Below are positions 1 to 40,894 of a stretch of 40,894 nt of DNA, piece by piece (the first letter of the stretch is position 1; each line of letters begins with the position of its first letter). Below the pieces are notes generated by a model. The model saw nothing but the letters and a program-made list of their open reading frames with translations. It was not told the DNA's origin and searched no databases. The DNA comes from an uncultured Clostridia bacterium (GTDB lineage: Bacteria > Bacillota > Clostridia > Oscillospirales > Ruminococcaceae): the NCBI GenBank assembly GCA_947626755.1, contig CANQTP010000024.1, forward strand, positions 1-40,894, in the 5' to 3' direction. Position numbers and translations under genes: made by a program.

Positions 1-93
1 TTAACAGATCTGTGCTTCTGAGTTTATATATTGTGATGAATTTTCTATGGCTTGCCTACTTTTGCTTGACACATACATAACTTTAAAAATGTA

Positions 94-122
94 TTGACAA
101 ATTAAGTAAAATCGTGTATAAT
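94..122 (+). promoter_or_regulatory. Consensus sigma-A promoter for nrdR
   Basis: TTGACA at 94-99 and TATAAT at 117-122 are separated by exactly 17 bases, matching both housekeeping hexamers perfectly. Transcription should begin near 129, about 33 bases ahead of the nrdR start, leaving room for the GAAGGGA ribosome site. Confidence 0.85.
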
Positions 123-161
123 TAATTTGTGGATCAATATGAAATGAAGGGAGATGTGCGC

Positions 162-611
162 ATGAAATGCCCGTTTTGCGGTTTTGAAGATACAAAAGTC
201 GTGGATTCCCGCTCGGTAGACGGCAAAAAACGCCGCAGGCGTGAATGTACGAACTGCGGAAAACGCTTTACCACCTATGAATCCGTTGAAATGCCTGCGC
301 TGCTCGTTATGAAAAAAGACAACAGTACGGAACTGTTTGATAAGGATAAGCTTATAAAAAGTATCTCTACAGCCGTTAAGAAACGTCCCGTCTCTGCGGA
401 CGATATAAATAACATAGTTGAATGTGTTGAAAGCAGATATGCGGGCGGAAATCAGATCACTTCCGCCGAGATCGGCGAGATAGTCCTTGTCAGACTTAAG
501 GAGATAGATCAGGTGTCTTATGTGCGCTTTGCTTCGGTCAACAAGGATTTCAACGATGTGGAAAGCTTTATTAAAGTAATTTCGGAACTTAAAAGCAACG
601 ATAATGAATAA
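162..611 (+). CDS. nrdR: Transcriptional repressor NrdR
   Basis: This 149-residue protein is the nucleotide-sensing repressor of ribonucleotide reductase genes. The N-terminal zinc ribbon is complete: MKCPFCG at residues 1-7 and a second pair, CTNCGKRFTTYE, near residue 30. The ATP-cone domain follows from about residue 46 (PALLVMKKDNSTELFDKDKL) to near the end. Family members are usually about 150 residues, so it is full length. An in-frame ATG exists 33 bases upstream, but the GAAGGGA ribosome site and the invariant MKCPFC start favour 162. It has its own promoter. No nrd genes lie in the window, so its targets are elsewhere. Confidence 0.95.
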   Translation: MKCPFCGFEDTKVVDSRSVDGKKRRRRECTNCGKRFTTYESVEMPALLVMKKDNSTELFDKDKLIKSISTAVKKRPVSADDINNIVECVESRYAGGNQITSAEIGEIVLVRLKEIDQVSYVRFASVNKDFNDVESFIKVISELKSNDNE

Positions 612-630
612 AATATTATCAAATGATTAC

Positions 631-647
631 TTTTTTTTTTTTTTTTT
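631..647 (+). repeat. Seventeen-base poly-T tract
   Basis: An uninterrupted run of 17 T lies 20 bases after the nrdR stop and 26 bases before the next -35 box. No GC-rich hairpin precedes it, so it is not a classical intrinsic terminator. A run this long is prone to slippage and could alter flexibility upstream of the downstream promoter. Confidence 0.8.
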
Positions 648-672
648 GCGGTTAAATTTTTTAATATTTCAC

Positions 673-701
673 TTGACAAATGTCGGATTTGGGTATATAA
701 T
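673..701 (+). promoter_or_regulatory. Consensus promoter for the FIST-GGDEF gene
   Basis: TTGACA at 673-678 and TATAAT at 696-701 have a 17-base spacer, and the start codon follows 38 bases later behind an AGGAGGGA ribosome site. The match is perfect, so the gene is probably well expressed independently of nrdR. Confidence 0.85.
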
Positions 702-738
702 ATGAAAAAATAAACTTTTCAGGAGGGAACGGATCAAT

Positions 739-2517
739 ATGAAACAATTGCAGATCGCTTGCGGCGGACAGACCGAACTCAGGGAAGAACTTGAAAATTT
801 TAAGAAAAGCTGTGAAGAAAACGGCACTATGTCACAGGTAATGTTCCAGATATTTTCAGAAGTGCTTGAAGAGGAAGTTACTTCTCAGCTCGCGGATGCT
901 GTTGAGAAAATTTTTCCCGGCGTTCCGTATATTGGCTGTTCCACAAGCGGTAATATCATGGATTGTCAGGTGACCGATGAAATAGTCGTTTTTGCTACCT
1001 GTTTTGAAAAGAAAAGCACTAAATTCATGGTCCATCAGTATGATTTCGGAAAGGAATCAATGACCGCAATAACCAAGAGGATCATTGCCGAAGCTGACAG
1101 CAATCCTTGGGTAAAAGCAATTGAACTTTATTTTTCCATTCCTGAAGGTTCTACAACAAAATTCTGCGATGGTCTCAACGGTCTGCGCGAGGATATACAG
1201 ATCTTCGGCGGCGTGACCTGCAGCGATGATATAACAAGCGATGACTGCTGCGTTTTTTCAAGCGACGGCGGATATTCAACCAGCTCCGTTATCGTTGCTT
1301 TTTACGGCGGAGACGATTTCCATGTTGATTCAATAAAAATGACAGGCTGGAAACCTCTGGGAAGAAAGTTCACCGTTACAAAATCAAACGGAAGCCTTCT
1401 TCAGGAGCTTAACGGCATTCCTGCATATGAAGTTTATCATAAGTATCTCAACATCAACAATGATGAGAACTTTTTCTACAATACCCTTGAATTTCCCCTT
1501 TTCTATGAGCATAACGGAACTACCATACTGCGTGTTCCCGTGGCAAGCAATGAGGACAACTCCATAACAATGTCCTCGGATATAAATATCGGCTCTACAG
1601 TCAGACTTTCATACGGCGATCCCAAGACAATATTTGAAAGTATTGAAACGGAAAGCCGCCGCATAAGAGATTTCAGTCCCGATGTTCTGCATATTTTTTC
1701 CTGCGCAGCAAGAAAAACTTTCTGGAGTTCCACAGAGCCTACATATGAGCTTGAACCTTTCAGAAACATTGCTCCGTCAACAGGATTTTTTTCACACGGC
1801 GAGTTCATCAGATCTGGAAAATTCCTCAATCAGCACAATGTAACGCTTGTCGTTGCCGCAATGCGTGAAGGCGATGCAAAAGCACCTTCTTACGATGCTC
1901 CTGCTCAGGAAAATAACACAAGTGTTTCAAAAGTTCCTCTGGTTTCGCGTTTTGCAACGTTCATCAGCGCAACGACTATCGAATTTGAAGAGCTTAACAG
2001 TATGCTTGAGATCGCAAACAAGAATCTGGAAGCTGTTGCCATAACTGATGGTCTTACGGGACTTTACAACCGTGCCGAGATCCAGAAGCGAATTGAATAC
2101 TGCCTTTCCGATGTGAATAATGCAGATTTTTCCCTTATTATGTTAGATATTGACAATTTCAAGCAGGTAAATGATACATACGGTCACCAGAAGGGTGATG
2201 CGGTGCTCATTGCTCTTTCAAATATACTGAAAGACGAGCAGACAAATTCGCTTTCAAACTTCTCCTCAGGAAGATGGGGAGGAGAGGAGTTCATGCTCGT
2301 ACTTCCCGATACCGAAATTGCCGCTGCTTCGTTTATTGCAAATCTTATCCGCAAATGTTTTGAAGCCACATCGGTCGCTGAGATACGTTCCCAGACGATA
2401 AGTCTCGGTGTTACGCAGGCTAAAGCGGAGGATACGTTGGACAGCCTTTGTACGCGTGTTGACATGGCACTGTATCAGGCTAAAAAGACGGGCAAAAACA
2501 AGGTCACTGTTTTATAA
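739..2517 (+). CDS. FIST-domain sensor diguanylate cyclase (GGDEF)
   Basis: This 592-residue soluble protein couples a FIST sensory module (about residues 30-370, FIST N then FIST C, a family proposed to bind small ligands such as amino acids) to a GGDEF domain (about 435-590) that makes cyclic-di-GMP from two GTP. The GGDEF domain opens with AITDGLTGLYNR and has the active-site variant GGEEF near residue 515, which is competent in many cyclases. The inhibitory RxxD site that normally lies just before the active loop is missing (the R and D positions read L and F). There is no transmembrane segment, so a cytoplasmic ligand is likely. The gene is monocistronic between its own promoter and a terminator. 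Confidence 0.9.
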   Translation: MKQLQIACGGQTELREELENFKKSCEENGTMSQVMFQIFSEVLEEEVTSQLADAVEKIFPGVPYIGCSTSGNIMDCQVTDEIVVFATCFEKKSTKFMVHQYDFGKESMTAITKRIIAEADSNPWVKAIELYFSIPEGSTTKFCDGLNGLREDIQIFGGVTCSDDITSDDCCVFSSDGGYSTSSVIVAFYGGDDFHVDSIKMTGWKPLGRKFTVTKSNGSLLQELNGIPAYEVYHKYLNINNDENFFYNTLEFPLFYEHNGTTILRVPVASNEDNSITMSSDINIGSTVRLSYGDPKTIFESIETESRRIRDFSPDVLHIFSCAARKTFWSSTEPTYELEPFRNIAPSTGFFSHGEFIRSGKFLNQHNVTLVVAAMREGDAKAPSYDAPAQENNTSVSKVPLVSRFATFISATTIEFEELNSMLEIANKNLEAVAITDGLTGLYNRAEIQKRIEYCLSDVNNADFSLIMLDIDNFKQVNDTYGHQKGDAVLIALSNILKDEQTNSLSNFSSGRWGGEEFMLVLPDTEIAAASFIANLIRKCFEATSVAEIRSQTISLGVTQAKAEDTLDSLCTRVDMALYQAKKTGKNKVTVL

Positions 2518-2523
2518 GATGAT

Positions 2524-2559
2524 TTCCCGACGGTCAGGCATTGATCGTCGGGAATTTTT
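2524..2559 (+). terminator. Intrinsic terminator after the GGDEF gene
   Basis: Arms TTCCCGACG (2524-2532) and CGTCGGGAA (2546-2554) pair perfectly, with further pairing inward, and are followed directly by five T. It sits 7 bases after the stop codon. Confidence 0.85.
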
Positions 2560-2574
2560 GGATATTGTGTTTTT

Positions 2575-2593
2575 ATCCCGCGAAATGCGGGAT
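2575..2593 (+). terminator. Second small hairpin, possible back-up terminator
   Basis: ATCCCGC (2575-2581) pairs with GCGGGAT (2587-2593) around a five-base loop and is followed by an AT-rich tract (ATTTTATTC). It may back up the terminator just upstream. The U-tract is imperfect. Confidence 0.45.
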
Positions 2594-2664
2594 ATTTTAT
2601 TCTGCATAATAACCGCGCGGTATTGCTTAAATTTATAAATTTTTTTAAAATTTTTGCAAATATA

Positions 2665-2693
2665 TTGTGTTTTTAAAGACTATGTGCTATAAT
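2665..2693 (+). promoter_or_regulatory. Extended -10 promoter for rlmB
   Basis: TATAAT at 2688-2693 is preceded by TGC (extended -10). TTGTGT at 2665-2670 is a weaker -35 with 17-base spacing. GGAGG lies just before the rlmB ATG. It probably also drives the following gene, 21 bases after rlmB. Confidence 0.65.
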
Positions 2694-2729
2694 TAAAATA
2701 AGTATGTTTGTGATTTTTCGGAGGTAGCC

Positions 2730-3527
2730 ATGCCTTATTATAATAAAAAAACACAAAAGCCCGACAGCGGCGGAGATGCACTTCGTGAAAGTGCGGAAAC
2801 TTCCCTTATCGTGGGGAGAAATCCTGTTATAGAAGCACTTAAAGCAGGCAAAAGCCTGAATACCGTTTATGTAAGCGGAGAGGGCGGCAGTCTCGGGCTT
2901 ATATGCCGTTTAGCAAAGGAAAAAGGCATTGTGGTCAAGCAGGTGACTGATAAGAAACTGTCGGAAATGTGCAGCGGCGCTTCACATCAGGGAGTTGCGG
3001 CAAGCGGTGCCTGTGCGGAGTATGTTACCGTTGAGGACATTCTTGCTGTTTCCGAAAAGAAAGGAACTAAGCCGTTTATAATCATCTGCGATGAAATAGA
3101 AGATCCCCATAATCTGGGCGCGATAATACGTACTGCGGAAGCGGCTGGCGCGGACGGGATCATTATCCCGAAGCGCAGGAGCGCTGCTCTTAATGACACG
3201 GTTTTCAAAACTTCCGCAGGGGCGGCAAGCTGGCTTCCTGCTGCTCGGGTGGCAAACATTCCCGCCGCCATTGATGTTCTCAAAGAAAACGGCGTGTGGA
3301 TATACGGCACTGACGCTTCGGGTGACGATTACACTAAAGCGGATATGACAGGAGCTGTCGGACTGGTAATAGGTTCGGAAGGCTTCGGAATGGGCAGACT
3401 TGTGCGGGAAAAATGCGATTTCCTGCTTAAACTGCCTATGTACGGAAAAATAACTTCCCTTAACGCTTCCGTGGCGGCGGGGATATTTATGTATGAAACA
3501 GTGAGACAGCGCAATGGGCGCGGCTGA
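2730..3527 (+). CDS. rlmB: SpoU/TrmH-family 23S rRNA 2'-O-ribose methyltransferase (RlmB-like)
   Basis: This 265-residue protein transfers methyl from S-adenosylmethionine to a ribose 2'-hydroxyl, classically G2251 of 23S rRNA. The L30e-like substrate-binding domain spans about residues 25-100 (VGRNPVIEAL, then SHQGVAA). The SPOUT trefoil-knot domain carries motif 1 (EDPHNLGAIIRTAEAAGADG), motif 2 (IGSEGFGMGRLV) and motif 3 (PMYGKITSLNASVAAGI). Length and motif order are normal for RlmB, though the exact target nucleotide cannot be read from sequence. The start ATG has GGAGG 6 bases upstream. Confidence 0.9.
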   Translation: MPYYNKKTQKPDSGGDALRESAETSLIVGRNPVIEALKAGKSLNTVYVSGEGGSLGLICRLAKEKGIVVKQVTDKKLSEMCSGASHQGVAASGACAEYVTVEDILAVSEKKGTKPFIIICDEIEDPHNLGAIIRTAEAAGADGIIIPKRRSAALNDTVFKTSAGAASWLPAARVANIPAAIDVLKENGVWIYGTDASGDDYTKADMTGAVGLVIGSEGFGMGRLVREKCDFLLKLPMYGKITSLNASVAAGIFMYETVRQRNGRG

Positions 3528-3548
3528 TTCGGAAGGGAGAGTTTGGAT

Positions 3549-6335
3549 TTGGCTGACGGCAAATATTCAATAGATGATATTTTAAATGAATATTCCGGAG
3601 ACAGCTCATCGGGACATGATATAGACATCGACGACCTTATAGGGAACTATAAAGATCCTTCGGAAAAGAAAGCCGATGTTCCCGCAGAAGATAAGGTGAC
3701 GCTCCATAATACAGATATTTTTGAACGGGTAAATGCCGCTTCGGAAGACATCGGAATGAAGCCGCAGGGCGCGAAAAAGCCCGTCAGGCAGACAGTATCC
3801 GATGATGAATTTGAGAAAAAATACGATAAGCTTTCCGAAGCTTTCAACGGCGTGAAGGAACGCACTTCCGCAGAGAATTACGTTCCGGAGCCGAAGCCTG
3901 AAAGATCTTTTTCGGAAAAATTCGATACTCCCGATCTTTACGGCGATAAGGAAGAAACACGCAGTCCCGAAGATGTCAAAAACGACATAAAGCAGGGTAT
4001 ACGATCAATTTTCGGAAAGAAAGAAAATAAGCAGCCGCCCGCTGCTGCTCCCAGAGCTCCCGAACCGCCGATAAGCGGCGCAGGTGAGGACAGCGGAACG
4101 ACCGCAGAGGATCCCTTTGAAAAGTATTCCGCTATAAGCGAAACAAATCTTGATGATATACTTAACGAGTATTCCGAAAAAGAAAGTATCGTTTCCAAAA
4201 AGGAAAGTTCACAGCATACCATGCACAAGGGGATAACCGACTTCTTTACAAGGCTCATACCCAAGGACGATGAGGACGGAATTTCTGGCAATACGGAGCT
4301 TCTGGACGGAATGATGAAAGCCAGACGGGAGCGCATTTCCCGCACGCAGCACGTTGCTCCTATCGAAAGAAAGTCAATTTCGGATATCGATCTTGATCTT
4401 GATGATAAGATACTTCCCAACACTTCTGCGGATATTCCAATTGACAAGGATCAGAACGAAATTGAAAAGATAAACGCTCTGAAAGAGCGCAGAAGCAAGA
4501 AGATAAAGGACTTTGTGCTTGTGGGCGATGAGGAGTACGTTTCGGACGAGGAAACGGGAGAGGATCAGCAGCCAAAGGTCATTGACGATTTTGAAAGCTT
4601 TGACGATGCTCCGTCCATTGCTCATGATATTGCCCAGCTTAAAGGCAGTCTTATACTGAGACTTATGGTTCTTGTGCTTTGCTTTGCGGCAAGCTTCTAC
4701 ATTGCCGTTGCCAACGACACGAAGGCACTGCCGATAATGGAACTTTTAAACAAACGCACCCAGACAAATACTTACCTTTTCGTGAATGCGATAATCGGTT
4801 TGTTTGCAGCATTTTCAAGCTATACGGTGATCTCCTGCGGACTTTCAAAGATAGTGTCCTTCAAAGCGGACTGCGACAGCTTATGCGCTGTTTCCACGGT
4901 GGCGTCGATAGCTTCGGTTATGATAATGTTCGCAAATACAAATCTTGTGCGGGGAAGTCTTGTTCATGTCTATATCCCCGTGGCGATCGCGTCGCTTATG
5001 TTCAACACTGTGGGAAAACTTTTCATTGTGATGAGAACTCAGAAAAGTTTCAGGTTCGTTTCCGAAAGCGGCGACAAATACGCTGTTTTCCCGGTTACGG
5101 ACGAGGAGACCGCGCAGAATTTCACCCGCGGCGCGCTTAGCGATTTCCCGAAGCTTGCATCAATGCGCAAGACGGAGTTCCTTTCGGAATTTCTCAAAAC
5201 TTCCTACGCAAATGACAGCACGGACAGTTTTTGCAGGATCTTTACCCCGATAGTGCTTGCTGCCGCAGCGATCATAGGTGTAATTGCAGGATTTGTAGGC
5301 AGGGCGGAATATGGCACTTCCTCGATATATATTGGAATTTCGGTGTTTGTCGGAGTAATAGCCATCTGCACGGGATTTACCGTAATGCTGATAGTAAATT
5401 TCCCCATGCTGAGAGCGGCAAAGAAAAATGCCGAAAATCAGGGCGTTATACTCGGATTTGACTGCATTGACGAATTTGCCGACACTAACAGCGTGCTTAT
5501 AGACGCGGAGGATCTTTTCCCGCAGGGAAGCGTAAAGCTTTCGGCGATAAAAGTTTTCTCCGATACGCGGATAGATGAAGCCATTGTCGAAGCTGCAAGC
5601 CTTACCACACAGGCGGGAAGCATACTTAAAAATATGTTTTACGATATAATTGCGGGAAAAACGGAACTTCTCGATCCTGTGGAAAGCTATATATTTGAAG
5701 ATTCAATGGGTCTTTGCGGCTGGATAAACAACAAGCGCGTACTTCTTGGAAACCGCGAACTTATGGTAAATCACAGCATTGACGGAATGCCTTCCGAGGC
5801 AAAGGAAAAAGAATACACCGACAGCGGAAGGCAGGCGGTATATCTTTCCATATCGGGAGAACTTTCAGCAATGTTCCTTGTTGAGATAACGCCGACAATG
5901 GAAATAAGCCGCGCGCTCCGCGAATTGCAGAAGAACGGCGTATATGTAATGATACGCTCGGTGGATTCGTTAGTATCAATAAATCGCTTGTCGGAGCTTT
6001 TTGAAATATCTCCCGAACACCTGAAGCTTATTCCTTTCAGGGTACATGAGCAATTTAACGAGGTAACGGCATATCAGGTAAAGCAGAGAGCAACGCTTGC
6101 CTGCTCAGGAAAGTTTTCGGCGCTGTCCTCGCTGATAGTAAGCTGCATTCACATGAGAGGTACCATCGGAGTGGGGATTGGCATACAGGCGGTGTCCATG
6201 CTCCTCGGCATACTGATATGCATTGTAATGGTGGTGCTGAACAGTTTTCAGGAACTTTCCGCTACTATGGCGGTCATATACAACATTGTATTTACAATGG
6301 TCCTTGCGGTATTCCAGATGCTGAGAAGAAATTAA
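3549..6335 (+). CDS. Membrane protein: catalytically degenerate P1B-type ATPase homologue with long acidic N-terminal region
   Basis: Roughly residues 1-365 are acidic, low-complexity and probably disordered, and contain a duplicated IDDILNEYS/LDDILNEYS motif (residues 8-16 and 201-209). From about 369 come four membrane segments, a cytoplasmic loop, two more segments, a large cytoplasmic part and two final segments: the eight-segment plan of heavy-metal P1B ATPases. The phosphorylation motif DKTGT aligns with DAEDL (652-656) and GDGxND with SGKFSA (853-858). The SEHP-type N-domain motif is also absent, while flanking scaffold (ILGFDCIDEFA, KRVLLGNRELM) is kept. It should not pump; a sensor or scaffold role is inferred. 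The start is TTG: 3549 has better spacing from AAGGGAG (3533-3539) than the in-frame TTG at 3543. A bidirectional terminator follows at once. Confidence 0.75.
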   Translation: MADGKYSIDDILNEYSGDSSSGHDIDIDDLIGNYKDPSEKKADVPAEDKVTLHNTDIFERVNAASEDIGMKPQGAKKPVRQTVSDDEFEKKYDKLSEAFNGVKERTSAENYVPEPKPERSFSEKFDTPDLYGDKEETRSPEDVKNDIKQGIRSIFGKKENKQPPAAAPRAPEPPISGAGEDSGTTAEDPFEKYSAISETNLDDILNEYSEKESIVSKKESSQHTMHKGITDFFTRLIPKDDEDGISGNTELLDGMMKARRERISRTQHVAPIERKSISDIDLDLDDKILPNTSADIPIDKDQNEIEKINALKERRSKKIKDFVLVGDEEYVSDEETGEDQQPKVIDDFESFDDAPSIAHDIAQLKGSLILRLMVLVLCFAASFYIAVANDTKALPIMELLNKRTQTNTYLFVNAIIGLFAAFSSYTVISCGLSKIVSFKADCDSLCAVSTVASIASVMIMFANTNLVRGSLVHVYIPVAIASLMFNTVGKLFIVMRTQKSFRFVSESGDKYAVFPVTDEETAQNFTRGALSDFPKLASMRKTEFLSEFLKTSYANDSTDSFCRIFTPIVLAAAAIIGVIAGFVGRAEYGTSSIYIGISVFVGVIAICTGFTVMLIVNFPMLRAAKKNAENQGVILGFDCIDEFADTNSVLIDAEDLFPQGSVKLSAIKVFSDTRIDEAIVEAASLTTQAGSILKNMFYDIIAGKTELLDPVESYIFEDSMGLCGWINNKRVLLGNRELMVNHSIDGMPSEAKEKEYTDSGRQAVYLSISGELSAMFLVEITPTMEISRALRELQKNGVYVMIRSVDSLVSINRLSELFEISPEHLKLIPFRVHEQFNEVTAYQVKQRATLACSGKFSALSSLIVSCIHMRGTIGVGIGIQAVSMLLGILICIVMVVLNSFQELSATMAVIYNIVFTMVLAVFQMLRRN

Positions 6336-6374
6336 AAATATCCCCGTTCACAATTGAAATGAACGGGGATATTT
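6336..6374. terminator. Bidirectional terminator between convergent genes
   Basis: AAATATCCCCGTTCA (6336-6350) and TGAACGGGGATATTT (6360-6374) are perfect 15-base arms around a 9-base loop, with A-rich left and T-rich right flanks. It lies directly between the plus-strand stop (6335) and the minus-strand stop (6377), so it serves both genes. Confidence 0.9.
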
Positions 6375-6376
6375 CT

Positions 6377-9300
6377 TTACTGTTTTTTGCGTTTCTTTAC
6401 AAATCTTCTGCAAATGAGCCATGCTGTTCCTGCAATAATGAATATCGTTCCGACGTAAACAAAATTTCCTGCTTGTCCGAGGACTGCTTTCAGACCTGCC
6501 GCCGAGCTGACGTCTTCACCTTGTCCGTTATTCTTGTATCCTCCCGGCGCGCCAAAGATATTAGGGTTGCCGTAATCATCGGGAAGTTCGGGACGATCAT
6601 GTGAAGGATAGTTTCCGGAAGGGTAGGGAGGCGGTGTCGGAAATGCTTCTCCCGAGCCGCTTCCTTCGCCTTCATTATTTTCCGTTCCATTATCGGCAGG
6701 TTGGGCAAGTACATAAATACTGAAATGATCCGTTTCAAAACTCAGCATATTTGCGGAACTTTCAAAACTTGTTGGCATGGCGTCAAAGCCGCCTTCGGAA
6801 TTTCTGTGGTAAACCGTCAGCTTTTCGCCTTTCAGTCCCTCGGGAACGGGAAGTGACACTCTGATGATATTATCAGGCTGAACTTCAATATTATTATAGA
6901 AAAGCGAAATGTCATATATTGCCACAGCGTCCGCATCGTATGTTTCCCTGAGTTTTTCCTCCGAGGACATTCCCATGTCGGCGTCCTCAACATACGGGAA
7001 AATTTCCGAGGTTTCATTTTCGGGAACGGTCTGTTCATCGCCGTTTTCATCAATATAGGTAAATTCTACCTTTTCCGCGCTGCCGACAGTTTCAAAATTG
7101 ACATTGGGATCTTTTTTGGGAGCAGGTATTGCGGGAATGACCTCGCTGCGCATTTCATATCCGCAGACCGCGCAGTAATATGTTTTTACTCCTTCAGAAC
7201 CGATAGCGGCATCTTTGGTAATGACTCCGCTGTTTTCAATATGTTCCGAACGGTCGAATATTTCACCGCAGCCGCGGCAGACGTGCCAATGTGCTGTGCT
7301 GTCGCTTTCAAAAAGGTCGGAGTAGGATATTGTATGTTTGTGGCTTGACTCTGCTGTTTCTGTTCTGATAAGCTGACCGCAAACCGCGCAGGAGTAGTTT
7401 ATAACGCCGCCGATGTTTACTCCGCCGTCTTCAATGTGGATACCAAGTTCCGATCTTTCACCGCATTCCGAGCAGACTTTCCAGTGCTTTGTGGTATCGC
7501 TCTGCCATTCGTTTCCGAAATGGTGGATATGCGTTCCCGGATCTTCAAATGTGACTTCGGTCTCTGTGGATACGATGTATTCACATTCTGTACAGTAAAA
7601 ATTCTTGACTCCCGGTTCTCCTGTGGGAACGCCTTCGGTGTCCTTTATATGAGGTTCGACTTTGTCTTTTGCGCCGCATACGGAACATTCATACCAGTGT
7701 CCTGTTTTATCGAATTTCTGAACGGAAAAATTGTGCTTTGCACGGGGTATGATGTAAGTCAGCGTTTCTCCGCAGCCGTTCAGGCAGCTTGCGGTGAGAG
7801 TTATGTCCTCGGAGCAGGAAGGGCTTACTTTTTCAAATTCAAATTTATGTCCGAGAGCGGAGACAACTTCTGTTTTTATGATCTTTCCGCAGTCTGCGCA
7901 TTTTGTGACAATGCTGCCTTCCGATGTGCAGGAAGCTTTTGTTTCTTCGGGTGCGGCGGGAGTATGCTCTTTCAGGGGGATGCTCTCTTCAATATAAGCT
8001 GTGCAGTCGGGTGCGGAGCAGTATGTTCTCATAACTCCTTTGTCGGTGCAGGTCGATCCTATTACAGTCTGAGATGATCCGTTGAAATTGTGAGTATGAT
8101 CGTCTGATGATGCGGAATAGATCGTCAGATCTTCGGAAGTGCCGCAGATGGAACATTTTCTGTGAAGAACGCCGCCGCTCTGCGAAGTTTCCGACCATAT
8201 ATGTTTTCCTGCGGCGGGTGTGATCTCACGGGAAATTTCCTTTTGACAGATAACGCAGTAAGTTACAATGCTTCCTTCGGAATCGCAGGTCGAAGCTGTG
8301 ACTTGCGGTGTTCCCGCATAATGTCCGAAGGCTTCCGAAAAGTCTTCGCCGATCACCTTTCCGCAGATACTGCATTTTGTTATATAAAGTCCCGAATGGC
8401 TGCAATCGGCAGTATCTTCTTCTTCAAAACTGCTGTGAGCACAGTCAAGCAGCCGCAAAGTCAGATCATATACTTTTGAATCGCCTTCCGCCGATGAGAC
8501 CGTTATGCTGATCTTCTTTTCGCTGCCCTTGCCGTCAATGCTGTCAAATGATACGGCGGACGGTTCTGCATATGCATTTGATGTGGGAAGCAGCGCTTTT
8601 GCGTCTATAGTGTAAAGATTATTGCCCGATCTCCAATCATTATAATTTATCTGATAAATGAAACTGTCCGCATCGGACATGGGAATAGCTGCGCCGCTGA
8701 CCGTTATCCCGCCGAGTTTCAGCGACGTATCGGGCAATTGGAATTCCGCTGTAACTATGTCGCTGGGTTCTTTTCCTTCCTCGTAGGAGATTGCCTTGAC
8801 CGTTATGGTCTTATATTCCTGCGGCAGACCGAAATCGTCTGCGGAAATATAGTTGTAATATCTGTTTGAGAACATATCAGGGTCGGTGCCGTCCAGTGTA
8901 AAGTAAACATCGCCCTTTGCGTATATGTAAATGTCGGTATCTCTGAGGACAGGTCTTGAAGCGGGGAAGATAACAGGCGCATATGCCTTGTTTGAATTGT
9001 CCTCAACGAAGTTTATCCTGTAAACAGTTTCTCTTTTTGCGCTGACTCTTATCACCGCAGTGTCCCCGATACTGTCAGCCTGAACAATATCCGCAGTAAC
9101 GCCTTCATCGAGCAGTGCGCTTACGCGGGGAACATATCTTTCGTCCTTGGGAATGATATAGTCATAATCCCGTATATCCTGCGAAAATTCCGGTTCAAGT
9201 TTTCCGGGGAAATTTCCGAGATCAAATCCGTTTATTCCCGTATCAACATGGATCCCACCCGTTATGTCCGCTTCGGCAATGCCGTCATGCTCTTCGTCTG

Positions 9301-9862
9301 TGGATTGCGTGATCCTGATGTTTTCCGAAGCAATGTTCTTGGGAGGCTCGTCCTCGTCAAAGTAAACTTCCACGCGGCTAATGCCGTTTTCCGCGTTATC
9401 CTTGACGGTAAATTCAAGAGTTACGACTGTTCCGCTGCAATTTACGTCTGTAGGAGATGAGAAAGCGAAAACGCAGACATCATCGGCAAGACCGTCACGG
9501 TAATTTGCCAGCGACTGTTCGGCGGAAACATTTCCGCCGCTTTTAGAGAAGGGGAGATATGTCAGCGGAGATGTTTTGCTGTCAAAAGCTCCGCTTCCCG
9601 AAACAGCATTTGTAAGTTCGAGCTGATCCCTGTCCCAGACGGCATTAAGCGCAAATGTACTGCATCTCATTGGGGCAACGGAAACGTCCGCATAGAATTT
9701 GTCGCCGATATTGAGATGATCCGCTTCCTTATCTGCTATCCGTATTTCTACAGATGCGCCGCTGTTGTCGGCATTTGCGGTATAAATGTCCGAGCCTGAC
9801 GGCAGGATCTGAGAGAAGCAAAGTGCAGCAGCCAATATAAAAGTTCTGATTTTCTTTTTCAA
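6377..9862 (-). CDS. Large cell-surface protein: cohesin-like domain, cadherin-like folds, chitobiase C-like domain and Cys-pair repeats
   Basis: This 1161-residue exported protein has a signal peptide (about 1-32), then a cohesin-like beta-sandwich (about 36-205), a cadherin-like domain (about 207-290), a CHB_HEX-type domain with FTLDGTDPD (about 295-380) and another cadherin-like stretch to about 470. Residues 475-920 hold about twelve CxxC pairs, such as CSICG, CADCG, CSVCG, CSECG and CRGCG, interleaved with His-rich strands. A C-terminal sandwich, Pro-rich linker and one membrane helix (about 1134-1152) ending KKRKKQ follow. It lacks LPXTG, so it is a membrane-anchored surface protein. 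The start is TTG, chosen because GGAGGAAGGG lies 7 bases upstream. Ligand binding or adhesion is inferred; true cohesin function is unproven. Confidence 0.8.
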   Translation of the reverse strand: MKKKIRTFILAAALCFSQILPSGSDIYTANADNSGASVEIRIADKEADHLNIGDKFYADVSVAPMRCSTFALNAVWDRDQLELTNAVSGSGAFDSKTSPLTYLPFSKSGGNVSAEQSLANYRDGLADDVCVFAFSSPTDVNCSGTVVTLEFTVKDNAENGISRVEVYFDEDEPPKNIASENIRITQSTDEEHDGIAEADITGGIHVDTGINGFDLGNFPGKLEPEFSQDIRDYDYIIPKDERYVPRVSALLDEGVTADIVQADSIGDTAVIRVSAKRETVYRINFVEDNSNKAYAPVIFPASRPVLRDTDIYIYAKGDVYFTLDGTDPDMFSNRYYNYISADDFGLPQEYKTITVKAISYEEGKEPSDIVTAEFQLPDTSLKLGGITVSGAAIPMSDADSFIYQINYNDWRSGNNLYTIDAKALLPTSNAYAEPSAVSFDSIDGKGSEKKISITVSSAEGDSKVYDLTLRLLDCAHSSFEEEDTADCSHSGLYITKCSICGKVIGEDFSEAFGHYAGTPQVTASTCDSEGSIVTYCVICQKEISREITPAAGKHIWSETSQSGGVLHRKCSICGTSEDLTIYSASSDDHTHNFNGSSQTVIGSTCTDKGVMRTYCSAPDCTAYIEESIPLKEHTPAAPEETKASCTSEGSIVTKCADCGKIIKTEVVSALGHKFEFEKVSPSCSEDITLTASCLNGCGETLTYIIPRAKHNFSVQKFDKTGHWYECSVCGAKDKVEPHIKDTEGVPTGEPGVKNFYCTECEYIVSTETEVTFEDPGTHIHHFGNEWQSDTTKHWKVCSECGERSELGIHIEDGGVNIGGVINYSCAVCGQLIRTETAESSHKHTISYSDLFESDSTAHWHVCRGCGEIFDRSEHIENSGVITKDAAIGSEGVKTYYCAVCGYEMRSEVIPAIPAPKKDPNVNFETVGSAEKVEFTYIDENGDEQTVPENETSEIFPYVEDADMGMSSEEKLRETYDADAVAIYDISLFYNNIEVQPDNIIRVSLPVPEGLKGEKLTVYHRNSEGGFDAMPTSFESSANMLSFETDHFSIYVLAQPADNGTENNEGEGSGSGEAFPTPPPYPSGNYPSHDRPELPDDYGNPNIFGAPGGYKNNGQGEDVSSAAGLKAVLGQAGNFVYVGTIFIIAGTAWLICRRFVKKRKKQ

Positions 9863-9935
9863 GTAAGATCCCTTCCTCCGCGGCGGAAATTTTCTTATTA
9901 TTTCATATATTTCCGCACATAATTCTACATTTTAA

Positions 9936-9964
9936 ATTATATCAGAAAGAAAGACGGTTGTCAA
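9936..9964 (-). promoter_or_regulatory. Consensus promoter for the large surface protein gene
   Basis: On the minus strand, TTGACA (9959-9964) and TATAAT (9936-9941) are both perfect with 17-base spacing. Transcription starts near 9929, about 67 bases before the TTG start codon. Confidence 0.85.
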
Positions 9965-9966
9965 CG

Positions 9967-10011
9967 GTATAAAAATAAAAAATCCCGCCGCATCATATGA
10001 CGCGGCGGGAT
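9967..10011 (-). terminator. Intrinsic terminator of the solute-binding protein gene
   Basis: ATCCCGCCGC (9982-9991) pairs with GCGGCGGGAT (10002-10011). Read on the minus strand the hairpin is followed by a T-rich tract. It lies about 20 bases beyond the stop of the minus-strand gene ending at 10032. Confidence 0.9.
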
Positions 10012-10031
10012 AGAAGTTATTATGAAAAACC

Positions 10032-11537
10032 TTAGAATTCTGCGATCTTAGCCTGAAGCTGAGAATCTACTTCCTGTACCATGCTGTCGATAGCATCAGC
10101 AAGTTTCTCACGCTCTGTAGCCCAGTCACTGCCTCCGTGGAAAGGAACTCTCAGACCGTTATCAGAGGTATTAACGGTGTAGTCGGCAATATCTGTGGAG
10201 CAGCCTGAAGCGAAGTCAAATACAGGATACTGACGAACCAAGTCGTTGCAGACATTGATCCTGTCGATAACTTCCTGAGACCACTGGTTGTCGTCCATAG
10301 CCTTTCTGTCGCTGATAGTCTTAGCTTCATCGCTGTTAGCTGCAACGATCTCACAAGTAGCGAACAGAGCAGCACCCTCGGGGTTAGCAGCACCCTTACA
10401 AAGTGCATATCCTGCGATAGTAGCAGCACCGTAAGGATCGGAACCTGCAGGTGAAGGAACGGGAACGATACCGATGTCGGCAGGATCAAGCTTGCTCATC
10501 CATGTTTCAGGAGCGCCTTGGATTCCCCAAGAACCCCACATAAGGAACAGTTCTCTGCCTTCGCCCATGAACTGAGGCTGGATAGCCCAGTTATATTCGG
10601 AAAGATCCATGATAAGACCGTCCTGGAAAAGCTCATAACCGAAGTTTTCAGCCTTTTCAACGATAGGATCTCTCAGCATACTTACAACGTGACCGTCAAC
10701 GTTTCCTACAGCTGTTGCGCCTGCGGAAGTCCAGAGAGACTTCTCATAGTACCAGCCGTCAAGACCGTAAAGTCCGTTTTCGGGATCAACGAAGTCCTGA
10801 AGCATACCCTTGAAGGTATCCCAGTTCCAGTTGCCTGCTTCATAAAGCTCCCAAGGATCGTCCAGACCGTTTTCTTCGATAGTGGACTTGTTATAGATAC
10901 AAACCTGCTCAGCAGTGATCTGTGTAACGAAAGAGAAGTGCTTTCCGCCGAAGCTGAATATATCCATACCGGCTCTTGTGTTCTGCCATACAGCGTCGTT
11001 GATGTCGATATAGTCATCTACAGGCTGGAACATTCCGCTGATAACGCCCTTAGGGAAGTTAGCGGTATCATCGCCGGGCCAGATGTCGATACCTTCGCCG
11101 CCCAGAACGTAGGTGGAAAGGTCGTCCCAACGAGTATCCCATGTTGTGCTGTAGTCCTTGATGTGCATACCGTATTTCTGCTCGAACATTTCAAGACCAA
11201 CGCCCTTGGACTGACCGTCCGTGCCGGGGTTCTTGGTGTAGTGAGCGAGCCACTTAACTTCCTTATTTTCAACATCGGCATCGGGGAGTGTAGCCATAAC
11301 GCTGTCCAGAACTGCCTGCTCATCGCCCTTCAGACCTTCTGTATTTACAGCAACAGTAGCCTGAGTTGTGGTAGTGCCTTCAGTGGTGGTGGTAACTTCA
11401 GCAGCATCGCCGCCGTCAGCAGCTCCGCCGTTTCCGCCGTTTCCACCGGTAGAATCGTCTCCGCCGCCGCAGGCAGAAAGACCTGCAACCATTGTCAGGG
11501 CAAGGAGCCCGGTAAGAATTTTCTTAGTGTTTTTCAT
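10032..11537 (-). CDS. ABC-transporter extracellular solute-binding lipoprotein (family 1, carbohydrate type)
   Basis: This 501-residue lipoprotein has a signal peptide ending in the lipobox LSAC (Cys23), then a Gly/Thr-rich linker to about residue 70, then a family-1 solute-binding fold with many aromatic residues (WDTRWDDLSTYV, WPGDDTANFP, NWNWDTFKGML) typical of sugar binders. It captures a substrate outside the membrane for an ABC importer. No permease or ATPase gene is nearby, so it is an orphan that must use partners encoded elsewhere. AAGGAGG lies 7 bases before ATG. A promoter and two LacI-type operator-like palindromes lie upstream, suggesting carbon-source control. The exact sugar cannot be told. 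Confidence 0.9.
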   Translation of the reverse strand: MKNTKKILTGLLALTMVAGLSACGGGDDSTGGNGGNGGAADGGDAAEVTTTTEGTTTTQATVAVNTEGLKGDEQAVLDSVMATLPDADVENKEVKWLAHYTKNPGTDGQSKGVGLEMFEQKYGMHIKDYSTTWDTRWDDLSTYVLGGEGIDIWPGDDTANFPKGVISGMFQPVDDYIDINDAVWQNTRAGMDIFSFGGKHFSFVTQITAEQVCIYNKSTIEENGLDDPWELYEAGNWNWDTFKGMLQDFVDPENGLYGLDGWYYEKSLWTSAGATAVGNVDGHVVSMLRDPIVEKAENFGYELFQDGLIMDLSEYNWAIQPQFMGEGRELFLMWGSWGIQGAPETWMSKLDPADIGIVPVPSPAGSDPYGAATIAGYALCKGAANPEGAALFATCEIVAANSDEAKTISDRKAMDDNQWSQEVIDRINVCNDLVRQYPVFDFASGCSTDIADYTVNTSDNGLRVPFHGGSDWATEREKLADAIDSMVQEVDSQLQAKIAEF

Positions 11538-11610
11538 ATGTAACCTCCTTAAAAATTACGGCATAAAGCCGCCATTAAAATTCGGATAAAATTTCGCATA
11601 ATAAAAGTTT

Positions 11611-11624
11611 TGCGAACGTTTCCG
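11611..11624. promoter_or_regulatory. LacI/GalR-type operator candidate (proximal)
   Basis: TGCGAACGTTTCCG is centred on AACGTT (11615-11620), the CG-centred palindrome typical of LacI-family or CcpA-like sites. It lies about 11-24 bases downstream of the predicted transcription start of the solute-binding protein gene, where a bound repressor would block RNA polymerase. Confidence 0.55.
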
Positions 11625-11641
11625 ATATTTTTAATAATTTA

Positions 11642-11670
11642 ATTATAACAAAAAATTGCAAAATAATCAA
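11642..11670 (-). promoter_or_regulatory. Promoter for the solute-binding protein gene
   Basis: On the minus strand, TTGATT (11665-11670) and TATAAT (11642-11647) are separated by 17 bases. The transcription start near 11635 gives a leader of about 100 bases that contains the proximal operator candidate. Confidence 0.7.
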
Positions 11671-11728
11671 TGGGATTTTTTATAATATTATACTTTTACT
11701 GTTGTTTATTTTTTACAAAAAAGTTCGC

Positions 11729-11742
11729 CGAAAACGTTTGAG
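11729..11742. promoter_or_regulatory. LacI/GalR-type operator candidate (distal)
   Basis: CGAAAACGTTTGAG is centred on AACGTT (11733-11738). Compared with the reverse complement of the proximal site it shares the form CGnAAACGTTnG. The two centres are 118 bases apart, on either side of the promoter, compatible with looping. Confidence 0.45.
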
Positions 11743-11743
11743 T

Positions 11744-11790
11744 ATCAAAAAATTACAAAACGGAGCTGCCGCGGAAGGATACGCGGCAGC
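11744..11790 (-). terminator. Intrinsic terminator of the CAP-domain gene
   Basis: GCTGCCGCG (11765-11773) pairs with CGCGGCAGC (11782-11790), and the minus-strand sequence beyond it is T-rich. It lies about 19 bases past the stop at 11809. Confidence 0.85.
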
Positions 11791-11808
11791 CCGATTGTTT
11801 ACGTCCGA

Positions 11809-13110
11809 TCAGTTTCCCCAACAGGTGGGACTGTCGCCGCCGATGTATTTTTCAACGCCGAAGAAGTAGTTATCGTTATTGCTCCGGGAATTTCCGCAGC
11901 TTCCGCCGTTACAGTCGGGGGAATATCCGTATGAGCTGCCGCAGCTTCCCGAGTTTGAAGAAGTGCTGCAATTTCCGTTATTTGATGCAGATGAATTGCA
12001 GTTTCCCGAGTTTATTATTTGCGGAAGCAGCCATTCAAGAATGTTCTGCCCCTGATTTTGCAGCGGACAGGAATTGCCCGTATTGCAGTTTCCGCTGCCC
12101 GGATCTCCGTAACAGTTCTGATCTGCGGGACACTGCGTTTCACAAGGCGTGCATGGCGTGCAGCTTATCTGACCGTCGGAATTTACGGAACATTCCGTTT
12201 CACAAGGCATGCATGGAGTGCAGCTTATCTGACCGTCAGGACTTACGGAACACTGCGTTTCACAAGGCGTGCATGGCGTGCAGCTTATCTTGCCGTCGGA
12301 ATCAACGGAACACTGTGTTTCGCAGGGAAGCGCAGGAGCGGTAGTTTCAACAGGCTTGGGAGCTTCCGTCTCCGGCTTTGGAGCAGTTGTCTCCGCAGGC
12401 TTGGGAGCTTCCGTCTCGGGCTTTGGAGCAGTAGTCTCCGCAGGCTTGGGAGCTTCCGTTTCGGGCTTTGGAGCGGTAGTTTCCGCAGGCCTGGGAGTCT
12501 GCGTTACCGTAGTTTCGGAAGGCTTCTTCTCTGTTTCGGGAGGAGCGGTAACTTCGGGAGCGGACGGTGCTGTTTCTTCGGGAACTTCGGGAGCAAGCTT
12601 TTCCGATGCCGCAAAGAACTGTGACCAATAATAAACGCCGTTTTTATACACTGCTCCGACGCCTATGTATTCCATGTCCGCATTGAGGATATTTGCACGG
12701 TGTCCCTCGGAGTTCATCCACGCTTTCATAACGCTTTCGGGACTTTTCTGACCATACGCAATATTTTCCGCTGCGGCGCTGTAGGATACCCCAAGTTCGG
12801 TGATCGCCGTGAAGCAGCTCGTTCCGTTGGGACGGGTGTGGGAGAATGATGTTATAAGCTCTTTTGCTCTTGTGTTTGCAGCTTCGCAAAGCACGGGAGA
12901 AAGCGCAACTTTATTCAGTCCGTAAGCATTCCGCTGAGCGTTTACAAGTTCGGCTATCCTGTCGGCATATTCTGCAAGTTCGTCGCTGTCATAAACTGCG
13001 GCGGATATTGCCTGAGCGTTTTTCTCATTATTCATGGCAAGCGTTCCGAAAGCCGCTCCGAACACGAAAACACAGGCAATTGCTGCCGTTGTCAGCTTTT
13101 TCAGTCTCAT
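11809..13110 (-). CDS. Secreted CAP (SCP/PR1)-domain protein with Pro/Thr and Cys tandem repeats
   Basis: The 433 residues comprise a signal peptide (about 1-35), a CAP domain (about 48-172), then repeats. The CAP signatures are present: SHTRPNG, AENIAYG and WMNSEGHRANIL, as in YkwD-like bacterial CAP proteins of unclear activity. A linker repeats KPAETTAPKPETEAP about three times, followed by three and a half copies of a 20-residue unit with six cysteines (PCETQCSV then SCTPCTP), then a Ser/Asn/Gly/Cys-rich tail. There is no membrane anchor or sortase motif. The Cys units may form a disulfide-bonded stalk or bind metal (inference). The start has AGGAGGT upstream. Confidence 0.85.
   Translation of the reverse strand: MRLKKLTTAAIACVFVFGAAFGTLAMNNEKNAQAISAAVYDSDELAEYADRIAELVNAQRNAYGLNKVALSPVLCEAANTRAKELITSFSHTRPNGTSCFTAITELGVSYSAAAENIAYGQKSPESVMKAWMNSEGHRANILNADMEYIGVGAVYKNGVYYWSQFFAASEKLAPEVPEETAPSAPEVTAPPETEKKPSETTVTQTPRPAETTAPKPETEAPKPAETTAPKPETEAPKPAETTAPKPETEAPKPVETTAPALPCETQCSVDSDGKISCTPCTPCETQCSVSPDGQISCTPCMPCETECSVNSDGQISCTPCTPCETQCPADQNCYGDPGSGNCNTGNSCPLQNQGQNILEWLLPQIINSGNCNSSASNNGNCSTSSNSGSCGSSYGYSPDCNGGSCGNSRSNNDNYFFGVEKYIGGDSPTCWGN
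12131..12330 (-). repeat. Three and a half 60-base tandem repeats within the CAP gene
   Basis: Units at 12131-12190, 12191-12250, 12251-12310 and a partial copy from 12311 are nearly identical and encode the 20-residue Cys-rich unit. The high identity between copies points to recent expansion and possible copy-number variation between strains. Confidence 0.9.
12351..12495 (-). repeat. 45-base tandem repeats encoding a Pro/Thr/Glu linker
   Basis: Three full units at 12351-12395, 12396-12440 and 12441-12485, plus the start of a fourth, differ at few positions and encode KPAETTAPKPETEAP. The linker length probably varies between strains. Confidence 0.9.
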
Positions 13111-13187
13111 TAAATATACCTCCTGACAGATAATTTTGAAAAATATGTTCCTTATTTCTTTTTCAGGAAAATATCTTCCTTAATTTG

Positions 13188-13216
13188 AGGATACCATTCA
13201 AGGCAATTAAAGTCAA
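13188..13216 (-). promoter_or_regulatory. Promoter for the CAP-domain gene
   Basis: On the minus strand, TTGACT (13211-13216) and TATCCT (13188-13193) are 17 bases apart, with TGG in front of the -10 (extended -10). This is one half of the 312-base gap (13111-13422) between the divergent CAP and chemoreceptor genes. Confidence 0.65.
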
Positions 13217-13368
13217 TGCAAAATGTTTTCCATTAAATCAGGATATATTTTCTGAAGCGCTTTATTTCTGCTTTTCGCTCATGAATTTTCCTGCATATCA
13301 GGGAATGTTCATAAAATATTTACATATATATTTCGTCGAAAATTATTCCATTTTATGCTTATTTGTTG

Positions 13369-13374
13369 TATAAT
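13369..13374 (+). promoter_or_regulatory. Probable -10 box for the chemoreceptor gene
   Basis: A perfect TATAAT lies 48 bases before the chemoreceptor ATG, but no good -35 is seen at 16-18 bases. Nor is a motility-sigma consensus visible. The rest of the 13111-13422 gap is AT-rich and shows no other feature. Confidence 0.4.
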
Positions 13375-13422
13375 GTATGTGTATGTAATTCTGAAGAATT
13401 TTATGGGGAAGGAGAGAAGATC

Positions 13423-15204
13423 ATGCGCCGCTCAATAAAGGTAAAACTGATAATTTTTACGCTGCTGATCTTTTCGGCTGCGGCTGCGGCTTTCTCTTTC
13501 CTTGCATATTCCGCCGCGAAGCGTTCTGCGGAAACTGCGGCTGTTTCGGCAATTGAGCAGAGCGCGGCTTCCGCTGCCGAAGCACTTTCGGGGAAGATCG
13601 GCGGTATTTCCACGGTCGCTGACGATGTTGCGGCGGATCTTTCTCTGAGCCGCGCTCCCGACCCGATACGCATACGTTTGCTGGAACTTAAAAACGAAAG
13701 CTATTCGGGCAGCGGCGTGACGTTTGACATTGCCTGTTCTGAAAAACTTCTCTCTCTTGACGGTCTGAAAAGCTATTCGGGAAATCCTGCGGCGGAAGCT
13801 GCTGTAAAAGGCACTCCCACGCTTTCCGAGCCGTACAGTCTAAACGGCAGGAATGTGGTATGCTATTCGCTGCCTATGGAGTATCTTGACGAAAACCGCG
13901 CCTGCGTGCTTATCTGCATTTATGACGGAAGTTTCATTGAAGATGCCATAGATCCCGTATCATTGGGAAAAAGCAGCTCCGCATATGTAAAAAGCGGCGG
14001 CAGCATAATTGCAGGAAACACCTCATCGGCGGAAGGCATTTACACCGCAGAGGCAGATGTTGAAGGCAGGGAAGGCTGGACGGTCTGCGTTGACGCTGTT
14101 CCCGCAGAACTTTTGCCCGATCTTACATCGGAAATAGCGGTGATAGCTGCTGTTTCCGCAGCCCTTGCGCTGCTGTTCTGCATAATTATAGCAGTTTTCA
14201 CGGGAAAAACTCTCGGTCCCGTTTCACAGATAGCGGACAGGCTCTCCGCACTTGCGGAGGGCGATCTTACTTCTCCCGTGCCGCAGGTAAAGTCCTCGGA
14301 CGAAATTGCGGTGATTGCAAACGCTTTGGAACGCACGGTTTCTTCGCTGAAAGGCTGCGTAAATGAAATAGCGGGTTCTGTTTCGGACGCGGCGGACGGG
14401 GATATTTCCGAAAAACGTCCCGTTTATCACGGGGATCTTGCAGTGATCTATGAATCAATTTCCAAGCTGAAAGAACTGCTGCGGGGTACGGTGGGGGAGA
14501 TACGTTCCGTTTCGGGTTCGGTAATTGACAATGCGGAGAAACTGAGTTCGCAGACTGTTCCCGAAATGTCCGAAAAGTACGAATTTCCAGAGGAGACCGA
14601 TGCCCGTATGCGGGAATATATAGAAAAGGCGTCGGAGAAGCTTGAAGAAGCTTTCGGGTATCTTGATGCGGAGCGGAAAAAACTGGGCGAACTGTCGGAA
14701 ACTATAACTTCCGTGAATGTCAGCGCGGACGATATTCATTCTGTCATAGGACAGATAGAGAATATTGCGTTCCAGACAAATATACTTGCCCTTAACGCCG
14801 CCGTTGAAGCGGCTTCGGCGGGAGAGTACGGAAAGGGTTTTGCGGTAGTTGCCGATGAAGTGCGGGCGCTTGCAAAGAGCAGTTCGGGAGAAGCAAAGAA
14901 AACTGCGGAGATAATCGGTGCGGTGATCTCTTCGGTAAGCGAGGGAACGGAACTTGCAAAGGATACGGCTTCGCTTCTTGACAAAGCAGATTCTTCCGCA
15001 AAAGAAGCTGCGGAACTGCTTAAAAATATCGGGGAAATTTCCGGGGAAATATCGGGAAATTTACGGACTGCCGAGGAGAAATTCTCGGATATTTCCGAAA
15101 AGCTTGCTGAAAGTTCACGCATTAAAAACTGCGGCAGCGAAGCGGAAGATATTATGGAGGACGCAAAGCGCCTGATGAACATCGCAGACTCGTTTAAAAT
15201 ATGA
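13423..15204 (+). CDS. Methyl-accepting chemotaxis protein (transducer)
   Basis: The protein has 593 residues: a first membrane helix (about 7-28), an extracellular sensor of roughly 200 residues (unclassified, possibly a single Cache domain), a second helix (about 234-258), a HAMP domain (about 258-310) and a cytoplasmic coiled coil. The kinase-contact hairpin is clear around 445-500 ([40 protein letters not shown]). It would signal to CheA/CheW, but no che or flagellar genes are in the window. The ATG at 13423 has GGAAGGAGAG upstream, whereas the upstream in-frame start at 13363 has none. The next gene follows a hairpin and need not be co-transcribed. Confidence 0.9.
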
Positions 15205-15229
15205 TATTTATTATACAAATAAAACAATG

Positions 15230-15265
15230 CTGTCCTGATAACAATAAGGACAGTAATATTTTTTG
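15230..15265 (+). terminator. Hairpin after the chemoreceptor gene, probable terminator
   Basis: CTGTCCT (15230-15236) pairs with AGGACAG (15247-15253), followed by TAATATTTTTT. It lies 25 bases after the stop and just before the ribosome site of the next gene, so it could also influence that leader. Confidence 0.6.
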
Positions 15266-15280
15266 GAAGGAGAAATTTTT

Positions 15281-16240
15281 ATGAAAAGAAACTTTGTTTT
15301 ACCTGTCCTGCTCTGCGCGGGACTTGCATTATGCGGCTGCGAAAATAAAGAAAGCGCTTCCGTAACGGATATTTCCGCGGAAACATCTTCCGCCGCTGCC
15401 GAAGATGCCGTTACCATGGAAGATGCGGAGCAGACAGCTTTTGCGGACGCGGGTGTCTCCGAAGCGGACGTGACCGGCATCAAGGCAAAACGTGATACCG
15501 AGAACGGCAAAAATATCTTTGAAATTGAATTCAAGGATCTGAAAAACAAGTATGAATATGAAATAAGCTGCGAAAACGGGGAGATCGTTTCCAAAAGCAT
15601 TGAACAGCTTGATGTTGTGATCGAGAAGGAAACGGAGACCCACCCCCTTGATACAACAACAGTTCAGCCCGCTGTTACGGAAAGCATTTCCGAAAGCACA
15701 GCCGCCGAAATATCGGCAGATACAACTGCTGCCGTTACGGAAACATCGGCAGACTCGGTAATGGCAAATACCACTGTTTCCGCTGCAAAGAAGATCTCCG
15801 AGGACGATGCAAAGAAGATCGCTCTTGACGATGCGGGGATCTCCGCTTCCGATGCGGAATATATCAGCGTCAGAGCCGAACGCGATGACGGAATTGACAT
15901 TTTTGACGTTGAATTCTACTCGGGCGGCATTGAATACGACTATGAGATCAGCGCGGAAAACGGCAGGATACTTTCATTTGATAAAGATGCCGAAAATCTG
16001 AAGATCCCTGCCGCCACAAGTTCTTCGGGCGAAAAGATCACCGAAGCAAAGGCAAAGGAGATAGCTTTTGCCGATGCGGGAGTTTCGGAAAGCGATGTAA
16101 AGCGTTTAAAGACCGAGTTTGACCGCGATGACGGCAGAGAGTTCTATGAAGTGGAATTTTATTACAATAAAATGGAGTACAGCTATGAAATAAGTGCTTC
16201 TGACGGAGCTATAATCGAGCGCGACATTGACAGAGATTGA
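15281..16240 (+). CDS. Lipoprotein with three PepSY-like domains
   Basis: The signal peptide ends in the lipobox LCGC (lipidated Cys20). Three tandem PepSY-type units follow, at about residues 45-110, 170-235 and 250-315. Each begins with an acidic helix (EDAEQTAFADAGV, DDAKKIALDDAGI, AKAKEIAFADAGV) and ends with an xxYEYEISxxNGxI-type strand pair. Thr/Ala-rich linkers separate unit 1 from 2 and 2 from 3. PepSY domains are known as inhibitory or binding modules, for example in peptidase propeptides. No peptidase is adjacent. Total length is 319 residues. GGAAGGAG precedes ATG 15281, and an in-frame ATG at 15263 lacks a ribosome site. Confidence 0.85.
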   Translation: MKRNFVLPVLLCAGLALCGCENKESASVTDISAETSSAAAEDAVTMEDAEQTAFADAGVSEADVTGIKAKRDTENGKNIFEIEFKDLKNKYEYEISCENGEIVSKSIEQLDVVIEKETETHPLDTTTVQPAVTESISESTAAEISADTTAAVTETSADSVMANTTVSAAKKISEDDAKKIALDDAGISASDAEYISVRAERDDGIDIFDVEFYSGGIEYDYEISAENGRILSFDKDAENLKIPAATSSSGEKITEAKAKEIAFADAGVSESDVKRLKTEFDRDDGREFYEVEFYYNKMEYSYEISASDGAIIERDIDRD

Positions 16241-16257
16241 TTGAAAGTAATCGTAAA

Positions 16258-16298
16258 GACCCTGTCCGGACGTTGTAAATCTGCTTTCGGACAGGGTC
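16258..16298 (+). terminator. Strong hairpin after the PepSY gene
   Basis: GACCCTGTCCG (16258-16268) pairs perfectly with CGGACAGGGTC (16288-16298) around a 19-base loop. The following tract is only partly T-rich, so termination is likely but not certain. Confidence 0.65.
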
Positions 16299-16363
16299 AA
16301 ATACTGTTTTGAAAACCCTGCGGAAGGAGGATCTTTACGGACAGAGAAAAATTTTTCGATTCT

Positions 16364-17080
16364 GTGCGGAATGTTGTCGGAAGCGAGCGCAGCCGTTCGG
16401 GCATAGGCACTTACGGCGAAAAGACCGTCCACGCCGTACTTAAAAACTATTTTGAACCGTACTCTGAAAGCCATGAACAGAAGGTCGGCGGATTTGTTGC
16501 GGATATTGTGGGGGAAAACGGCATAATTGAGATCCAGACGGCGGGATTTGAAAAACTGCGGAAAAAGCTTGAAGTTTTCCTTTCTGTCAGCAGGGTTACG
16601 GTGGTGTATCCGATTCCGAGAAACAAGTGGATAATCCCCATAGATCCCATCACGGGGGAACGGGGAAAACGCCGCAAGTCTCCCGTTACGGGCGTACCGT
16701 CAGACGTTTTTCCCGAACTTTATAAAATAAAGCCGTTTCTTGCGGACGAAAATTTCCGACTTTGCATTGTTATGCTCGATGTGGACGAATACCGCATTCC
16801 GCCCGAAAAGAACGGGAAAGGCAGGCGGCGGGGCTATGTGAGATATGATCGTATCCCGCTTGATATTGCGGAGGAGATATACATTGGCGGCGATGAAGGC
16901 TGGGGATATTTCATACCTGACGGACTTCCCGAAGAATTTACTTCATACGATCTCGGGAAATTATCTGGCGTTGGTCAGAGTTACGGCTCGTTCATGCTGA
17001 ATATACTTTCGGCGGCGGGAGCTGTTGAACGTATCGGCAAGCGGGGGAGAAGCTATCTTTACAGGATCTGCGGAAGATGA
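16364..17080 (+). CDS. Uncharacterised protein, possible PD-(D/E)xK-like fold with C-terminal winged helix
   Basis: At least 238 residues. The N-terminal half has the layout of a restriction-endonuclease-like core: GTYGEKTVHAVLKNYF (helix with Glu), then FVADIV (Asp), then IIEIQTAGF (Glu-x-Gln in place of the usual ExK). The C-terminal 60 residues (FTSYDLGKLSGVGQSYGSFMLNILSAAGAVERIGKRGRSYLY) look like a winged helix. The GTG at 16364 has no ribosome site, while a perfect GGAGG at 16326-16330 is 6 bases before an in-frame ACG at 16337, so translation probably starts at that ACG and adds nine residues (TDREKFFDS). It lies just upstream of the Ter-type operon but behind its own promoter region. 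Function is unknown. Confidence 0.65.
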   Translation: MRNVVGSERSRSGIGTYGEKTVHAVLKNYFEPYSESHEQKVGGFVADIVGENGIIEIQTAGFEKLRKKLEVFLSVSRVTVVYPIPRNKWIIPIDPITGERGKRRKSPVTGVPSDVFPELYKIKPFLADENFRLCIVMLDVDEYRIPPEKNGKGRRRGYVRYDRIPLDIAEEIYIGGDEGWGYFIPDGLPEEFTSYDLGKLSGVGQSYGSFMLNILSAAGAVERIGKRGRSYLYRICGR

Positions 17081-17144
17081 AATGTTCCTCAGAGTATCAT
17101 TGGGGACGTTTTCCTGCAAAATTTCGGATTCTTGTCATTTCCTA

Positions 17145-17173
17145 TTGCAATAATTACCGAAATGTGTTATAAT
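17145..17173 (+). promoter_or_regulatory. Extended -10 promoter of the Ter-type operon
   Basis: TTGCAA (17145-17150) and TATAAT (17168-17173) are 17 bases apart, with TGT before the -10. The leader is about 90 bases to the vWA start codon. No other promoter-like site was seen down to rlmH, so this one may drive the whole run. Confidence 0.75.
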
Positions 17174-17271
17174 CATAACATCGGTGTGTTTTGAGAGAAG
17201 CATTTCACGGAAACTGTGATATTTGGTCTTTATATATAAAATTTCCGTATTTGAAAGGCAGGTATATTTTT

Positions 17272-17913
17272 ATGTCAGAATTTACAAGGCGGCTCCCCGT
17301 TTATCTGCTGCTGGATATTTCAGGCTCGATGATGGGAGATCCAATAGAAGCCGTAAGAAACGGCGTCCGCGCGCTTATTTCGGAACTGAGGAGCGACCCG
17401 CAGGCGCTGGAAACAGCATATCTTTCGGTGATAACTTTCAATTCTGCGGCAAGACAGGTAGTCCCGCTGACAGAACTTATGATGTTCAGAGAACCGCCGT
17501 TGAACGCGGGCGGAGCAACGGCTTTCGGTGCGGCGTTAAGGCTGCTTGCGGAATGTATCCGAGCCGAGGTGCGGAAGTCCACCGAAACGCAGAAAGGCGA
17601 CTGGAAACCGCTGGTTTTCATTCTGACCGACGGCGCGCCTACCGATGAATGGCGTGCTGCGGCTGCCGAACTCAGAAGCACTCACCCTGCAAATATTATC
17701 GCCTGTGCGGCAGGCGCAAATGCAGATACAACGATATTAAGGGAACTTACCGACTGCGTTCTGCTTATGAATAACCTTTCGGCAGGGGATCTGTCGCAGT
17801 TCTTTGCGTGGGTATCAAGTTCGGTAAAGATGTCCTCAAAGAGCCTTGACGCAAAGCCCGGGGCAAATATCGAACTTCCGCCGCCGCCGCAGGGATTTGT
17901 TATCGTTCCCTGA
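17272..17913 (+). CDS. von Willebrand A-domain protein, TerY-like
   Basis: This 213-residue protein is almost entirely one vWA domain. The metal-dependent adhesion site is intact: DISGS near residues 16-20, Thr in GGATAF near 83, and Asp in LTDGAPTDEW near 120. It lacks a signal peptide, so it is cytoplasmic, like TerY. It ends in a Pro-rich tail (PPPPQGFVIVP). The ATG at 17272 follows AAAGGCAGG; an upstream TTG at 17191 is less likely. It is the first gene of the operon, with 17 bases to the phosphatase. The vWA-PP2C-kinase order matches the TerY-P triad of Ter stress-response systems, where TerY is thought to act as scaffold. Confidence 0.88.
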   Translation: MSEFTRRLPVYLLLDISGSMMGDPIEAVRNGVRALISELRSDPQALETAYLSVITFNSAARQVVPLTELMMFREPPLNAGGATAFGAALRLLAECIRAEVRKSTETQKGDWKPLVFILTDGAPTDEWRAAAAELRSTHPANIIACAAGANADTTILRELTDCVLLMNNLSAGDLSQFFAWVSSSVKMSSKSLDAKPGANIELPPPPQGFVIVP

Positions 17914-17930
17914 CGTTTACGGAGGCTTTA

Positions 17931-19133
17931 ATGGAAAATAATAATATTCTCACCGACAGAGACGTTACCGAACACACCGCTTCAATGTGGAAATACAACC
18001 CTGTTCCCGATTCTCCCGAACCATACTCGGAGGATATGTGCAGCGAAGTTTCGCAGGGCTGTTTTAAGATAACTGCCGCTTCCGTAAGAGGGAAAAAGCA
18101 CAAGCATGACGGTTCAAATCGTGACGACTGCTTTGCTTTCGGGTTTGTGGACAACGGTGTTATAACCGCAGTTTCGGACGGAGCAGGCTCAAAGATGTTT
18201 TCGAGAATAGGCGCAAAATACGCCTGCGAAGCCGTGGTGAATTATGTAAAAGCGGAGTTCTTCGCGCTGAAAAGACGTTTCCCTGACTATGGGGCGGCTC
18301 TCGGAAAACCTCTTGACAGCGAGGATTTCGGGAAGATATGTTCCGAAATCGCCTTTATCCTGCGGGGAAGCTGCAGCGAGGCTTTCACGGCTGTGGAAGC
18401 GGCTTTTGAAAAAAGAAAGACCTATCCCGAATTCATTGAAGCGGCAGGCAGAGAACCCGAGATAAAAGATTTCTCCTGCACGCTCCTTGCCGCGCTGACG
18501 ATCCCCGTGGAAACCGAAAACGGCAGGGAATTCTTCACCGCCGCAATTCAGATAGGCGACGGAATTATTGCCGCCGTTGACGAAAATGCGGCTTTCGGGA
18601 ACGCCCTTGCAGTTCTGGGAACGGCGGACGGCGGGAATTTTTCGGGAGAGACGGAGTTTATAATTTCCGAGCATATACGTTCCGAGGAAAGCCTGATGGC
18701 AAGGACGAAAGTCCGCCGCGGGAAGATGTCGCATCTTATGCTTATGACTGACGGCGTTGCGGACGACTATTACCCCAACGATCCGCAGCTTCTGAGCCTG
18801 TTTATTGATCTGAAACTGAACGGTATAATTCCCTTTGACGGTGAAATTCCCGAAAGCAGGGTGGAGAACATTCCCGAACCCGTGGCATATCCGTGGGTAA
18901 ATGACAGCGATGTGAAATATGCGCTTCAGTATTCGGAAAATGTCATGGCAGCGGCGGGAATATCCCTTGAACAGTTTTGGGAAAACAAGACACTGCAAAA
19001 ACAGGCGTCCCTTGCGGCATTTGGTATTTCACATGAAAAGAACAATGCGGAAATGCTGAAAATATGGCTTGACAACTATGTGAAACGGGGTTCTTTTGAT
19101 GACAGGACGTTATTTTTGTTAGCTGTAAATTGA
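17931..19133 (+). CDS. PP2C-family Ser/Thr protein phosphatase
   Basis: This 400-residue protein is a metal-dependent phosphatase that would reverse the action of the adjacent kinase. PP2C motifs are in place: DDCFAF with Asp near 66, VSDGAGS near 83-88, LMTDGVADDYYPND near 271 and DDRTLFLL near the C-terminus. The insertion between the early motifs is longer than in PrpC/Stp-type enzymes, a feature of Ter-associated phosphatases in my reading. ACGGAGG precedes the ATG, and the kinase start follows 14 bases after the stop. There is no membrane segment. Confidence 0.88.
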   Translation: MENNNILTDRDVTEHTASMWKYNPVPDSPEPYSEDMCSEVSQGCFKITAASVRGKKHKHDGSNRDDCFAFGFVDNGVITAVSDGAGSKMFSRIGAKYACEAVVNYVKAEFFALKRRFPDYGAALGKPLDSEDFGKICSEIAFILRGSCSEAFTAVEAAFEKRKTYPEFIEAAGREPEIKDFSCTLLAALTIPVETENGREFFTAAIQIGDGIIAAVDENAAFGNALAVLGTADGGNFSGETEFIISEHIRSEESLMARTKVRRGKMSHLMLMTDGVADDYYPNDPQLLSLFIDLKLNGIIPFDGEIPESRVENIPEPVAYPWVNDSDVKYALQYSENVMAAAGISLEQFWENKTLQKQASLAAFGISHEKNNAEMLKIWLDNYVKRGSFDDRTLFLLAVN

Positions 19134-19147
19134 TCCGGAGGAATCAT

Positions 19148-20617
19148 ATGAACAGGATAGCCGAGGCAACTCTTGCGAACGGCAGGAAAATACCTTATGT
19201 TATAACTGATAACCCGCCCCGGGGCGGCATGAAATACACATATTTTGCTCCTGACAGATCCTATGTGGTGCAGTTCTACAACGACCCGTCAAAAGTGGAC
19301 AGGAACATGACTGCCCGCCTTGAAGCGATAATCGGCAGATACAACCCCACAATTCCAGAATCAAAGGGCGGCGCTGTGGGCGGAGATGAAAAGCTTGCAA
19401 AATATTTTGCGGAAAGATTCTGCTGGCCTACCGACCTTGTGGTGGCGCCGGAAATAGGACTGGTTTCGCCCGCATACCCGAAAAGTTTCTTCTTTGACGA
19501 ACACGCGTCAAAATTTCTGGAACTGAAAGGCAAGGACAAGAAAAGCAACTGGTTCACTTCGGGAAACAGGCGTTTTCTGAACAAGTCCGAACTGGGAGAT
19601 TTCCGTTCAATGCTGCAGATGTCGCTGCTGCTTTCCCGCTCAATAAGGCGTTTGCATCAGGCGGGACTTGCGCATTCCGACCTTTCAAATAACAATGTTC
19701 TCATAGACCCAAAAAGCGGGAACTGCGTTGTTATCGACATTGATTCACTGGTAGTTCCGGGACTTTTCCCTCCCGAAGTTGCGGGAACGCGGGGTTATAT
19801 TGCTCCCGAAGTTCTTGCCACAATGGAACTTGACAGGAACGACCCGAGGCGGGTAGTTCCCGGGTCGATGACCGACCTGCACGCGCTGGCGGTGCTTATT
19901 TACGAATATCTTTTCCTGCGCCACCCGCTTATGGGACCGAAAATTTTCTCCGCGGAATCGGCTGAAAAGGACGATTTCCTCGGGCTTGGAGAAATGGCGC
20001 TTTTCATAGAAGATCCGAAAGACAGTTCAAATCGCCCCGCTTCACTAAAAAATACGATCAAAGACGTTGGTCCCGTTCTGGAAAAGCTGTTCCTGCGGGC
20101 ATTTGCGGAAGGTCTGCACGACCCGCCGCTGCGTCCGTCGGCTATGGAATGGGAACAGGGACTTGTAAAGACTTGGGATATGCTTCACAAATGTTCAAAT
20201 CCCGACTGCGAGAAAAAATGGTTCGTACTTTACGATTCGGCAGATCCCGTTTGCCCGTTCTGCGGACAGAGGATAGCGGAGAAGAATGTTGTGCGGTTCG
20301 AGCTTTATTCCGAAGTGCGGGGACATTCGGGGGAGTGGAAAAAACATTCCGAAATGGATATTGTAAACAATACCCCGCTTTTTAAATGGCACACCCACAG
20401 CAATATTTTTGCGGACGAAAAAGCGGACGGCACAATGCAGGCTTACGCTTGCTGCCACAACGGCGAATGGTTCGTGATAAACACCCACGCGGAGGGAATG
20501 CTTTCACCGCAGGGGAATCCCGTTCCCAAAGGACAGGCTATACGCATTTCGGACGGAACGGTTTTCCGCGCGTCCTCCGACCCACGGGGAATGGTAATAA
20601 AAGTAAGGATAATTTAA
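19148..20617 (+). CDS. Ser/Thr protein kinase with zinc ribbon and FHA-like C-terminal domain
   Basis: The 489 residues contain a kinase domain with the catalytic loop HSDLSNNN (about 176-183), metal-binding DID in place of DFG (about 196-198) and GYIAPE (about 216). The Asp and Asn of the catalytic loop are kept, so it should be active. A zinc ribbon (CSNPDC near 349, CPFCG near 369) joins it to a C-terminal beta domain of about 105 residues that resembles FHA phosphothreonine readers (ending GQAIRISDGTVFR then VIKVRII). This architecture is that of the TerY-P triad kinase. ATG 19148 follows CCGGAGG; the in-frame TTG at 19130 precedes that ribosome site and is rejected. Confidence 0.88.
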   Translation: MNRIAEATLANGRKIPYVITDNPPRGGMKYTYFAPDRSYVVQFYNDPSKVDRNMTARLEAIIGRYNPTIPESKGGAVGGDEKLAKYFAERFCWPTDLVVAPEIGLVSPAYPKSFFFDEHASKFLELKGKDKKSNWFTSGNRRFLNKSELGDFRSMLQMSLLLSRSIRRLHQAGLAHSDLSNNNVLIDPKSGNCVVIDIDSLVVPGLFPPEVAGTRGYIAPEVLATMELDRNDPRRVVPGSMTDLHALAVLIYEYLFLRHPLMGPKIFSAESAEKDDFLGLGEMALFIEDPKDSSNRPASLKNTIKDVGPVLEKLFLRAFAEGLHDPPLRPSAMEWEQGLVKTWDMLHKCSNPDCEKKWFVLYDSADPVCPFCGQRIAEKNVVRFELYSEVRGHSGEWKKHSEMDIVNNTPLFKWHTHSNIFADEKADGTMQAYACCHNGEWFVINTHAEGMLSPQGNPVPKGQAIRISDGTVFRASSDPRGMVIKVRII

Positions 20618-20638
20618 GGAATTGGCAGGTGAAATTAA

Positions 20639-22678
20639 ATGGCAGTATCGGAGCTGAACGGCTTGTCGGGACTTTCCGACAAGGAAGCGGAAGCGGCGGA
20701 GCGGAAGTACGGGGCAAATGCCGTGGCTTTCAAGGGCTCGCTAAGAAGTTCATTTGCGGAGTCGTTTTCGTCGCTGTCGGTGCGGCTGCTGATAATTTCC
20801 GTGCTGTCCGATGTGGTTTTGCTGCTTCTGGGAATGTTGGGTTTTGCCCCTGCTTTCGGTGCGTATGAAAGGACGGTCACTGTTTTTGCGGCAATGCTTA
20901 TAATAGGAATAATCGGCGGCGTAATGCGTGAAAATTCCCGTAAAATACTGTGGGAAAGCTTTTCCGTACTGCCGAAAGGCGAATGCAATGTGATACGGAA
21001 CAGGAAAGCTGTTATAATTCCCGCCTCGGAAGTCTGTACAGGCGATGTGGTCATCGTTTTTGACGGGGACGTTATCCCCGCGGACGGCGTTGTGATTGAC
21101 GGTTTCATAACGGTGGAACAGTCCGCTCTCGGTTCGTCAGTGCCTGTGGAAAAAACTGCCGCTCCCGACGGTTACCGTCACGGCGGCATGAATATAAAAG
21201 ACCCGTACAGCGTTTACTGCGGTTCTTCGGTAGTAAAAGGTTTCGCGGCGGTGAAAATAACAGCCGTGGGCGAAAATACCCGCCTTGCAAAGAAGTCGGA
21301 GGACGCTGTTCACGAGATCCCCGAAACTGCGTTTTCGGGCATAAAAAAGCTTGACGCGGTAACGGGAATTATCCTTGCGGCGATAGTTATTACCGTTTTA
21401 ACTGTAAACGGCGCGGCGGCGGGGAATTTCCCCGGCGGGCTTTTTCAGGGAATATCCTGCGGCGCGCTGATTCTTTCGGCGGTGACCGTGGGCGGGAAAG
21501 CCATCGTCCTGAACGCTTTCGGAGCGGATTCTGTAAAACGTCTGAAAGACGGCGGAACATTCCTGCAAAGCGGCGAATGTCTTGCAGAAGCCTGCGGAAC
21601 GGACATTATTATGACCGAAAGAGAAGGCATGATAACTGCGGGAAAATACGTTGTAAGCGGATTCATTGACGGCAGCGGAAAGGAATACGGGAAATTTTCC
21701 GAAATAAGCAAAGGTCTTGCCAAATTCCTGAAAACAGCCGTGCTTGCGGCGGTGAACGTTGGCATTTATGGCGGAGAAGCCGTCGGCGGGAATTCCGCCG
21801 ACAGGGCGATATTCGGATTTATCGGCGGCGGAAGCGAGAATATGAAATTGCAGACCGAAGCGGAGGGGAACGGCATTTACGGCGTTACAGTCACTCTCGG
21901 GAACGGTCTGGCGACTGTTATCCGCGGAAGTTCGGACGCCGTTCTGGAACGCTGCGGCGAGTATTTCGGCGCGGACGGCAAAAAGCACAGAATAACCAAT
22001 AAGGACGCTCTCCGCAAGCTTGCAGAAACTCTACGCCTGAACGGAAAGGATATTGCGGCGTTCGGCTTTTCCGACAAGGGGATAAAAGGCGGGAATGTTC
22101 CCGAGTCCGGCTGTGTATTTGTTGGATTTATAGCCTTGCAGGACGGCTATCCCGAAGAAACTGCAGATTCTGTAAAATGCCTTAAATCCCGCGGAATAAA
22201 GACCATGATAGTGACTTCGGGCAGCAGGGAGAATATCCTGTTCACCGTGAAATATGCGGGGATAAAGAAAAGCGGCGGCGTTGTGGTGGACGCGGAGCAG
22301 CTTGGGAAAATGAACGCGGCGCAGCTTTCCGAACAGATAGAAAAGATAAATGCCGTTGTGGGAGTTTCCGCAAGGGAGAAGCTTCGGCTTGCAAATACCG
22401 CCCGCCGCAAAGGAAAAAACCTGCTTTTTGCGGGGAATTTTGCTGAGGACGCGGCTGTTCTTCGGGAATCGGCTGTTTCCATGGCTTCCGCTTCCGCGCC
22501 CGCTTGTGTGAAACAGGTAAGCGGCGCATTTGCGGAAAATGACAAGCTTGGCATAGTTTGCGCCGAAAAGCTTATTTCAGAATCGGTCAGATTCAACAGA
22601 AGCTATAAAATATTTTTGATACTGCGGGCGGTGCTGGCGCTTATGCTTTCCGCTGCCGTGATGTTCTTTGGGTGGTGA
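20639..22678 (+). CDS. Catalytically dead P2-type ATPase homologue in the Ter-type operon
   Basis: The 679 residues follow the Ca2+-ATPase plan: cation-ATPase N-terminal segment, two membrane helices, actuator domain, two helices, P and N domains, and one last helix. Every catalytic signature is altered: actuator TGES reads LGSS (about 164-167), DKTGT reads EREGM (327-331), the DPPR region reads DGYP, TGD reads TSG (about 526-528), and GDGxND reads AGNFAED (598-604). Neighbouring scaffold is well kept (VIPADGVVIDG, VIRGSSDAVLERCGEYF, GFIALQD). The C-terminal transmembrane bundle is reduced to one helix. It cannot form the phospho-intermediate; a membrane sensor or anchor is inferred. It lies 21 bases after the kinase gene and its stop overlaps the next ribosome site. 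Confidence 0.82.
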   Translation: MAVSELNGLSGLSDKEAEAAERKYGANAVAFKGSLRSSFAESFSSLSVRLLIISVLSDVVLLLLGMLGFAPAFGAYERTVTVFAAMLIIGIIGGVMRENSRKILWESFSVLPKGECNVIRNRKAVIIPASEVCTGDVVIVFDGDVIPADGVVIDGFITVEQSALGSSVPVEKTAAPDGYRHGGMNIKDPYSVYCGSSVVKGFAAVKITAVGENTRLAKKSEDAVHEIPETAFSGIKKLDAVTGIILAAIVITVLTVNGAAAGNFPGGLFQGISCGALILSAVTVGGKAIVLNAFGADSVKRLKDGGTFLQSGECLAEACGTDIIMTEREGMITAGKYVVSGFIDGSGKEYGKFSEISKGLAKFLKTAVLAAVNVGIYGGEAVGGNSADRAIFGFIGGGSENMKLQTEAEGNGIYGVTVTLGNGLATVIRGSSDAVLERCGEYFGADGKKHRITNKDALRKLAETLRLNGKDIAAFGFSDKGIKGGNVPESGCVFVGFIALQDGYPEETADSVKCLKSRGIKTMIVTSGSRENILFTVKYAGIKKSGGVVVDAEQLGKMNAAQLSEQIEKINAVVGVSAREKLRLANTARRKGKNLLFAGNFAEDAAVLRESAVSMASASAPACVKQVSGAFAENDKLGIVCAEKLISESVRFNRSYKIFLILRAVLALMLSAAVMFFGW

Positions 22679-22682
22679 GGAT

Positions 22683-24014
22683 TTGCCGTCTGATATTGAA
22701 AAATTAATTGAAAAAGCCGTTGAGAATTCTGTAATAGAAATTCCCGCGGGGGAATACGAGGGCGGCATTGTCATTGGCAAAAGCTGTACCATTCGCGGAA
22801 ACGGCGCAGTCATATGGAGCGTTTCGGGACCTGCGCTTATAGTAAATGCAGAAAATGTTCATATTGAAAATTTAAAGATACTGCTTACGGGAAATAAACT
22901 TCCCGACAGCAAGAATATATCAGTTTACTGTCATTACCCCGACACGAAATTTGCGGGCGTGGAGGTAAACGGCGCGGTAATAGGCATTCCCGACGAGGAG
23001 CAATATTGGGGAATTCCCGCGGCGCTTTCGCTGGGGACTGTTCCCGCCGAAAAGGAAACGTCCTTTGCTTTTGAGGTGTATGTTCCTACAGACGCGGACA
23101 TCAACTGCGGAATGTACTGTCTGCGGCTTTCGCAGAATTATCTTTTCCGCGGTTATAACAACGTTTCATTTACCGTGGATAAACTGAAAAGCGGTGCGCT
23201 TATCTACGGGGAAATATTTGTCGTTTCCTCCGTAACGGGAATTATCCGCAAGATAACGGTAAGCGGTTTCGCAGGCGAGGAAATTTCCGCGCCGAATTAT
23301 ATGCTTTTCACGGCGGACAGGGAAGCCCCCGAAAAGCACGGCAAGATGATAGAAAATTTCGATCCTCTCGAAGCGGCTTCAACTCCCGAGCCCGAACCTG
23401 AGAAGGTGGAAATTCCCGCGAAAAATTCTCCTGAAAATGACATAATTCTTGAAGAAATAAACGAGGCGGAGTTCGGCGGGGATATCCGCGAGGAAAACGT
23501 ATTTCTTGTTCCCGAACAGCGCATACCGCTTCTGCCGAGAAAATACTGCATTGAGGTAGGATATAAAAGCACTCGCGCGAAACTTGACATTGACGGGTAT
23601 CTTTTCATGCTTGGTGCAAGCGGACGCGTGGAAAGCAATTCGGGTATGATATTTTTCGGGAATAACCACTCAAAATGCGGAAGCGTTCGGTATATAAATT
23701 CTCCCGACAGGCGGGCAATGGTAATTGACTTGGGAACAATTCCCGAAAGCATAAAACGAATGGTTCTGCTTTTTTCAATATACGGCAGCAGTCCCATGCA
23801 GACATTTGACAAGCTTGTGGAAGGCGAGATAAAGATCCTCTGCGAAAACGGAGTCTGCCTGCACCTGACACTTGAAAAGAACATTCGCTGCCGAACAATA
23901 CTTGCCCTCGGATTTGACAGAAATGACGGCGTCTGGGAACTTATCCCATCGGGAAAAGGCGTTTCAATGCCCCTTGAGGACATCTGCAGAAGTTACGGCG
24001 TTACCATACTGTAA
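22683..24014 (+). CDS. Beta-helix-TerD fusion protein
   Basis: About 443 residues. The N-terminal 75 residues look like right-handed beta-helix coils (IPAGEYEGGIVIGKSCTIRGNGAVIWSV, then VHIENLKI). A central beta-rich domain (about 90-210, with AALSLGTVPAEKETSFAFEVYVPTDADI) follows, then a linker, then a TerD domain from about 287. The TerD domain has LDIDGYLFMLGASGRVESNSGMIFFGN, VIDLGTIPESIKRMVLLFSIYG and ILALGFDRNDGVWELIPSGKG, matching the fold. The acidic Ca2+-binding loop typical of TerD is shortened to INSPDRRA, though the LDID acidic pair is kept. The start is TTG 22683 behind GGTGG; an in-frame TTG at 22668 lies inside the previous gene. It has no signal peptide. Confidence 0.75.
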   Translation: MPSDIEKLIEKAVENSVIEIPAGEYEGGIVIGKSCTIRGNGAVIWSVSGPALIVNAENVHIENLKILLTGNKLPDSKNISVYCHYPDTKFAGVEVNGAVIGIPDEEQYWGIPAALSLGTVPAEKETSFAFEVYVPTDADINCGMYCLRLSQNYLFRGYNNVSFTVDKLKSGALIYGEIFVVSSVTGIIRKITVSGFAGEEISAPNYMLFTADREAPEKHGKMIENFDPLEAASTPEPEPEKVEIPAKNSPENDIILEEINEAEFGGDIREENVFLVPEQRIPLLPRKYCIEVGYKSTRAKLDIDGYLFMLGASGRVESNSGMIFFGNNHSKCGSVRYINSPDRRAMVIDLGTIPESIKRMVLLFSIYGSSPMQTFDKLVEGEIKILCENGVCLHLTLEKNIRCRTILALGFDRNDGVWELIPSGKGVSMPLEDICRSYGVTIL

Positions 24015-24026
24015 AGGAAGATAATA

Positions 24027-24803
24027 ATGGCAAGGATCTACCCGCTGTTCTCGTCAAGCAAGGGGAACAGCACATACATAGGAAACCGCGACTCGGGAAT
24101 ACTTATCGACGACGGAGTTTCATATTCGCGTTTGAAAAAGGCTCTGGAGCTGAACGGCATTTCCGTAAACGCCATAAAAGGCGTATTTGTTACTCACGAA
24201 CACAGCGACCACATAAAGGGTCTGGATATTTTCACGAAGAATATAAAAGTTCCCGTTTTCGCGCGGGAAAAGACCTGCGAGTATCTGACGGTAAAAGGAA
24301 TTATCCATGGGGAATGTTTTGACATCAGGGACGGTGTGGAGATCTGCGGATCATGCGTTGAAAGCTTTTCCACTTCCCATGATGCCTGCGATCCATGCGG
24401 CTACAGGATAACCTTTCCCGACGGAAAGACTGCGGCGGTCTGCACCGACCTTGGTTATGTCAGCAATGAGGTGAAAACCGCGCTTTTCGGAACGGACTGC
24501 GTGCTTTTAGAGTCAAATTACGATGTGGAAATGCTCCGCAACGGCATATATCCCTATTATCTGAAAACACGCATTTTCGGGAAAACGGGGCATCTTTCCA
24601 ACCCCGACAGCGGGGAGTTTGCGGCAAAACTTATCAGCAGCGGAACTACACGGATAATTCTCGGACATCTTTCGCAGGAAAACAACACTCCCGAAATTGC
24701 CGAAAGCACGGTTTCCGCCTGTCTCAGCGGATTTAACAGGAACGTTGACTATATGCTTTCCGTTGCGCCCGTGGAAACAAGCGGCGGGTTCGTTTCGATA
24801 TGA
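24027..24803 (+). CDS. Metallo-beta-lactamase-fold hydrolase, YycJ/WalJ-like
   Basis: This 258-residue cytoplasmic MBL-fold protein opens with YPLFSSSKGNSTYIG and carries the zinc motif THEHSDHIKG (about 53-62), later His/Asp ligands (STSHDACDPCGY, CTDLGYV) and the closing ILGHLSQENN. The YycJ/WalJ family consists of nucleases linked to DNA processing and, in Bacillales, to the walKR locus. Here it sits 12 bases after the TerD gene and 7 bases before rlmH, with no WalKR nearby. AAAGGAAG lies before ATG. Confidence 0.88.
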   Translation: MARIYPLFSSSKGNSTYIGNRDSGILIDDGVSYSRLKKALELNGISVNAIKGVFVTHEHSDHIKGLDIFTKNIKVPVFAREKTCEYLTVKGIIHGECFDIRDGVEICGSCVESFSTSHDACDPCGYRITFPDGKTAAVCTDLGYVSNEVKTALFGTDCVLLESNYDVEMLRNGIYPYYLKTRIFGKTGHLSNPDSGEFAAKLISSGTTRIILGHLSQENNTPEIAESTVSACLSGFNRNVDYMLSVAPVETSGGFVSI

Positions 24804-24810
24804 GGTTTCT

Positions 24811-25296
24811 ATGCTGAATGTGAATATTATTGCGGTGGGGAAATTAAAGGAAAGCTATCTGCGGGACGCCTGCGGGGAATATTCCAAGCGGTTGGGAGCG
24901 TTCTGCAAATTGAATATTATCGAGCTTCCCGAAAGCAGACTTCCCGAATCCCCATCGCCCAAAGAGATAGAAAACGCACTTGCCGCTGAGGGAAAGCTAA
25001 TGCTTCCGCTTCTTTCCGCGAAGAACTGTTTCAGCATTGCAATGTGCATTGAGGGAAAGCAGTTTCCCTCGGAGAAGTTCGCGGAAAAAATCGAAAGAAT
25101 TTCCGTTGACGGGAAAAGTGTACTTAACATAGTTATAGGCAGTTCCTGCGGCATTTCCGAGGAGATAAAAGCGGTGTGCGACCTGCGGCTTTCCATGTCG
25201 GAAATGACGTTCCCGCATCAGCTTGCGCGGGTAATGATCCTTGAACAGCTTTACCGCGGTTTTATGATACTTAACGGATACAAATACCACAAGTAA
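24811..25296 (+). CDS. rlmH: 23S rRNA pseudouridine-1915 N3-methyltransferase RlmH
   Basis: This 161-residue SPOUT methyltransferase modifies pseudouridine 1915 in the 23S rRNA decoding-site helix of 70S ribosomes. Signatures are NVNIIAVGKLKESYL at the start, SAM-binding IVIGSSCGISEEI (about 109-121) and the C-terminal LSMSEMTFPHQLARVMILEQLYRGFMILNGYKYHK, diagnostic of the family. Length is normal (about 155-160). The ATG at 24811 lies 7 bases after the YycJ-like stop with GAGG as ribosome site; longer in-frame starts run back into the upstream gene and are rejected. The yycJ-rlmH neighbourhood is common in Firmicutes. Confidence 0.95.
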   Translation: MLNVNIIAVGKLKESYLRDACGEYSKRLGAFCKLNIIELPESRLPESPSPKEIENALAAEGKLMLPLLSAKNCFSIAMCIEGKQFPSEKFAEKIERISVDGKSVLNIVIGSSCGISEEIKAVCDLRLSMSEMTFPHQLARVMILEQLYRGFMILNGYKYHK

Positions 25297-25299
25297 TGC

Positions 25300-25371
25300 T
25301 TAATGCGTAATTCGTAATGCGTAATAAAAAAGCAGGAAACCGAAAATTACGCATTACGAATTACGAATTAA
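25300..25371. repeat. Long inverted repeat (26-base arms, 20-base loop)
   Basis: Arms 25300-25325 and 25346-25371 are complementary except at one position and are made from the AT-rich phrase taatgcgtaattcg. It fills the whole gap between rlmH and the radical SAM gene. With no GC-rich stem it is an unusual terminator; it looks like a small intergenic palindromic repeat (MITE-like or REP-like). Confidence 0.8.
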
Positions 25372-25388
25372 AGTGAGGGTGATGCGTT

Positions 25389-25988
25389 ATGATGACTATT
25401 CTTTATGAAGTGGGAAATAAGCTTTATATCAATCTTACAAACCGCTGTCCCTGTAACTGCACGTTCTGTATAAGGCAGAACGGCGACGGGGCTTACGGTT
25501 CGGACAGCCTGTGGCTGGAAAGAGAACCCGCCGCGGACGAAGTTATTTCCGCAATTGAAAATACCGATATGTCAAAGTATGCGGAAGTGGTTTTCTGCGG
25601 CTACGGCGAACCTATGGAACGTCCCGACGATGTGGCGTATATAGGACGTTTCATAAGGGACAATTACAAAATTCCCGTAAGACTGAATACCAACGGCTTG
25701 GGGGATAAGATAAACGAACGTCCCACCGCGGAACTTCTGGAAGGCGCTGTGGATACCGTTTCAATTTCGTTGAATCAGTGCAATTCCGAAAAATATAATG
25801 CGGTGACCCGCCCGAAATGGGAGGACGCTTTCGAGGCTATGATAGCATTTGCCGCAGACTGTAAGAAATACGTTCCGAAAGTTATGTTCACGGTGGTGGA
25901 CGTTATCCCGCCGGAAGATATAAGCCGCTGCAAAGCCGTGGCAATGTCGCTGGGGATAGAATTAAGGGTGAGGAAATATGACGGATAA
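25389..25988 (+). CDS. Radical SAM protein, TatD-associated type
   Basis: This 199-residue radical SAM enzyme core has the [4Fe-4S] motif CPCNCTFC (Cys spaced x3 and x2) at about residues 20-27, inside NLTNRCPCNCTFCIRQNGDG, then GYGEPMERP and RLNTNGLG, as in the short family annotated TatD-linked radical SAM proteins. Its substrate is unknown. Here there is no tatD next door. Instead the 3' end overlaps the antitoxin gene by 11 bases, which suggests co-translation. Two ATGs stand side by side at 25389 and 25392 behind GTGAGGG. Confidence 0.85.
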   Translation: MMTILYEVGNKLYINLTNRCPCNCTFCIRQNGDGAYGSDSLWLEREPAADEVISAIENTDMSKYAEVVFCGYGEPMERPDDVAYIGRFIRDNYKIPVRLNTNGLGDKINERPTAELLEGAVDTVSISLNQCNSEKYNAVTRPKWEDAFEAMIAFAADCKKYVPKVMFTVVDVIPPEDISRCKAVAMSLGIELRVRKYDG

Positions 25989-26277
25989 AAAATATAATAT
26001 CCCGCCGAAAGCCGCAGAGGATATTTCACTTTATGCGGAAAAATACGGCGTAAATAAAGTTATACTTTTCGGCTCGCGGGCAAGAGGAACGAACCGTGAA
26101 AGAAGCGATATTGATATTGCAGTCACGGGCGGGAATTTCAGAGAATTTTCCTATGCTATGGACGAATATGCAAGGACGCTCCTGAATTTTGATGTAGTAG
26201 ATCTGGACGGAGGAGTTTCGGAAGAACTTTTGTCCGAAATACAAAAGGACGGTGTGGTGATATATGAAAAAATATGA
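25978..26277 (+). CDS. mntA: MNT-type nucleotidyltransferase, antitoxin of a HEPT/MNT pair
   Basis: This 99-residue minimal nucleotidyltransferase has the catalytic signature GSRARGTNRERSDIDIAV (GSx10DxD, about residues 28-45) and a third acidic residue in VVDLDGG. Family members transfer AMP to the partner HEPT protein and neutralise it. It overlaps the preceding radical SAM gene by 11 bases and the HEPT gene by 14 bases, the usual tight arrangement. Confidence 0.88.
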   Translation: MTDKKYNIPPKAAEDISLYAEKYGVNKVILFGSRARGTNRERSDIDIAVTGGNFREFSYAMDEYARTLLNFDVVDLDGGVSEELLSEIQKDGVVIYEKI

Positions 26278-26659
26278 TAATTTCTGCAAGTCCCTTGAAA
26301 ATCTTAAAGAATGCAAGGAAATACAAGAACCCTATTCTAACGTTGAACTTATGGGCATAACAGGTCTGTTTTCACTGTGTTTTGAAATGTCATGGAAACT
26401 TATAAAGGAACTTCTCGAATATCACGGCTATTTTACACAAAAGACAGGTTCGCCGAGAATGATATTAAAAACCGCTTTTGAATGGGGAATGATAAGCAGC
26501 GAGGAATTGTGGATGGAAATTCTTGATACAAGGAATCTGCTTTCTCATGTATACGATGAGGAAAAAGCCGAAAGTTCCATAGAAAGAATAAAAACGGACT
26601 TTATTCCCGCTTTTGAGGAATTGAAACGGGAAATAGACGATAAATGGCTGAACGGCTGA
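26264..26659 (+). CDS. hepT: HEPT-domain toxin / nucleotidyltransferase-binding protein
   Basis: This 131-residue all-helical HEPT protein resembles HI0074. It carries the RX4HXY motif as RNLLSHVY (about residues 89-96), known in HepT toxins both for RNase activity and as the Tyr that MntA AMPylates. The intact motif suggests an active toxin. The start ATG 26264 lies within the end of mntA with GGTGTGGTG upstream. Alternatively the pair could be a non-toxic nucleotidyltransferase complex. Confidence 0.85.
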   Translation: MKKYDNFCKSLENLKECKEIQEPYSNVELMGITGLFSLCFEMSWKLIKELLEYHGYFTQKTGSPRMILKTAFEWGMISSEELWMEILDTRNLLSHVYDEEKAESSIERIKTDFIPAFEELKREIDDKWLNG

Positions 26660-26684
26660 AATATTTTGCAAAGGAGTAATCACA

Positions 26685-27692
26685 ATGGAATTTTACGCAA
26701 GAAAAGCTATGCATAAGGGCATCGAAGCGGTGGAACTCGCCGCCGGCGGCTATTACGCCGTTGTTGCGCCGCAGATAGGCACTAACGTCCTCAGACTGCG
26801 GGACAACGAAAAGGGCATAGAGGTTTTCCGCTATAAGGACGAGACTTCTATTGCCGAAATTATGAATTCCACGGAAGTGTGGGGACTTCCCACGCTGTAC
26901 CTGCCTAACCGCTTTGACGGGGGCTTGCTGAAAACTTCCGACGGCGAATATCATCTTCCCGTAAATGAGGGAAAATTCGGCAACCATCTTCACGGCTTTT
27001 TGCAGAAAAGAGCGCACAAAATTATTGCTCTTGCCGCCGAGGACGGAAAAGCGTATGTCACCACGGAATTCGTTTATGACGAGAACGACTTCTTCTTTAC
27101 CTGTTTCCCCGTAAAATTTACCGCGCGGATAACGATCGAACTTTCCGAAAACGGCATGAAACATACCATTTCCCTGACAAACGATTCCGACAAAATGCTT
27201 CCAATTTCAATTGCAACTCACACTACTATTAATGCGCCTTTCGTTGACGGCGGAAAGCTTGAAAATATCCGATTGCAGGTTCCTGCCGTTCAGAGGATAA
27301 TTTTTGATAAGCGACGCTGGCTTCCCACGGGCGAACAGCGCGCTCTTGACAAGAATGACAAAAAATATTCTGAAGGCACAAAATGTCCTGTTCTGCGTGA
27401 CATCTGCAATGATATGTTCACTGCGGGAACGGTGAAGCTTGACGGTGAGGATTTCCACGGCTGCGTTATGACCGACACAGAAAGCGGAAAGCGTCTTTGC
27501 TATGAAACGGACGAAAATTACAAATTCTGGATAATCTGGAATGACAGAGGATTCAAGAATTATTTCTGTCCCGAACCCATGACCGCGCAGGTAAACGCTC
27601 CCAATCTGGATATGCCCCGCGAGGAAAGCGGCTATACGGAAATTTCCAAGGGCGAGACATACACCGCAACGCAGAGATTCTTTACCAAGTGA
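26685..27692 (+). CDS. Aldose 1-epimerase (mutarotase) family protein
   Basis: This 335-residue galactose-mutarotase-fold protein interconverts alpha and beta anomers of an aldose. Signatures are GTNVLRLRDNEKGIEVFRY at the start, GNHLHGFLQKRAHKI (substrate His, about 99-113), the beta-rich middle with THTTINAPF (second His), and CPEPMTAQVNAPNL near the C-terminus. No sugar-use genes are adjacent. AAAGGAG lies before ATG. It follows hepT by 25 bases and may be co-transcribed. Confidence 0.85.
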   Translation: MEFYARKAMHKGIEAVELAAGGYYAVVAPQIGTNVLRLRDNEKGIEVFRYKDETSIAEIMNSTEVWGLPTLYLPNRFDGGLLKTSDGEYHLPVNEGKFGNHLHGFLQKRAHKIIALAAEDGKAYVTTEFVYDENDFFFTCFPVKFTARITIELSENGMKHTISLTNDSDKMLPISIATHTTINAPFVDGGKLENIRLQVPAVQRIIFDKRRWLPTGEQRALDKNDKKYSEGTKCPVLRDICNDMFTAGTVKLDGEDFHGCVMTDTESGKRLCYETDENYKFWIIWNDRGFKNYFCPEPMTAQVNAPNLDMPREESGYTEISKGETYTATQRFFTK

Positions 27693-27702
27693 GGAAATTC
27701 CC

Positions 27703-28251
27703 ATGAAATTGATGTTTGCGTCGGATATTCACGGCTGTGCGGAAAGCTGTGAACTTATGCTGAAACGCTTTGACGAGGAAAAGGCGGATAAGCTTTTCCT
27801 GCTTGGGGATATTCTTTATCACGGACCGAGGAACGATCTTCCTGCTGCGTATGCGCCGAAAGAAGTTATTTCCATGCTTAATGCGCGTAAAGACAAGCTT
27901 TTCTGCGTCCGCGGGAACTGCGATACGGAAGTGGATCAGATGGTTCTTGAATTTCCCATTATGGCGGAATATGCTCTGTTGTTTCTGGAGGGAAGGACAG
28001 TTTTCCTCACTCACGGTCATAAATTCAATACTCAGACGCCGCCCGCGCTTCAGAAAGGAGACATACTTTTCCACGGACACACGCACATTCAGATGATAGA
28101 CGATTCCCGGGAATATGTTTATCTGAATCCCGGGTCGGTCTCATTGCCAAAGGAAGGAAATCCCAAAAGTTATATGATATACAGTGATGGTGAATTCTGC
28201 CTTAAACTGCTAAAAAACGGAGAATTACAAAAAGGTTACAAAATTCTATGA
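27703..28251 (+). CDS. YfcE/MJ0936-family metallophosphoesterase
   Basis: This 182-residue phosphodiesterase has the full metal-ligand set: SDIHG (about 7-11), LLGDILYHGPRN (about 33-44), VRGNCDTE (about 70-77), THGHKF (about 105-110) and HGHTHIQM (about 126-133). YfcE enzymes cleave phosphodiester model substrates with Mn2+; the physiological substrate is unknown. The PGSVSLPKEGN motif is typical. It is 10 bases after the epimerase gene, so probably in the same operon. Confidence 0.9.
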   Translation: MKLMFASDIHGCAESCELMLKRFDEEKADKLFLLGDILYHGPRNDLPAAYAPKEVISMLNARKDKLFCVRGNCDTEVDQMVLEFPIMAEYALLFLEGRTVFLTHGHKFNTQTPPALQKGDILFHGHTHIQMIDDSREYVYLNPGSVSLPKEGNPKSYMIYSDGEFCLKLLKNGELQKGYKIL

Positions 28252-28311
28252 TTTTTTAACCATTTCCCGTTTTTTGTTACCGAATTGTTACTTTTGTAAC
28301 CGTTTTGTTTA

Positions 28312-28340
28312 TTGACAAACCGATGATTTGGTGATAAAAT
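28312..28340 (+). promoter_or_regulatory. Promoter for the Big_2 repeat protein
   Basis: TTGACA (28312-28317) and TAAAAT (28335-28340) are 17 bases apart, 34 bases ahead of a gene with an AGAGGAGG ribosome site. The preceding stretch contains a small GTTAC/GTAAC hairpin (28287-28300). Confidence 0.75.
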
Positions 28341-28374
28341 GTATTTATAGAAAAATAACAGAGGAGGAATCTGT

Positions 28375-30153
28375 ATGACAAAGATTTTCAGATCTCTTTT
28401 GAGCGCGTTTCTTGCTGTGTTTATGGTAGTATCGCTGATGGCTGTTCCATCATCGGCATTGTCCATGAACAAGAGCTCCGTAACGCTGACAAAGGGATAC
28501 CAGACTACGCTTTCCGTAACGGGAACTTCCAAGACCATTACATGGTCAACAGGAGATAAGTCCATCGCTACCGTAAACTCAAAGGGCAAGGTAGTGGGCA
28601 AGGCTCCCGGAAGTACATATATTTACGCGAAAGCCGGCACAAATACACTTAAATGCAAAGTAACGGTAGTTGCTGCAAAGATAACCGCAAGTTCATCTAC
28701 TGTAAAGTTTGATAAAGCGGGTCAGAGCAAGACCATTACAATGACTATCAAGGGAAGTCACAGCAATATCACTGCGGGAACTACAAATAAAAAAGTAGCT
28801 TCTGTTGCGTGGGTAAAGCCCGTAAAGTGGGACGGCGACAAGGTAAAGCTTACCATTACCGCTAAAGGCACAGGAAGCGCAAGAATAAAAGTTTATCTTA
28901 AAAATTATGCTTCTACCTGCTATAAGTACATTGATGTTCAAGTCGGTGATGACGATGATGGAGGCGATGTATGGGGCAGCAGCAGTAATAATAACAATAA
29001 TACCAACAACAATAATTCATCAAGCAATTCAATTGTGATAATTCCTGCAAGCAATAATGTGAATCTTGCTGTAGGCGGTTCGCAGATATTGCAGGTGTAC
29101 AGTACAAATCAGGCAAATGTTGCATTTTCTGTAAATGATACGGCTATTGCTTCGGTCACCGCTGCTCAGAGTTATAATGTCAACAGGAATTTCACTATCA
29201 AGGGTCTGAAAAGCGGTAAAACAACACTCAGGTTCTATGATAAAAATAATACCAAAACATATGTTGACGTTGCGATAGTTGTTAATAACAGCGAATATTA
29301 TGTTGTTTACGAAACAACTCCGTCAAAACAGCTTCAGAGCGATAATATCGTTAAGATACCTTATAGCAACAAAACGTATTATATGCTTGCACCGTATAAT
29401 TACGACCCTGCTATGGTAAATACCGCAGCTGCTCAGTATCTGAATTACTATCCATATTATGAAGTATATACCAAAATACCGGGACGTCAGACAAACAGCG
29501 ATACTTATAAGACATTCTCAAATTCAAATGTCAATTACACATATGGTTCAAGATATGTACTTCTGCCCGAAAATTATGATACGGCAAAATATAATACCGT
29601 TGTGGCAAAATACAACAACTATTTTGAATATTGGGTAGTTTATACGGAATATCCTACAAAGATGAATCAGTGGGATACTGTTGAACAATGGCAGATAACA
29701 GATCCGCTTACAGGAAAGGCATATGACAGGTATCTTATTGTTCCTTACACAAATTATGATGCTGATCGCATTGATGATATAAAGAATCAGGATATAAGCG
29801 ATAACAGTGCATATTCATACTATGTAGTATACACAAGTATGCCTAAGGTCAACAGTTCAAGTGATACTGCTGTTTACTTTACGGTAGGCGGTAAATCAAG
29901 GTGGATGGTAGTTCCGATTAATAACAGTCTTGCAGGATATGCAAAAGCAAACAGCATTATCTACGATCAGACCAAGATATATGAGTATAATGTTATTTAT
30001 ACCTCAGCACCTACAGCAGGTGAGGGCGAAACAGTAATGAAGTTTACAAGCGGAAATACTGTGTATTATGTACTTCTGAAGAAGGACGATAAAAATAATC
30101 AGGATTCTGTATTCACTTATCAGAATTATGCTAACGGCATTAAAGATGACTGA
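28375..30153 (+). CDS. Secreted protein with Big_2 Ig-like domains and five Tyr-rich repeats
   Basis: This 592-residue exported protein has a signal peptide (about 1-29), a Big_2 Ig-like domain (about 30-105, with TITWSTGDKSIATVNSKGKVVGKAPGST), a second Ig-like domain (about 107-190), an acidic DDDDGGD and Asn/Ser-rich linker, and a further Big_2-like domain (about 220-305). The C-terminal half is five copies of a roughly 55-residue Tyr-rich unit, each starting YYVVYxxxP (about residues 306, 361, 418, 481 and 538). I do not recognise that unit. There is no membrane helix or LPXTG, so it is secreted or bound non-covalently. It has its own promoter and terminator. Confidence 0.85.
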   Translation: MTKIFRSLLSAFLAVFMVVSLMAVPSSALSMNKSSVTLTKGYQTTLSVTGTSKTITWSTGDKSIATVNSKGKVVGKAPGSTYIYAKAGTNTLKCKVTVVAAKITASSSTVKFDKAGQSKTITMTIKGSHSNITAGTTNKKVASVAWVKPVKWDGDKVKLTITAKGTGSARIKVYLKNYASTCYKYIDVQVGDDDDGGDVWGSSSNNNNNTNNNNSSSNSIVIIPASNNVNLAVGGSQILQVYSTNQANVAFSVNDTAIASVTAAQSYNVNRNFTIKGLKSGKTTLRFYDKNNTKTYVDVAIVVNNSEYYVVYETTPSKQLQSDNIVKIPYSNKTYYMLAPYNYDPAMVNTAAAQYLNYYPYYEVYTKIPGRQTNSDTYKTFSNSNVNYTYGSRYVLLPENYDTAKYNTVVAKYNNYFEYWVVYTEYPTKMNQWDTVEQWQITDPLTGKAYDRYLIVPYTNYDADRIDDIKNQDISDNSAYSYYVVYTSMPKVNSSSDTAVYFTVGGKSRWMVVPINNSLAGYAKANSIIYDQTKIYEYNVIYTSAPTAGEGETVMKFTSGNTVYYVLLKKDDKNNQDSVFTYQNYANGIKDD

Positions 30154-30163
30154 TAAATAACAG

Positions 30164-30194
30164 AAAGGCGTCGGGATCTTCCGACGCCTTTTTT
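30164..30194. terminator. Bidirectional terminator between the Big_2 gene and metA
   Basis: GGCGTCGG (30167-30174) pairs with CCGACGCC (30181-30188), extended by AAA/TTT, and runs into T6 on the plus strand. It lies 10 bases after one stop codon and 2 bases from the minus-strand metA stop at 30196. Confidence 0.9.
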
Positions 30195-30195
30195 G

Positions 30196-31122
30196 TTATT
30201 CAAGCGGTTCAAGAGTTTCAAGATCATAGGGAGTTTTCTGATAAACGCAGTAGTTCAGCCAGTTGGAGAATATCAGGTTCGCGTGTGCTCGCCAGATAAA
30301 GTTCGGCGGCTGTGACGGATCGTCATATGGGAAATAATTCTTGGGAACGGCAATATCAAGTTCCTTGTCCTTGTCGCGGAAGTATTCTCCTGCAAGGGTC
30401 ATGCGGTCATATTCAAAATGTCCCATGAAGAAAAACTGTCTTTCGGCAGAGTCTGCAATTATGCTGACTCCTGCTTCTTTGGAAGATGCAAGGATCTGAA
30501 GTTTGTCCACCTTTTCCACGTCCTCGCGGTGTATTTCGGTGTGGCGGGAGTGGGGGACATAGAATTTCTCGTCAAATCCGCGGAGAAGCGGGTAATTTGT
30601 TACTTCCGCCTTGTGTGGGAATATCCCGAACATCTTTCGGGGAAGGTCGTATTTTGGTATCCCGTAATGGAAATACAGTCCCGCCTGCGCTCCCCAGCAG
30701 ATATGGAGAACAGAATAGACGTTGGAGCGGGACCATTCCATGATCTCGCAGAGTTCGTGCCAGTAGTCAACTTCCTCAAAAGGCAGGTGTTCGATGGGTG
30801 CGCCTGTTATTATCATTCCGTCAAAACGCTGATCCTTAACATCAGAAAAAGTTTTGTAGAATTTTGTAAGATGTTCTTGCGAAGTGGTTTTTGTGACGTG
30901 GCTTGCCATCTGGATAAGTTCCACGTCCACTTGAAGGGGAGTATTTGAAAGCAGACGAAGTATCTGCGTTTCGGTCTCGATCTTTTTGGGCATAAGGTTC
31001 ACAATTGCGATCTTTAACGGACGTATATCCTGATGTGATGCAACGTTGTGAGTCATTACGAAAATATTTTCCTGATTCAGGACTGCAAAGGCAGGGAGAT
31101 TATTTGGTATGTTAATTGGCAT
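30196..31122 (-). CDS. metA: Homoserine O-acetyltransferase (MetA family)
   Basis: This 308-residue enzyme acylates homoserine in the first committed step of methionine synthesis. The catalytic Cys is in HICWGAQAG (about 140-148) and the His/Glu pair in FFMGHFEYD (about 233-241). The acyl-CoA-selecting position reads TGAPIE where E. coli has TGAPLG; Glu there is associated with acetyl-CoA, so acetyl rather than succinyl transfer is expected. A longer reading frame exists upstream, but the start at 31122 has GGAGG and gives the family's normal length. Its start overlaps the end of the upstream lipoprotein gene by 11 bases. Confidence 0.93.
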
Positions 31123-31684
31123 TTTCTGTTCCTCCGTTGGAAGTATTTGTATCTGAAAGAGTTTCACTGCTGAATGCAGGGACGGTATCCGCTGAAATTT
31201 TTCCCGAGACAGCTGTATCTGCGGACGGTACTGTGATAGAAATTGCAGTTTCACGGGAAACAGGCGCGGAAGTTTCCGTGCTTTCTTCGGATATAGAAGA
31301 TCCCGAAATATCCGATAAAATTTTATCTGTTGAGGTATCGTTATCGGGGATCGCTGCCGTATCGGTAAATTGCATGGCAGTTTCGGGAAGAACTGTATCG
31401 GCAGAAACAGGCATAACGGAGTCCGCTTCCGGCAGCAGGGGAGCGGTGACGGCAGTATCGGCAAGTACTCCGCCGATGACAGGTACAGATGCTTCCGAAG
31501 TATGGGTCATTGTGGCAGCATATTCGCTGTATGTATCGGGCGGAAGTGTTTCCTGACCCATTGTAGCCGTAGTCAGATAGGGTATAGGATCGGTATAGAC
31601 TACAGTCCGCGAAGGTGTTTTCTTACAGGCTGACAAAGTCAGCGCAAGGAATGCCGCAAGGGCAAAATAGCAATATCTTTTCAT
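31112..31684 (-). CDS. Small Thr/Ser/Ala-rich lipoprotein
   Basis: This 190-residue protein has a signal peptide ending in the lipobox LSAC (Cys20), then a low-complexity chain rich in Ser, Thr, Ala, Asp and Val with no recognised domain. It looks like an extended surface lipoprotein. It overlaps metA by 11 bases, so the two are co-transcribed and possibly translationally coupled, an odd pairing. The ATG is only about 8 bases after the -10 box and has no ribosome site, suggesting nearly leaderless translation. Confidence 0.75.
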
Positions 31685-31692
31685 AATACACT

Positions 31693-31721
31693 ATTATAGC
31701 ACAAAATTATATATATTTCAA
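31693..31721 (-). promoter_or_regulatory. Promoter abutting the lipoprotein start codon
   Basis: On the minus strand, TTGAAA (31716-31721) and TATAAT (31693-31698) are 17 bases apart, with TGC extending the -10. The expected transcription start (about 31686-31687) is within a few bases of the ATG at 31684, giving a leaderless or nearly leaderless mRNA for lipoprotein-metA. Confidence 0.8.
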
Positions 31722-31783
31722 GACAAAAAAATGATTTTTTCCTCACGGCAGCTCGCAGGCTGCAGCAAATTTTCCCTGAATGC

Positions 31784-31812
31784 TTGACATTTCGGGAAAT
31801 ATATGATATTAT
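31784..31812 (+). promoter_or_regulatory. Promoter for the leader ORF and DUF2441-like gene
   Basis: TTGACA (31784-31789) and TATTAT (31807-31812) are 17 bases apart, with TGA extending the -10. It is divergent from the lipoprotein-metA promoter 63 bases away. Confidence 0.75.
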
Positions 31813-31856
31813 CATTAAAGCATTATGATATGCTGATTTTCAGGAAAGGAGGGTTT

Positions 31857-31910
31857 ATGATGTTTACAAGAGAAAAACAGATAAAATTCGGGAGGATAGG
31901 TAATTTTTGA
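31857..31910 (+). CDS. 17-residue leader-like peptide
   Basis: ATG 31857 follows a very strong AAAGGAGGG ribosome site and opens a 17-codon frame (MMFTREKQIKFGRIGNF) ending 22 bases before the next gene. A hairpin CGGGAG (31889-31894)/CTCCCG (31913-31918) overlaps its stop codon and lies just before the next ribosome site, so translation of the peptide could control access to the downstream gene. No pausing motif is evident. Confidence 0.45.
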   Translation: MMFTREKQIKFGRIGNF

Positions 31911-31932
31911 TTCTCCCGCGACAGGAGGATAT

Positions 31933-32475
31933 ATGTATTATTATCATGTGGTTTCGGACAGACCGAAACAAGTCGGACAGCGCTTTGTACTAAATGAAGA
32001 AAATCCCAACGGCGTACACGATCGCGTGTACGCGCAGATGAGCATAGTTGAGGATATTTATAAAGATCCTCAAAAATACGAGGGTGTCGAACTTACCCAC
32101 GAAGTCGATGTTGCGCTTCGGGAACTTGCATTAGAGAAAGTGCGAAAGGAAAAATATCCGCAGTATCCGTCGCGTATGGCATCGCTGTATGTTTCAAAAA
32201 CATATGAAGAAGCCGTGCGGTGGGGCGAATATTTTGCCCGTATCGGACGTCCTACATATTGTGTTGCAAAGATAAAGGTCAACGGGAATTGCTATTACGG
32301 CGACGCATACAAATGCTTTGATGGAACGATCTCCGAGAAAGAAAATCTCAGGCTTGCGGAAATTTATTGGCGCAACGGGCAGAACGAGGACGGTCACGAG
32401 CCGATAATTGAAGTGCTTGTCGACGGCGAAATTGAAATTGTTGAGATATTAAAAGAAATAAATGCAAATATTTAA
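31933..32475 (+). CDS. DUF2441-like protein, possible ADP-ribosyltransferase-type fold
   Basis: This 180-residue protein begins MYYYHVVSDRPKQVGQRFVL and contains RMASLYVSKTYEEAVRWGEYFARIGRPTYCV (about 77-107), GDAYKCFDG and a C-terminal EPIIEVLVDGEIEIVEIL. I associate this pattern with DUF2441. The placement of His in the first strand, Ser/Tyr in SLYVS and a late Glu recalls the H-Y-E layout of ADP-ribosyltransferases, but that is only an inference. GGAGG precedes the ATG. It lies behind a short leader ORF and before a P-loop protein. Confidence 0.6.
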   Translation: MYYYHVVSDRPKQVGQRFVLNEENPNGVHDRVYAQMSIVEDIYKDPQKYEGVELTHEVDVALRELALEKVRKEKYPQYPSRMASLYVSKTYEEAVRWGEYFARIGRPTYCVAKIKVNGNCYYGDAYKCFDGTISEKENLRLAEIYWRNGQNEDGHEPIIEVLVDGEIEIVEILKEINANI

Positions 32476-32533
32476 AATAATATAATTTCTAAACAAGCCA
32501 TCGCTGAGAAATAAGGGCAGAATGGAGATCATT

Positions 32534-33043
32534 ATGAAATTAGTAATATTGACTGCGGCTTGCGGTGTTGGAAAATCAACGATAAAAGACGAGTTAGGAT
32601 CAAAGCAAATGTTGGACGGCTTCGCTTGTATAGATACCGATGAAGTAGGCATAAACTGGTGGGACTATGGCATGGAGAAAAAGAAAGAATTCAACGATGG
32701 TTGTTTGACGGAAGCTGTCAGACGGGCAAACGGGAAGAATTTGCTGTTTTCGACCTGTCTTAATCCTATTGACTTTTATCAAAGTGTCAGTTTGCCGGCG
32801 GAAATTACTTCAACATTTTTTATTGCAATGATTTGTTCCGATGAAGAGGTCACTAAACGTTTAAAAGCAAGACCGCCTGAGCGTATGTGCGGAGATGATA
32901 AATTTATCAAAGAACAGATAGATTATCTCAATTGGTACAGAAGAAATAAAGGAAAATTTCAGTTATTTTTCGACAATACCGATATGACTATTGCCGATAC
33001 GGCAGATAAGATCGCAGGTTTTATCCGCTGTATTAAAAACTGA
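32534..33043 (+). CDS. Small P-loop kinase-like ATPase
   Basis: This 169-residue protein has a Walker A at the N-terminus (LTAACGVGKST, about residues 4-14), a DTDEVG strand (about 35-40) and a lid-like RLKARPPERMCGDD segment, the layout of nucleoside- or gluconate-type kinases in the AAA_33-like group. The substrate is unknown. The start at 32534 has GGAG 6 bases upstream; an in-frame ATG at 32522 is possible. It is 58 bases after the DUF2441-like gene and probably shares its transcript. A hairpin and terminator follow. Confidence 0.65.
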   Translation: MKLVILTAACGVGKSTIKDELGSKQMLDGFACIDTDEVGINWWDYGMEKKKEFNDGCLTEAVRRANGKNLLFSTCLNPIDFYQSVSLPAEITSTFFIAMICSDEEVTKRLKARPPERMCGDDKFIKEQIDYLNWYRRNKGKFQLFFDNTDMTIADTADKIAGFIRCIKN

Positions 33044-33113
33044 AAATCAATGCAAACATTTAAAGGTATTAATTTTAAAATGAAAATTTTAAAAATACCT
33101 TGATTGCAAAAGC

Positions 33114-33150
33114 AAAACAGACTGCCGCTTTTACAGTGACAGTCTGTTTT
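33114..33150. terminator. Bidirectional terminator between the P-loop gene and mcrC
   Basis: CAGACTG (33118-33124) pairs with CAGTCTG (33140-33146), extended by AAAA/TTTT, so a U-tract exists in either direction. A separate AT-rich imperfect hairpin AAGGTAT/ATACCTT (about 33063-33101) precedes it. Confidence 0.8.
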
Positions 33151-33174
33151 TATTTTGAAATATATTTTAAAAAA

Positions 33175-34230
33175 TTAATGCCACGGAAAATTTTCTGCAA
33201 TTTTGTCAAGCTGTGCGGAAATATCCGAAAATTTTCCGCTTAGATCAAGCAAATTCACATAGAATTTATTGCCGTCTATATCCATAGTGAGCCCATCGAG
33301 CGGGATTATATTATCCTGCGTATTTGCATAAAGCAGCATACCTGAGACTGTTCCGTCAAAATTGCGGATCTCATTTTTAACATAAGTGAATATTTGATAA
33401 AGGTTGTGGGAATGAAATTTTTCACGGTAATTTTCATTCTTTTGCGCCGTAGTCTTTGAATAAAATTTTGCGTCAATTATCAATTTGCTTTTCCGCTCTT
33501 TATCAAAAAGTACCGTGTCAGTCTGCATTTCCGGCAGTAACGGATATTGTTCCGTTACTGCCCATTTTATTTTGGACGGATTCGGAGATAAATTACTGTG
33601 GTGTCTTATAAAATAATTCAGTATAAATTTTTCATAAAGTCTGTTAAGATCATCGTCCGTAAAATCAATAATTTTCAGTTCACCGCTTTCTGTAGAAAAA
33701 AGCATATTTTCGCAGATAACTCTGCATATGCTCATCAGAAAACGGTAACTTTTATTATTTCTGTTGAAATTAAATGCGTTCCAATTTACATTCAATAAAT
33801 TTGCCGCCGAAATTTCGGAAAAATACCTCACAAAATTACAAAGGATCTTTTTCTGCTTTTCATAAATATCCGCTTTGATAAGCAAAAGCATTACGGACTT
33901 TATTATTCGATTCATAAGTGTATCGGTCGTGTAATCATCGTGTTCGCAGATATATCTTCCGTAACGGAAACCGTTTCTGTTCATTGTTCCGGTAATATCT
34001 ATCCTGCCCCTGACGGTGTACAATTCCTCGCTTTTGTATTCGTAATTTTTGAAAAGCCCCTTTTTGAGCTGATATTCCACGCCGTTTATAAGAAGCTGTG
34101 CCATAAGTTTCTGTATATTATCAAATTCTTCCGTATCAACGGAAACTATGCTCTGTTCCGAAAGATCGCGGTAAGCGTAAGCAAGCATATAATAAATATT
34201 CCCGATAGGAATACTGTTTTTATACAACAT
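33175..34230 (-). CDS. mcrC: McrC, endonuclease subunit of a McrBC-type modification-dependent restriction system
   Basis: This 351-residue protein has the McrC opening IPIGNIYYMLAYAY and the C-terminal PD-(D/E)xK nuclease core visible as TVLFDKERKSKLIIDAKFYS (Asp, then IDAK, about 247-266). McrC cleaves DNA when recruited by the GTP-driven McrB ring at modified sites. It overlaps the end of mcrB by 11 bases. Start 34230 has GGTGG 5 bases upstream; an in-frame ATG at 34242 overlaps that site. The gene is AT-richer than the core genes at the left of the window, consistent with transfer. Confidence 0.88.
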   Translation of the reverse strand: MLYKNSIPIGNIYYMLAYAYRDLSEQSIVSVDTEEFDNIQKLMAQLLINGVEYQLKKGLFKNYEYKSEELYTVRGRIDITGTMNRNGFRYGRYICEHDDYTTDTLMNRIIKSVMLLLIKADIYEKQKKILCNFVRYFSEISAANLLNVNWNAFNFNRNNKSYRFLMSICRVICENMLFSTESGELKIIDFTDDDLNRLYEKFILNYFIRHHSNLSPNPSKIKWAVTEQYPLLPEMQTDTVLFDKERKSKLIIDAKFYSKTTAQKNENYREKFHSHNLYQIFTYVKNEIRNFDGTVSGMLLYANTQDNIIPLDGLTMDIDGNKFYVNLLDLSGKFSDISAQLDKIAENFPWH

Positions 34231-36829
34231 TTTTTCCACCATTTTTCAAAAGAGCTTCAAATATTGAACGTTCATCATCGGCTTTTTTCTTATTATCAAA
34301 CCAATATTCCTCAATAATAGGAATAATTTCAAATTCGATAATATTTTTTACGACAGTATCATTTATTTTATCATCATCAAGGCAAAAATAGCTGTGTCCG
34401 ATCTCAAATCCGTCTCCCAGAGAACTATCTTCGGCAATTTCCTTGTTCAGTGAAATAACAGCCTCGATAGTTTTTTTATAAAGAACGTTATTTGTATTTT
34501 CAATTTTTTCTTTAAACAGCTTTTTATCAAAAGCGGGTTTCATCTTAAAGAACGCAAATCTTCTGCGCAAAGCGTGATCTATCATTGCAAGGCTTCTGTC
34601 GGCGGTATTCATCATTCCGATAATATGAACATTCTCCGGAACGGTAAAGGATTCTTTGCTGTAAACAAGTTCCGCGTGATATTTATCTCGCTTGTCCGCT
34701 TCAATAAGCATAAGCAGTTCGCCGAAAATTTTGCTTAAATTTCCTCGGTTTATCTCGTCAATTATGAAAAAGTACTTTCTGTTCTTATCATCATCAGAAG
34801 CAGTCTTACAAAATGTTTTGAATATTCCGTCACGAAGCACAAGACTTCCGTTTTCAACAGGGCGGTAACCCTCAATAAAATCTTCATAGGAATAGCTTTG
34901 ATGAAACTGCACGACCTTTATGCGGCTGTCGTCTTGCTCGCCCATTATTGAATATGCCAGACGTTTAGCGGCGAAAGTTTTTCCCACGCCCGGCGCGCCT
35001 TGCAGGATAATGTTTTTCTTTCCAAGAACCAGAGCGGAGAGCTTGTCGTATTCCGCTTCGTCAAGATATACTTCCTTTAAGAAATCGTCTTTTGTGTATG
35101 GTTCAATGTCTTTTACGGGAGTGTTTTTTGTTTTGTTTGAATAAAGATTATCCCAGTATTCAATAAGCCAACGTGCGGCTTCCGGTCTGACAGCAATACC
35201 CGAACCCTGCGGACTCCATTGCTGTTCCGGAAATTTTTCTTTAAGTGTTTTTTGAGAAATTATTTGTTCTGCCCTGTAATCAACGGCTTTTGTAACACAA
35301 ATATTTATAAGACTTCCAAGCTGTTTCTCTCCGTTTTCGTCTGTATAAGTTCCGCTAAAACTTTCTCCGACGGCATAACCGGACGCAATTATACCTTTAG
35401 GCTCATCTCCAAGTCTTATAATAAATACCCGATCTCCTGCTTTGACTTTTTTGCTTGCACATCTCCAACTGTCAATATATGAACCACCGTTTCTTACGTT
35501 ATCAAGCAGTGTATCAAAACTATGTTGTTTTTCTGCATTTTCCCAATCGTAATGTTTGGGACTGTATGCTAACAGCCATGTATTTATGTTATTATCTGTT
35601 TCATCTGTATCAAACAACATAATAATCTTTTTTGTAAAATCTGTATATTTAGTAATATCCGTCAATGTTTTCAAAGGAAATTTTTCTTCAATGTTCCACT
35701 TTCCTTTATGTGTCCATTTTACTTTACGGATATTAGGATATTCTTGATCGTATTCACTGTTGTATTCGTAGTCTGATTCGACAATACCTCTGCCTAAAAC
35801 TTCGCTTGTTCCGCGTTTAACAAATATTATATCACCGATTTTTATTTCATGTCGGAATTGCCACAAAGCGTGTGCCGAATTAGATTGTGATGTATTGTCT
35901 CCTAATTTGCTTTTAAGTGCAGATTGTATCTCGGATTTGCTTTTGTATTGATCCAGATCTCCGATCTCATGCCAGCCAATGCCCATAATACCGTCATTAT
36001 AATACTGTTCCCATTTTCGGGCATTTTCACCGGGTGCGTACAGCCAATAACGCACACCCGGATCGTCATTATTTTCTTCCGGTATATCAACAATTCCGGT
36101 TTTTGATTCTATCCAAGCAGAATATGTAAGTTCGGGAAATGATTTTATTTCAGATACTCCGGAATTAAATAAAGACATACATTCATCGCACAAATTCATA
36201 TATTCGTTTCCATATGGCAGATTTTTGATTGAAAGCATATGTGCAGACAATTCATCATTAAGTTTTTTCTTTTTGCCGACATAATTCCTGTTGACCGAAT
36301 CAAGGCTAAGAAATCTATATGGTCTTATCCAGTATAATCCCATTGTTATATTCCATTTTATACATATCTGATCATGCACCTTATCATAACATTTGCAAAA
36401 ATAGTTTCGATTTTCCTCCGTATTTGAATCAGCCAAAGTAATTGCAGCCGAAAATAATTCCCATAAATTATCAATATCATTATCGGTACGATCTTTTTTA
36501 AAGCCGAAAAAGTTAGCTTTTAAATTATTCAGCACCGGAATACCATTAAAATTATCCGGCGCATTTGCAGAAATGTCAAATTCTTTAATAAGTCCGTTGA
36601 TTATAGTTATACGGTTAGCGTCAGTGATACCTTTATTGAAAAATCCAAAAAGCGTAAAAGGATCTATATCCTGCAAAGCATTATCTTCTTCCAATTTTTG
36701 AACTTCTTTGCCTATACTTGCGTACACTTTCTGAATTTTATCTAACAGTTCACGCCTATTCTGTCTGTACGCCAACAATTTATCTGCAAAAGCAGTATAA
36801 AACGGTATCCAACTATATTTTTCAGCCAT
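34220..36829 (-). CDS. mcrB: McrB-type AAA+ GTPase with two N-terminal EVE/PUA-like domains
   Basis: The 869 residues have three parts. Residues 1-250 are an unrecognised helical region. Two EVE/PUA-like domains follow in tandem: about 257-395 (YWLYAPGENARKWEQYYNDGIMGIGW) and about 412-560 (TWLLAYSPKHYDW, then GGSYIDSWRCASKKVKAGDRVFIIRLG). An AAA+ motor runs from about 590 with Walker A GAPGVGKT (about 611), Walker B FFIIDEINRGN and the McrB signature MNTADRS (about 738). EVE domains bind modified cytosines, so the pair is the likely reader of modified DNA. ATG 36829 has GGAGG 8 bases upstream; the TTG at 36844 lies inside that site and is rejected. The regulator gene ends 16 bases before. 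Confidence 0.88.
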   Translation of the reverse strand: MAEKYSWIPFYTAFADKLLAYRQNRRELLDKIQKVYASIGKEVQKLEEDNALQDIDPFTLFGFFNKGITDANRITIINGLIKEFDISANAPDNFNGIPVLNNLKANFFGFKKDRTDNDIDNLWELFSAAITLADSNTEENRNYFCKCYDKVHDQICIKWNITMGLYWIRPYRFLSLDSVNRNYVGKKKKLNDELSAHMLSIKNLPYGNEYMNLCDECMSLFNSGVSEIKSFPELTYSAWIESKTGIVDIPEENNDDPGVRYWLYAPGENARKWEQYYNDGIMGIGWHEIGDLDQYKSKSEIQSALKSKLGDNTSQSNSAHALWQFRHEIKIGDIIFVKRGTSEVLGRGIVESDYEYNSEYDQEYPNIRKVKWTHKGKWNIEEKFPLKTLTDITKYTDFTKKIIMLFDTDETDNNINTWLLAYSPKHYDWENAEKQHSFDTLLDNVRNGGSYIDSWRCASKKVKAGDRVFIIRLGDEPKGIIASGYAVGESFSGTYTDENGEKQLGSLINICVTKAVDYRAEQIISQKTLKEKFPEQQWSPQGSGIAVRPEAARWLIEYWDNLYSNKTKNTPVKDIEPYTKDDFLKEVYLDEAEYDKLSALVLGKKNIILQGAPGVGKTFAAKRLAYSIMGEQDDSRIKVVQFHQSYSYEDFIEGYRPVENGSLVLRDGIFKTFCKTASDDDKNRKYFFIIDEINRGNLSKIFGELLMLIEADKRDKYHAELVYSKESFTVPENVHIIGMMNTADRSLAMIDHALRRRFAFFKMKPAFDKKLFKEKIENTNNVLYKKTIEAVISLNKEIAEDSSLGDGFEIGHSYFCLDDDKINDTVVKNIIEFEIIPIIEEYWFDNKKKADDERSIFEALLKNGGKNVV

Positions 36830-36845
36830 TTTCTTAACCTCCAAG

Positions 36846-37586
36846 TTATTTTACCTGAGCACCCTTTTCACCAGACAGCATATAGTCATAATCAATATTG
36901 AAAGTTTCCGAAATTCTTATCAGATCGGAGAAGTTTAGACTTTTTTTCTTACTTTCATCTATCGTCAGATCACTAAGACCGTATATTTTCTCTTTTATCA
37001 GCTTGGCTTTCTCCAACTGTTCGGCTGTTATCCCCATATTGAGAAGATGTCGGAGAATTACCATAGAAATTCTGACCTGTAAAAACTTATACTCACCGTT
37101 CGCAGGTATCTTCCCCAGAATATTCAATATCAGATCCTTGGTAGATATATTGCTTACTTTAGAAACTGACGTGCTGTTCGGTGCTTCGCTGAATTTCTCA
37201 AACAGTTCGGGAGAAGCAATGTATCTTACTTCCGTATTCATATACTGCGCAATACGTTCATAGTCGGAATTATCCGGAATGTTAGTTCCGTTTGTAAAAC
37301 TGGCAATGTGATCCGGATGAGCTTTGAGAAGTTCGTACAATCCTTTGAACGAGTTGCCGGAACTGACATATTCTATGGTCTGCTCACTGGTTTCGTCAAA
37401 AAAGTAATCAATTGTTACATTAAAATAGTCTGCAAGCACCTTTATGGTGTCAAAATTGACACTTGAACCATTCTTCCAACGTTTCAAATTACCGGAGCTT
37501 AACCCTAACTTGTTCAAAAGCGGGGTTGGCTTTTCTTTTTTGATATTGCAAAGCTCAATGAACTTGTCATAAAACACAAAAAACAC
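36846..37586 (-). CDS. XRE-family regulator of the McrBC operon
   Basis: This 246-residue protein has an N-terminal Cro/C1-type helix-turn-helix (about 14-66: KPTPLLNKLGLSSGNLKRWKNGSSVNFDTIKVLADYFNVTIDYFF) and a longer C-terminal part with a YRISPELFEKF-like region and a second DNA-binding-like tail (NFSDLIRISETFNIDYDYML). It is the first gene of the regulator-mcrB-mcrC operon and is probably the controller. It starts with GTG behind AAAGGAT; a second GTG at 37577 is possible. A perfect promoter and a palindromic operator lie upstream. Confidence 0.8.
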   Translation of the reverse strand: MFFVFYDKFIELCNIKKEKPTPLLNKLGLSSGNLKRWKNGSSVNFDTIKVLADYFNVTIDYFFDETSEQTIEYVSSGNSFKGLYELLKAHPDHIASFTNGTNIPDNSDYERIAQYMNTEVRYIASPELFEKFSEAPNSTSVSKVSNISTKDLILNILGKIPANGEYKFLQVRISMVILRHLLNMGITAEQLEKAKLIKEKIYGLSDLTIDESKKKSLNFSDLIRISETFNIDYDYMLSGEKGAQVK

Positions 37587-37681
37587 CTATCCTTTTTAGC
37601 CAATCATACAAAAATAATCTCTAAAATGCACTTTTTAAGGTTTTTATATTGACAATAGACTTCAATTTATGTTATTGTGTA

Positions 37682-37711
37682 TTATAGAACATTACTATTA
37701 GTGTTCTATAA
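37682..37711. promoter_or_regulatory. 30-base palindromic operator candidate
   Basis: TTATAGAACA (37682-37691) and TGTTCTATAA (37702-37711) are perfect 10-base inverted arms around a 10-base centre. The site lies about 5-34 bases downstream of the predicted start of the regulator-mcrBC transcript, ideal for autorepression, and also faces the mobilisation genes. Confidence 0.75.
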
Positions 37712-37722
37712 CATCTAAAATC

Positions 37723-37751
37723 ATTATATCACAACTTTTAAAAATTGTCAA
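37723..37751 (-). promoter_or_regulatory. Consensus promoter for the regulator-mcrB-mcrC operon
   Basis: On the minus strand, TTGACA (37746-37751) and TATAAT (37723-37728) are perfect, 17 bases apart, with TGA extending the -10. Transcription from about 37716 gives a leader of about 130 bases. A TTGACA on the plus strand (37649-37654) has no convincing -10, so the rightward promoter is unresolved. Confidence 0.85.
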
Positions 37752-37772
37752 CAGCATAAGGAGGTATTATGT

Positions 37773-37991
37773 ATGACACCAAAATTCACAGGACGTAACG
37801 TTAGTATATCCGAAATCTCACAAGCTACGGGGAAAACTCCTCAGCTTATCCGTGTAGGACTTCAAAGAGGTATATTCAATTTCGGCTGGGCATTAAAAAA
37901 TGACGGCTCTACGGAGTTTACCTATTATTGTCCGGATAAAAAAGTATATGAGGAAATAAGATATTTTAAGGGGGAATTTGTCAATGAATGA
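37773..37991 (+). CDS. Small excisionase-like helix-turn-helix protein
   Basis: This 72-residue protein starts with a MerR/excisionase-like helix-turn-helix (ISEISQATGKTPQLIRVGLQRGIFNFGWAL) followed by a wing-like EFTYYCPDKKVYEEI. Such proteins often act as recombination directionality factors or regulators in integrative elements. AAGGAGG lies 7 bases before ATG. It overlaps the next gene by 8 bases, so they are translated together. Confidence 0.7.
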   Translation: MTPKFTGRNVSISEISQATGKTPQLIRVGLQRGIFNFGWALKNDGSTEFTYYCPDKKVYEEIRYFKGEFVNE

Positions 37992-39057
37992 TCTGACACC
38001 AAGCAGTAACTCTTCTATGAACGAATACATAGCAAAAATGCAGAAAGATTTTCTTCGTTCGATCGATCCAAGCTATCTCCCTACAATTTCAATGAGCGAG
38101 TTATATGAGAATGTGTATTCCAAAAAGCCGCCGCTTATAGATGGATTTCTTTATACAGGAACTTACCTTTTTGTCGGCGCGCCTAAACTCGGAAAAAGTT
38201 TCTTTATGGCTCAACTCGCTTACCACATCAGTACAGGAACACCGTTATGGGGTTATCCTGTAAAACAAGGTACGGTATTGTATCTCGCTTTAGAGGACGA
38301 TTATCGCCGCCTGCAAGAACGCTTATACAGAATGTTCGGAACAGAACAGACTGATAAACTTTTCTTTTCCGTATCGGCTCACAATATCGGAAACGGGTTA
38401 GACGATCAGCTTAAAAGTTTCGTTGCCGAACATCCGGATACATCTTTGATAATTATCGATACACTGCAAAAGATACGCGAGACAGGCGGGGACTCGTACA
38501 GTTATGCTAATGACTACGATATTATAACCAAACTGAAAAAGTTTACCGACAGTCACGGAATATGTATGCTCCTTGTTCATCATACGCGAAAACAACAGGC
38601 TGATGATAAATTCGATATGATATCCGGTACGACCGGATTGCTCGGAGCTGCTGACGGAGCATTTTTGCTTTACAAGGAAAAGAGAACTTCTAACTCTGCC
38701 GTGTTAGAAATTTCCGGACGGGATCAGCAGGATCAACGGCTATATCTTATCCGCGATACGGAAAAACTTTCTTGGGATCTTGAACGTTCAGAAACAGAAC
38801 TCTGGAAAGAACCGCCTGAACCTCTGCTTGAAATTATCTCAAAATTCATTACGACTGATAATCCCTCTTGGCAAGGTTCACCTACGGAGTTAGTAAATCA
38901 GCTCGGCTTGGAAATGAAGCCTAATGTTCTGACCTTAAAACTGAACGTCAACGCCGGACGGCTCAACAATGAATACGGCATACTTTACAATAGCTGCCGA
39001 ACGCATAACGGGCGGCAAGTTTCGTTTAAATTAAAAAATACAAGTGTCGATGTGTGA
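37984..39057 (+). CDS. RepA-like hexameric helicase/ATPase (RecA fold)
   Basis: This 357-residue ATPase has Walker A GAPKLGKS (about 66-73), a Walker B strand LIIIDTLQKI (about 155-164), then LLVHHTRKQ and SGTTGLLGAADGAFLLYKEKR, a RepA/AAA_25 pattern found in plasmid and integrative-element replication helicases. The C-terminal 90 residues may be a winged helix. The start is ATG 37984 behind GGGGGAA; an in-frame TTG at 37978 is less likely. It probably supports replication of the mobilised element, together with the repeats just downstream. Confidence 0.85.
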   Translation: MNDLTPSSNSSMNEYIAKMQKDFLRSIDPSYLPTISMSELYENVYSKKPPLIDGFLYTGTYLFVGAPKLGKSFFMAQLAYHISTGTPLWGYPVKQGTVLYLALEDDYRRLQERLYRMFGTEQTDKLFFSVSAHNIGNGLDDQLKSFVAEHPDTSLIIIDTLQKIRETGGDSYSYANDYDIITKLKKFTDSHGICMLLVHHTRKQQADDKFDMISGTTGLLGAADGAFLLYKEKRTSNSAVLEISGRDQQDQRLYLIRDTEKLSWDLERSETELWKEPPEPLLEIISKFITTDNPSWQGSPTELVNQLGLEMKPNVLTLKLNVNAGRLNNEYGILYNSCRTHNGRQVSFKLKNTSVDV

Positions 39058-39128
39058 CGGTCGTGACGATATTATCAATATAGGGTACGGCACTTGTAAA
39101 CACCGTCACCACCGACACACACCGTCAC
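39054..39128. repeat. Three 8-base GTGACGGT/ACCGTCAC repeats (iteron-like)
   Basis: GTGACGGT at 39054-39061 is inverted relative to ACCGTCAC at 39102-39109 and 39121-39128, with a related CGTGACG at 39062-39068. They begin at the 3' end of the RepA-like gene, as expected for binding sites of a replication or regulatory protein. Functional origin status is inferred. Confidence 0.55.
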
Positions 39129-39208
39129 GCATTTATTTTATTTTCCGAAAACAAAGGGGAAGATTTTTAAGAGGGGGAACGTCTCTTAAATCCGTCGGAA
39201 GACCACAC

Positions 39209-39264
39209 ACACTTTATAAGGTACGAGTAAAGTGTAGTGTGTTACACTTAGCGGAGCGAAGTGT
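39209..39264 (+). other. oriT: Origin of transfer (oriT), pMV158/MOBV type
   Basis: The core TAGTGTG/TTACACTT (39235-39249) matches the nick region of the pMV158 family, with the predicted cut after G39241. Three overlapping inverted repeats share arms, as in pMV158: ACACTTTA 209-216 with TAAAGTGT 228-235, AAGTGTA 230-236 with TACACTT 243-249, and ACACTT 244-249 with AAGTGT 259-264 (plus inner GC pairs), where numbers are the last three digits of 39xxx. It lies 42 bases before the cognate MobV gene. Confidence 0.85.
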
Positions 39265-39305
39265 CAGCGTTCTCCCGCAAATCTTCCCGCCGAAAGGAGT
39301 ACAAA

Positions 39306-40880
39306 ATGAGTTTTGCAATTTGCAGAATAAGCAAATACAGCAGCAGTCACGACATTGCAGGATTGCAGATACACGACAGACGTGAACGTCGTCATAGCAA
39401 CAGCAACCCCGACATTGACTTTTCAAAAAGCAAGGACAATTACAGTCTTTGCAGTGCGGCTGACAGAATGAATTTCAACGAATTTATAGACAAGCAGATC
39501 GCCGAACGCTACACGGGAAAGAAAGCTATCCGCAAAGATGCCGTGAGAATGGTGCAAGTGCTTTTCACATCAGACAGCAATTTTTTCGGAAGAATTTCCG
39601 AAGAACAGCAGCGCAGATTTTTTGAGGACTGCTATAAGTGGGCGGCTGAACGCTGGGGCGCGGAGAACATCATTTCCGCAGACGTCCACCTTGACGAAGT
39701 CACGCCGCATATGCACCTGAACTTTGTTCCGCTGACCTCGGACGGGAGATTGTCCGCAAAGGACTGTGTGGGAAACGGCAGCCGAGCCTTGCAATCGTTG
39801 CAGGACGATTTTTACAAAACGGTAGGCAAGCCCCACGGACTGGACAGAGGATTGCGAACCGATCTTGTCAACGGAGAACGTGCAAGGAAACATCAGACTG
39901 TTGCAGGATACAAAGAAAGCACCGACTACTATGAACAGAAAAAAGAAAAGCTGATCGCCGAAGTAAGTCGGTTACAAGAGCAAGTCAACGATTATAACGA
40001 AATACTTAAAGCCGAACCTATGGAGAACGTATCGGGTATTGCCGTTCCGTCCGCGGCGCGGTTTCTTATCGGAAAAGAAAACAAGGGCAAGCTGTTGTAT
40101 TCTCCCGAAACCGTGACAGCGTTGCAGGAAACGGCAAAGGCGTTAGCGGTAAGCGAAGCGCAGCTTGCCAAGGACAAAGCGGAATATGACGAAAAGGAAA
40201 CGCGCCGCGCCGAGTTATACGGAGAAGAAAAGGAGATCGGGATCTGGCAGAAAAATGCGGAAAGTTACAAAGCCGAAGCTGACGAAGCGGAACGGAAACG
40301 TGAAGCCGCCGAAAAGGCAAAACGGCAAGCAGAAAAAGAAGCTGCCGCTATCCGAGAAGAAGCAGACAGATATGCAGCCGAAAAGCAGGAGTTTTATGCC
40401 GAACGTTTTCCATACGTCCGTTCGCTTATGGACGAAAAAGCCGAACTGCAAGAAGATCTGCTGACTTTGGAAAGCACTAAAAACGAACTTATCGAGTGTC
40501 TTGACAGCCGTAACAGGGAAATATCGGGAAAGTATTACAAATTGAAAAAAGAAAAGGACGAGGAGATAAGCAGTCTGAAAAAAGAACTTTCCGAACTTGC
40601 TCCGATAAAGGAAGATAACCGCAGGCTTTCCGAACAGGTCAGAACGCTTGAAAACGAGGTAAAGGAAAAGGACGGCATTATCAGCAGGATAAAAGCCAAA
40701 ATAGAAGAACTTACCAACGAAAACAACGGTATTCTCGACCTTTACGACACCGTCTGCGAGATCGGCAAGTACATTTGCAGAAAACTTGGTTTTGACTTTG
40801 ACAAGATCCTTGACAAGCGAATACACGGGTACAGACTTTCCTATCTGATCGACGAGGAACACGGCAGAGGGGAAAGATAA
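39306..40880 (+). CDS. mobV: MobV-family relaxase (Mob_Pre)
   Basis: This 524-residue relaxase nicks oriT and stays bound to the DNA 5' end during conjugative mobilisation. MOBV motifs: SFAICRISKYSSSHDIAGLQIHDRRERR (motif I His, about residue 23), DNYSL (motif II) and HLDEVTPHMHLNFVPL (motif III metal-binding HxDExTPHxH, about 127-136). From about 215 to 490 the chain is a long Glu/Lys-rich coiled coil, usual for the membrane- and DNA-contacting tail. AAAGGAG precedes ATG. The stop is 14 bases before the window edge. The element's recombinase and right end are not included. Confidence 0.93.
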   Translation: MSFAICRISKYSSSHDIAGLQIHDRRERRHSNSNPDIDFSKSKDNYSLCSAADRMNFNEFIDKQIAERYTGKKAIRKDAVRMVQVLFTSDSNFFGRISEEQQRRFFEDCYKWAAERWGAENIISADVHLDEVTPHMHLNFVPLTSDGRLSAKDCVGNGSRALQSLQDDFYKTVGKPHGLDRGLRTDLVNGERARKHQTVAGYKESTDYYEQKKEKLIAEVSRLQEQVNDYNEILKAEPMENVSGIAVPSAARFLIGKENKGKLLYSPETVTALQETAKALAVSEAQLAKDKAEYDEKETRRAELYGEEKEIGIWQKNAESYKAEADEAERKREAAEKAKRQAEKEAAAIREEADRYAAEKQEFYAERFPYVRSLMDEKAELQEDLLTLESTKNELIECLDSRNREISGKYYKLKKEKDEEISSLKKELSELAPIKEDNRRLSEQVRTLENEVKEKDGIISRIKAKIEELTNENNGILDLYDTVCEIGKYICRKLGFDFDKILDKRIHGYRLSYLIDEEHGRGER

Positions 40881-40894
40881 ACACCATAGAGTAT

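Follow-up and report, generated by a model that had tools for sequence, protein, structure and literature searches.

The 40,894-nucleotide stretch analyzed here (the window), from a gut bacterium, carried five consecutive plus-strand open reading frames between positions 17272 and 24014. The first (17272–17913) encodes a TerY-like vWA protein of 213 residues (Pfam VWA, E = 6.2e-13), and it is followed by genes for a 400-residue PP2C-type protein phosphatase (17931–19133; Pfam PP2C_2, 8.2e-32), a 489-residue Ser/Thr kinase with a Cys4 zinc-ribbon motif and a C-terminal domain of uncertain fold (19148–20617; Pfam Pkinase, about 4.7e-10 to 4.8e-10), a 679-residue, apparently catalytically dead relative of P2-type ATPases (20639–22678; Pfam E1-E2_ATPase, 2.2e-19), and a protein in which NosD-like rungs and a PapD/ASH/MSP-like domain precede a TerD domain (22683–24014; Pfam TerD, 4.6e-18). 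With starts at 17931, 19148, 20639, and 22683, the intergenic gaps were 17, 14, 21, and 4 bases, confirming the first-pass annotation of a five-gene array with gaps of 4 to 21 bases; alternative starts are possible at 19130 (TTG) for the kinase and at 22668 for the TerD protein.

The same annotation had placed the array behind one promoter, and this claim held in part. Ahead of the vWA gene is a promoter-like sequence, TTGCAA-17-TATAAT, whose second hexamer is preceded by TG (17145–17173, plus strand, 10/12 match). The best sigma-70-like match reached at least 10/12 in 16 of 20 vWA upstream regions, the window included, versus 9.9% of 1000 mononucleotide shuffles, and it reached 11–12 in 11 of the 20 versus 0.6% of shuffles, the window's own score being 10. 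Counting against a single promoter, positions 16900–25400 held 16 promoter-like sites on the two strands versus 8.5 expected, some of them within the operon. Upstream of the operon, a 238-residue open reading frame (16364–17080) gave no hit to Pfam at E up to 1. A metallo-beta-lactamase gene begins 12 bases 3' of the TerD gene and is followed by a gene that we take to be RlmH-like (24027–25296 for the two); both may share a transcript with the operon. Besides the window, just six genomes of the genus had the metallo-beta-lactamase gene behind the operon; it was not seen in the rest, of which some are truncated, and we therefore left the pair out of the system. Elsewhere, the window encodes a FIST sensor-GGDEF protein (739–2517) and, on the minus strand, an AAA_5 ATPase with an adjoining open reading frame (33175–36844) that may form a McrBC-like pair.

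A TerY-P-type triad

Residues D15, S17, S19, T83, and D120 of the vWA protein, which we assign to a metal ion-dependent adhesion site (MIDAS), were at least 97% conserved in an alignment of 71 rows, in agreement with the intact DxSxS motif reported earlier. The expected catalytic residues of the phosphatase (76 rows) and the kinase (82 rows) were conserved to the same degree, in keeping with the earlier assignment of the former as a PP2C enzyme. The four cysteines of the Cys4 motif were conserved across the 82 kinase rows and, together with full-length matches to kinases of ter clusters, they uphold the proposed zinc ribbon; no zinc-ribbon Pfam model scored above its cut-off on this protein. 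The FHA-like tail that had also been ascribed to the kinase found no real support in sequence: FHA profile PF00498 matched a single kinase out of 15 (E = 0.11), and matches of the kinase profile to RAD53 in the PDB were confined to the kinase core.

The proteobacterial ter clusters of Azospirillum (NZ_CP029830) and Moraxella osloensis (NZ_CP024444) resemble the window in carrying vWA, PP2C, and zinc-ribbon kinase genes in order beside TerD, but both possess several vWA/TerY-C genes, and the Azospirillum stretch additionally encodes TerB, TerC, a phosphoribosyltransferase, and StiP. The window operon has a P-type ATPase relative. The window kinase was 41–43% identical over its full length to the kinases of these two clusters (43% for Azospirillum), which bears out the view that the triad is of the kind associated with tellurite-stress (Ter) systems. 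The vWA protein was 56% identical over 188 residues to its Azospirillum counterpart (52–56% for the best vWA protein in each cluster), and the phosphatase was 28–30% identical over 273–287 columns (28% for Azospirillum). PMC11090510 defines the TerY-P triad as a TerY-like vWA protein, a PP2C-like phosphatase, and a Ser/Thr kinase with a C-terminal zinc ribbon. By that definition we identify the three window proteins, on sequence grounds, as a TerY-P triad. The kinase also matched 2345 plasmid records, mostly from Klebsiella, Escherichia, Enterobacter, and Salmonella, with identities below 60% throughout; in 2189 of the records the match spanned at least 80% of the kinase.

The pump relative and the TerD protein

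The fourth protein was described at first as a motif-stripped P2-type ATPase, and closer comparison agreed: DKTGT is replaced by EREGM, PEGL by VGGK, and GDGVND by GNFAED, and the NGES motif has lost one residue and its glutamate. Five membrane helices (M1–M5) were predicted, the helices after M5 being missing. Thus, the window pump lacks the features expected of an active P2-type Ca2+-ATPase (TGES, DKTGT, GDGxND, M4 PEGL, and roughly ten transmembrane helices) and differs in each of these motifs and in the post-M5 helices from the Listeria Ca2+-ATPase LMCA1 (lmo0841) and from SPCA1. By its motifs, the protein is judged to be catalytically inactive. None of the 22 dead pumps examined had the glutamate of TGES, the proline and glutamate of M4, or the aspartate of GDGxND, and the phospho-aspartate was retained in 4 of 16 from the genus clade and in 6 of 6 from a second clade; some dead pumps might therefore still be phosphorylated. 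The A, N, and P domain fold was present in the window pump according to sequence matches and a predicted model, in which the fold appears whole and the cytoplasmic domains keep their architecture. The reading frame was open in 22/22 dead pumps and dN/dS was 0.09–0.22 in seven pairs; the dead pump is kept under purifying selection. Among genus-clade pumps, residues 441–480 were among the best conserved (mean 0.70 versus 0.57 overall), and G516 (in what we take to be SERCA numbering) was kept in 22/22 dead pumps, the P-domain K684 in 19/22, and K515 in 4/22. To our knowledge, few P-type ATPases have been retained after loss of enzyme function, and a literature search for inactive P-type ATPases returned none of relevance.

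The last protein had been annotated as a beta-helix-TerD fusion. Its TerD domain was recovered as described, whereas the beta-helix amounts to a short NosD-like region (E = 7.7e-8, far below the model's cut-off) that is separated from TerD by the PapD/ASH/MSP-like domain; residues 1–105 were hardly covered by structural matches. The acidic GDNxTG loop, presumably the Ca2+ site of TerD, was found in 92 of 101 rows of short TerD domains versus 2 of 78 for proteins longer than 300 residues. The window protein lacks this loop and, with its fused NosD-like rungs and ASH/MSP-like domain, it differs from the TerD proteins of Klebsiella (2kxt) and Streptomyces (3ibz). It was the only TerD-domain protein found in its genome. 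Among the components of the Ter stress system (TerC, TerB, and TerD), the genome thus yielded the TerD domain, with zero matches to TerC or TerB at E up to 0.001, and a search of the genome for StiP likewise gave no match.

Distribution and relatives with an intact pump

We searched for the TerD protein in its own genome and 99 relatives and obtained matches in 26 of the 100. Besides its own genome, these comprised 19 of the 20 from the same genus and six more. Outside the genus, the match covered nearly the whole protein in G022 and G041, was best in the N-terminal part in G026 (which also has separate TerDs), and was limited to the TerD domain in G048, G072, and G083. The co-occurrence in order that had been suggested as a check on the operon was observed for all five genes in 14 of the 20 relatives from the same genus; in five more (G002, G005, G009, G010, and G020) the operon is cut by contig ends and the remaining part agrees, and one (G007) had no match to the TerD protein. 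Flanking genes were of several types among 18 loci compared, so the linkage of the genes goes beyond general synteny. The kinase had a patchy distribution in the family: at E up to 1e-100 it was found in 11 of 119 genomes (its own included), representing 10 of 118 genera. Two same-genus genomes (G012 and G004) contain a second Ter locus (L052 and L053), in which the P-type ATPase is intact and three TerDs are present.

Scanning named genomes with the kinase alignment provided 90 relatives, and the best 80 of the 90 loci were compared; most came from Clostridia, and the others included Selenomonas, Centipeda, and a single Deltaproteobacterium. The last two labeled genes 5' of the kinase were vWA and PP2C in 65 of these best 80 loci, and the next labeled gene 3' of it was an ATPase in 58 and TerD in 11; nine loci had no labeled gene within 3 kb on that side, and two ran into a contig end. 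The gene order was thus conserved, and the pump and TerD genes were not missing from most relatives with the triad, so that the refuting outcome named by the first-pass annotation was not observed. An arrangement of vWA, PP2C, kinase, P-type ATPase, and TerD is as such common among relatives, and the dead-pump form is a variant of it. In 32 of the best 80 loci, the kinase had an intact ATPase as its neighbor, usually with more TerDs and often with a biosynthetic module. Among pump frames longer than 600 residues (60 from the best 80 of 90 loci plus the window), 39 of 61 were intact, which marks the dead pump as derived; pumps L060, L088, L093, L101, and L121 are cut by contig ends and were excluded from this count. 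The simplest origin for the dead pump is a working pump of this operon type, given that relatives have an intact one at the corresponding position. In Anaerobacterium chartisolvens (L087 and L103), the same triad is followed by an ATPase gene behind the kinase and the beta-helix-TerD protein is the last of its TerDs. A literature search for an operon joining TerD with vWA, PP2C, TerY, or an ATPase found none, although Anantharaman et al. (2012) may already describe the ATPase-bearing form.

Intact-pump Ter operons of Clostridia and Negativicutes differ from the window in having an intact pump, usually two or more TerDs, and often genes for AIM24, C-C lyase, phosphoribosyltransferase (PRTase), and StiP. 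A single TerD was present in 22/22 dead-pump loci (six of them with less than 5 kb behind the pump), compared with at least two in 31 of the 32 intact-pump loci having more room; seven intact loci have less room. The exception (L077, the G041 operon) has an intact pump and one TerD, with one TerD match in the whole genome, so other TerDs were lost there without pump death. Where a locus extended 3.5 kb or more past the pump, we counted genes anywhere in it, which gives lower bounds because of locus ends; we found C-C lyase in at least 20, PRTase in at least 19, and StiP in at least 17 of 33 intact-pump loci versus 0 of 18 dead-pump loci for each; AIM24 occurred in at least 19 of 33 versus 2 of 18, and TerC in one versus none. 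The kinase tree split the dead pumps into two groups and placed an intact pump closer to the second of these, an arrangement that needs two changes and has weak support (80/56). AU tests did not reject a single dead-pump clade (p = 0.605 with 22 rows and 0.166 when four more rows were added), and the ATPase tree united all dead pumps, but on very long branches. Pump death may have occurred once or more than once.

We also searched for TerD in the genome of L077 and in nine genomes without a pump at the kinase locus (one of these loci, L085, being a 4.4-kb contig). Each of the ten gave a match, nine above the cut-off, and ten places were compared. In four of them (L147–L150), a pump relative of 625–633 residues lies directly ahead of a beta-helix-TerD protein of 404–420 residues, away from the kinase. 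These pump relatives scored 76.6–105 bits against the pump profile built here; the one in L148 had no Pfam ATPase domain (it was the one scanned), and its kinship rests on our profile (105 bits) and an hhalign probability of 99.2. The four form one clade in the kinase tree, and their kinase loci contain kinase and PP2C genes with no labeled vWA. Directly ahead of each pump relative is a gene for 916–923 residues (L147, 8826–11576; L148, 212–2983; L149, 8973–11738; L150, 7528–9999, cut); the two that were scanned matched VWA and TSP3 repeats. As sequence associations, the L147–L150 pairs provide the best support for the dead pump and the TerD protein belonging together. Elsewhere, beta-helix-TerD proteins had no adjoining pump (L151, L152, L154, and L156), L153 is a Ter cluster with a full-length ATPase, and L155 holds a plain TerD. 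A pump-TerD complex would not be obligatory, given these four pumpless places and the nine of the best 80 loci with neither gene within 3 kb behind the kinase.

A proposed signaling role for the dead pump

Judging from gene content and motifs, we put at slightly better than even (roughly 55%) the probability that this is a reduced Ter operon in which the TerD adaptor docks on the former pump as its membrane scaffold, with the kinase and the phosphatase as the switch. The pump shell would hold the beta-helix/ASH/TerD adaptor at the membrane, possibly still being able to change shape or bind nucleotide; the kinase and PP2C would set the phosphorylation state of the pump shell/TerD pair, and the vWA protein would act as a metal-dependent assembly factor. 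A stress signal might then lead to assembly or release of the adaptor without ion transport. We know of no established targets of kinase/phosphatase triads in Ter systems; the pump shell and TerD may well be the substrates here because they are the only other conserved parts. The pace of pump evolution counts against a scaffold: at 70–80% kinase identity, mean pump identity was 23% for dead pumps (93 pairs) versus 65% for intact ones (77 pairs), as would be expected of a protein with few precise contacts. More tentatively, and at somewhat below even odds, the pseudo-pump would be a phospho-regulated membrane receptor or scaffold in a Ter system that shed its Ca2+ chemistry (the pump, the Ca2+-loop TerDs, and the biosynthetic module), perhaps more than once, and kept its signaling switch.

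Other roles for the pump shell are less probable. It could be a nucleotide or metabolite sensor whose N domain binds a ligand and whose state is read by the triad; the well-conserved residues 441–480 and the retention of G516 and K684 are in line with this idea, but the scarcity of K515 and the lack of a known ligand make it unlikely. We regard as distinctly improbable that the shell is a regulatory partner of the genome's other P2-type ATPase and tunes its activity in response to the triad: that 965-residue frame (G000:C27) holds TGES, PEGL, and DKTGT, but it is unlinked to the operon and the GDGxND pattern was not found in it. A functionless remnant of a lost Ca2+-ATPase would explain why the pump is truncated, motif-stripped, and fast evolving, yet decay of this kind is strongly countered by the dN/dS values and the open frame in all 22 dead pumps, and we give it very little credence.

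The operon as a whole might instead be an anti-phage defense system, as TerY-P-like modules can act in defense; we consider this, too, to be improbable. According to PMC11090510, TerY-P accompanies CoCoNuT systems, and relatives with an OB-fold kinase act in defense. The kinase had weak PADLOC matches (best, 1.9e-6), PHROG phage families matched single parts (vWA, 2.7e-24; pump, 4.6e-40; TerD, 5.4e-6), and three phage records covered 56–63% of the vWA protein at 30–33% identity. Against this, the PADLOC matches were restricted to the kinase core with none for the other four proteins, the operon is stably present in the genus, and no nuclease or helicase domain was detected by Pfam in the five genes.

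The maintained dead pump is the surprising part of an otherwise known kind of system. The operon represents a minimal version of that system, with the pump shell and one TerD as its sole conserved parts beyond the triad, and relatives whose operons have an intact pump at this position offer a natural comparison of transport with signaling.
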